This document shows positions 1 to 43,055 of a stretch of DNA of 43,055 bases, one piece after another. The DNA comes from Cryomorphaceae bacterium. GTDB lineage: Bacteria; Bacteroidota; Bacteroidia; Flavobacteriales; Schleiferiaceae. Location of the stretch: positions 1 to 43,055 of the forward strand of contig JAFIEY010000057.1 of the NCBI GenBank assembly GCA_020832345.1. Direction: 5' to 3'. The notes beneath the pieces were generated by a model. The model was given only the letters and a program-made list of their open reading frames with translations. It ran no database searches and was not told where the DNA came from. The position numbers and the translations under genes were made by a program. Position 1 is the stretch's first letter. Every line of letters begins with the position of its first letter.

Positions 1-75
1 TTAATGAGCTCAATAAATACTTTTTTATCATAATTCAAATTTGATTAATTGCTTGATTTCTTATGTGTTTTAGAT

Positions 76-924
76 TTATAAAACCCGTTTTCCTTTAAAG
101 TAATCCTTCACCATTTCGTCACTTTTATTCCAACTACATGAATCAGCAGAAGAATTCCCTGTGAATGGGTAGTGTTCAAACTCTATTTCCAACTCACCAA
201 ACTGATTTACCCACGCAAATCCACGCGCCTCAAAGCAACAATAATAGTCATGGTAAAAGTTGAAATACATAAAGTTATAACCATTTGTTCGCGCTACACT
301 TATATACTTCCCGCCACAATTTGGAAAGAGATTATCGATTTGAGGCCTTTTGTTTGAATCAATTGGAGTAGGGTCATTTGGGTGAAAATTATAAAGTTTA
401 AACTCTACAGTAATTAACTCATCGGGATAATTTCTTTTCCGACCCTGGTATTTTCCTGAGAAAGGTGAGTGTTTGGGGCGCACGACCACAACATTTTTTG
501 AAAAGCTCACCTCATCCTGCGCATCGGGGTCACAGATGCGATCTGTTTTTTTTCGCACAGTAAGTGTTACAGGAACTGATGTTCCGCTGGGCACGTCTCG
601 AAATCGTAAGGCAAATTCTCTTTCGCGCCATTCTCGGGGATCGTTTCCAACTGTCCAAATATATTCATCGGCTTCATCAAAATCTGCCCGAAATAAAACA
701 GGGGAAGTATCCAATACGGTATCTGCTTTGATGATACGCCTTTCTATACCTTCAAGCCACGGCCCAAAAGACACATTTTCATAATATGAAAACTCGGCAG
801 ATAAATCTTCAATTCCACAACACGGATCATAATTATCACATTCCTTATTACACGGGTCGTCGCATTTGCGGCAACCGGAAATGAAAATGACACAAAAACC
901 AATAAGTAGTAGGGCTTGGCGCAT
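76..924 (-). CDS. Putative lipoprotein with PKD-like domain, function unknown
   Basis: The 282-residue product starts with a hydrophobic signal segment ending in a lipobox (ISGC, Cys at about residue 18), so it is probably exported and lipidated. A Cys-rich stretch follows (CRKCDDPCNKECDNYDPCCG). Residues of about 45-150 read like a PKD/immunoglobulin-like beta-sandwich (phrases such as YIWTVGNDP and VTLTVRKK). The C-terminal half is rich in Tyr, Phe and Asn and contains more Cys pairs. I recognise no enzyme motif. The gene lies 8 bp downstream of a truncated gene fragment on the same strand, so it may now lack its original promoter. The export call is fairly secure; the function is unknown. 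Confidence 0.75.
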   Translation of the reverse strand: MRQALLLIGFCVIFISGCRKCDDPCNKECDNYDPCCGIEDLSAEFSYYENVSFGPWLEGIERRIIKADTVLDTSPVLFRADFDEADEYIWTVGNDPREWREREFALRFRDVPSGTSVPVTLTVRKKTDRICDPDAQDEVSFSKNVVVVRPKHSPFSGKYQGRKRNYPDELITVEFKLYNFHPNDPTPIDSNKRPQIDNLFPNCGGKYISVARTNGYNFMYFNFYHDYYCCFEARGFAWVNQFGELEIEFEHYPFTGNSSADSCSWNKSDEMVKDYFKGKRVL

Positions 925-932
925 GCTAAAGT

Positions 933-1325
933 CTATTTTGAAGATTTGATATTGTTGAGTTCTTTTTGCATCTCAATCACCCTCAAAGTTAGTTCTTCAA
1001 TTTGACGTAGCAAAATGGCATTCATTTCAGCCAGATCCATGCCGTCTTCCGCTACTTCTGCTTCGAAAGGTACGTTGGGTAAGTGCTTGTGTTCTGTGAT
1101 GTATGCCTCCAACTCCTCAATGGTCATTAGCTGGTAGTCGTCTTCGAATACAAAATCTGCCCAGCCGTTGGAGGCAGCAATGTCAACCCGAACTTTTTCG
1201 GTGCGGATGCCGTCTTCAACATAAAGTTTATATCCTCCGGGATTGCTACCATTGAGGTCTCTACCAATAAATAACTCACCGGCATTACTAAATCTAAATT
1301 TGTCTCCAGTACCAGAATTAATTCT
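933..1325 (-). pseudogene. 3' fragment of a secreted protein with Bacteroidota-type coiled-coil tail
   Basis: About 130 codons remain of a reading frame that runs straight into the inserted repeat at 1326; the frame extends only 11 codons into the repeat and finds no ATG, just a TTG. The surviving C-terminus has the pattern common at the end of large Bacteroidota surface proteins: a beta strand (FRFSNAGELFIG), KLYVEDGIRTEKVRV, the HLPNVP turn, and a terminal coiled coil (EEL..RVIEMQKELNN). The family resembles tail-fibre/S74-like C-termini. No matching N-terminal part exists on the other side of the repeat, where the S41 protease gene ends at 1487. It is therefore most likely a decaying remnant. 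The call as a fragment is good; the exact family is uncertain. Confidence 0.7.
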
Positions 1326-1425
1326 TGAGTCCACGCCAAAAAGGATGATTTCAATCAAAATTGACGCGGAGGGGATTTTCGGGCAGGAGCTAAATAGCTG
1401 TTAGTGAGGACTCAAAAATCTATCA
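1326..1425 (-). mobile_element. MITE-like repeat, copy 1 (truncated)
   Basis: This stretch matches the reverse orientation of the about 140-bp repeat family found six more times in the window. It begins TGAGTCCACGCC, contains the conserved TTTCAATCAAAATTGA segment and the GTTAGTGAGGA..CAAAAATCTATC middle, then stops matching near 1425. About 40 bp of the family, including one terminal inverted repeat, are missing. It abuts the broken gene at 933-1325. Confidence 0.8.
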
Positions 1426-1486
1426 TCCCTTTCAATTTTTAGATTTCTCCGTAATCAATAGATGTTAAGAAATTTCCCCAAAACCA

Positions 1487-3058
1487 CTAATTTGTTCGCA
1501 AAATTCGGTGATAGGTCGTCTCACTTTTTAAAGCTTGAATCGCCGCGTCGATATAGGATTCATTGTGCAAACTCAACCTTGTCATGGTGGTTCGGTCAAA
1601 AACCATTAGCAGTATTTGTTGTTTGATGTACCTGGAAATAGGCGCCATATCTTTTTCGGAAAATCCATCGCCAAATACTGATGTTACGATGTGCTTGTGG
1701 TCGGCATGCCAAATTTCTTCCGGGCTTTGTCGGGCCAAACTATCATAATGAATTGCGACAAACCTATACAGGGTTTGCAAATGCGCTTCAGCTCCTAAAA
1801 ACTGAAAAGCCCCGGCGCTATAATGTGCGGTGTCCCTCGGCTTTTCAATATCCGGTCGGACACCTCCTCCGCCGTAAACTATCCGCTCATTGCGGGTTCG
1901 GTACATGGGTATGTCCTGATCATCTTGATCCGTTAAATTTTGTCCGCTGTGGTACCGCGATATGATTTCGTCCTGGTATGCATCGAAACCATTTTCGTAA
2001 GATTTTTGAATGACCCTTCCCGATGGCGTGAAATACCGCGAGGTCGTGAGTCTGACTTTGCTGCCATCGGGTAGCGCTATTTCTTCCTGTACCAAGCCTT
2101 TTCCAAAACTCCTCCGGCCAATGATTAAACCACGATCATTGTCCTGAAATGCTCCGGCCAGGATTTCGGAAGCCGAAGCCGACCCCTCATTGATCAAAAC
2201 CACCAGCGGTATGGACGTATCCGGATTCCGGTTTTTATTGACAAAATAATCGCGGCGACCTTTGTTATCTTCAATATAAACTATAGTATCGCCTGTTTGG
2301 AGAAACAAACTCGCCAACTCCACCGCCTGATTCAACAAACCACCGGGGTTGTCGCGCAGGTCAATAATCAAACCCTTCGATATTTTCCCGCGAAAATCCC
2401 GGTAGGCACTTTTAAATTCGGAAAGGGTGTTTTCGGAAAATCGGCGCAAACGTATATATCCCACACCATCGTCAGAGACAAAAGAAACGTCCACACTGGG
2501 TATCCCCACTTCATTGCGGGAAATCTTTACCGGAAATGGATCGGAATAGCGATAGATTTCCACCTCTACTTCCACGCCTTTTGGGCCTTTTAACGAACGG
2601 ATAATGGTTTCGTTGCGCACCCCACCACCACTTAGCACGGTGGAATCTGCCCGCAAAATGACATCCCCTCCGCGCAATCCGGCTTTTTCTGCAGGACCAT
2701 TGGGCACCACCGAAAGCACCCGAACACTATCTTCTATCAGACTAAATTCGATACCAACCCCAAAAAACTTACCCGAAACCGACTCCCTCGACCGTATAAC
2801 ATCATCGGCGTTGAGATAGGCAGAATGCGGATCAAGATTGTGAAGCAAATCGGAAATGGTTCCCTCAAGCAGGCTATCCACACTGCGGGCATCTAAATGG
2901 TGCTCCTCGATAAGCTGCAACAAATAGGCAATTTTTTTTACCCGAAGCGATCTGTCTTCCGGTTGCAATCCGCCCCCACTGTTTACGCCAATATAAAAGC
3001 CCAATGCAATGCAAAGACCCAAAAGCAGGGGGACAATTTTTCGTGTATTAGCCTTCAT
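1487..3058 (-). CDS. S41 family carboxy-terminal processing protease (CtpA/Prc-like)
   Basis: The 523-residue serine protease is anchored by an N-terminal hydrophobic segment (residues about 8-26) and should act in the periplasm, cleaving proteins from their C-termini. A PDZ domain spans about 90-175 (FFGVGIEF..GPAEKAGLRGGDVI). The peptidase core follows with IIDLRDNPGG (231-240), the nucleophile region EGSASASEI (Ser295 by analogy with CtpA/D1P) and the general-base lysine in RSFGKGLVQ (Lys320), a Ser-Lys spacing of 25 residues as in the family. A C-terminal helical extension completes it. The dCMP deaminase-like gene ends 9 bp upstream, so the two are probably cotranscribed. Family assignment is secure; the substrate is unknown. 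Confidence 0.95.
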   Translation of the reverse strand: MKANTRKIVPLLLGLCIALGFYIGVNSGGGLQPEDRSLRVKKIAYLLQLIEEHHLDARSVDSLLEGTISDLLHNLDPHSAYLNADDVIRSRESVSGKFFGVGIEFSLIEDSVRVLSVVPNGPAEKAGLRGGDVILRADSTVLSGGGVRNETIIRSLKGPKGVEVEVEIYRYSDPFPVKISRNEVGIPSVDVSFVSDDGVGYIRLRRFSENTLSEFKSAYRDFRGKISKGLIIDLRDNPGGLLNQAVELASLFLQTGDTIVYIEDNKGRRDYFVNKNRNPDTSIPLVVLINEGSASASEILAGAFQDNDRGLIIGRRSFGKGLVQEEIALPDGSKVRLTTSRYFTPSGRVIQKSYENGFDAYQDEIISRYHSGQNLTDQDDQDIPMYRTRNERIVYGGGGVRPDIEKPRDTAHYSAGAFQFLGAEAHLQTLYRFVAIHYDSLARQSPEEIWHADHKHIVTSVFGDGFSEKDMAPISRYIKQQILLMVFDRTTMTRLSLHNESYIDAAIQALKSETTYHRILRTN

Positions 3059-3067
3059 GTTGATTTT

Positions 3068-3505
3068 TTACTGGGTGCATTCTTCTTGCAGATTGTGAAT
3101 TTGCAACAATTCCACACCGGCCTTCTTCAAGAACGATAAACCCGAATTATCCTTGTATTGTTCTAAATAAACCAAGCGAATAACGCCTGCTTGATGAATT
3201 AACTTCGCGCAATCTTTACAGGGAGAATGGGTTAAATACAGGGTTGCTCCCCTACACGAATGGGTCGAACCGGCTACCTTTAAAATAGCATTGGCCTCTG
3301 CGTGTAACACATACCATTTTGTGAGTCCTTCTTCGTCCTCACAATCATTTTCAAAACCCGAAGGCGTTCCGTTGTAACCATCACTTATAATCATGCGATC
3401 TTTGACGATTAGCGCACCCACCTTTTTTCTGTTGCAATGAGAAAGCTTAGCCCATTCTTTGGCCATGCGCAAATAGGCACGGTCATATCGTTCTTGCTTG
3501 GTCAT
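3068..3505 (-). CDS. Deoxycytidylate deaminase-family protein (ComEB-like)
   Basis: The 145-residue zinc-dependent deaminase probably converts dCMP to dUMP, feeding thymidylate synthesis. It has the family zinc site: His68 and catalytic Glu70 in HAEANAI, and Cys96/Cys99 in SPCKDC. The substrate loop reads GYNGTPSGFENDC. I start at the ATG giving MTKQERYDRAYL; an upstream in-frame ATG at 3529 would add eight residues (MVFLQRPY) that do not fit the family. It sits immediately upstream of the S41 protease gene on the same strand, a pairing that looks like an operon. Free (deoxy)cytidine or other nucleotide substrates cannot be excluded from sequence alone. Confidence 0.9.
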   Translation of the reverse strand: MTKQERYDRAYLRMAKEWAKLSHCNRKKVGALIVKDRMIISDGYNGTPSGFENDCEDEEGLTKWYVLHAEANAILKVAGSTHSCRGATLYLTHSPCKDCAKLIHQAGVIRLVYLEQYKDNSGLSFLKKAGVELLQIHNLQEECTQ

Positions 3506-3712
3506 ATATGGTCTTTGCAAGAAAACCACAAATACTCCGAAAGCCGAATTCTTTTTTTGGCTAACTTTTCAATGATGTGGAAACAATGGATTTTTATTCG
3601 GGCAAAATGGCGCAAAAAAAAACATCCAATGGCTGTGGTTCTCTATTTTTTCGTTATTAAAATAAAAGGGTAAAATTAGGACATAAAGACCGAAAACAAA
3701 AGCGGCGTTTTG

Positions 3713-3720
3713 TAGATTTG
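3713..3720 (+). promoter_or_regulatory. Bacteroidota-type -7 box (TAGATTTG)
   Basis: TAGATTTG matches the Bacteroidota primary sigma -7 consensus TAnnTTTG and lies 26 bp before the ATG of the O-methyltransferase gene, a plausible leader length. No convincing -33 TTG partner is seen at the ideal distance. Confidence 0.35.
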
Positions 3721-3746
3721 AGGTCTTACAATAAAATCAAAATACC

Positions 3747-4391
3747 ATGGAGTTTTTACCCAAAGAAATTAGCCGGTACACGGAAAATCACACCCGTCCT
3801 GAATCTGAATTTTTGGCTGGAATCAATCGAGACACGCATGCGGAAGTTTTGGTTCCCCGTATGTTAAGTGGCCACCTTCAAGGTCAGGTTTTGCGGATGC
3901 TGAGTTTGTTTATTCGCCCAAAGTATATTTTGGAAGTAGGTACTTACACCGGATATTCTGCGCTTTGTTTGGCCGACGGACTGCAAGAAGGCGGAGCATT
4001 GCACACCATAGACATCAATGAAGAACTCGAAGACCGTGTTCGGGGATATTTTAATAAATCCGACCACAAAGATCGTATTCACTTCCATATCGGTGATGCG
4101 CGACAAATCATCACGACTTTAAATCATCCTTGGGATTTGGTCTTTTTAGATGCGGATAAGGAGGGTTATTTAACCTATTACAAAATGGTATTACCCCTAA
4201 TGCCATCAGGCGGGGTGATTATTGCCGACAATGTACTTTGGTCGGGTAAAGTATTGGATGAAAAAGCATTGAGCAAAGACAAAGACACGCGTGCACTTCA
4301 CGAATTCAACACTTTTGTTCATCGTGACGAACGCGTTGAAAACGTCCTTTTTCCCATTCGTGATGGGCTAATGGTCATTAGGAAAAAATAA
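3747..4391 (+). CDS. SAM-dependent O-methyltransferase, family 3 (catechol/caffeoyl-CoA type)
   Basis: The 214-residue protein is full length for class I O-methyltransferases. Motif I is ILEVGTYTGYSALCLA (about 61-76), which binds S-adenosylmethionine. The metal- and substrate-binding motif LVFLDADKEGY lies at 131-141 and the downstream acidic/Asn site at IIADNVLWSGKV (158-169). It should be a soluble cytoplasmic enzyme methylating a small hydroxylated aromatic or other acceptor. It is transcribed alone and diverges from the deaminase/protease unit, with about 240 bp between the start codons. The substrate cannot be read from sequence. Confidence 0.92.
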   Translation: MEFLPKEISRYTENHTRPESEFLAGINRDTHAEVLVPRMLSGHLQGQVLRMLSLFIRPKYILEVGTYTGYSALCLADGLQEGGALHTIDINEELEDRVRGYFNKSDHKDRIHFHIGDARQIITTLNHPWDLVFLDADKEGYLTYYKMVLPLMPSGGVIIADNVLWSGKVLDEKALSKDKDTRALHEFNTFVHRDERVENVLFPIRDGLMVIRKK

Positions 4392-4441
4392 TCTGAATAG
4401 CTTTGTCGAAATATTATAAGACAGATCACAACACCTTATAT

Positions 4442-6028
4442 TCAATACAAAACAACATCATTAATTACTATTCTACCCATTTGAGTAGTTATGTATTTCT
4501 GATTTCTATGGCGTGGATTTTCTGGATGGGTTAATGCTAACCAACCCTTTTCTAATAACGGAGTAATATGCTTTTGGTAATTTTTAAATTGATTACTGAT
4601 TCCTATTAATTCAAGAATTTCAGCTTTTGATTTTGCTTTTTTACAAAATAAAAGAATCTGCCTTTCTTGGTCATCAACTTGCACACTTTTTTCTTGTGCA
4701 CCGTCCCGCACAACTTGTAATTTGTCATCACTGTAGCTTTCTTGGTTACTTTCTTGGTTACTTTCTTTAACGTTTAAAAATTCTTGATTTACAGGCAATA
4801 TTGTTAGGAAGTAGAAGCACTGTTCATCTGTTTCAAAGATTGGTTTCGGTGATTGATTCCTTTCAAGGCTACGTTTAATTGTTGGAATACCAGTACCCCG
4901 ACCTTCAGTCAAGTGAAGTTCTTTTAAAAAATCTCCTACTCTTCGATTTCGGTAATCTCTGGCAGCAATTCTTTTGTTTTCGGCTAATATTTTGGCAGTT
5001 ATGGGTGGAACCGGACCGGGAAAACTTAATATTTCAATTTTATCTGGCCAAACTTGAACTTCAATGGGTTTGCCAATTTCATAACTCTTATGATATACGG
5101 CATTTGCCAAGGACTCCTCCACTGCTTCATAAGGGAAATTAAAAAATCTCAAGGACTCAGCTTTACCTTTCACCTTTCTAACCCCTTCTTCAATTACCTG
5201 ATTTTTAATATATCTTAATGCATCGCGTAATTGAAGATGGAGAGGTCCTTTAAAATATTTTTCAGAAAAATCTTTTCCCGCCTCATCCATTCTAAGAACC
5301 ACTTCTATCCATGCACGGTCAAAGAAGCGATGGGGCTCATTACTGAAAAACAGCAAACCAACATTTACTGGCCTTATTCCTTCTTTTGGTCCTCTTGCCA
5401 ATTGCATTTGCCTGCATAGTTCTGGAAAGGGCATAGTGGCACTTTCTTCAGCTAAATCACTTTTGATTTCTTGAAGAAAGCTTCTGATAAGCCCAAGGTT
5501 TAAATCATGAAGTTGTGCAGATTGATGAATTCGGTCATCAAAAGGGATGCGAGCTGTAAGTTCTTGAAGTCTTCGAAGGTTTTCCCCTTGCGCTTTGATG
5601 GTTCTTGAACCAATGCGTACGTAACTAAATCTGTTCTTTAATCCTTGTCTTCCAATTCCGCTTGGAGCAGTATAGGGACGCATATCTCCAGCTGGTGCAT
5701 AAATCACCAAAATATGCTTATCCATAAAAATATAGGGCTGAATAACAGGTATATAATTGGGCTGCAAGCGATGACAAAGTTGTGTGAGTTCACCTTGAAT
5801 GCGATCTATGATATCTGGATTTAACCCGCTTGGAGGAAGTTGCGGCCTGCCGTTTTTTTCAGCTATTCCAATTATAATATATCCTCCACCCCAATTATTT
5901 ATATCATTGGCAAATGAACATAGCGTATGCAATACATCTTCAGGGTTCCAGCCTTGCTTGAATTCAAGGCGCTCCCACTCGATGGTTTTACCATTAATAA
6001 GTTCATTAATGTTAACTGCCAATGACAT
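4442..6028 (-). CDS. AlbA_2 (Schlafen-like) / RecG-like ATP-binding regulator
   Basis: The 528-residue protein belongs to the widespread ATP-binding proteins often annotated as putative transcriptional regulators. Residues about 15-140 form an AlbA_2 domain (EWERLEFKQGW, GGGYIIIGI, SYVRIGSRT). Residues about 290-400 form the HATPase_c_4/RecG-like module (PYEAVEESLANAVYH at 299-313, GRGTGIP at 376-382). A hydrophilic linker with NQES repeats (about 423-432) leads to a C-terminal winged-helix-like segment (about 450-528) likely to bind DNA. It stands alone between intergenic gaps and converges on the O-methyltransferase. Family members occur in both regulatory and mobile or defence contexts; nothing nearby here supports a defence role. 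Confidence 0.85.
   Translation of the reverse strand: MSLAVNINELINGKTIEWERLEFKQGWNPEDVLHTLCSFANDINNWGGGYIIIGIAEKNGRPQLPPSGLNPDIIDRIQGELTQLCHRLQPNYIPVIQPYIFMDKHILVIYAPAGDMRPYTAPSGIGRQGLKNRFSYVRIGSRTIKAQGENLRRLQELTARIPFDDRIHQSAQLHDLNLGLIRSFLQEIKSDLAEESATMPFPELCRQMQLARGPKEGIRPVNVGLLFFSNEPHRFFDRAWIEVVLRMDEAGKDFSEKYFKGPLHLQLRDALRYIKNQVIEEGVRKVKGKAESLRFFNFPYEAVEESLANAVYHKSYEIGKPIEVQVWPDKIEILSFPGPVPPITAKILAENKRIAARDYRNRRVGDFLKELHLTEGRGTGIPTIKRSLERNQSPKPIFETDEQCFYFLTILPVNQEFLNVKESNQESNQESYSDDKLQVVRDGAQEKSVQVDDQERQILLFCKKAKSKAEILELIGISNQFKNYQKHITPLLEKGWLALTHPENPRHRNQKYITTQMGRIVINDVVLY
4736..4766. repeat. Short 12-bp tandem repeat inside the AlbA_2 gene
   Basis: The unit CTTTCTTGGTTA is repeated about two and a half times and encodes NQES on the minus strand. 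Because 12 is divisible by three, copy-number change would keep the frame and only lengthen or shorten the linker. Confidence 0.7.
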
Positions 6029-6302
6029 GAATTAAAATATTTCTATTATCATTATTTTTTTATGGACTTGTACGCTTCAAAGGTAATTAATCTTAATTAT
6101 GAAAAAATTCATTTTTAATGACTTGAAGTCCAAAATAAAAAGTGATTTCGTTCTCATCAGAATCACCATATATCCGCTGAAAAAACAAAAGCCATTTATT
6201 TGCTTAGCCCAAAATTATTAAAGGCAAAACTAATAAATTCATTTTATGTAGTTGACTGCCTCAAGAATCGCCAAAAATAAGGTTTAGAATATTCTTGCTT
6301 CA

Positions 6303-6959
6303 CTAAATTTCCATCTCTCTCACATTATCCCCAACAATGAGCTTGCCCTCGGTCGCATTGCGCACATCCTCCACGCTAATTCCGGGTGCAACCTCACGGA
6401 GTTCAAAACCTTGCGGGGTTATATCTAAAACCGCCAAATCGGTGACTACTTTACGAACGCAACTTACACCTGTAATGGGCAAAGTGCATTTGGTGAGCAA
6501 TTTAGATTCACCTGCGCGATTGGTGTGCATCATGGCGACAATTATATTATCTGCTGAGGCAACTAAGTCCATGGCGCCGCCCATTCCCTTCACCATTTTT
6601 CCGGGGATTTTCCAGTTGGCGATATCTCCATTTTGCGCTACTTCCATGGCGCCTAAAACGGTCATGTGAACGTGCTGTCCGCGAATCATACCAAAGCTCA
6701 TGGCAGAATCAAAAAAAGCTGCACCGGGCAGTGCGGTAATGGTTTGTTTTCCGGCATTAATTAGATCCGGGTCTTCAGTTCCTTCAATAGGAAAAGGCCC
6801 CATACCCAGAATTCCGTTTTCACTTTGAAATTCGATAGAAATACCTTCCGGGATGTAATTGGCCACGAGGGTGGGAATTCCAATACCGAGATTGACATAG
6901 AATCCATCTTTCATTTCTTGCGCAATTCGGCGGGCAATGCCTGTTTTATCGAGTGCCAT
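6303..6959 (-). CDS. scoB: 3-oxoacid CoA-transferase subunit B
   Basis: The 218-residue beta subunit of a class I CoA-transferase moves CoA from succinyl-CoA (or acetyl-CoA) to a 3-oxoacid such as acetoacetate. The catalytic glutamate is Glu47 in QSENGILGMG, which forms the thioester intermediate. The Gly-rich segment NLGIGIPTLVA is at about 23-33, and GKMVKGMGGAMDLV is the usual conserved helix. I start at ATG 6959 (MALDKTGIARRIAQEM); the frame could open two codons earlier on a TTG. Subunit A lies 89 bp upstream on the same strand, so the pair is probably one transcript. The scoB versus atoA naming cannot be settled by sequence alone. Confidence 0.93.
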   Translation of the reverse strand: MALDKTGIARRIAQEMKDGFYVNLGIGIPTLVANYIPEGISIEFQSENGILGMGPFPIEGTEDPDLINAGKQTITALPGAAFFDSAMSFGMIRGQHVHMTVLGAMEVAQNGDIANWKIPGKMVKGMGGAMDLVASADNIIVAMMHTNRAGESKLLTKCTLPITGVSCVRKVVTDLAVLDITPQGFELREVAPGISVEDVRNATEGKLIVGDNVREMEI

Positions 6960-7048
6960 AATCAATTAGTTTTTAGGTTTATATCCAAATCGTTTATCCA
7001 GCATGGGAATACGCATGGCGATATACGATTTAACCGATACATGAGCGT

Positions 7049-7750
7049 TTATGCTTTGGGGCGAACCGTCCGGTTTTCAATGCGTTTTTCGTAATTTACT
7101 CCCTCGAAAATCCGCTGAACAAAAATGCCCGGGGTGTGAATTTGATTCGGATCAAGACTTCCGGCGGGCAAAAGTTCTTCCACTTCGGCAACCGTAATTT
7201 TTCCTGCCATGGCCATCAGTGGATTGAAGTTCCGCGCAGTTCCTTTAAAAATTAAATTTCCAGCTTCATCCCCCTTCCATGCTTTTACAAATGCAAAATC
7301 GGCCTCAAAAGCGTTTTCGAGAATATGGGGTTTGCCGTTAAACCATCGGACTTCTTTACCTTCTGCTACTTCCGTTCCGTATCCGGCAGGGGTAAAGAAT
7401 GCGGGAATTCCTGCACCGGCTGCCCGGCATCTTTCGGCCAAAGTACCCTGAGGAACCAACTCAACTTCGAGTTCCCCCGACAACATAAGTTTTTCAAAAA
7501 GGTCGTTTTCCCCAACATAAGAGGAAATCATTTTCTTAATTTGTCGCGTTTGCAAAAGCAGGCCCAAACCAAAATCGTCAACGCCGGCGTTATTGGAAAT
7601 ACAAGTGAGGTTTTTCACTCCATTATCACGAATGGCTTGAATACTGTTTTCCGGAATTCCCGACAAACCAAACCCGCCGAACATACAAGTCATTGCATTC
7701 TCGATTCCAACAATCGCCTCCTTGGCGTCTTTCACCACTTTTCGTATCAT
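7049..7750 (-). CDS. scoA: 3-oxoacid CoA-transferase subunit A
   Basis: The 233-residue alpha subunit has the signature [10 protein letters not shown] (25-34), LTCISNNAG, the [16 protein letters not shown] segment and the [20 protein letters not shown] motif of the family. Together with the downstream B subunit it forms a heteromeric CoA-transferase used in ketone-body, short-chain-acid or branched-chain catabolism. The 89-bp spacer to subunit B is long for a translational couple and may carry a remnant or a regulatory signal. Upstream, the minus strand carries TATCTTTA, a near match to the TAnnTTTG box, so transcription probably starts close to the gene. Confidence 0.93.
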
Positions 7751-7927
7751 AATTTTAGTGTGTCTTCAGTTATAAGCCGTAAAGATATGGTGGATTTCGT
7801 GGGGACGCAATAGATTTTGAGAGATGTTGTTGATAAGGAAAATTAATCTTGTGTAATATTTTACAAATAAGCATTCTACAATACATCATCTGCCTAAATT
7901 ACTTTTTTCAAAATGGTTTTTATTGGC

Positions 7928-7947
7928 TACTTTTGACCATAACTTTG
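7928..7947 (+). promoter_or_regulatory. Two TAnnTTTG -7 boxes before the GT39-like gene
   Basis: TACTTTTG (7928-7935) and TAACTTTG (7940-7947) both match the Bacteroidota -7 consensus. The ATG at 7953 follows closely, so the upstream box would give a very short leader. This also argues against initiation at the upstream in-frame TTG (7923). Confidence 0.3.
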
Positions 7948-7952
7948 AGCAA

Positions 7953-10052
7953 ATGAACAAATTCGTCATTCCATCTATTTCACGTATCCCCCCCCAAAGT
8001 ATTTTAATATTCTTTACCACGTTGATGTTTGCTCATCATTTTTTTGCGTATGCGGGGCATTTTGGATTTGACGATATGCATTATGCTCGAATCTCGGAAC
8101 GTCTTTTAAGCGGTAAAATCGATTTTAACGATCATTTTTCGTATCGCTTATCCGTCATACTGCTGACGTCATTTTCATATTTTTGTTTTGGAATATCTGA
8201 TTTTGCTTCTTCAATACCGGCAATCCTCATATCAATTCTCATATTGCTGATCGTATATAGGGCTTTGCTTCCATTCGGAAAAAGCGCACTCACCTTTGGT
8301 TTGGCAATGACTACTCTTTCGTCGAGCTTTTTATATTTTACAGATAAATTGATGCCGGATATTTATGTCGCCCTGTCGATCATGGCCGCAATATTCGTGA
8401 TATATCAACTTCGATTTTCTAATCGCAAAAAGTCCCATATATTCCTAGCTGCCCTTTTTGCTTTTGCCCTACTATTTGGTTTTATGTCGAAAGAAACCAT
8501 TGTGCTTTCCGCACCACTTTTTGGCTTTTTCTTTATTCTCGATCTCATTAGGCGGCAGTTTTTATCATTTTGGGTCTGGGCTTTCTTTTTTGGCGCTCTT
8601 CTTCTGGGCGGATATTTTGCGGCTATCGGAATGATTACCGGAAATCCGCTTCATCGCTTTACCGCAATTGAAGGCAACAGCTACTTGAATGCTTGTAGCT
8701 ATGACCAACAACCTACCATTGTTTTAATTCGAAGAATTGCCATTGATTTTTTTAGCATGATCATTCATTATGGAATGGCGGTTTCCTTTGTGTTTTTAAT
8801 CGGACATGCCGTTATAACTAGGGCAAAAGGACTGTTTTCAATCGAAAACCGAATGTCTTTTTTCATTTCCAGCACATGGATTTTGACCCTTACAGCCAAT
8901 TTCATGTCCATATCGCTGACTTCCTATGTTCCGATGTGTATTGACCCCCGACACTATCTGTATTTAATCCCGGTAAGTGCAATCGCTGCAGGCATGGTGA
9001 TGAAAAAAGGAATTTTTGCCAAAAAGAAAAATGCCTTCGTTTTTGCTTTGTTGGCATTGCTTTGCGGAATTGCGTACTTTCTACAAACACGGGGTTGGAA
9101 TTTTATTTATTTTCCTTTGGCTCTGTTACTAAGCTTTGGCTGGTGGTTTAATTCATCCGTTCAAAAAAAGCGATTTTTCTTGCTTATTTTCATTTTCATT
9201 TTGGGGGCCAGCCACTATAAGGATGTGCGTTACGCCCACGACATTAAGTTTCGCAAACAAGGTATTTGGCTGAAAGACGAAGTCCTTTCTATCAACAAGG
9301 GAATAGTTGTTACCGACAGAGCTCAAGCACATTTTGCTGAATATTACGGCGGATTTAATACTGATGATTCTTTGAAGTTTATTCGCTTTGAGTTTTTTTC
9401 CGATGATAATATTGATATGGAAACCGATGTTTATGTGTTAATAAATCCACATACGCAATACCTTTCCAAATTACACCCCATGGATGTTCCTTTTTATGTT
9501 CGTTTTATGTCGGATGAAAATAAATTGATTGCGTACGATGAACGACTGGGGATGAAATTGTATCGAATGCGTGATTTTTCCGGACCTGATGAGCGCGGCA
9601 AAAGTCTTTTTCATTCAACCAATTCTCTTACAGTGGCGAATGATTTCTGGAATAATCCACCTGGGCAAAACATTGAATCAATTGACGGATATGATTGTTT
9701 AAAAACCGGAATGTATTCGTCAAGTTTTAATTTTCCACTCGATTCAATTCTACCATTGGGTTCGGATGCATTGTATATAACTACTGAAATGCAGTGTTAT
9801 TTTTCAGTTGATGTGGATGCTAAATTGGTGATTTTGGTGGAGGATTCTACGGGCATTTATTTATGGAACGACCTTCCTGTAAATCAAAATATTGAATCTA
9901 TCGGACATTGGTGGCCCACACACATGAATACAATTATTTCCGGGGAAACTATTCGCCCCAATTCTACCCTGAAGGTGTTTTTATACAATTTCTCACGAGG
10001 AGATGTGTATTTTAAAGATTTTAGCGTTGAGATTTTCCATTTGCCCAATTGA
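7953..10052 (+). CDS. GT39/ArnT-like polytopic glycosyltransferase with C-terminal soluble domain
   Basis: The 699-residue membrane protein has about ten or more hydrophobic segments in residues 15-420. The first periplasmic loop carries GFDDMHYARISERL with Asp40/Asp41, the position of the acidic catalytic pair in GT39/ArnT/PMT-type enzymes that use polyprenyl-phosphate sugars. Residues after about 425 are hydrophilic and contain a beta-rich region ending in YFKDFSVEIFHLP, resembling a jelly-roll, possibly carbohydrate-binding, domain. I chose ATG 7953 over the TTG at 7923. It converges on sufS with only 6 bp between stops. Acceptor (lipid, glycan or protein) is unknown. Confidence 0.8.
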   Translation: MNKFVIPSISRIPPQSILIFFTTLMFAHHFFAYAGHFGFDDMHYARISERLLSGKIDFNDHFSYRLSVILLTSFSYFCFGISDFASSIPAILISILILLIVYRALLPFGKSALTFGLAMTTLSSSFLYFTDKLMPDIYVALSIMAAIFVIYQLRFSNRKKSHIFLAALFAFALLFGFMSKETIVLSAPLFGFFFILDLIRRQFLSFWVWAFFFGALLLGGYFAAIGMITGNPLHRFTAIEGNSYLNACSYDQQPTIVLIRRIAIDFFSMIIHYGMAVSFVFLIGHAVITRAKGLFSIENRMSFFISSTWILTLTANFMSISLTSYVPMCIDPRHYLYLIPVSAIAAGMVMKKGIFAKKKNAFVFALLALLCGIAYFLQTRGWNFIYFPLALLLSFGWWFNSSVQKKRFFLLIFIFILGASHYKDVRYAHDIKFRKQGIWLKDEVLSINKGIVVTDRAQAHFAEYYGGFNTDDSLKFIRFEFFSDDNIDMETDVYVLINPHTQYLSKLHPMDVPFYVRFMSDENKLIAYDERLGMKLYRMRDFSGPDERGKSLFHSTNSLTVANDFWNNPPGQNIESIDGYDCLKTGMYSSSFNFPLDSILPLGSDALYITTEMQCYFSVDVDAKLVILVEDSTGIYLWNDLPVNQNIESIGHWWPTHMNTIISGETIRPNSTLKVFLYNFSRGDVYFKDFSVEIFHLPN

Positions 10053-10058
10053 TATTTC

Positions 10059-11270
10059 CTATCGCAACATTTGCACCGACTTTTTGATAGCCGCCATCAT
10101 GGCATCTACGTCTTCTCGGGTATTGTAAAAGGCAAAAGAAGCACGGACTGTACCGGGGATACCGAAAAAATCCATAATGGGTTGGGCGCAGTGATGTCCC
10201 GTGCGGACGGCAATCCCAAACTTATCCATCAGTGTTCCCAAATCATAAGGATGAATATCGTCGATGAGGAAGGAAATCACGCCGGCTTTCTTTTCAGCGG
10301 TTCCGAAAAATCGCATTCCTTCGATGGTTTTCAATTGCGAAGTTGCGTATTCAAGTAAATCATCTTCTATCGCGGCGAGGTTTACCATCCCGTGATGCAT
10401 CAAGTAATCAATAGCCGCGCCCATTCCTACCATCCCGGCCATATTGGGCGTGCCTGCTTCAAACTTAAACGGAATATCCGCATAGGTGGTTTTTTGGAAT
10501 GTCACGGTTTTTATCATTTCACCCCCACCCTGGTAAGGCGGTAATTTTTCCAACCACGCTCGCTTGCCATATAGCACACCAATACCTGTGGGTGCGCAAA
10601 TCTTATGTCCCGAAAAACAGTAAAAATCTGCGTCCAAATGCTGCACATCCACCGGAATATGTGGCGCCGACTGCGCACCATCTATCAAAACGGCAGCGTC
10701 AAATTTTCTCGCCATGGCAACAATCTCCTCTACCGGGTTGATGGTTCCCAAGGCATTTGAAATATGTCCAACCGCCACCACCATAGTGTTTTGATCTATT
10801 TTCTCTCGGGCTTCATCCAAAATCCACACGCCTTTTTTGTCCATGGGAATAACGCGCAGTTCTGCACCGGTTCGCTCGCAAAGCATTTGCCAGGGCACAA
10901 TATTGGCGTGGTGCTCGGAAGCCGAAATGACAATGTTGTGCAGATGATTGACAAACCCGGACATTGAAGACGCCACCGTATTAATACCGTCGGTGGTGCC
11001 TTTGGTGAAAATAATTTCCTCCCGCTCCCCGGCATTGATAAACGCACGGGTTTTATCGCGGGCGGACTCAACGGCATCCGTAGCCAATTGGCTCAACAGG
11101 TGATTCCCACGGTGAACATTGGCATTTATCTCACTGTAATAATTCGAAACCGCATCAATTACCACTTGCGGCTTTTGCGTACTGGCCGCATTGTCGAGAT
11201 AAATCAAGGGCTTTCCGTGAATTGTTCTGTGCAATATGGGAAAATCGCGGCGTATTTGCGCTGCTTTCAT
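10059..11270 (-). CDS. sufS: Cysteine desulfurase SufS
   Basis: The 403-residue PLP enzyme removes sulfur from L-cysteine as a persulfide for Fe-S cluster assembly. Visible landmarks are YLDNAASTQKP (24-34), EHHANIVPW (119-127), VLIDGAQSAPH (194-204), the PLP lysine Lys223 in CFSGHK and the catalytic Cys361 in RTGHHCAQP, the SufS-type active-site loop. Length matches the family. No other suf genes flank it here: it converges on the GT39-like gene and has psd upstream 82 bp away. The rest of the Suf machinery must be outside this window, or this is a stand-alone copy. Confidence 0.95.
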   Translation of the reverse strand: MKAAQIRRDFPILHRTIHGKPLIYLDNAASTQKPQVVIDAVSNYYSEINANVHRGNHLLSQLATDAVESARDKTRAFINAGEREEIIFTKGTTDGINTVASSMSGFVNHLHNIVISASEHHANIVPWQMLCERTGAELRVIPMDKKGVWILDEAREKIDQNTMVVAVGHISNALGTINPVEEIVAMARKFDAAVLIDGAQSAPHIPVDVQHLDADFYCFSGHKICAPTGIGVLYGKRAWLEKLPPYQGGGEMIKTVTFQKTTYADIPFKFEAGTPNMAGMVGMGAAIDYLMHHGMVNLAAIEDDLLEYATSQLKTIEGMRFFGTAEKKAGVISFLIDDIHPYDLGTLMDKFGIAVRTGHHCAQPIMDFFGIPGTVRASFAFYNTREDVDAMMAAIKKSVQMLR

Positions 11271-11352
11271 AATTGTTTGCTTTCAAAAATAACAAGGTTT
11301 GAAACGAGATGTTCCCGTATAAACCATCCGTCTTTTTAGTTTAACTAAATGA

Positions 11353-12012
11353 CTACACCCTACGGCATATAATGGTTTCTCCACCCTTCACCACATCACC
11401 AATTTTCACATCTACAGGGGTATCCGGGGGCAAAAAAATATCCAGACGCGATCCAAATTTGATAAATCCACTATCGGCGCCCTGCATTACCTGCATGCCT
11501 TCTTTGGGGTACATCACAATTCTCCGAGCAACTGCCCCCGCAATTTGCCGGTAGAGTACCTTGCCCCAGGTTTCGTTTTCCACCACCACGGTCGTCCGTT
11601 CGTTTAGCGTACTCGCCTTCGGATGCCAGGCCACGAGGTATTTTCCAGGGTGATATTTGGCAAAATCAATAGTACCCCCAATAGGATAACGATTCACGTG
11701 TACATTGAGGGGAGACATAAAGATGGAAACCTGCAATCTGGCACCTTTAAAGTATTCATCCTCTTGTGTGTTTTCGATGACCACCACTTTTCCATCCGCA
11801 GGTGCAATAACCACATCGGGATCCGGTTGGATATTGCGTTTGGGGTTTCTGAAAAATTGTAAAACCAAAACATAAATGACAATAGAGATAATCATCAGGG
11901 AGAAGGTGAGCCAGTGTCTGCCCAAAAACTGGTAAACTAAAATATTGATGATGACCAGGGAAAAGAAGGTTGTGGCGAGAATGCGTTTTCCTTCAGGATG
12001 AATACGGATCAT
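11353..12012 (-). CDS. psd: Phosphatidylserine decarboxylase, short pyruvoyl form
   Basis: The 219-residue membrane-associated proenzyme decarboxylates phosphatidylserine to phosphatidylethanolamine. Two hydrophobic segments occupy about 13-54. The core includes VIAPADGKVVVIE, IFMSPLNVHVNRYP and the C-terminal self-cleavage site KFGSRLD (Gly187-Ser188), where the pyruvoyl group forms in short Psd proteins. It is the last gene of the rsfS-ftsH-LUD-cdsA-psd series, next to cdsA, which supplies CDP-diacylglycerol upstream in the same pathway. The 235-bp gap to cdsA is mostly filled by a MITE-like repeat. Confidence 0.93.
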   Translation of the reverse strand: MIRIHPEGKRILATTFFSLVIINILVYQFLGRHWLTFSLMIISIVIYVLVLQFFRNPKRNIQPDPDVVIAPADGKVVVIENTQEDEYFKGARLQVSIFMSPLNVHVNRYPIGGTIDFAKYHPGKYLVAWHPKASTLNERTTVVVENETWGKVLYRQIAGAVARRIVMYPKEGMQVMQGADSGFIKFGSRLDIFLPPDTPVDVKIGDVVKGGETIICRRV

Positions 12013-12055
12013 GATAACGAATGATTAAGGGTAAATAATTTAGTCGCTTAAGTCT

Positions 12056-12193
12056 TGAGTCTGCTCCAAAAAGTCCCTTTCTGCCAAAATCTTCCTTGTC
12101 GATAGATTTTTGAATCCTCACTAACGACTAGTTAGCTACGGCTCAAAAATCCCCTCGATTTTGATTGAAATCATCCTTTTTGTAGTGGACTCA
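12056..12193 (+). mobile_element. MITE-like repeat, copy 2 (full length, 138 bp)
   Basis: The element runs from TGAGTCTGCTCC to GTAGTGGACTCA, with terminal inverted repeats of about 18 bp. It is flanked on both sides by GTCT (12052-12055 and 12194-12197), a likely 4-bp target-site duplication. Internally GATTTTTGA..CTAAC and GTTAGC..TCAAAAATC pair, so the whole element folds as a long hairpin. It lies between cdsA and psd. Confidence 0.85.
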
Positions 12194-12247
12194 GTCTTGG
12201 AAATATCCGATTAATAAAAAATCGCGATAACATCCAACAAAAAAAAC

Positions 12248-13027
12248 TCACTGCAAACCCGGGATTGCGATGTGTAAAAACAACGAAACCGGTAGGGCAA
12301 AGATAAAGCTATCTAACCTATCAAAAGCACCCCCATGTCCCGGAAGGATATTTCCGGAGTCTTTTACCCCGGCTTTTCTTTTCATTCGCGACTGAATCAG
12401 GTCGCCCATGGTGGCTGCTGTGCCAATAAAAATCGCCAAAAGCGAGGCCTTAAGCGGGGCATGATTTGCAAACAAAAATGGAAATAAAATCCATTGACCC
12501 AACACGGCGAGCAATATGCCGCCCAAAAATCCCTCCCAGGTTTTTTTTGGTGAAATGGCAGGTGCTAAAGGTGTTTTGCCAAAATTCTTTCCGGATAAAT
12601 AGGCGCCAGTGTCATTTAGCCAAATCACCGCAAAAACAAAAAGCACAAATTCAGCGGAAATAATAGCGTGTTGAATACCCACCGTGGCAATAACAAATGG
12701 TTGCAAAACATATAAAACCCGCAGCAATGCTTTCCGATGCTTTTTTGACGCCCTTCCCCATAAAGTTGCGGAAAGGAATGCAATGCCCAATCCATACAAA
12801 CCCAAATTGGGGAAAATGGCTGAAAACCAAATAGACAAAAATATAAGGAATAACCAAGGCGCTCCCTGTCGAACGGTGAAGCCTGATAAGCGAATGACTT
12901 CCCCAAAACAAAGGGCGCTGAAAAGGAAAAATAAAATGGGGGCAAAAGCCTCTCCAAATCGCAAAACAGCAATGATAATGGCAACGTAAATGCCGCCGAA
13001 GATTGCACGGGTAAACAATTCATTCAT
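12248..13027 (-). CDS. cdsA: Phosphatidate cytidylyltransferase CdsA
   Basis: The 259-residue polytopic membrane enzyme makes CDP-diacylglycerol from phosphatidic acid and CTP. The family signature is complete near the C-terminus: GDLIQSRMKRKAGVKDSG followed by PGHGGAFDRLDS (about 208-234). About seven hydrophobic segments precede and surround it, and KKTWEGFLGG is the other conserved block. Its start overlaps the stop of the LUD-domain gene by four bases (ATGA), which implies translational coupling. psd follows downstream, separated by the MITE-like element. Confidence 0.95.
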   Translation of the reverse strand: MNELFTRAIFGGIYVAIIIAVLRFGEAFAPILFFLFSALCFGEVIRLSGFTVRQGAPWLFLIFLSIWFSAIFPNLGLYGLGIAFLSATLWGRASKKHRKALLRVLYVLQPFVIATVGIQHAIISAEFVLFVFAVIWLNDTGAYLSGKNFGKTPLAPAISPKKTWEGFLGGILLAVLGQWILFPFLFANHAPLKASLLAIFIGTAATMGDLIQSRMKRKAGVKDSGNILPGHGGAFDRLDSFIFALPVSLFLHIAIPGLQ

Positions 13028-13641
13028 TCGGAACGATCTACGTATAGAAGATAAATCTCTTTGGCGGCGGCAACTGCGCCCGGGTCGTCAAGACCGCTTT
13101 TTTTGGGACCGTGTAGGGTGGTGATTTCAGAGGGAATTTCAGAACCTGCGTAACGGGCACGGATTCCGGCCAGCGCATCGTTTAAGCGATTTACCAGTTG
13201 ATCTGTATAAGCCAAAATAATAAAAACATCGGGGAGTTCACGCAGTTTTTTACCGCGGGTGTGCTTGGCGTTGACCATAATCCCGCCATTGTAAGCAACC
13301 AAGTATTCACATGAGGAACAGAAAACATCTGCGTTTTTACAGTCATCTACAAAGTTTCGAAATCCCGCTTTTGCAATGAGCGACTTTAAATTATCGTCCG
13401 GACTATAAACGGCTTTTAATCCGGTTTCCATGGCGATATTTTGCAAATTAGCGATGGCGTCTTCCACATTTTCGCAATACAAAAACTTACCCCCGGAACT
13501 GGTAAAATTTTCGGCAAATTCGAGTTCCGGGGAATTTTCTTTAGGCGACTTCGCTGTGTTTTTAGAGCTGGGTTTATCTTTAGACGAAGATGATGGGTCT
13601 TCGCTGCCGAGGTTAAACAACTTTTTAAAAATCCCTTTCAC
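13024..13641 (-). CDS. LUD-domain protein of the ftsH-cdsA cluster
   Basis: The 205-residue protein begins with a short basic segment and a low-complexity Ser/Lys/Pro linker (about 15-38), followed by a LUD (LutB/LutC-like) fold: LQNIAMETGLKAVYS, a central strand-helix region with CSSCEYLVAYNGGIMV, and the C-terminal TLHGPKKSGLDDPG..KEIYLLYVD. Two Cys in FCSSC are notable. The start is GTG. It lies 26 bp after ftsH and overlaps cdsA by four bases, an arrangement I recall as common in Bacteroidota. The biochemical role in this setting is not known; lactate utilisation is unlikely since no partners are present. Confidence 0.8.
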   Translation of the reverse strand: MKGIFKKLFNLGSEDPSSSSKDKPSSKNTAKSPKENSPELEFAENFTSSGGKFLYCENVEDAIANLQNIAMETGLKAVYSPDDNLKSLIAKAGFRNFVDDCKNADVFCSSCEYLVAYNGGIMVNAKHTRGKKLRELPDVFIILAYTDQLVNRLNDALAGIRARYAGSEIPSEITTLHGPKKSGLDDPGAVAAAKEIYLLYVDRSE

Positions 13642-13667
13642 TGGCAGATTATCGAAGGATGTGGTGG

Positions 13668-15782
13668 TTACTTATCGTCTTTTTCCGCAGATGGATTTTC
13701 TGTTTTCTCTTCGGTTTTTTCCGTCGTTTTCTCAACAACTTCGTCAACTACTGAGGTACTTTCATCAACCTCATCGTCAGTTTCCTTGTCGTAAGGACGC
13801 TTACCAAAAACAGTTTCCAAATCGGACTTAAAGATAACTTCTTTTTCGAGCAACATTTGAGCGAGTTGAGAAAGTTTTTCCTTGTGGGTTGTTAACAATT
13901 CTACCGCTCTTTGGTATTGCTTTTCAATGATTTCTCTAACCTCTTCATCAATAATCTGAGCCGTGCGCTCGCTGTAGGGTTTGCTAAAACCGTACTCGTT
14001 TTGCCCCGAACTATCGTAATAGGTTAGATTACCAATTTTTTCGTTGAGTCCATAAATGGTCACTATGGATTGTGCTTGTTTGGTCACCTTTTCTAAGTCA
14101 CTTAACGCGCCGGTAGAAACTTTATCAAAAATTACCCTTTCGGCAGCTCTACCTCCGAGGGCGGCACACATTTCGTCTAAGATTTGATCCGTGTTGGTGA
14201 TTTGGCGCTCTTCGGGTAAGTACCAAGCAGCACCCAGCGACCGACCTCTCGGCACAATGGTCACCTTAACCAATGGCGCGGCGTGTTCGAGCATCCAACT
14301 GACAGTTGCATGTCCGGCCTCGTGGAAGGCGATCACCTTTTTCTCTTCGGGTGTAATCAGCTTGCTTTTGCGCTCCAAGCCGGCCACTATACGATCTACC
14401 GCATCTAGGAAGTCCTGCTTATCAACAGCTTTTTTGTCTTTTCGAGCTGCGATAAGGGCCGCCTCGTTACACACGTTTGCTATATCCGCGCCACTAAAAC
14501 CAGGCGTTTGTTTGGCCAAAAACTTTACATCCATCCCTTCGGACAATTTGATTTTCTTCAGGTGGATATTGAAAATTGCCTCTCTTTCGTTGAGATCCGG
14601 GAGGTCGATGTAAATCAATCGGTCGAAGCGACCTGCACGAGTGAGTGCTTTATCGAGGATGTCCGGGCGGTTAGTCGCTGCCAGAATGATAACATGTTCA
14701 TTACTATCGAAACCATCCATTTCGGTGAGCAACTGGTTGAGCGTATTTTCCCGCTCGTCGTTTCCGCCGGAGAAATTTGATTTTCCCCTTGCCCTACCTA
14801 TGGCGTCAATTTCGTCGATAAAAATAATGGCCGGACTTTTCTCTTTGGCTTGTTTGAAAAGGTCGCGTACCCTAGAGGCACCAACGCCCACAAACATTTC
14901 CACAAAGTCACTACCACTCAAGGAGAAAAACGGCACTTGAGATTCTCCGGCGACAGCTTTCGCCAAAAGGGTTTTACCAGTTCCCGGAGGGCCTGCAAGT
15001 AGTGCTCCACGGGGAATTTTCCCACCCAGATTGGTGTATTTTTCCGGATTTTTCAGAAAGTTCACAACCTCTTCAACTTCCTCTTTTGCGCCTTCCATTC
15101 CGGCGACATCTTTAAAAGTGACCTTTACATTTTCATCTTTTTCAAAAAGTTTGGCGCGTGATTTTCCGATGTTGAAAATTTGGCCGCCACCACCGGGACC
15201 ACCTCCACCCATGCTCATTCGTCGCATGATGAATAACCACAAGGCCATAATGAGAAAAATGGGTAAAACCCATGCGAGAATATCACCCCAGTAATTGTGT
15301 TGTTCTTCGTATTCAACGGGCACATCATCGCGTTCAAGGGCGGTATTGCGTTCAAAGAAACGCTCAAATTCATCGCGAAATGCCTGATTGGGCATTTCAA
15401 ACGAATAGTGCGGCCCGGGATTTATACCTCCACCAAAGGATCGTTCAGCTACATCACTGTAGCGATCTTTATCCTTGAGAGCGTCCTTCTTAATGTAAAC
15501 CTGTATTACTTTTTCATTGACCACAACAATGCGATCTACATCGCGTTCTTCCAGCATTCCGGTAAAGTCGCGAAAGGAGGTCGTTTCCGTTCCTCCCTGC
15601 ATGCTGCCCATGATTTGTAACCCAATGAACAAAATAAATAGTGCCCCATATACCCAGTATAAATTAAACTTAGGTTTGGGGTTTTCACCACCCTTTTTGT
15701 CATTTTTCTTATTTCCGGAAAATTGCTTTTTCAATCTATCGATTTGCTCTTTTTCCCTGGATGTTTTTTCGTTTTTACTCAT
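13668..15782 (-). CDS. ftsH: ATP-dependent zinc metalloprotease FtsH
   Basis: The 704-residue membrane-anchored AAA protease degrades misfolded or regulatory membrane and cytoplasmic proteins as a hexamer. Two transmembrane segments (about 41-60 and 165-187) bracket a periplasmic domain. The AAA module has Walker A GPPGTGKT (264-271), Walker B IIFIDEID (319-326), and the second region of homology around [18 protein letters not shown]. The protease site is HEAGH (487-491). A long acidic/Thr/Glu-rich tail follows after about residue 655. rsfS lies 42 bp upstream and the LUD gene 26 bp downstream on the same strand. Confidence 0.97.
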
Positions 15783-15824
15783 TGCTGATATCGTAATTCT
15801 TGGGGGACGTGTTTGGTGGGGCGT

Positions 15825-16190
15825 TTAGTATTTGGCTTCAATTTTTGCAACCTCGGCGTCTCCCCATAAGCCTTCAAGGTCATAAAATGTTCGCGTATCG
15901 CGTTGAAAAACATGCACCACAACTGCTACGTAATCCAACAACACCCATTCAGAGCGATCTTTGCCTTCGATATGCCATGGTTTGTCCTGCAACTTTTCGC
16001 GCACGCGTTTCTCCACTGCATCAGCAATGGCAGAAACATGGGTGTTTGATGTTCCTTCACAAATTAAAAAATAATCACAAACAGCAGTATCAATTTCGGT
16101 TAAATCTAAGCTGACAATCTCAAGACCTTTGGCATCCATGATGCCCTCGATACATTCTTGTAATAAAGGTGCGCTATTGAATTCTTTCAC
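15825..16190 (-). CDS. rsfS: Ribosomal silencing factor RsfS
   Basis: The 121-residue protein binds ribosomal protein uL14 and blocks joining of the ribosomal subunits under nutrient limitation. The DUF143/RsfS pattern is clear: AKGLEIVSLDLTEID, YFLICEGTSNTHVSAIAD, the PWHIEGKDRSEWVLLDY core and VVVHVF.RDTRTFYDLEGLW. The frame opens on GTG at 16190. It is the first gene of the minus-strand ftsH-cdsA-psd block and diverges from birA across 53 bp, which must hold both promoters. Confidence 0.95.
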   Translation of the reverse strand: MKEFNSAPLLQECIEGIMDAKGLEIVSLDLTEIDTAVCDYFLICEGTSNTHVSAIADAVEKRVREKLQDKPWHIEGKDRSEWVLLDYVAVVVHVFQRDTRTFYDLEGLWGDAEVAKIEAKY

Positions 16191-16243
16191 GTAGTTTTTT
16201 TGTTGTTTTTTTGTTGTTGCTAAAACGCTGTTTAAACTTTCAC

Positions 16244-17014
16244 ATGCATAAGTCCCCTAACATTCCAACACATCGGTTTTCCGAATGTGAAAGCACCAAT
16301 GCCGAGGCGCAAAAATACATCATGTCTAACAGTTGTGAAGACTTTAGAGTTTTCATTTCTTCGCATCAAAGTTTAGGCCGTGGTCAGGCGGATGCCATTT
16401 GGTACGACAAACCAAACACCAATGCGCTTTTTTCGGTCATATTGCCCGTTGACGCTATGCCATTAAGGCAGCTTCCTCATTTCAATATGTTTTTGAGCGC
16501 AACCCTTTGTAAAACGCTATCGAAATTATCCGGTCAAAAAATCGCAATTAAATGGCCAAATGACTTGATGTTCAACAAAAAAAAAATTGGCGGCATTCTT
16601 ATCGAAACCAGTATTTTGGGCGGATTTGTCAAACATCTTATCATGGGCATTGGCATCAATTTGAATTATGCCCCGGAAACCCTCCCACATACAGATGTCC
16701 TCAAACACAAAGATGGACACGTCATCGAAATTGACGAACTGATTTTTGACGTGGCGGGTCAATTGCAAAACGCCTTATCGCAATTCAAAAAGATTCCCAC
16801 CGAAAAGGTAGAAGCCGATTATCACAAAATATTGCTCGGCACCAGTGGATGGTGGTATTTCAAATTGCCAAATGCACAACCCGAAAAAGCCCGTATCATC
16901 CGTGTGGACGAAGCGGGCAGCTTGCATTTAAAATGGAAAGCTTCGGGAAAAGTTGAGCGATACCGAAATAAAGAAGTAGCTTGGTGCTACGAGGAAAATC
17001 TCGACCCCAACTGA
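16244..17014 (+). CDS. birA: Biotin-[acetyl-CoA-carboxylase] ligase
   Basis: The 256-residue enzyme attaches biotin to carboxyl-carrier proteins through biotinyl-AMP. It shows ESTNAEAQKY (16-25), the phosphate-binding loop SLGRGQADAIWY (43-54), KWPNDLMF (103-110) and KKIGGILIE (113-121). There is no N-terminal helix-turn-helix, so it is a mono-functional ligase rather than a repressor. The start at ATG 16244 fits better than the TTG at 16211. Its last 28 bp overlap the 3' end of the convergent SRPBCC gene. Confidence 0.93.
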   Translation: MHKSPNIPTHRFSECESTNAEAQKYIMSNSCEDFRVFISSHQSLGRGQADAIWYDKPNTNALFSVILPVDAMPLRQLPHFNMFLSATLCKTLSKLSGQKIAIKWPNDLMFNKKKIGGILIETSILGGFVKHLIMGIGINLNYAPETLPHTDVLKHKDGHVIEIDELIFDVAGQLQNALSQFKKIPTEKVEADYHKILLGTSGWWYFKLPNAQPEKARIIRVDEAGSLHLKWKASGKVERYRNKEVAWCYEENLDPN

Positions 17015-17388
17015 GCAACCAGTTTATTGATAAATTGCTGCAATGGCTTCTTTACCATCATTTGCATCATGGCGTTAAATTCGCCTGAAAAGCTAAACCG
17101 CGCTTCCGTGCCACTTCCCAATGGTTCGAGGTGCAGGGTAAGGTCAAAATTGAGCTTTGAACTGGCCGAGGTCAACACAATATTTCGGTTGGGTTCACTT
17201 TCCTTGGCAATCAAGCGGATGTGGGGAAGTCCCTTTAATCCGAAAACGAATGAGGTGCCGTCAGACTCGAAATGCTCAACCTCTTCCGGCATAATTTCTT
17301 TGTAATTATCAAATTTTCCGTTGAGAAAGGTAAAAATTTCTTCGGGTGATTGGGAACAACTTACGCGTTCACTTTCAAGTTCCATCAT
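16987..17388 (-). CDS. SRPBCC-fold small protein
   Basis: The 133-residue protein fits the START/SRPBCC helix-grip fold: an N-terminal strand and helix (SCSQSPEEIFTFL), a run of beta strands (FVFGLKGLPHIRLIAKE, IVLTSAS, FDLTLHLEPLGSGTEARFSF) and a long C-terminal helix (MMVKKPLQQFINKLVAQL). Such proteins bind hydrophobic ligands in a cavity; no ligand is predictable. Two adjacent ATGs (17388, 17385) are possible starts. It overlaps birA by 28 bp tail-to-tail. Upstream there is a MITE-like insertion and a pseudogene, so its promoter region was probably altered. Confidence 0.8.
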   Translation of the reverse strand: MMELESERVSCSQSPEEIFTFLNGKFDNYKEIMPEEVEHFESDGTSFVFGLKGLPHIRLIAKESEPNRNIVLTSASSKLNFDLTLHLEPLGSGTEARFSFSGEFNAMMQMMVKKPLQQFINKLVAQLGSRFSS

Positions 17389-17404
17389 ATTGGTAAAAAA
17401 TTAT

Positions 17405-17531
17405 TGAGTCTGCTCTAAAAAGTCCCTTTCTGCCAAAATCTTCCTTGTCGATAGACTTTTGAATTCTCACTTGCTCCGGTTCAAAAATCCCCTCGATTTT
17501 GATTGAAATCATCCTTTTTTGAGTGGACTCA
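17405..17531 (+). mobile_element. MITE-like repeat, copy 3 (127 bp, internal deletion)
   Basis: Ends TGAGTCTGCTCT..GAGTGGACTCA are intact and flanked by perfect TTAT duplications (17401-17404 and 17532-17535). About 11 bp around the central loop are missing relative to the 138-bp copies. It directly follows a 5' gene fragment. Confidence 0.85.
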
Positions 17532-17703
17532 TTATTGCTTAATAAATTGCTTGTGAATAATATCTTTTGTCCATAGACATTGATCACGGTAAAATCAGGT
17601 GGAATAACCCACTTTGAAAATCCTCAAAAAATACTTGAATCTGTCCAAATGAAACATGGAACAATACAAATACCAATACCAGTGCAAAATATTGTTTTCT
17701 CAT
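17532..17703 (-). pseudogene. 5' fragment of a secreted choice-of-anchor-J-like protein, frameshifted
   Basis: On the minus strand an ATG at 17703 opens a clean signal peptide (MRKQYFALVLVFVLFHVSFG) followed by QIQVFFEDFQSG. The frame then ends after about 39 codons. One base inserted in the GGG run near 17608 would restore VIPPDFTVINVYGQ, the usual continuation of EDF.SG in Bacteroidota secreted choice-of-anchor-J domains. The restored frame then runs into the MITE-like repeat at 17531 and no remainder of the gene lies beyond it. So this is a remnant with a 1-bp frameshift and a 3' loss. Family is inferred from a short motif. Confidence 0.6.
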
Positions 17704-17777
17704 AACCATTTGTTTTAAAATTTACGAGAAGAAGCGAAGGTGTAAATTTACTGAAAAAAAAGCAAAAATTGGAAAAT

Positions 17778-18665
17778 TCACTTTCGGTCTTTATCTAAAT
17801 GACACAACAACCCCAACTTGTATAAATCCAATAGGCGCAAGGGCGGATTTGGACGCAGCAATTTCCGCAACATTCTGTCGCTGTTTTGATGCACATACTT
17901 ACCAACCACAGAAGCCATTCCGCCTTTTCTGAGTTTTGCGTACACCCGGTACAATCGGACTTCCTCATCAATTTTTCCCACGGCAATTAATCGTTGAATA
18001 TTGGCAACGGCCTCACCGGTTTTTCTGAGAAAAGTTTCTGCGTCGTCGAGCTGCGCATGACGAATGGGGTTGTCTATGTGTTTAACATCGGCAAATGCGT
18101 ATCGCAAATCGTAGCCCATCATGGTATCTTCGTGTCCGTAACCTTTCAATTCCGGATGGTTCGGCAATTTCAAAAACACATCTTTTGGCACGAGAAAATT
18201 ACAGGTCATGAGCCGTGCGTAGGGTGTTTTATTTCGTATTGATGCGGAAGCCATTTCTCGTTTTACGCCCACTTTCCAGCGCAGATGATACGTTGGCTTA
18301 GGCATGACTTCGTCGTACTTTACGCCACCAAATACCACATTTTTATTTGTATCGGAAAAAAATGGCGCATAACGGGAAACAAAATGATCATCAATTTGGG
18401 CATCCTCATCTAAAAAAACTAGGGTTTTGTATTGAGATGATTTGGCTAAAGCCATACGGTTGCTAAACCTGCCGAGATTATTAGTTCTTATAACGACATT
18501 TACTTGTTCGTGACGGGTTATTCGTCCGTAGTCAAGGTCCGAATCAGGGTCGTCATCTGCAATCCGGATTTCGAATCGAATATTTAAACTTTGAAATTGT
18601 CGAACCAAGTTGGTCACCAATTCCTCGGGCAAATAACGCAAGGTGGGAATAAGTACCGAAACCAT
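17778..18665 (-). CDS. Family 2-like glycosyltransferase
   Basis: The 295-residue cytoplasmic GT-A enzyme shows the N-terminal strand VSVLIPTLR, a nucleotide-site acidic pair IRIADDDP (33-40), the DxD-type motif FLDEDAQIDD (84-93) and the late GYGHEDTMMGYD loop typical of GT2 acceptor/catalytic regions. I start at ATG 18665, one base after the stop of the FtsE-like gene, instead of the longer frame from 18692 (extra MKPCKHVCK). The tight coupling says it belongs to the TPR/barrel/ATPase operon, so it may modify something that system assembles. Sugar and acceptor are unknown. Confidence 0.85.
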   Translation of the reverse strand: MVSVLIPTLRYLPEELVTNLVRQFQSLNIRFEIRIADDDPDSDLDYGRITRHEQVNVVIRTNNLGRFSNRMALAKSSQYKTLVFLDEDAQIDDHFVSRYAPFFSDTNKNVVFGGVKYDEVMPKPTYHLRWKVGVKREMASASIRNKTPYARLMTCNFLVPKDVFLKLPNHPELKGYGHEDTMMGYDLRYAFADVKHIDNPIRHAQLDDAETFLRKTGEAVANIQRLIAVGKIDEEVRLYRVYAKLRKGGMASVVGKYVHQNSDRMLRKLLRPNPPLRLLDLYKLGLLCHLDKDRK

Positions 18666-18666
18666 T

Positions 18667-19371
18667 TTACAGACGTGTTTGCAGGGTTTCAAAAACTTTC
18701 CCGTTTTCGCATTTCAGTGTACGTGAGGGAAATTTCAAAATCAAGGAATAATCGTGGGTCGCCATAAAAATAGCTCGACCACTATGGCAAATTTCCTTCA
18801 TCAACAACATAATTTCCTCACTTGTGCCGGGATCTAAATTACCAGTTGGTTCATCGGCAATAATCAGTTCGGGATCGTTGAGCAAAGCACGTGCAATGGC
18901 CACCCGCTGCTGTTCGCCCCCCGAAAGCTGATGTGGCATTTTATAGTGTTTGGTTTCCATATCTACGCGCTTGAGAACATAGCGCATTCTTTCCTCAATT
19001 TTGTCTTTATCCTTCCATCCGGTTGCTTTGAGCACAAACAGCAAATTGTCCCGCACACTTCGATCGGGTAGCAACTGAAAATCCTGAAAAACAATGCCGA
19101 TTTTTCTGCGCAAAAAGGGAATGTCTTTTTCTTTTAGTTCGGTCAATGAATATCCCGTAACCTCGCCACTACCTTCTTTTAACGGAAGATCTGCATAAAT
19201 GGTTTTAAGCAAAGACGATTTACCACTTCCCGTAGGCCCGATAAGATAAACAAAATCACCGGGGTAAATGGTAAAATTCACATCCGACAATACCAGATTA
19301 TCAACCTGTGCAATGTAGGCGTGTTCCATTTTTAGAAGTGGCAGCGATTTGGGTGGGTTTTCGTTTGACAT
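18667..19371 (-). CDS. ftsE: FtsE-like ABC transporter ATP-binding protein
   Basis: The 234-residue ATPase has Walker A GPTGSGKS (45-52), the Q-loop FQDFQLLPDRSVRDN (95-109), signature LSGGEQQR (149-156), Walker B LIIADEP (169-175) and the H-loop ATHDY. The ESLALL-family look (DFQLLPDRSV) is typical of FtsE, which pairs with FtsX to activate cell-wall hydrolysis during division. No FtsX or any permease gene is present in this cluster, so the partner is elsewhere or the ATPase serves another complex. It lies 63 bp downstream of the beta-barrel gene and 1 bp upstream of the glycosyltransferase start. Confidence 0.87.
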   Translation of the reverse strand: MSNENPPKSLPLLKMEHAYIAQVDNLVLSDVNFTIYPGDFVYLIGPTGSGKSSLLKTIYADLPLKEGSGEVTGYSLTELKEKDIPFLRRKIGIVFQDFQLLPDRSVRDNLLFVLKATGWKDKDKIEERMRYVLKRVDMETKHYKMPHQLSGGEQQRVAIARALLNDPELIIADEPTGNLDPGTSEEIMLLMKEICHSGRAIFMATHDYSLILKFPSRTLKCENGKVFETLQTRL

Positions 19372-19434
19372 GGGGCAAAGGTAGTCAAAAATGTGGGTTA
19401 AATTTTGGGCTTATAAAGGATTGGCATTTATACG

Positions 19435-21216
19435 CTAGAGCCTGAAAGATAATCCGATGATACCCAAAAACCGCTGTGCACCATAACCTAAAAACATGTC
19501 GTAATTAGAAGCCAGTGCATTGTGAACCTTTAAAAACACGGTCAGGTTTGGATTAAAATTATAATCAAACTTCAAATCGAGATCCCAAAAACCGGGCAGA
19601 ATATCGAAACCTTCGGGAAAACCAACCGCCGGCAAATTACCGTCAAAGGGCTGTTCATTTACATAAAATGCCTCCCGCTGTCCGATGTAGGTAAGCTCCA
19701 CATTTGCAACGATTTTATTGAGGTATTTGTAATTGAGGTTAAAACCTCCACGCCACGGTGCGAGGTGATAGGGTACGGTAAATTCATCCTGAAAAGTAAA
19801 TTGGTATTCGGAAAAGGCGATTTTGGTGCCAAACCGCAAATCGTCGCTAAACTGATATTGTAAATTGGCGGAAACTCCTAATTCCGAACCACTTACGTAG
19901 CGCAAATCCAAACCTTGCAGTCGTGCAGGATCGCGCATTGAAAATGGATCCCTGTAAAGCAAGGCCTTGTTGCGCCAATCAGTATAACTGGCGCGAAGGT
20001 CTAAACTCAACCCCGGCATGATGAGAAAGTTGGTGCCTCCATAAAAATCGGTTTTCCGAGTCGGTTGAACCAATACCCCGGGATTTAACCATGGTGTTAA
20101 TCGGGTCATATCGGCCATATTGTTCATGGAAAAATCGTAATCAATTCCACCGTAAACTTCCATCACATTTGGGAAAATCTTGTATGTTGCAATAACTTCC
20201 GGAGAAAGGAAATAGTCCCTTTGATCCTGAATTTCACCGAGGAAGGTAACGTCGTTGTAATTATAAATAAAATGCAGACCCACAAGCACCGACAAGTTAT
20301 CCTTAACATGGGTGATGTGTGGAAAAAGGGAAAAATTGAGATACTCCGCACTGAGTCCGTTGGTGTCGGAAACGGTGTTTTGCAAGATGGTGTTAAAATC
20401 CACTTTCACCAATTGATCCATCACGGGAAATGACCATTTGGTTGGAAAAAAGGCGTAGTGCTCAGCCATACCAAAACGATCCTGTATATAATGGTATCCG
20501 AGGCGTCCATTGTCGAACAATTGATCTTGTTTATTTTTCGAACTAAATAACGCCACACTTGCCTTGGCGCCCAAATAACTTTGTCGCAAAGGATCGCCGA
20601 AGGACAATTCCCTGTTAAAGTCCATTTCTGGCATGCCGTAATAATCGTTGGCATAGTAAAAACCTTCTGCCTGAGTACTCAGGGTGTAGTTTCTAAAAAA
20701 CCTCCTGTAGTGTCCTCCGAGTTTATTTTCGCTCAAAAAGTTATTTCTCGCATAATCTGAGTGTAGGTTTGACACCCCTTGTTGTGTGGAAAAATGACGA
20801 CCGTGAAAACCCCAGGACTGATTGCGCGATCGCTCGTTGTTGAATGCAAATTCCGCCAAAGGTGTGGTGTGATTTCCCAGCCCCAATCGAACCATCATCT
20901 TGGGCAATTTATCCACAGGAACACGTCGGATTCGCGCCGGGGATAGCGGTTCGGGTGTGAAATCGGTGAAAACGGGTCGGGATCTAATTTTATAGTCCAG
21001 CGATACATCGGAACGCAAAGTATCATCAATTCGCGGCATGTCATTGAGCTTTCGCGGCTGCTGTACCTGCCCTTCAAAGGCACGGGTAACTTCGAGTTGA
21101 ATATTACCCAATCCACCTCCTCCGGTGCGACCATCATCCTGAGCAATAAGGGGTAAATTGCAAACGCCAACAAGCACTGCAAGCGTGCGCAAAATTGTAT
21201 TTGTTGACTTATTCAT
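19435..21216 (-). CDS. Outer-membrane beta-barrel protein (TonB-receptor-like, no plug seen)
   Basis: The 593-residue protein has a signal peptide (MNKSTNTILRTLAVLVGVCNLPLIAQ) and, after a proline-rich N-terminal region (about 27-125), alternating amphipathic strands to the end, finishing in GIIGLSFRL, the aromatic-terminal barrel pattern. It looks like the C-terminal barrel of TonB-dependent receptors but I see no carboxypeptidase-like or plug domain. Start ATG 21216 overlaps the TPR gene stop by eight bases; a longer frame from 21297 is less likely because it precedes the signal peptide with basic residues. Coupling to the TPR gene suggests a two-protein outer-membrane module. Confidence 0.8.
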   Translation of the reverse strand: MNKSTNTILRTLAVLVGVCNLPLIAQDDGRTGGGGLGNIQLEVTRAFEGQVQQPRKLNDMPRIDDTLRSDVSLDYKIRSRPVFTDFTPEPLSPARIRRVPVDKLPKMMVRLGLGNHTTPLAEFAFNNERSRNQSWGFHGRHFSTQQGVSNLHSDYARNNFLSENKLGGHYRRFFRNYTLSTQAEGFYYANDYYGMPEMDFNRELSFGDPLRQSYLGAKASVALFSSKNKQDQLFDNGRLGYHYIQDRFGMAEHYAFFPTKWSFPVMDQLVKVDFNTILQNTVSDTNGLSAEYLNFSLFPHITHVKDNLSVLVGLHFIYNYNDVTFLGEIQDQRDYFLSPEVIATYKIFPNVMEVYGGIDYDFSMNNMADMTRLTPWLNPGVLVQPTRKTDFYGGTNFLIMPGLSLDLRASYTDWRNKALLYRDPFSMRDPARLQGLDLRYVSGSELGVSANLQYQFSDDLRFGTKIAFSEYQFTFQDEFTVPYHLAPWRGGFNLNYKYLNKIVANVELTYIGQREAFYVNEQPFDGNLPAVGFPEGFDILPGFWDLDLKFDYNFNPNLTVFLKVHNALASNYDMFLGYGAQRFLGIIGLSFRL

Positions 21217-24200
21217 CACGGTTTTCGGTATTTTCATTGGTATCCTCAGTATCTCCTTCCGTTTCCTCTGTCGAATTTTGTTCGGAATCAGCTTCATCGT
21301 CCTTGTTCCCTGATTGCTTAGACCGCGGATCTATTTCCCAACTGTCATCTTCCTTGTCGTTTGAACCGGATTCTTGTAACGTTCGCAAAGCGCCCATCAG
21401 CTGCCTGGCTTGGTCGGTGGTTTCTTTGTCCAAATCCGATTGGATTACAAAATCCAGTGAATACTCGGCCTGAAAATAGTCTTCTTCATCCATAAACACT
21501 TTGGCCAAAAGCAACAGTCCTTTATCGCGCAGTTCCAACTCACCGGGAAATTTCTCTATTAGACCATAAACAGCAGCTTTTGTTTCTTCATAGCGCACAT
21601 CTTCAAAAGCAAACTCAGCAAGATAGTAACTGGCCCGTGCAGCAATATTTCCCTGATAATGATCAACCACAAACTTCAATGCGGTGTCGGCCTGAGGTCT
21701 TCGGTGTTGTCGGTATAGTGCCAATGCCTGAAACCAATTCGCATCTCTTCGCAATCGCGCTTCCTCCGGGTTGGTGGATAAAACCTTTTCACTCCAATCT
21801 TCCAATTTTGGCCAATCGGCGGTAAAATAAGCTATGCGCATCATTCGATCATAAGCCAATTGGGTAAGCTCTTCCATCGGTTTTCGGTCGAGAATTTGAC
21901 GATAATAATTTCCAGCCTGAAGGTAATCCTTTTCAAAATATCGCAGCGATGCCGCACGCTCCAAAGCCCGATCATAAAAAGGTGAGCGATCGTTAGCCAA
22001 AACCGCTTCAAAGTACTTTAAAGCCTCCTTGTCATTCTCCAATCGATAATATGCATCGCCAAGATAATATGAAGCAGAATTGGCAAAAAGCCCAACGGGG
22101 AATCGCTCTAAATACTCTTTGAAATTTTTTATTGAAGCTTCGTAATTACTCAAGGAATACTGGTCATAAGCAGAGAAATACAAAGCTGAATCCAATTTGC
22201 CCTGCTCCACATTTCCCCCGCCGCTTTCTTGTACCCAACTGACGTATTCGCCCATTCTATCGGCTTCGCTAAATACATTCTGCCCAAAGGCAATGGCTTC
22301 GTTGGCTTCATTGGTGTTGGGAAAAAGCTTAACCACTTCTTTGAGCAAACGAATGGCTTCGTTGTAATTACCCGAATTTCGATAGGCCAGACTCATATTT
22401 AGCTTGGCACGCGGCACATTGGGGTGATTGGGATGCTCGCGAATAAATGTCTGGTAAATTTGAATGGCGCCTGAGTAGTCAGAAATTTTGATATAGGTGG
22501 CTGCTTTTTCAAAACGCGCATCAAAAGCCAACTGAGAGGATGGCGCCCTTTTGACCAGCGCATCCAATTCCGCAATTTTTTGCCTGTCCTCACCCGTTAA
22601 CCCCAGACAAATGGCTTTTTGGAAGCTCGCGTAGTTGTTGGTTCCCTCAAAACGATTATTTACCCGATCATAAAAATCCAGTGCTTGTGGATATTGGCGA
22701 AGCAAGAAATACACATCCGCCAATCTGAGTAATCCATCGCGCATTCGTCCGGGAGAAATATCCTTTTCACGGCTAAACCTTCTCAGGGAAATTGCGGCAT
22801 TTTCAAGTTGATTGTTTAGGTAATATGCGTAACCCAAACCATAATGAGAATAGGGAAAATATTCGGTTGAATAAGCTTGTGGAGATTGTTGAAACTCCAG
22901 ATATGCCGATATGGCCGCCTCGTATTCCATCAGCTGAAAAAACGATTCGGCTGCCCAATACAGTGCCAAACTCACATAAAACTGGTCAACGGGATATTTT
23001 CTGGATTCGCCAAAGTGTACAATTGATGAGGCGTATTGTTCTTTTTGGTATGCCTCGACACCCTGAAAATAGGCAACCTTTTGGTAAATTCCCCTTTGCT
23101 CCATGGTGCGCAATCCGGCATCCTGTAGGGCTTGTGCAGCCCGTGCATAATTTTTTGACCTTAGGTAAGCATTGGCCAGCAGAGTATTAATTTTAGGGCG
23201 ATGTTCGCTATTTGGATACAATCTCCGGAAATCGTTTAGGGCGGTAACCACGTCCCGAAAGACACCACCCATTTCGTAGTTGAGTTTCACAAACTGGAAA
23301 TACGCATCCTCTTTAACTTCGGGATTGGCATTGATTTCTGCGGCGGCTAAAAAGGCCGTAAGTGCAGATTGTTTGTCCTCCTTTTGAAGATGGCAATCGC
23401 CCAGATGATAATAAGTCGTTTGTGCGAGTTCATCCTTGCCCATCGATACCCGACTAAAGTGCTCAATGGCTTTGTCGTAATCCTCCAACCGATAATAGCA
23501 AAATCCCATTTCAAAGTGATCGTTTCGGGTGGGTTTACCGCCCTCTTCCCTAAAGATGGTAAAGTATTCAACCGCCTTTTTAAAATTCTCCTCTCGATAA
23601 TGGGCATCACCCACCAACTTGGCTATTTCGGCTCGTCTAGGAGCTTCATCATCGCTAAGAATCTCGGCACCATAGACAAAAAGGCTATCAAAAGCCCGCA
23701 TTTGGTAATACACATGGGCGAGATAAAAAGGCACCATCCGACCAAAGGCCTGATCGTTTCTTAGGGCTTCAAAATTGATTAGCGCTTCGGTAAAATTCTC
23801 ATCGGCATAAACTATGTGGGCGTAATAGTATCGTGCAGAAGCCGCAAAGGGACCTTCTTTTTGCTTAAGGGTGGAAAAAATATCTTTGGCCTCATCGTAT
23901 TTTTCATTTGAGAAATATGAGTAACCAATTTGAAATCGAAGTTCCAGTCGTTCATTCTGATCTACAAATCTGGGGTTGACCTCAGTGAGGTACTTTTCGC
24001 TTTTGCGGTAATTTCTATTTCTGAAGAAAAACTGTCCGAGATATAATCGGGCCTGGTTGACAAAAGAAGACGTGGGGTATTCCTCAATGAAAGATTGCAT
24101 GAGGGCTTCGGCATCGGCATGAAAAAGCTCGAGGGCTGCTATGGCCCGAAAATATAACGCCTCAATTTTCCGCTCCAAAGGCAAAGCTTCGGTTGCTAAA

Positions 24201-24367
24201 GCTTGCTCAAAATTTTCCCTTGCATTGGCAAACACCTTTTGGTCAAAAGCGGTCATTGCCATGCGAAACTTCTGATCTGCTTGGCGTTGCGTTTCAGTAA
24301 TTTGCCCAACCACACCCCATGGAAGTAGCAACCCAAAGAAAATGTACAATAAAAAATGCTTGTTCAT
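21209..24367 (-). CDS. Large tetratricopeptide-repeat protein, exported
   Basis: The 1052-residue protein carries a signal peptide (MNKHFLLYIFFGLLLPWGVVGQ) and about twenty TPR-type helix pairs with repeated A..Y.LG..Y....Y..A...F spacing (for example YYYAHIVYADENFTEALINF and YYLGDAYYRLENDKEALKYF). The last about 55 residues are very acidic (EDDSWEID..EETEGDTEDTNEN), likely disordered. Similar long TPR proteins occur in Bacteroidota envelopes as assembly scaffolds; it also resembles YbgF/BamD-like chains. It is the first gene of a four-gene operon with the barrel, FtsE-like ATPase and glycosyltransferase. Start ATG 24367 is chosen over 24388. Confidence 0.85.
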   Translation of the reverse strand: MNKHFLLYIFFGLLLPWGVVGQITETQRQADQKFRMAMTAFDQKVFANARENFEQALATEALPLERKIEALYFRAIAALELFHADAEALMQSFIEEYPTSSFVNQARLYLGQFFFRNRNYRKSEKYLTEVNPRFVDQNERLELRFQIGYSYFSNEKYDEAKDIFSTLKQKEGPFAASARYYYAHIVYADENFTEALINFEALRNDQAFGRMVPFYLAHVYYQMRAFDSLFVYGAEILSDDEAPRRAEIAKLVGDAHYREENFKKAVEYFTIFREEGGKPTRNDHFEMGFCYYRLEDYDKAIEHFSRVSMGKDELAQTTYYHLGDCHLQKEDKQSALTAFLAAAEINANPEVKEDAYFQFVKLNYEMGGVFRDVVTALNDFRRLYPNSEHRPKINTLLANAYLRSKNYARAAQALQDAGLRTMEQRGIYQKVAYFQGVEAYQKEQYASSIVHFGESRKYPVDQFYVSLALYWAAESFFQLMEYEAAISAYLEFQQSPQAYSTEYFPYSHYGLGYAYYLNNQLENAAISLRRFSREKDISPGRMRDGLLRLADVYFLLRQYPQALDFYDRVNNRFEGTNNYASFQKAICLGLTGEDRQKIAELDALVKRAPSSQLAFDARFEKAATYIKISDYSGAIQIYQTFIREHPNHPNVPRAKLNMSLAYRNSGNYNEAIRLLKEVVKLFPNTNEANEAIAFGQNVFSEADRMGEYVSWVQESGGGNVEQGKLDSALYFSAYDQYSLSNYEASIKNFKEYLERFPVGLFANSASYYLGDAYYRLENDKEALKYFEAVLANDRSPFYDRALERAASLRYFEKDYLQAGNYYRQILDRKPMEELTQLAYDRMMRIAYFTADWPKLEDWSEKVLSTNPEEARLRRDANWFQALALYRQHRRPQADTALKFVVDHYQGNIAARASYYLAEFAFEDVRYEETKAAVYGLIEKFPGELELRDKGLLLLAKVFMDEEDYFQAEYSLDFVIQSDLDKETTDQARQLMGALRTLQESGSNDKEDDSWEIDPRSKQSGNKDDEADSEQNSTEETEGDTEDTNENTENRDE

Positions 24368-24385
24368 GGATAGAATATCATTTGT

Positions 24386-24393
24386 CAAATATA
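24386..24393 (-). promoter_or_regulatory. TATATTTG -7 box before the TPR operon
   Basis: On the minus strand TATATTTG matches TAnnTTTG and lies 18 bp before the ATG of the TPR gene. No clear -33 element is seen. Confidence 0.3.
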
Positions 24394-24550
24394 ACGCCTT
24401 GGGGTATCCTTATCATATTTAATAAAAGATTTTATTAAGGGCTTTTTGTTAGTAGTGATGTGTGTGAAAACATCATTTATCATCACCAAAGTCGATAAAA
24501 TTTTTAGGCCAATCTCGAACTATTTAAATTCAAAATCCGTTTACTTTTTG

Positions 24551-24558
24551 TAATTTTG
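24551..24558 (+). promoter_or_regulatory. TAATTTTG -7 box
   Basis: TAATTTTG matches the Bacteroidota -7 consensus and ends 17 bp before the ATG at 24576, giving a short leader. The -33 partner is unclear. Confidence 0.3.
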
Positions 24559-24575
24559 AATAAAATTTTGAAATC

Positions 24576-25295
24576 ATGGGTTTGAATTTAGTGAAAGCGT
24601 TGCAGGACGAGCGTAGCAAGCGCGCGAATGAAGAAGAGATTTTGGCCGCATTTAAGCAAATTATCGCGGATGACAACCGCCTTGATGCCGAGATCCACAA
24701 AGCAATAATCAACGGAGGTGATGGCGAAACACCCAAATTAAAAACCGAAAATCTCGAGGTCGCAAATATTTTTACCGAACAAGAAATTCAGGCCATTTGC
24801 ATCAAATATCGCTTGAGGTTTCTCGATGCCGGGTTGTTTAAAGGCGACATTCCTTACGAGGCCATTTCCAAGATCAAATCCATTCAGAAATCCGAGGGCA
24901 TTGCGCTCAAGAACTTTAAAATAGTTGCACCTGCGGGACTGTTTAAACTTAAGTTCAAGGACAAAGATCCCTTGTTGTTTCTCGATTTGGGAAAAGGTTA
25001 TCACTACCTCATTCACAAGTGGGGCAACGATTTACATCCGCTTCGGGGCATATTGATGTACCCCTTTCGGAATTTCACCACCCTATTCGGAACCATTTGC
25101 GGCATTTCTTTGGCAACGGCGATTTTAATGCCGTCATCCATTATGGCCGGGCCCTATGACAAATACGTTTTCCCCATTCGGGTGATCTTCTTTTTTTACA
25201 TGCTCATTGCCCTATGCGGACTGACCTCGCTCTATGGATTTTCCCGATTAAAGAATTTCAGTTCGGTTTTGTGGAACAGCAAATATGACGATTAG
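24576..25295 (+). CDS. Conserved membrane protein of unknown function, two TM segments
   Basis: The 239-residue protein has a charged helical N-terminus (about 1-60), a mixed alpha/beta region with EIQAICIKYRLRFLDAG, and two C-terminal hydrophobic hairpins (TLFGTICGISLATAILMP at about 169-186 and IRVIFFFYMLIALCGLTSLYGF at about 208-229). No signal peptide, so the N-terminal domain is probably cytoplasmic. I do not recognise the family. It is divergent from the TPR operon with 208 bp between starts and is followed by a 300-bp gap, so it is likely monocistronic. Confidence 0.7.
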   Translation: MGLNLVKALQDERSKRANEEEILAAFKQIIADDNRLDAEIHKAIINGGDGETPKLKTENLEVANIFTEQEIQAICIKYRLRFLDAGLFKGDIPYEAISKIKSIQKSEGIALKNFKIVAPAGLFKLKFKDKDPLLFLDLGKGYHYLIHKWGNDLHPLRGILMYPFRNFTTLFGTICGISLATAILMPSSIMAGPYDKYVFPIRVIFFFYMLIALCGLTSLYGFSRLKNFSSVLWNSKYDD

Positions 25296-25616
25296 TATTT
25301 TCTATTACTTTTGTTTGTGTGGGGCAAAACCAAAGCAGCAAAAACTTTTTTTGGTGAAGAACTTTGAAAATCAATCCTTGAATGAACACAAAAAAATTAA
25401 AACAACACTAATCTTAAGGTCTATAAAGCAAGGTTAATACGAAATTATTTTATCTATTTAACTTGTTACGAAATTTTTAAATCTTTCACAAGCTCAGGCT
25501 AAATCAACGGCTCATATATTTGTCATCATAATTGACGGTGTACATTTTCAATATGCAGAATGATAAATGCCGGAATTTTTTTCCGCGCTTTTGCTAACCT
25601 AAAACACATGATAAAA
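25296..25616. other. Intergenic region, promoter of the T9SS cargo gene
   Basis: This about 320-bp AT-rich stretch holds no convincing gene. It contains a TATATTTG box (25515-25522) upstream of the secreted protein gene and a short open frame from 25560 that merely extends the downstream gene. Confidence 0.5.
25515..25522 (+). promoter_or_regulatory. TATATTTG -7 box
   Basis: A match to TAnnTTTG about 95 bp upstream of ATG 25617, leaving a roughly 85-nt leader. A -33 element is not clear. Confidence 0.3.
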
Positions 25617-27305
25617 ATGAAGAATTCTACTTTCTCAATCATTATGATTTTTATGTTGGGCTTTACCGACTTGTTTGCCCAACCTCAATTTCCTTTCGAA
25701 CCAGCAACTCCCGCATTCCCCAATAATTCCTTCCCTTTTAACACGCTGGGAAATAACCGCAGACAAGTATTGTATTTGGCTTCGGATTTTAACGCACCTG
25801 CCGGTACAATTTCTAAGATTTATGTAAAATCATCCAGTCAGGTTTTTCCAAACTTTAGCAATGTTCTAATTCAGGTAGGCTTTACAACTTCAACCACATT
25901 GACTGCCGGACCGTACTTCTCTCCCGTAGATACGGTATATTATGCTGCACCTTCAACCCCACCGCGAACCACAATCACATCAGGTGGAAGTTGGGTTGAG
26001 TTTACTTTAACAAACCCTATTTTCTACGATGGAACCAGTAATATTGTGATGGATTTTTCCCAAGAAGGGCATAATCCCGGATTTGCTATTGTAAACGGAA
26101 GCCTTGCCAATCGAACATTATACGGACCAAGAAACGCGGCAACAGCGCAGACCCAAGCGCTTGTGGCCCATGTTGGGTTTGATCTAATGCCTTTACCGTG
26201 CGCCTCAACGCCTTCTGCCGTGGCGCTCGACTCTGTTAATGCCAACGATGATGGCTTTGTTTCATGGACTAGTCAGGGTGATAAATGGGAATTGGAATTT
26301 GGCCCATGTGGCTTTACACCGGGAACAGGACAAGCAACTTTTATAGATTCAAATATTACTTCCCCGAGTGGTTTTGCAATTCCAGGCCTAACCAAAGGTT
26401 CATGTGGATGTGTATTTGTGCGCGAACACTGCGACTCAATTTATAGTCCTTGGAGTGATTCTTTAGAAATTTGCAACCCGTATGATATAGATGCTCAATT
26501 GGTGGAAATTTTATCCCCCATCGATGGTCAATGTGGAAGTTCAAATACGCATGTTGATATTGTTGTTCGGAATAACGGAATCACCCCGCTGGCAAATATT
26601 CCAATATCCGTTATTATTTCGGGTGATATTACGGACACCCTTAACATGACTTATACTGGTGGCATTTTGCCTTTTGCCAGTGATACCATAAGCATTAGTT
26701 CATTTAATTCCGAAAATGGAGGTGTTATTTCCATTTCTGCTACGCTTTCCGTATCGGGCGATCAATTTCCCGACAATGACACTTCCAACATTTCAAGTAT
26801 TGGGCTTCCCTCTGTATCACCAATTGATTTTGATATCATCTATTTGGGCAACCTCCAGCTTGAATTTCGTTCAAATCAACGTTTAGCAGACTCCACAGTT
26901 TGGGATATTGGAGGTGTTAGCCTCCTCGGCGACACCGTAAACTTCACTTTCTCAGATCCTGATTCCGTGCAGGTTTGCATGACAGTATTTGGAAACTGCA
27001 ACAACGGTGATACCTGCAAGTTGATTCCAACGAGTTTGCTGTCTTTGCAAGGGTTTGCTGAAAATAAGATTCGAATTTACCCAAATCCGGCTAATTCATG
27101 GTTTAGAGTTGAATTGAATGAAATAACCGCAGAGCAAATAAAGCGCGTCGAATTGGTCACACTCGATGGGCGTAAAATCCAATTGACGCCAAACTCAAAG
27201 AGCATCCACGAATACACAACTGATAATTTTACTTCTGGGCTTTACATTGTGCAAATACATTTAAGCTCAGGAATCATTGTTCAAAAGAAACTTAGAGTGT
27301 TTTAG
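25617..27305 (+). CDS. T9SS-secreted protein with C-terminal sorting domain
   Basis: The 562-residue protein has a signal peptide (MKNSTFSIIMIFMLGFTDLFA). A beta-rich region of about 30-210 resembles a choice-of-anchor/jelly-roll domain, followed by Ig/fibronectin-like segments (AVALDSVNANDDGFVSWTSQGDKWELEFGP) and a CARDB-like part (VDIVVRNNGITPLANIPISV). The last about 80 residues are a type A T9SS sorting domain (IRIYPNPANSWFRVEL, VTLDGRKIQL, TSGLYIVQI, KKLRVF). It is therefore exported through the T9SS and bound at the surface or released. ATG 25608 is an alternative start. Ligand is unknown. Confidence 0.85.
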   Translation: MKNSTFSIIMIFMLGFTDLFAQPQFPFEPATPAFPNNSFPFNTLGNNRRQVLYLASDFNAPAGTISKIYVKSSSQVFPNFSNVLIQVGFTTSTTLTAGPYFSPVDTVYYAAPSTPPRTTITSGGSWVEFTLTNPIFYDGTSNIVMDFSQEGHNPGFAIVNGSLANRTLYGPRNAATAQTQALVAHVGFDLMPLPCASTPSAVALDSVNANDDGFVSWTSQGDKWELEFGPCGFTPGTGQATFIDSNITSPSGFAIPGLTKGSCGCVFVREHCDSIYSPWSDSLEICNPYDIDAQLVEILSPIDGQCGSSNTHVDIVVRNNGITPLANIPISVIISGDITDTLNMTYTGGILPFASDTISISSFNSENGGVISISATLSVSGDQFPDNDTSNISSIGLPSVSPIDFDIIYLGNLQLEFRSNQRLADSTVWDIGGVSLLGDTVNFTFSDPDSVQVCMTVFGNCNNGDTCKLIPTSLLSLQGFAENKIRIYPNPANSWFRVELNEITAEQIKRVELVTLDGRKIQLTPNSKSIHEYTTDNFTSGLYIVQIHLSSGIIVQKKLRVF

Positions 27306-27445
27306 CAAACATTTCGCAACGTAGTTGTAAAACATTGACACATTGATTTAAATGCGATTGTATTCAAGATCAACCTTAAAGCATTGTCAGTAAGCCTGAT
27401 AAAATTCAAAAAAGAAAAGGGTATGGATTGTTTTAAAAGTAAGTA

Positions 27446-27588
27446 TCAGTCCACACCAGAAAGGATGGTTTCAATCAAAATCGACCGGGAGGGAATTATA
27501 AATCGGAGCTAACTTTTTGTTAGTGAGGATTCAAAGATCTACCGACAATGAATATTTTGGCAGAAAGGGACTGTTTGGAGCAGACCCA
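27446..27588 (-). mobile_element. MITE-like repeat, copy 4 (diverged)
   Basis: Reverse-oriented copy with ends TCAGTCCACACC and GAGCAGACCCA, the most degenerate of the full-length ones. The internal TTTCAATCAAAATCGA, GAGCTAAC..GTTAGTGAGGATTCAAAGATCTA and TTTTGGCAGAAAGGGACT blocks are recognisable. No target-site duplication is evident, consistent with an older insertion. Confidence 0.8.
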
Positions 27589-27676
27589 CACTTTCAATAT
27601 TCCGGTTTTGACACCCCATAAATACCATTAGAGCAAAGGCAGGAATGCATTTTTTGCATAAAGTAAAAGAAATCAT
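27589..27676 (-). pseudogene. Possible 5' fragment of a lipoprotein gene cut by the repeat
   Basis: On the minus strand an ATG at 27676 opens MISFTLCKKCIPAFALMVFMGCQNRNIESVG, which looks like a short lipoprotein signal ending in MGC, and the frame then enters the repeat at 27588. No remainder is found on the far side. This may be chance; it is listed because two other copies of the repeat also abut gene fragments. Confidence 0.3.
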
Positions 27677-27687
27677 ATTCACCAAAT

Positions 27688-28104
27688 TTAGCCCCAGGTT
27701 TTCTTTAAAAACCCAATGGTTGACTCCATAACTGACCGAAGCGCCTGTTCGTCGATATCCGATAGCTTTTTGATATAAATGCACGCTTTTCCCATTTTAA
27801 ATTTCCCCAAATCTTTTAGCAAGTATTTATGTGACTCCAATCCGGTAAACACATAAAGCGAAATGGCTGCTTTTCGTGGAGAAAATCCGAGCAAGGGTGC
27901 GCTTCCACTATGCCCGCTTTTGTAGGTATAATGATATTCTCCAAAACCGATTATTGATGGCCCCCACATTTTAGGCTGAAAACCAGAAACCTCACTCATC
28001 AGTTCAATAATCCTATAGCTATCGGCTTTTTTCTGTTCATTTTCCACCGATTCAATAAATGAAGATACTGAAACCTCAGTGGGCATCGTTTTATTTTTTG
28101 CCAT
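27688..28104 (-). CDS. DUF1801 (YdhG-like) protein
   Basis: The 138-residue protein matches the DUF1801 pattern: SVSSFIESVENEQKKADSYRIIELM, PKMWGPSIIGFGEYHYTYKSGHSG, PLLGFSPRKAAISLYVF, LGKFKMGKACIYIKKLSDID and a terminal helix. It is a small soluble protein with the beta-alpha fold of phage-repressor/iron-chaperone-like families; its biochemical role is unsettled. It diverges from the M28 peptidase gene, with 107 bp between their ATGs. Confidence 0.87.
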   Translation of the reverse strand: MAKNKTMPTEVSVSSFIESVENEQKKADSYRIIELMSEVSGFQPKMWGPSIIGFGEYHYTYKSGHSGSAPLLGFSPRKAAISLYVFTGLESHKYLLKDLGKFKMGKACIYIKKLSDIDEQALRSVMESTIGFLKKTWG

Positions 28105-28187
28105 GTCTATTTTTTAGCGAAAATACGAAAAATGAAAAGACAAAAACACACATATTTGATCCCCAAGAATCATTGCCAAATAATTAC

Positions 28188-28195
28188 TATATTTG
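28188..28195 (+). promoter_or_regulatory. TATATTTG -7 box before the M28 peptidase
   Basis: TATATTTG matches TAnnTTTG and lies 16 bp before ATG 28212. This supports the shorter start of the peptidase gene over the upstream in-frame ATG at 28059. Confidence 0.35.
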
Positions 28196-28211
28196 TCAAA
28201 AAAATCGTGTT

Positions 28212-29834
28212 ATGACAAAAAACTACCTTCTTTTAACCACGCTCTGTATTTTCTTCAGTTCATCTGTTTTTTCACAAAACAGTGCCCCAACGGTTACCAT
28301 TAACAACGTAGTAACCGATACAGCCAACCGAACCATCACAGTAGATTTTGACCTGGCGGATGCCGATAACGATCCGCTTGAAGTTAGCGCGTTTCTCTCG
28401 GCAGACAGCGGCGTAGCTCACGTTGTAGGTGGCATCTCTGTAACGGGTGATGTCGGATTCCCCATTACGCCGGGCAATAATAAATCGTTGGTGCTCACCT
28501 ACACGAAAAGCGATTTAGCCGCTGCGGCCAACCAAAGTGCGCCGTGGAGCACTATAAAAATTGTAGCAACCGACCGTAAAACACCGGATATATCCGATAT
28601 AATTGCACCCATCGACAGCGCAAGCGTATATGCCGATATGCAGTTTCTTTCCATACCGCGGCATCATACGAGTGCACCGACTGGCTTGGAAGTAGTGAAA
28701 GATTCTATGGTTTCCGTCTTTTCGCAGAGTGGTTTACAAACCACAAGATTACCATTTTCTATGGGAAATGTACAGGCCGAAAACATAAAAGGTCGTAAAG
28801 CAGGCGTTTCACAAGAGGGTAAAGTCATCATTATTGACGGCCATTTTGACGCCGTTTCCAACACCCCCGGTGCCGATGATAATGCCTCAGCCGTTGCGGC
28901 AGTTTTGGCAGCAGCGCGGGTTTTTCAACAATATCAATTCAACAAAAGCATCAATTTTTTGGGTTTTGACAAAGAGGAGCAGGGACTGTTGGGCGCAATT
29001 CACTACGTGGGAAACAGCATTGAATCCTACGAGGATATAGAAGCCGTAATCAATGGGGAAATGCTTGGATATAGAGACACCACCCCGAATTCCCAACAAA
29101 TACCTTTTGGTTTTGACATGGTCTTCCCCGAAGCCGTTGACTCCATTAATTCTGAAAACCGGAGGGGCTTGTTTCTATTTGTCATTGGCAACACCCAAAA
29201 CAGTTCTGCACTCAGCAGCTATTTTGATTCTGTAGCTAGGACTTATGTCCCCGGCGTCAGGTCTTTGGTTTTAAATGCCCCAGGTACCGGCGCATTAACA
29301 CCGGATTTGCGTCGCAGCGACCACGCCGTATTTTGGGATGCCGGCATTCCGGCATTGATGTTAACCGATGGCGCTGACACGCGAAATCCGCATTACCACC
29401 AACCCACTGACAATTTGAGCACCATAGACTTTCCATTTCTCGTCAAAAATATCAAAGCCCTAGTGGCGACAGTGGCGGCATTGGCTGAACCTACTTATGC
29501 CGGGGTTGCCGTTTCACAAAGCTTTCAACTCGCGCAAAACCTCGATATTTCGGTAGCGCACCATCACCCGTTGGCGCAATTTGAAGTCTTCCCAAATCCA
29601 AGTGGCGGACAAGTATTTGTGCGTTTTCCCGAAACCATAAACGAAACGGTAGAAATAACCGTAACGGCCATCGGTGGAAAACGCATTCTCAACCAAAAAA
29701 TTCGCGTCCGCGCAGGGGAGCAAATAAATCTTGATCTCGGCAATAACACCACAGGATTATTCTTTGTAGAGGTAAGTGCAGGTGATGTTCGTTTTGCCAA
29801 AAAATTGATTTTGCACGAGGGGCACAGTCATTAA
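28212..29834 (+). CDS. Secreted M28 family zinc metallopeptidase with T9SS sorting domain
   Basis: The 540-residue protein has a signal peptide (MTKNYLLLTTLCIFFSSSVFS), a beta-rich N-terminal domain (about 25-125) and an M28 catalytic domain. Zinc ligands and catalytic residues fit: His211/Asp213 in DGHFDAV, Asp223 in GADDNAS, Glu255/Glu256 in DKEEQGLLG, Glu283 in NGEMLGYRD and the later His in HYHQPTDN. It probably acts as an aminopeptidase outside the cell. A T9SS sorting domain occupies about 487-535 (FEVFPNPSGGQVFVRF), with an unusual His-containing end, HEGHSH. I start at 28212, where the signal peptide begins. Confidence 0.9.
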   Translation: MTKNYLLLTTLCIFFSSSVFSQNSAPTVTINNVVTDTANRTITVDFDLADADNDPLEVSAFLSADSGVAHVVGGISVTGDVGFPITPGNNKSLVLTYTKSDLAAAANQSAPWSTIKIVATDRKTPDISDIIAPIDSASVYADMQFLSIPRHHTSAPTGLEVVKDSMVSVFSQSGLQTTRLPFSMGNVQAENIKGRKAGVSQEGKVIIIDGHFDAVSNTPGADDNASAVAAVLAAARVFQQYQFNKSINFLGFDKEEQGLLGAIHYVGNSIESYEDIEAVINGEMLGYRDTTPNSQQIPFGFDMVFPEAVDSINSENRRGLFLFVIGNTQNSSALSSYFDSVARTYVPGVRSLVLNAPGTGALTPDLRRSDHAVFWDAGIPALMLTDGADTRNPHYHQPTDNLSTIDFPFLVKNIKALVATVAALAEPTYAGVAVSQSFQLAQNLDISVAHHHPLAQFEVFPNPSGGQVFVRFPETINETVEITVTAIGGKRILNQKIRVRAGEQINLDLGNNTTGLFFVEVSAGDVRFAKKLILHEGHSH

Positions 29835-30036
29835 GGCGCGATTAATCGCATTTCCAATAAGGCATCGCTTTAATAGGCAGACGTTATGGTTGTCGTCGTT
29901 TTAATTAAAAAAACGATGCAAATCATATCTTAATTAAAAAATACCGAAATTTAATTTCAAAAAATAAGGTTTTTCATTTTTATTAAGTATTTTGCCCTAC
30001 ATTTTTTTTATCATCAAAACCATAAAAACCAGCAAT
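29835..30036. other. Intergenic region with two inverted repeats
   Basis: About 200 bp. GCGATTAATCGC (12-bp palindrome just after the M28 stop) and an imperfect hairpin CGTCGTTTT/AAAACGATG (29894-29918) may aid termination or bind a regulator. No gene is seen. Confidence 0.4.
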
Positions 30037-31647
30037 ATGATATTTAAAAACTATTTTAAAGTAGGTGTCATCATTTTACTTTTTGCCGGAATTTTTAAAT
30101 TTCCATCTCATGCACAGGTCATTAAAGATCAAATTGCTTGGAGCAAAGAATATAAAACCAAAACAATTGCCATAGATATATTGGGGCAAGACGGAGAGAA
30201 CATTTATGTCCTAAGACGAAAAAACAAGTTAATACCCTCAAAAAATCCAGACTACCTCATTGAGCAACTCGACCTAAATGGAAAACATATCCGTGAGGTT
30301 CCTCTGGATTTTGACGGAAAAAGAATCGTTGAAAACGTCTTTATGATTAAAGACGAAATTCTGGTTTTTACCAGCGAAAAGAAAAATAAAACCCAATTTT
30401 TATACGCCCACCGTTTCAACAAAAAATCCATGCTTGTTGAGCCTAGTGGAGAACTCATGACTTCTTTTGAATACAGTGGTGGTTCTTTTTGGAACAAAGG
30501 TGAATTTAAAGTTGTCTATTCCAAAGATGAAGATAAGGTGTTGGCGTACTATAAACTTCCCTATTCATCTAGAGAACACGAACAGTTTGGCCTATTCGTT
30601 TATGATTTAGATTTTAATCTATTGTGGAAACGAGAAATTGAACTTCCATACGAAGACAAGCTTTTTGAAGTTGAAAATTTCATTCTCGACAACAAGGGGG
30701 CCGTGCATTTGCTCGCCACACTCTACAAGGAAAAACGCAAAGCACAAAGAAGGGGGGAACCCAATTACAACTTTTTGGTCATTACCTACAAAGATGAAAA
30801 ATCTAAGCCCATAGAAACCACGGTGGAACTCGATGGCCTATTCCTGTTAGAAATGGCCATCGGCACCCGCGATGGAGAAACCCTTATTTGTGCCGGATTT
30901 TTTTCAGAGAACAAACATTTCAGCATCAAGGGTATTTATGCCATACAAATCGATATTTCAACCGGGAAAATAATCAAACATCAAGAGAATAATTTCTCCC
31001 TAGATTTTATCACCTCCGTCCTGAGTGAGAAAAGGGCAAAAAAAGCCAAAAAGAAAAGTAAAAAAGGCAAAAATGTAGAAATAAGCAATGTGAATATGCG
31101 TCACTTAATTTTACACGATGACAATTCCATTTCCATAGTTGGGGAAAAATCACAATTTGTTGTTCATACGCACACCTCTACAGATGCAAATGGAAATATG
31201 ACAACAACAACGACATACCACTACATTAATAGCCAGATCCTTGTAGCTTCCCTAAATGAAAACATGGAAATGAATTGGGTGAAAAATATTGGCCAAAAAC
31301 AACATGTTAGAAACATAAAAACGTATAATAGTTTTTTATTCCATCACAATGGTCATAAATTTACCTTTATTTTTAATGACCATACAAAAAATAATCATAA
31401 CCTTTCAATGGAGTATAATGATTTAGCGACCTTCACCGCATCACCAAAACGAACCCAAATTGTTCGTGCAGATATTGATGCCGCAGGTACGGTAAAATAT
31501 CAAACTATTTCACGCAACAAAAAGGAAAAAAAGATGCTATCCCCAGAGCTAAAAATCATTAATGGTTTTGATGATCAATTCATTATGTACAGATTTCGTG
31601 GTAAGCGCCATCAATTTGGACTCTATAAAGTAAGTCGATCTACATAG
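30037..31647 (+). CDS. Secreted protein of unknown function, beta-propeller-like
   Basis: The 536-residue product begins with a hydrophobic signal (IFKNYFKVGVIILLFAGIF..HAQ). The rest consists of repeated strand patterns with recurrent aromatic/Asp turns (QDGENIYVLRR, DEILVFTSEKK, KGAVHLLATLYK, GETLICAGFFSE, DNSISIVGEKSQF), which suggests a propeller-like fold. A Lys-rich loop (EKRAKKAKKKSKKGK, about 342-356) and a Thr-rich loop (TDANGNMTTTTTYHY) interrupt it. No T9SS domain is present. ATG 30037 is chosen over the upstream frame at 29992. I do not recognise the family by name. Confidence 0.7.
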   Translation: MIFKNYFKVGVIILLFAGIFKFPSHAQVIKDQIAWSKEYKTKTIAIDILGQDGENIYVLRRKNKLIPSKNPDYLIEQLDLNGKHIREVPLDFDGKRIVENVFMIKDEILVFTSEKKNKTQFLYAHRFNKKSMLVEPSGELMTSFEYSGGSFWNKGEFKVVYSKDEDKVLAYYKLPYSSREHEQFGLFVYDLDFNLLWKREIELPYEDKLFEVENFILDNKGAVHLLATLYKEKRKAQRRGEPNYNFLVITYKDEKSKPIETTVELDGLFLLEMAIGTRDGETLICAGFFSENKHFSIKGIYAIQIDISTGKIIKHQENNFSLDFITSVLSEKRAKKAKKKSKKGKNVEISNVNMRHLILHDDNSISIVGEKSQFVVHTHTSTDANGNMTTTTTYHYINSQILVASLNENMEMNWVKNIGQKQHVRNIKTYNSFLFHHNGHKFTFIFNDHTKNNHNLSMEYNDLATFTASPKRTQIVRADIDAAGTVKYQTISRNKKEKKMLSPELKIINGFDDQFIMYRFRGKRHQFGLYKVSRST

Positions 31648-31796
31648 ATCGTATTATAATTTGCCAGATGAACATCTATGAAAACTAAAAAACAAAGACG
31701 CAGTTTATCGGCTTCATTAGTCCCTTTTAGTGACTTTAATGTTTATATACTTATCAGTGCCAAGTCTTTACCTATGGAGAAGAATACGATTGAGGC

Positions 31797-32435
31797 ATGA
31801 AGGAAATTTTAAAATGGCTTCTGTTCATCTTACTCATTCCAATTTCATACTTGGTTATTTCTCTTGTGTTTACTTTTATCACGATAGACCGAAAAGACAA
31901 AAACCAATCATTTGAAAATTCGATATACCTGGGCACAAACGGCGTACATCTGGACATTGTTTTCCCAAAGAAAAATATAGATAGCCGGCTATTAGACGGG
32001 ATTCACCACGAACAAGACGAAAAATATCTTTCTTTTGGTTGGGGCGATGAAAATTTTTATTTGAACACCCCGAGGTGGTCTGATTTGACTTTCTTCAACG
32101 CAATAAAAGCCCTATTTGTAAAAAGCAATACCTTAATCCATGTCACACGGTATGAGCGTAAAAGAACAAGTTGGATTGAAATTAAAGTAAGTGATACCGA
32201 ATTACACAAGTTAAATTCCTATATTTTACAATCGTTTAAAAAGGATGTAAACGGAAATAAGATTATCCTCGAAAACCAAGGATATTCTGAAAAGGATGAC
32301 TTTTATAAATCAAAAGGGCATTATACTTTGGCAAACACTTGCAACAGTTGGGTGAATACGGGGTTTAAAGAAAGTGGGCTGAAATCATGTCTTTGGACGC
32401 CTTTTGATTTTGGGCTAATGCGAATTTACAGATAG
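31797..32435 (+). CDS. DUF2459 (TIGR02117-like) membrane-anchored protein
   Basis: The 212-residue protein has one N-terminal membrane anchor (about 7-29) followed by an extracytoplasmic domain with the family landmarks: GTNGVHLDIVFP, SFGWGDENFYLNTPRW, and near the end LANTCNSWVNTGFKESGL and LWTPFDFGLMRIYR. The Cys and His in these motifs hint at a hydrolase or peptidase-like fold, but the family has no assigned reaction that I know. It starts a plus-strand pair with the next gene, 45 bp downstream. Confidence 0.8.
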   Translation: MKEILKWLLFILLIPISYLVISLVFTFITIDRKDKNQSFENSIYLGTNGVHLDIVFPKKNIDSRLLDGIHHEQDEKYLSFGWGDENFYLNTPRWSDLTFFNAIKALFVKSNTLIHVTRYERKRTSWIEIKVSDTELHKLNSYILQSFKKDVNGNKIILENQGYSEKDDFYKSKGHYTLANTCNSWVNTGFKESGLKSCLWTPFDFGLMRIYR

Positions 32436-32480
32436 TGCTTCCTTTGCATAAATTTACACAAAAACCAAACATCACATCAA

Positions 32481-33116
32481 ATGGAGACAATTGAAATCGT
32501 CTTAGCCTTATTGCTGTTAGTGATTATTTTTTATTTCAGGTTTGGCCCGGGGAAAAAATATCTTACCAAGGATATTAACGCCTTGGAAACCAAATATCAA
32601 AGTTCCGAATCAGTCGAAATTGTTTCCGGCTTATACGATAGATACTATGTGGTAAATAACATTGATAAAGCGCAGTTACGCGAAGCCATCAACGAACTAA
32701 CAGCGAAATTCGGGAACCACGAAGATGAAAAACTCCATTACAAAATTGGCTTTACTAACAATTGTATCATCCTGAAAATCCACGACGCCATAGATTTTTA
32801 TATCTACCACAATTTAATTGCATGGATAAAAGTCGTCGATAAATCCGTAGCGGCAGTTGGCTATTCTGCACACAAAACTGACCCTGTTTTAGATTATAAC
32901 TTTGTTTTAGATCCAAAAGAACCTGCCGGAGACACAGTCATTGGGCGCTTCCAAAACGGCGACCACTTCTCGCTTGTATTACCCGCAGCATTTTACGGAC
33001 GACTGCTAAAGAAGTCGAAGGTGAATTACCATTTTGATGAACACAAAGCTTTCGCAGATTTAGACTTTGACAAAGCAACTTTTGAAAAAATGGATTTCCA
33101 GCCACTTTACAAATAA
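32481..33116 (+). CDS. Membrane-anchored protein of unknown function
   Basis: The 211-residue protein has an N-terminal transmembrane segment (METIEIVLALLLLVIIFYFRF) and a soluble remainder with alternating strands and helices (DKAQLREAINELTAKFG, HYKIGFTNNCIILKIHDAIDFYIYHNLIAWIKVVD). No motif is recognised. It lies 45 bp after the DUF2459 gene and may be cotranscribed with it. A MITE-like element follows 64 bp downstream. Confidence 0.65.
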   Translation: METIEIVLALLLLVIIFYFRFGPGKKYLTKDINALETKYQSSESVEIVSGLYDRYYVVNNIDKAQLREAINELTAKFGNHEDEKLHYKIGFTNNCIILKIHDAIDFYIYHNLIAWIKVVDKSVAAVGYSAHKTDPVLDYNFVLDPKEPAGDTVIGRFQNGDHFSLVLPAAFYGRLLKKSKVNYHFDEHKAFADLDFDKATFEKMDFQPLYK

Positions 33117-33180
33117 AACACATTGCAATTATATTAAGCACATTTTCAAAAAATGAAAAACAAGACAGGTATTTAAATTT

Positions 33181-33318
33181 TGAGTCCACGCCAAAAATGA
33201 TGATTTCAATCAAAATCGAGGAGATTTTTGAACCTGAGCTAACTTTCTGTTATTGAATATTCAAAAGTCTATCGACAAGAAAGATTTTGGCAGAAAGAGA
33301 CTTTTTGGAGTAAACTCA
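33181..33318 (-). mobile_element. MITE-like repeat, copy 5 (138 bp)
   Basis: Reverse-oriented copy from TGAGTCCACGCC to GGAGTAAACTCA, flanked by ATTT on both sides (33177-33180 and 33319-33322), a probable target-site duplication. It sits in the gap between two plus-strand membrane-protein genes. Confidence 0.85.
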
Positions 33319-33408
33319 ATTTTTGTTTTAATTTAGCAGGCCTATAACATCCATTGTAAACAAAACGTAATGCCCTAAGCTGAATGTTGAATTAAACAAA
33401 TCCTTTTT

Positions 33409-34170
33409 ATGGAAAATCAAATCAAAATTTCAATTTCAAAAACCTTTACTGATTCATTTCAGATTTACCAAAAGCATTTTGTATATATTGCTTTGATTTC
33501 CATAGCGGTTTATTTGCCTATAAATATTTTAATCGAACTCATTTCGTCCTGGCTTGCTTCACCAAACTATGAGAATATAAATGATTTAAGTGAATTGCAA
33601 TCCGAGAATCAATTTTATCACTACATACGGGTATTTTTTGGCGCCATTGCCTCTCTTGCAATTATCAATCTAACTTTTTCCACTTTAAAAAATGAAAACA
33701 CCGAAAAACCTTGGACGTATTTTTTAAAGTATGGTCTTTTAAATTGGCCATCATATATAGTAATTGCAATATCAGCAGGTTTAAAAGTCTTGCTGTACAC
33801 GCTGTTTTTAATCATTCCGGGTATTTACCAAGCGGTCAGGTTTACTTTTTTAGATTGTGCATTTGTCGAAAATGAAGAAACCCCAACCGACAGAAGCGAA
33901 TATGTGGTCGATAACAGGTGGTTTACTATTTTCGGGTTTGTGATTATTGTCTTTCTAATAAATTTAGGTGTTGAGATATTAGTTTATTCTCCGTTTATTA
34001 TTCTTCCAGAATCTCCTGTTTTGTTATTTTGTGTTTCTGTTTTAATTCATACCATATCCTCCTTTACCATTGTAGTAAAGGCCAATTATTTTTTTGAATT
34101 ACAAAAGGCATTAGGAGAAATAAGTGAAGAGGACGAAGAGGACGAAGAGGACGAAGAGGAGATAAAATAA
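33409..34170 (+). CDS. Polytopic membrane protein with acidic C-terminal tail
   Basis: The 253-residue protein has about six hydrophobic segments (for example VYIALISIAVYLPINILIEL, FFGAIASLAIINLTF, VLLYTLFLIIPGIYQAVRF, FGFVIIVFLINLGVEILVY). The IPGIYQAVRFTFLDCAFVENE motif resembles the YciC/GPDPase-membrane-domain-like integral membrane families. The C-terminus is a pure acidic run (EEDEEDEEDEEE) made by a 9-bp tandem repeat. Function unknown; converges on plsC with a 39-bp gap. Confidence 0.75.
   Translation: MENQIKISISKTFTDSFQIYQKHFVYIALISIAVYLPINILIELISSWLASPNYENINDLSELQSENQFYHYIRVFFGAIASLAIINLTFSTLKNENTEKPWTYFLKYGLLNWPSYIVIAISAGLKVLLYTLFLIIPGIYQAVRFTFLDCAFVENEETPTDRSEYVVDNRWFTIFGFVIIVFLINLGVEILVYSPFIILPESPVLLFCVSVLIHTISSFTIVVKANYFFELQKALGEISEEDEEDEEDEEEIK
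34126..34161 (+). repeat. 9-bp tandem repeat (GAAGAGGAC x4)
   Basis: Four near-perfect copies of GAAGAGGAC encode Glu-Glu-Asp units at the end of the membrane protein gene. Slippage would change the length of the acidic tail in frame. Confidence 0.85.
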
Positions 34171-34209
34171 AATTGCCCGGCAAAAATCTCCTTTTACCAA
34201 ACCCCTCTC

Positions 34210-34938
34210 CTATCCCAGCAGTGTTTTAAGAATTAAATCCCGCGTCTCGTCCCGCAAGTCCTTTTCATTCTTTCCGACCACCGAAATGGGCGGATGTATA
34301 ATGGCCCGAACCCGCCCGGGATAACCGCCTTGAGTAATGTGATACGGTTGATGCCGCTTGGTATCCGGAAAAGTAATGGGCAAAATATCCACCCCCTCCT
34401 CTACCGCCAACCGAAAGGCGCCAATTTTAAATGGCCATAAATCTATGTTTGAATCGGTTGGCACACCTCCCTCCGGATAAATACACAAACCCAAATTTTC
34501 ACGCAAGCGACTTCGGGCTTCAAAAAACACATCCCGGCGCGATGCCAGACTTTTTCTATCAACCAAAATATTGGTACGTTTATAAAAATATCCGAAAATC
34601 GGCAAACGCTCCAATTCCTTTTTTCCGATAAACATAAACACATTTGGAATGGTGACATAAGTCATCATGATGTCCAACATGGACGTATGATTCGCCACAA
34701 TAATGTAGGTTTTTTTTCGATCAATCAATTTCCGGTTTTTTACCACTGGTATAAAACCAGAAAGAATTAAAACCAAATAGGCCCAAACCCTGGCAAAAAC
34801 AAAGAATAAGGGATACCACTTTTTTCGCAGTGAAAAAAGCGTAATAAATGGAAAAACCACAACGATGGCCAGAAAAACCGCCACAAAAAACCACAATCGC
34901 CAAAGCAATTGGAACGGGTAAAGAATTTTGGATAACAT
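34210..34938 (-). CDS. plsC: 1-acyl-sn-glycerol-3-phosphate acyltransferase
   Basis: The 242-residue membrane enzyme acylates lysophosphatidic acid to phosphatidic acid, the substrate of CdsA. It has two N-terminal hydrophobic segments (about 10-38 and 50-66), the catalytic motif NHTSMLD (HX4D), a glycerol-phosphate-binding region FIGKKELERLPIFGYFYKRTNILVDR and the YPEGGVP block, a variant of the usual PEGTRS. The start lies 53 bp from the divergent trpS start, so the two promoters share this short gap. PlsC-like enzymes with other acyl acceptors cannot be excluded. Confidence 0.88.
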   Translation of the reverse strand: MLSKILYPFQLLWRLWFFVAVFLAIVVVFPFITLFSLRKKWYPLFFVFARVWAYLVLILSGFIPVVKNRKLIDRKKTYIIVANHTSMLDIMMTYVTIPNVFMFIGKKELERLPIFGYFYKRTNILVDRKSLASRRDVFFEARSRLRENLGLCIYPEGGVPTDSNIDLWPFKIGAFRLAVEEGVDILPITFPDTKRHQPYHITQGGYPGRVRAIIHPPISVVGKNEKDLRDETRDLILKTLLG

Positions 34939-34991
34939 CCGGCAAAAGTAACATCGGTCTGATTACCTTTGCCCGCAAAATTTCAAGTATA

Positions 34992-35969
34992 ATGGCTCGA
35001 TTACTCACCGGAATTCAAAGCTCAGGAGAACAGCACCTCGGAAATTTATTGGGCGCCCTGGCTCCCGCCATCGAACTTTCTCAACAACCCGGCAACGATG
35101 CTTTTTACTTTATCGCCGATCTTCATTCGCTAACCACCCTGCGCGATGGTGAACAGCGACGTCACAATACCAGAGCTGCCGCAGCCGCATGGCTATCCGC
35201 AGGGTTTGATTATCAAAAAAATACGTTTTACCGCCAGAGCGATCTCGCCGGACTGGTCAACGAACTCACCTGGTATCTCGGGTGTTTTGCCCCATACCCC
35301 ATGCTGGCTAATGCTCACTCGTTTAAAGACAAATCCGACCGTCTCAGCGATGTCAATGCCGGATTGTTTTATTACCCCGTCTTAATGGCCGCCGATATCC
35401 TCCTGTACGATGCAAATTTCGTCCCTGTGGGAAAAGACCAAAAACAGCACCTGGAAATTACCCGCGACATGGCACAGGCGCTAAACAACAGTTGTGGAGA
35501 AGAACTTTTGGTCATGCCGGAACCTCTCATCCGCGAGGAAGTTATGACCATTCCCGGTACGGATGGCCGAAAAATGAGTAAGTCATACGGAAATACAATT
35601 AATATATTTGGTCCGGCCAAAACTTTGAAAAAACAAGTGATGGGCATCATAACGGATAGCACCCCATTGGAATCGCCTAAAAATCCCGACACCTGCAATG
35701 TGGTTACCCTATATAAACTCGTGGCCACCAAAAATCAAATTGCCGAAATGGAGGCCAACTATCGCAAGGGCGGTTACGGTTACGGACATGCGAAAAAAGA
35801 ATTACTGGGCGTGTTGACCGAGAAATACGGCGAAATGCGGGAAAATTATGCACGATGGATGGAGCGTCCCGATGATTTAGAGGATATACTTAAAATGGGT
35901 GCGGAAAAAGCCCGCCCTATTGCCCAGGCTGTTTTGGCGAGGGTGAGAGGCAAATTGGGTTTTAATTAG
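34992..35969 (+). CDS. trpS: Tryptophanyl-tRNA synthetase
   Basis: The 325-residue class I synthetase charges tRNA-Trp. The HIGH-equivalent GEQHLGN (about 12-18) and the KMSKS loop GRKMSKSYGN are both intact. The region FYFIADLHSLTTLR and the VNAGLFYYPVLMAADILLYDANFVPVGKDQKQHLEITRD core are typical of TrpRS. I start at ATG 34992 (MARLLTGIQSSG), not at the longer frame from 34848, which overlaps plsC on the other strand. Full length for bacterial TrpRS. Confidence 0.96.
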   Translation: MARLLTGIQSSGEQHLGNLLGALAPAIELSQQPGNDAFYFIADLHSLTTLRDGEQRRHNTRAAAAAWLSAGFDYQKNTFYRQSDLAGLVNELTWYLGCFAPYPMLANAHSFKDKSDRLSDVNAGLFYYPVLMAADILLYDANFVPVGKDQKQHLEITRDMAQALNNSCGEELLVMPEPLIREEVMTIPGTDGRKMSKSYGNTINIFGPAKTLKKQVMGIITDSTPLESPKNPDTCNVVTLYKLVATKNQIAEMEANYRKGGYGYGHAKKELLGVLTEKYGEMRENYARWMERPDDLEDILKMGAEKARPIAQAVLARVRGKLGFN

Positions 35970-36055
35970 TGTCTGTCCATAAAGTCAAATTGGATGAACA
36001 AGAAAGTTTCAGATAAAGGCTTGCACTCCGTGTAAATAGCGGGAAAAAATAGTGC

Positions 36056-36081
36056 GTTTACGGTAGTAAACAACTTTTTTT
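36056..36081 (+). terminator. Possible weak terminator after trpS
   Basis: GTTTAC GGTA GTAAAC forms a 6-bp stem with a 4-base loop and is followed by a run of T. The stem is AT-rich and short, so confidence is low. Confidence 0.3.
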
Positions 36082-36156
36082 ACCAAACCCCAACCCTAAA
36101 ACCTTCAGTAAGGGCAGGCATAACGCAGCTATCAGATACCTTATAAACAGCCACTA

Positions 36157-36321
36157 GGGCGCCAATTCGGGCTATCCGTTTCAAGTCCTCGTGCCCACCC
36201 CCGCCGGGTCAGCGGCGTGCGGGGTCTGGCTCGTATCCTCACCAGCCTCCGCCGCTCGCGTCCCGGCAGGTGGTGTCCACTGTGGGCTTTCCACTGCTAT
36301 CCCGGGCGCGAACCTGGGTGG
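36157..36321. repeat. GC-rich structured 165-bp repeat, copy A
   Basis: Begins GGGCGCCAATTCGGGC and ends GCGCGAACCTGGGTGG, with about 8 differences over 165 bp from copy B at 42736. It contains hairpins CGCCG/CGGCG and GCGGGGTCTGGC/ACCAGCCTCCGC, and paired arms GTG..ACC/GGT..CAC. Its high GC stands out sharply from the AT-rich surroundings. Phrases such as GGGCTTTCCACTGCTATCCC resemble dispersed structured repeats I recall from other Bacteroidota genomes. Orientation is the same in both copies. Confidence 0.85.
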
Positions 36322-36539
36322 ATTATAGTTTTTTGGTAATAATATTGATTGCTTATTCAAAATGTCAAAAAGCCCAACTATTTCGGTCAAAATGATTTAT
36401 AAATCAAATTGCTACTTGTGCGTAAATTTGCCATACATTGTTTGTAAAAAAATCAAAGAAAAAGGATGGAAAAAAGCCTTCTGCTAAGTTATGTTGGCAA
36501 ATTGCCCGGGCATTCAATTAACATTTAGATTATCTGTTT

Positions 36540-37814
36540 ATGACAAATAAGGATTCAACATTTTGGTCAAAACCATTTATAAGTCTAAACTCTTTTGCAG
36601 TAATTTCATTGGCGTTATTGTTATTAGGTGTCATCTCTTATTACATTGTCAGGTTCGCACCTCCATTTGTTATTGGTGATAGATTAAACCTTTTAGCGCC
36701 AATTTATTTAGACCAAAATTTTCTCCAAGGATTTTTTCACCAACACGGATCCCATTTTTTAGGTGTCACACATTTAATTACCAGCTTTTTTGTATTTCTT
36801 GCAGGAAAATCACCTTTCATCGATTTATATTCCGGATTGTTTACCACAGCATTATTGGTAACGCTTTTATTGGTTTTTCGCCGACGGTACATTGATTTAC
36901 CAATAGGCATAAATGACGTAATTATTTTATTGTTTGCCTTGAGCCTTGCACCGGCAAAGAGTTTTTATTTTTTCCCGCATATACATTTGATGCTACCGAT
37001 TTTCACGCTTTTATTTTCCCTTTCATGGTATATTAAATGGGGTTACATTAAAATTATTTTTCAGTGTATTTTAATGTTTTTGGCAGCGTTTAGTGGTTAC
37101 GCATTTATTGCTCTAATGGGTTTTGTGGTTATGGATATTTTCAAATATTTTGTTGATCGCAAAAAGTTGATGGATATTTGGATTGAAATTTTAGTTAAGG
37201 GAGTAGTTTTATTGTTCACAGGTGGTTTGTTTATTTTTCTATATAATTATCCGGCAGGTAATCCAAATGGTGACGAAGGTCTTTCCGTAAGTTATATTAT
37301 TCAAATGCTTCAAAACGCAACAGGGACAGCTTGGTCAAATAAAGGCAGCTATGTTTTCCCTTTCCTGTTGGTGTTTTTGGTATTTGTGCTAATCAGGTTA
37401 TTTAAGGTGTTTTCAATAAAGAAAAATATAGCTGTGCTAAACTTGATTGTTGCAATCTTTTTGTTTGTAATTATTAGTGGCATCAAGCGCTCCGGCGATA
37501 TAGAAAGTGCAGGTCATGCACAACGGTATTTTTCTACCATGGTGTTGCTTCCCATTAGTGTTTATTTTATCAGCACCGCTTACTTAAACCACTTTATGGT
37601 GAAAATTGGATGGTGGTTTTTTGCTTTTTGTGTATATCTGCTTCCACTAAAGCCAGCCATTTCAGATGGTCAATATTTTAAGGAAAAAGTAATTTTATGG
37701 GAAAGCTGTCTGGAAAAAAACAAAGATTTTCAATACTGTAATGATGCCGTTGAATTGGAGGTTGTGCCAAATGCTAAAAAATACAAAGACCTATACCTGA
37801 AAATAAATACATAG
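36540..37814 (+). CDS. Polytopic membrane protein, possible GT-C-type glycosyltransferase
   Basis: The 424-residue protein has about ten hydrophobic segments across its length and a short hydrophilic C-terminus (KEKVILWESCLEKNKDFQYC). The first long loop is IGDRLNLLAPIYLDQNFLQGFFHQHGSHFLG. Similar proteins in polysaccharide loci are annotated as membrane proteins of GT-C type, but I see no DE/DD motif as clear as in the gene at 7953. It converges on a DPM1-like glycosyltransferase, with 41 bp between stops, so a surface-glycan role is plausible. Confidence 0.6.
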   Translation: MTNKDSTFWSKPFISLNSFAVISLALLLLGVISYYIVRFAPPFVIGDRLNLLAPIYLDQNFLQGFFHQHGSHFLGVTHLITSFFVFLAGKSPFIDLYSGLFTTALLVTLLLVFRRRYIDLPIGINDVIILLFALSLAPAKSFYFFPHIHLMLPIFTLLFSLSWYIKWGYIKIIFQCILMFLAAFSGYAFIALMGFVVMDIFKYFVDRKKLMDIWIEILVKGVVLLFTGGLFIFLYNYPAGNPNGDEGLSVSYIIQMLQNATGTAWSNKGSYVFPFLLVFLVFVLIRLFKVFSIKKNIAVLNLIVAIFLFVIISGIKRSGDIESAGHAQRYFSTMVLLPISVYFISTAYLNHFMVKIGWWFFAFCVYLLPLKPAISDGQYFKEKVILWESCLEKNKDFQYCNDAVELEVVPNAKKYKDLYLKINT

Positions 37815-37855
37815 AAATAATTCCGTTGTTTTTGTGTTGATTTTTCAGGTAATTG

Positions 37856-38578
37856 CTACAATTTTGGTTTTAACTTGAGACTTAAAATGAGTTTGGAAAA
37901 GTTTAGTAATTCCCGGAATAATAGGCTAATTTTCACATTGGGAATTTTGGTTTCATTTTTTAGAAGCACGACCTCACTACCAATGGCAATTGAATTATCT
38001 CTTGATGCTAAATAGATAAATTCAATATCATATAGGTAGCTGTTGGTTTTAGTTTGCAAAAACACCTTCTTTCCAATTTTATTAAATCCCTTTAATCCAC
38101 ACTGAGTATCATCAACTGGGAGTTTGAGGAGTTTCTTGGTAATTAATCGCAGAGATTTTGAAAGTTTTGTTCTTTGTGCCGGAATATTATTGTAATACGC
38201 TTCGCTTCTAACGCCAAGGCAGATGTCCAAGTTGTTGTTTTTTAGTTCGTTAAAAAGGTTGATAAAACTATTGTTTGTGTATGGGAAATCAATATCGGTA
38301 ACAATAATATAATCGCCCTTCGCTTGTTCAACCCCTTTTCTTAATGTATATCCCTTTCCCATGTTTTTGTTATTTTCCAGGTATATAAATAGTGGAATAC
38401 TGTTGGTTAGGTTTTTCACCATATAGTTTTCTATACCATAATTAGCTCCATCATTTACTAAAATAATAGATATTTCAACCTCTGGTAATGTCGCGCACAA
38501 TTGTTTATAATTGTCAATTACGGTTGTTTCCCAACCTACCGTGGGGTTAAAGCAAGGCAATACAATATCTAAAGTCAT
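37856..38578 (-). CDS. GT2 glycosyltransferase, polyprenyl-phosphate sugar synthase-like
   Basis: The 240-residue enzyme has the GT-A start DIVLPCFNPTVGW, ISIILVNDGAN, the MGKGYTLRKGVEQAKGDYIIVTDIDFPY block with its DxD (DID) and the later LPVDDTQCGLKGF, typical of dolichol/polyprenyl-phosphate mannose or glucose synthases. No C-terminal transmembrane pair is present. Such enzymes load sugars onto polyprenyl phosphate, the donor used by GT-C/GT39 transferases; two candidate acceptors of such donors (7953, 36540) are in the window. Sugar identity is not determined. Confidence 0.85.
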   Translation of the reverse strand: MTLDIVLPCFNPTVGWETTVIDNYKQLCATLPEVEISIILVNDGANYGIENYMVKNLTNSIPLFIYLENNKNMGKGYTLRKGVEQAKGDYIIVTDIDFPYTNNSFINLFNELKNNNLDICLGVRSEAYYNNIPAQRTKLSKSLRLITKKLLKLPVDDTQCGLKGFNKIGKKVFLQTKTNSYLYDIEFIYLASRDNSIAIGSEVVLLKNETKIPNVKISLLFRELLNFSKLILSLKLKPKL

Positions 38579-38724
38579 TTAATCTAGGTTCAGTTTCTGC
38601 AAATTACATCAGAGATAAATTGCAAGTAAAAGTTAAATATTCTTTTTGGGAAAATGTTCCAATGTTGGTGTCAATTGAATCCAAATAAAACAAATTTATA
38701 GGCAACTGTTAAAAGCCTTATTTT

Positions 38725-38867
38725 TGAGTCTGCTCCAAAAAGTCCCATTCTGCCAAATCTTCCTTGTCGATAGACTTTTGAATTTTCACTAACAGTTAGT
38801 TAGCTGCGGTTCAAAAATCCCCACAGCGTCGATTTTGATTGAAATCATCCTTTTTGGAGGGGACTTA
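38725..38867 (+). mobile_element. MITE-like repeat, copy 6 (143 bp)
   Basis: Forward copy from TGAGTCTGCTCC to GGAGGGGACTTA, with a few inserted bases (CACAG) near the right arm. Flanked by TTTT on both sides, which fits a 4-bp duplication but is weak evidence in T-rich sequence. Confidence 0.82.
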
Positions 38868-39014
38868 TTTTTATATGGTAAATGGACATTTATTTGGATT
38901 GCTATATTAAAACAAAATATTGTAAAATGAAATCCGAATGAGAAAACTTTCTCACTACTTGTCCCAATACAAATTGACGCGAAGGATAATGCTTAATATT
39001 CGACAATTATATTT

Positions 39015-39152
39015 AGAGTCTGCTCTAAAAAGTCCCATTCTGCCAAAATCTTCCTAGTCGATAGACTTTTGAATCTTCACTAACAGCTGGTTAGCTGCGG
39101 TTCAAAAATCCCCTCGATTTTGATTGAAATCATCCCTTTTGGATTGGCCTCT
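39015..39152 (+). mobile_element. MITE-like repeat, copy 7 (138 bp)
   Basis: Forward copy starting AGAGTCTGCTCT and ending GGATTGGCCTCT, so both tips have diverged slightly. TATTT flanks both sides (39010-39014 and 39153-39157). It lies 147 bp after copy 6 in the same orientation. Confidence 0.82.
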
Positions 39153-39423
39153 TATTTTAAAACACCATCTCCCTCAAAAATCCTCTGTAGCTAAATTTCT
39201 ACTTTTCTTTATAGATAGGCAAAATTCGACAACAATCATTTCCAAATGGTCATATTTTAATATACTTTGCCTTGTGAAAAAACTAAATTTATGCATGTTA
39301 AAACCATGTAGTGTAATCATATATAAGTATGATTTGGTAAATTTTTTATTTACTTACTATTTTTATTTTTTCATATAAATGTCGTAACTTGCCTCTTTAA
39401 TAAAACCCAAAAGTATTTGCTTT

Positions 39424-39630
39424 ATGATACAATCCTATACCCAAAAATTGGCAAAGTTGTTTAAGCCTTCTTTTTTTGTCCGCATTGGCTCACTTGTTTT
39501 TCTATTTCCAGAAATGCTCTGGGCACAACCCCAGCCGCCAGGGGCTCCTTCCCCAATTGATGGCGGACTGGTTGCCCTGCTCGCTGCGGGTGCATTTTAT
39601 GGTGTGAAAAAATACCGTCAGCAAAAATAA
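39424..39630 (+). CDS. Small PID-CTERM-like sorting-tail protein
   Basis: The 68-residue protein has a signal peptide (residues about 18-34, ending MLWAQ), a short Pro-rich mature part (PQPPGAPS), the motif PIDGGLVALLAAGAFYG and a basic tail KKYRQQK. This Pro-Ile-Asp-Gly-Gly, hydrophobic helix, basic-end layout matches the PID-CTERM type of protein-sorting signal I recall from Flavobacteriia, thought to be processed by a dedicated membrane enzyme. Almost nothing is left between signal peptide and tail. The T9SS-type GLUG gene starts 92 bp downstream. Reality of the gene is supported by both signals in one short frame. Confidence 0.8.
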   Translation: MIQSYTQKLAKLFKPSFFVRIGSLVFLFPEMLWAQPQPPGAPSPIDGGLVALLAAGAFYGVKKYRQQK

Positions 39631-39722
39631 TTTTTACCTCAAGCTTTATATTTATGTAAACGCCACACTTTTTGTCCCTGGCGGCTTCACATTTTCCCTT
39701 TCTCAAAAATAACCCCATCCAC

Positions 39723-42719
39723 ATGAAAAAGTCACTATCCCTTAGCTTTTTACTCTCCTTCTTATTTATGTCCATGGCCTTTGGGCAAACCACCACCAGA
39801 CCATCAGGTGTGCAACCAAGCGGCAATGGCTCTTCCGCCACCCCTTACCAAATTGCCACCATCGAAAACCTCGTGTGGCTGGCTGATAATTCTTCTACCT
39901 GGTCAGTCAACACCTATTTTATCCAGACTTCAGATATCAATCTCGACGGCTGTGAACAATGGGATAATGGTAAAGGCTGGAAGCCTATTGGAAATTATAC
40001 CGATGCTTTTAGAGGCAGGTATGATGGGGGTGGGCATACCATCTCAAATCTAAACATTGAACGCCAAACCACAAGTGATGGCGGACACGGTGTTGGTTTA
40101 TTCGGGGTAGTAGGCGCTACACAACAAAGCCCAAGAGCTGTTGGGCAACTGACAACATTAGATCAAACCATTTATGTCAAAAATCTCATCATGGAAAACT
40201 GCACCGTAAAAGGCTTGCACGCTTCCGGGGTAGTTGTAGGTCGCGTTTTTGGACTCCTAGGCACTTCGGTGGAAAACTGTAAGGTGCTACAAAGTTATGT
40301 AGAAGGCACAAGGACAGTGGGTGCCGTTGTAGGTGCCAGCAATAGTGAGTATATCGGTAGGGCCAATGTTGCCGACCGACCCATGATGCGCCAATGCGTG
40401 GCTAAAAATTGCACCATTCAAGGTGTAAGGGGAACGGTGCAGTCAGCAGCACAAAATGAAACCAACCCCAACCAAAAGTTTGGCGCAGTAGTAGGCTGTA
40501 CCCAGCGGGGCAGGGTGGAAAACTCTTATGCCTTGGACTGTCAGGTTATTATAAATGACAGCATAAACCTCAACAATGAAACCTACGCCACGGGAATTGA
40601 ACGCATTGGCGGTATTTCAGGTTGTCTTTCAGAAGGTGCCGCAGTGGTGAATTCATACAACACAACTACCTTTGACTTCTCAAATTGCAGTTCTTGTTCA
40701 AGCTTTATTGGCCCCTTAGTAGGCTTCGACGATCCAGAATTTGGCAATTACGACGGCGCAGATATTTTATCCAATTCCTATTATAATGTAGATTACTACA
40801 ATGCAAATACGGGCTTATTTACCAATAACAATGGAGGTGCGCGCACAGAGGCTCAACTTAAAAATCGAGATTTTTATGCACAAGCATGGCTTTTCGTGGA
40901 ACCCAATGATGAGGGTATTTGGGCGATTAACAGTGCGGCAAATGACGGATTTCCGTATTTATTTTGGGAGGATTTAGATGCAACGCAAACCTTGGATTTA
41001 ATTTGGATCGGCACGGCAAATAATGATATAAATAATAGCAGTAATTGGAAAAATGGTAGTCCTCCAAATTTGAATAATGGGCAAGCTCGCTTTACCATTG
41101 CCCCCGGAGCCAAAATGGGCTTGAATATTTCGGATGGTAATGTAAAAAGGGTTTTTGTGGAAAAAAACGCCGAATTAATCATCAGACCCGGAGCCGTTTT
41201 GGAAGTAGAAGAGCAAATTGATGTCCTGGGAAAAATTGTAATAGAATCTGATGCACTCAATAATTACGGGCAACTAAAATTCAACATTTACGAATCCAGT
41301 GATAGTGACTCCCTTAATGGAATGGTGGATTTTGAAATGAAATTATCCGGTAACGGATGGCACAACATCAGTAGTCCCTTTACCGAAACCGTAGCCGATA
41401 GTTTTGGTCCCGGAAGAATAAGCACCGATTTTCACCCAAATGCCCGTAACTTTTTTGGCTGGAACGCAAGTGCCACCGGCTCCAATGCGTATAATTATAC
41501 TGAAGTACTCAAAGGTGAAGACACATTATTGGGTGGACATGGGTATATTGCCTATTTCGGCACCAATGGCATCATGGATTCACTGGATGAAGAATACACC
41601 ATTCGATTTAGTGGTTACCCCATAAGCGAAGTAAACCCTTCTTTGTTTTTTTCCACCAAAAGTGCCACATCAAGTCCGATAGAGTTTGTTGGTGATGGCG
41701 CCGGCGCAGACGACGGTTGGAATCTCATCGCCAATCCCTTCACCTGTGTACTCGATTTTTATGCCTTAGGCTTGGGAAGCAACGGCACAAATAACAGTTT
41801 TTATATCTGGGATCCCACCGCCAACAAATATAAGTTTTGGTCCGGCGCTTCCGGTGATGAAAGCAGTGAACCCAACGTTGCTCCTTTCCAATCATTCTGG
41901 ATGCAAACCAATAACAATCTTCCTTCAAATGCGACCTTACCCCTTTTAATGAATGCGCACGGAATTTTAGTTGCCCCAGATGCACCGCCATTTCTCCGCC
42001 CCAAAAAAGCGTATGATCGCGTCGTATTACATATAGAAGAAACGCAAAACCCGGCCAATAACGATTATGCCGTAGTCGCGTTTATCCCCGAAACCAACGA
42101 CGGATTCGATGGGCAATGGGACGCTCATAAGATGAGAAACGGAGCTGAGCACCCCAACATTTTTACCCGGGACAGCACGGGCTACGTCCTAGCCGTAAAT
42201 GCCATCGACTTTGACGCAGATTATACCGGCATAAAAACACTTCCACTCTCGGTTGATGGTTATCAAGATGGCCGCTCATATACCATTTCACTCGACAAAT
42301 GGCATTTGCTGAATCCTTACCATGTGTATTTGGAAGACCTCAAAACAGAAACCCTCCACGACTTGGTCAATGATAACTTTAGCTTTGTCTATGACGAAAA
42401 TTTAGACGACCGATTTGTGATTCACTTCCAATCCATAACCGTGAGCAACCAAACCTTTGAAGACGCTCTGAACAGCAAGAACAACGCCTTCAAAATGTGG
42501 ATTTACGAGGGGGTTGGATATTTTGAGCCGACATTTGACGGTCCGGCAAACATCGAAGTCATGGATCTCAACGGAAAAGTATTGCAAGCCGAAAAGGCCC
42601 AATTCCGCAATGGCACCCAGCATACATTTCAAATGCCAAACGCCGCCGCCGGAGTTTATACGCTTCGGGTACAAGGGGGTGGTCTTAACAAGACCATCAA
42701 GTTTTTTTATACACAGTAA
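39723..42719 (+). CDS. Large T9SS-secreted GLUG-motif surface protein
   Basis: The 998-residue protein has a signal peptide (KKSLSLSFLLSFLFMSMAFG). Residues about 25-330 contain repeated GLUG-like beta-helix units (VGLFGVVGAT, VGAVVGASNSE, FGAVVGCTQRGRVENSYALD, IGGISGCLSEGAAVVNSYN). The middle contains NNSSNWKNGSPPN and a beta-solenoid-like stretch, then two GW-N-I-S/ANPF units (GWHNISSPF, GWNLIANPFTC) common in Bacteroidota adhesin-type proteins. The last about 75 residues are a T9SS sorting domain (IEVMDLNGKVL, AAGVYTLRVQ, KTIKFFYTQ). Probably a surface-exposed adhesin. ATG 39723 is chosen at the signal peptide. Confidence 0.88.
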   Translation: MKKSLSLSFLLSFLFMSMAFGQTTTRPSGVQPSGNGSSATPYQIATIENLVWLADNSSTWSVNTYFIQTSDINLDGCEQWDNGKGWKPIGNYTDAFRGRYDGGGHTISNLNIERQTTSDGGHGVGLFGVVGATQQSPRAVGQLTTLDQTIYVKNLIMENCTVKGLHASGVVVGRVFGLLGTSVENCKVLQSYVEGTRTVGAVVGASNSEYIGRANVADRPMMRQCVAKNCTIQGVRGTVQSAAQNETNPNQKFGAVVGCTQRGRVENSYALDCQVIINDSINLNNETYATGIERIGGISGCLSEGAAVVNSYNTTTFDFSNCSSCSSFIGPLVGFDDPEFGNYDGADILSNSYYNVDYYNANTGLFTNNNGGARTEAQLKNRDFYAQAWLFVEPNDEGIWAINSAANDGFPYLFWEDLDATQTLDLIWIGTANNDINNSSNWKNGSPPNLNNGQARFTIAPGAKMGLNISDGNVKRVFVEKNAELIIRPGAVLEVEEQIDVLGKIVIESDALNNYGQLKFNIYESSDSDSLNGMVDFEMKLSGNGWHNISSPFTETVADSFGPGRISTDFHPNARNFFGWNASATGSNAYNYTEVLKGEDTLLGGHGYIAYFGTNGIMDSLDEEYTIRFSGYPISEVNPSLFFSTKSATSSPIEFVGDGAGADDGWNLIANPFTCVLDFYALGLGSNGTNNSFYIWDPTANKYKFWSGASGDESSEPNVAPFQSFWMQTNNNLPSNATLPLLMNAHGILVAPDAPPFLRPKKAYDRVVLHIEETQNPANNDYAVVAFIPETNDGFDGQWDAHKMRNGAEHPNIFTRDSTGYVLAVNAIDFDADYTGIKTLPLSVDGYQDGRSYTISLDKWHLLNPYHVYLEDLKTETLHDLVNDNFSFVYDENLDDRFVIHFQSITVSNQTFEDALNSKNNAFKMWIYEGVGYFEPTFDGPANIEVMDLNGKVLQAEKAQFRNGTQHTFQMPNAAAGVYTLRVQGGGLNKTIKFFYTQ

Positions 42720-43055
42720 TTTTTTGGTTAAATATGGGCGCCAATTCGGGCTATCCGTTCCAAGTCCTCGTGGACACCCCCGCCGGGTCAGCGGCGTGCG
42801 GGGTCTGGCTCGTATCCTCGCCAGCCTCCGCCGCTCGCGTCCCGGCTGGCGGTGCCCACTGTGGGCTTTCCACTGCTATCCCGGGCGCGAACCTGGGTTG
42901 GTGGGACGTATTTTAACAACAGTCCGGCCCATTTTTTTAGTATTCAATTTTGTGGTAAACTGTGTCAAAGGCCGGCATCCAAACGGTGTCTTTAATAATT
43001 AAATATTCATTATTTCGCTTTAGATTAAAAGTTATAATTCTATTGATATTTCCAC
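42720..43055. other. Terminal intergenic region with GC-rich repeat B
   Basis: The 165-bp repeat lies directly after the GLUG gene; the remaining 155 bp to the window edge is AT-rich and shows no gene. Confidence 0.6.
42736..42900. repeat. GC-rich structured 165-bp repeat, copy B
   Basis: Same length and orientation as copy A at 36157. Differences cluster in the paired arms: GTGGACACC here against GTGCCCACC in A, and GGTGCCCAC against GGTGTCCAC on the opposite arm. The GCGGGGTCTGGC/GCCAGCCTCCGC hairpin is slightly better paired here than in A. It begins 16 bp after the GLUG gene stop. Confidence 0.85.

Follow-up and report, generated by a model that had tools for sequence, protein, structure and literature searches.

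The window, which is the whole 43,055-nucleotide stretch of DNA analysed here (contig C73 of a 4.03-Mb draft genome in 260 contigs, from a Cryomorphaceae bacterium), contains two nearly identical repeats with a short run of genes between them. Do these repeats delimit a segment that moves, or are they members of a wider family and, if so, does that family consist of RNAs or of DNA elements?

A repeat pair within a dispersed family

The two copies are direct repeats of 163 nt each (36157-36319 and 42736-42898), identical at 156 of 163 positions, with starts 6579 bp apart. As the initial annotation had described, the seven mismatches in the 163 bases fall mostly within variable arms, and the left arm of copy B (GTGGACACC, 42770-42778) is the exact reverse complement of the right arm of copy A (GGTGTCCAC, 36272-36280). 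Its view of the repeat as a structured element is likewise borne out: each window copy forms a long imperfect hairpin that is more stable than shuffled sequences (on the + strand under RNA parameters, z = -2.45 for copy A and -3.38 for copy B; on the - strand under DNA parameters, z = -4.95 for copy B). The parts of the hairpin are listed in Table 1.

Table 1. Positions of the hairpin elements, their parts and the adjoining repeat within the window
Feature	Coordinates	Strand	Remarks
Hairpin element, copy A (GGGCGCC...GGGCGCG)	36157..36310	+	R1 170.8 bits; Flavo-1 26.8 bits (sub-gathering); Rfam models the opposite strand
Hairpin element, copy B	42736..42889	+	R1 167.9 bits; Flavo-1 23.2 bits (sub-gathering)
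Copy A, left conserved end: GGGCGCC, short loop, CGGGCTATCCGTTTCAAGTCCTCG	36157..36191	+	From alignments
Copy A, right conserved end CTGTGGGCTTTCCACTGCTATCCCGGGCGCG	36280..36310	+	Pairs with left end
Copy A, variable arm, left, GTGCCCACC	36191..36199	+	
Copy A, variable arm, right, GGTGTCCAC	36272..36280	+	
Copy B, variable arm, left, GTGGACACC	42770..42778	+	Exact reverse complement of copy A right arm
Copy B, variable arm, right, GGTGCCCAC	42851..42859	+	
Copy A, apical stem-loop CTGGCTCGTATCCTCACCAG	36226..36245	+	Loops alike in other subfamilies
Right-hand extension AACCT.GGTTGGTGGG	42890..42905	+	Common to other subfamily-A copies
Repeat from a different family, with ends GTCCATAAAGTC...TATAAACAG	35960..36156	+	Abuts copy A upstream

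A genome search for the repeat returned 41 blastn matches in the own genome, the best of which (E = 1.3e-87) is the query itself, and R1, a covariance model built from 10 copies, recognizes 56 or more related hairpins there (E ≤ 0.01), a number well beyond chance expectation. These fall into subfamilies A (which includes both window copies), B and C, plus singletons. They are mostly intergenic and adjoin ordinary genes, trpS among them, in either orientation. Called genes lie on both sides of 37 of 53 own copies (a set that leaves out truncated L045 and three antisense matches) and of 49 of 65 copies in relatives (3 of 68 matches, second or further ones on L190 and L197, being left out); the four classes of neighbour orientation contain 12, 9, 9 and 7 of the former, and 16, 11, 11 and 11 of the latter. 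Gene orientation, considered as a pointer to a terminator or UTR role, followed no constant pattern.

This abundance bears on the proposal in the initial annotation that the pair specifically brackets a gene segment, and that the segment might be excised. The window copies are two among at least 56 dispersed in the genome; if 56 copies are placed uniformly over 4.03 Mb, any one of them has about a 17% chance of lying within 6.6 kb of another. At that density a neighbour at 6.6 kb is unremarkable, so copies A and B delimit no mobile segment and the genes of the interval (a membrane protein without a Pfam match, a GT2 glycosyltransferase and a large protein with a sub-threshold secretion-tail match) require no shared story. 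The bracketing is incidental, and excision of 36157-42900 is without support. Copies were also considered as brackets of a transposase gene, which we rejected: the genes between neighbouring copies were ordinary in the stretches inspected.

The element is present in 14 of 40 relatives, the own genome counted among them, and its distribution is patchy even inside one genus: at least 54-56 copies in G000, 43 in G003, 6 in G002 and 1 in G001, with 0 in G004 (copy counts are lower bounds, the number of candidates scored having been capped). Further afield, when 84,980 species genomes were searched with a degenerate pattern for the right end, at least 110 stretches matched; of these, the 80 listed belong to Bacteroidota and, many of them, to one Spirochaetales metagenome-assembled genome (MAG), with a single one in another spirochaete MAG, a type of source in which contamination is possible. 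A search for carriage by phages or plasmids gave no match. As to the surroundings of copy A, the upstream repeat at 35960..36156 and the hairpin element recur jointly at the end of contig C75, and further MITE-like repeats are plentiful within the window.

Hairpin architecture and arm covariation

All copies form an imperfect hairpin, about 155 bases long, whose ends are conserved. Left end (CGGGCTWTCCGCTNCAAGTCC) and right end (GGGCTTTCCGCTNCWATCSC) have nearly the same sequence and pair head to tail, with symmetric three-base loops. In the wider family the layout comprises a closing stem, an optional hairpin I, the conserved left end, a variable hairpin II and the conserved right end; in the relative G007 a quite different sequence takes the place of hairpin II. 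In the copies whose GGCGCC and right end are clear (25, 32 and 54 in three sets), the left flank is rich in T, with no corresponding A or T richness in the right flank.

Unlike the ends, which do not drift, the arms have changed time and again while their pairing is kept. Ten subfamily-A copies were aligned by sequence alone and compared with the structure into which copy B folds: 92.2% of cells are paired, and 21 of 55 pairs are doubly changed, a number reached in none of 500 shuffles, whereas structures slid by 1-3 columns gave only 4-7 doubly changed pairs. With RNAalifold, 28 copies retained 12 outer pairs, 8 of them with changes on both sides. (Truncated copies L008 and L013 were excluded from alignments A1 and A2.) From copy to copy, unrelated yet complementary sequence takes the place of entire arms. 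Copy B is instructive in this respect: its left arm reads as the reverse complement of the right arm that is usual in the family, and the remaining 8 of the 9 closest copies keep GTGTCC or GTGCCC. The best explanation is a change of several bases in one step, by copying from arm to arm.

Relation to Rfam Flavo-1 and site occupancy

At the Rfam gathering score, the window yields no match. A permissive Rfam scan, on the other hand, places Flavo-1 (RF01705) on members of both the wider family and the window family, always on the opposite strand. Scores are graded: copies A and B reach 26.8 bits (E = 0.2) and 23.2 bits (E = 1.8) against a gathering score of 42, and the best close relatives 41.8 bits (G025) and 37.6 bits (G026). 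Alignments over the full length of the model (1-76), at the position of the element and on the opposite strand, were obtained for copies in G000, G025, G026 and named genomes; that of the own copy L046 begins only at position 8. At E ≤ 5, 10 of 19 scanned loci match and 9 do not, several own copies being among the latter, so the sequence link of the window branch leans on the graded relatives and not on the window copies alone. When 295 genomes from the class were searched, with 15 candidates scored in each, Flavo-1 was found in 108 at E ≤ 0.001 and in 68 above the gathering score; the own genome has none. Bearing in mind these graded scores and the lack of a match in the own genome, the window family is most readily understood as a branch that escapes the Rfam model, and the window pair as a long-armed, diverged variant of Flavo-1.

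Flavo-1 itself has been catalogued since 2010 without a known function. Its 2010 description rated it 'y', probably an RNA (PMC2864571), and one review counts it among the most abundant small-RNA families (PMC9029176). In F. psychrophilum, its matches lie indistinctly sense or antisense to transcribed regions, with many outside them (PMC9723704). The openly available texts searched gave no function for Flavo-1 and no account of it as a mobile or dispersed DNA element. Searches for the core sequence of the element, or for palindromic repeats in these groups, returned nothing on point among the entries listed.

We compared two Flavo-1 elements of the closed genome G241 with orthologous intergenic sites in four congeners; the comparison concerns Flavo-1 proper in a related genus, not the window copies. 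At both sites Flavo-1 is present in two of the five genomes, G241 and G268 (73.1 and 73.0 bits at one site, 69.6 and 79.6 bits at the other), and was not found in G026, G148 or G294, although at the second site G294 is anchored by one flank only. This pattern fits insertion of Flavo-1; loss is possible. Set against the refuting condition of the initial annotation (no covariation and no association with gene gain or loss), covariation is strong and Flavo-1 itself has been gained or lost at orthologous sites, but no gain or loss was found for the genes between copies. A candidate empty site for copy A, by trpS, was set aside: three relatives are without the element there, but their gene order differs. 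No target-site duplication was recognized by eye in the flanks, and no close filled/empty pair was found for the window copies.

DNA or RNA, and how the element may spread

Selection for an RNA structure should leave many G-U intermediates, but few A-C, on one strand. Among pairs with a Watson-Crick majority, own copies have 2259 standard, 44 G-T and 59 A-C (2559 cells) and relatives 2659, 55 and 67 (3051 cells), even though they were counted in an alignment fitted with an RNA model in which G-U is rewarded. By comparison, 14 tRNAs from the same loci have 281 standard, 21 G-T and 0 A-C (302 pairs); the contrast is significant (Fisher p = 1e-7), with the proviso that this control is biased to a high G-T ratio, as the tRNA finder favours standard pairs and G-U. 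The Watson-Crick-majority counts exclude two + strand positions with a G-T majority; over all pairs, the + strand has 107 G-T versus 60 A-C in own copies and 118 versus 67 in relatives, and a core T-G pair is almost fixed on this strand. (Three antisense rows of alignment A3 were dropped from pair and mismatch counts.) As G-T is no commoner than A-C in pairs with a Watson-Crick majority, unlike in tRNAs, the counts point to DNA rather than RNA. The pattern suits matching of the arms at the level of DNA, whether single-stranded DNA is under selection, one arm is copied from the other, or both, and suggests that the scattered hairpin is a spreading DNA repeat and not an RNA gene. In the tip hairpins of Flavo-1 proper, the GT share is 4%, an uninformative value because folding selects the pairs (one of 26 copies was unparsed and one element occurs twice).

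We also considered folding energy as an indicator of the working strand, and rejected it, since own copies and other genomes conflict: the - strand folds better in 48 of 53 own copies with RNA parameters and in 50 of 53 with DNA parameters, whereas the + strand is better, with RNA parameters, in 9 of 10 copies of G007 and in 44 of the 63 core pieces taken from named contigs.

Which enzyme might move such an element? Suspicion fell first on Y1 transposases, since those of subclass 2.6 in Bacteroidetes are reported to have flanking 'atypical secondary structures' with copies elsewhere (PMC6006769). As a partner, Y1/RAYT was nevertheless rejected: the single Y1 transposase gene of the own genome is broken and not flanked by the element, and in relatives neither the element by R1 (0 of 30 Y1 loci) nor Flavo-1 (0 of 40, two of which are apparently the same gene) was found at Y1 loci. 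Five of 36 genomes with at least 6 Flavo-1 matches are without a Y1 match. Flavo-1 and Y1 co-occur above chance (90/108 versus 113/187 genomes, p = 4.5e-5), a figure on which we do not rely, as relatedness and genome size are uncontrolled. In G017, a single case, half an element lies near a Y1 gene. The analysis found no enzyme that mobilizes the element.

We hypothesize, with the balance of the evidence on our side though well short of certainty, that the two repeats are copies of a palindromic DNA element, dispersed and for the most part intergenic, which forms a long-armed branch of Flavo-1 and spreads as a non-autonomous, single-strand-folding element moved in trans. The analysis shows the family, its structure and covariation, the large number of copies, the patchy range of hosts and the varying occupancy of orthologous sites by Flavo-1. 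The element has three parts: two conserved ends, paired with one another across small, symmetric interior loops; at the base, a closing terminal stem of GCGCC/GGCGC; and an exchangeable outer tip arm, short in Flavo-1 proper and in spirochaete copies, and about 100 nt long in this genome, with a conserved loop. It may fold when its DNA is single-stranded, e.g., at replication forks, and an enzyme could then move it in trans; we infer that single-strand transposition of this kind is the best mechanism. Complementarity of the arms may in part be renewed during hairpin extrusion, by copying one arm from the other.

Four other explanations have to be weighed. The foremost of them, although unlikely, is a static protein-binding palindrome under selection (nucleoid, gyrase or terminator-like; cf. 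REP/BIME) that moves only rarely: it would account for ends conserved across phyla and for the intergenic locations, but sits poorly with copy numbers that range within one genus from at least 54-56 (G000) through at least 43, 6 and 1 to 0, and with near-identical subfamily-A copies, which suggest recent spread. Slightly less probable is that Flavo-1 is what its catalogue entry implies, a small structured RNA or a transcribed UTR element. Strong covariation, the better folding of own copies on the strand that Rfam models, and the 2010 rating agree with this reading, as does the excess of G-A type mismatches on the Rfam-modelled strand (on the + strand, 383 Y-Y versus 165 R-R); against it stand the G-T and A-C counts, the inconstant orientation to genes and, in F. 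psychrophilum (PMC9723704), the disregard of Flavo-1 matches for the sense of transcription.

A MITE of a DDE transposase, in which the palindrome would represent long terminal inverted repeats, is doubtful, a little more so than an RNA. The inverted ends GGGCGCC/GGCGC and the abundance of other MITE-like repeats in the window are in its favour, but a target duplication was not recognized, the flanks do not match in A/T richness, and conserved symmetric internal loops with a variable tip are unexpected from plain decay of terminal inverted repeats. Finally, an attC-like recombination site, another suggestion in the initial annotation, or an excision repeat for 36157-42900, is highly improbable. 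A hairpin with conserved structure and variable tip recalls attC, yet this reading fails because there is no integron integrase (none of 10 host genomes has one over the TIGR02249 curated cut-off); moreover, there are no cassette arrays, and the many copies are dispersed in both orientations.

If the hairpin is indeed a spreading DNA element, Flavo-1 should be dropped from the counts of small RNAs and treated as a mobile element whose enzyme has yet to be found. We tentatively, and with somewhat less assurance than for the pair itself, extend the argument to the whole 'Flavo-1 RNA' family: it may be a cross-phylum family of selfish DNA elements that fold as single strands and whose tip arm is interchangeable, moved by a class of enzyme not yet linked to them, with a long-armed branch, invisible to Rfam, filling genomes of this kind. 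Other orphan 'RNA' motifs could be put to the same simple test by counting G-T against A-C.

Three known systems come closest. In the case of Flavo-1, the ends span the 76-position model on the opposite strand, the same small helices are stacked beneath a variable apical hairpin, and the hosts are Bacteroidota and spirochaetes. The differences are that the window copies are GC-rich, carry at the tip an additional arm, about 100 nt long, that has a conserved loop, and score 26.8 and 23.2 bits, under the 42-bit gathering score. REP, BIME and REPIN sequences (associated with RAYT, TnpA-REP, Y1) resemble the element in being many dispersed intergenic hairpins; however, our element is much longer, flanks none of the Y1 genes searched and has no REP-type 5' GT[AG]G foot at the hairpin, its left ends being GGGCGCC or GGGGCGGC and similar. 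ERIC-like units are also intergenic imperfect palindromes, of about 125-170 bp, for which no transposase is known; the element described here differs from ERIC in its sequence and hosts, and in that its arms are rewritten while their pairing stays.

Two further repeat families in the window

A second dispersed repeat family of about 150-180 bp, delimited by the inverted ends GAGTCYRCNCCAAAAAG...CTTTTTGGAGYRGACTC, occupies seven sites in the window and recurs dozens of times across this genome and the genus; it is a MITE-like element. A third family, of about 190 bp and with ends GTCCATAAAGTC and GACTTTATAGACAG, directly adjoins copy A of the hairpin element and is present in several genomes of the same genus.

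Locations of repeats and of contig ends at the hairpin element
Feature	Locus	Position
MITE-like, copy 1	window	1318-1424
MITE-like, copy 2	window	12048-12223
MITE-like, copy 3	window	17399-17537
MITE-like, copy 4	window	27438-27588
MITE-like, copy 5	window	33172-33319
MITE-like, copy 6	window	38718-38873
MITE-like, copy 7	window	39007-39182
Third family	window	35960-36156
Third family	L013	1317-1500
Third family	L410	
Third family	L403	
Contig end (example)	C153	10
Contig end (example)	C61	13844
Contig end (example)	C104	24146
Contig end (example)	C75	3269

Tip arm and contig ends of the hairpin element

The tip arm, the variable outer arm of the hairpin element, can be occupied by other palindromic or repeated sequence, as in the copies at loci L338 and L352 and in genome G007; it thus resembles a site at which other repeats land.

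Several contigs of this genome terminate within or next to copies of the hairpin element, which seems to break the assembly; at the end of C75, the sequence inside the hairpin is noisy.

Y1 transposase genes and neighbouring repeats

The sole Y1 transposase gene that we found in this genome (L031 1501-1810, contig C99) is split, with a GAGTC MITE copy lying inside it. In G007 (L104, contig C23, near 41152-41490), a Y1 transposase gene lies amid six sub-threshold matches to the Rfam RNA Acido-Lenti-1, which may be a further ‘RNA’ family that is in fact a transposase-associated DNA hairpin. In genome G017 (near L103 2066), half of a Flavo-1-like element adjoins a Y1 gene, the product of which contains YIKNQKQHH; this sequence resembles a motif that is on record for Y1 subclass 1.2 (PMC6006769).
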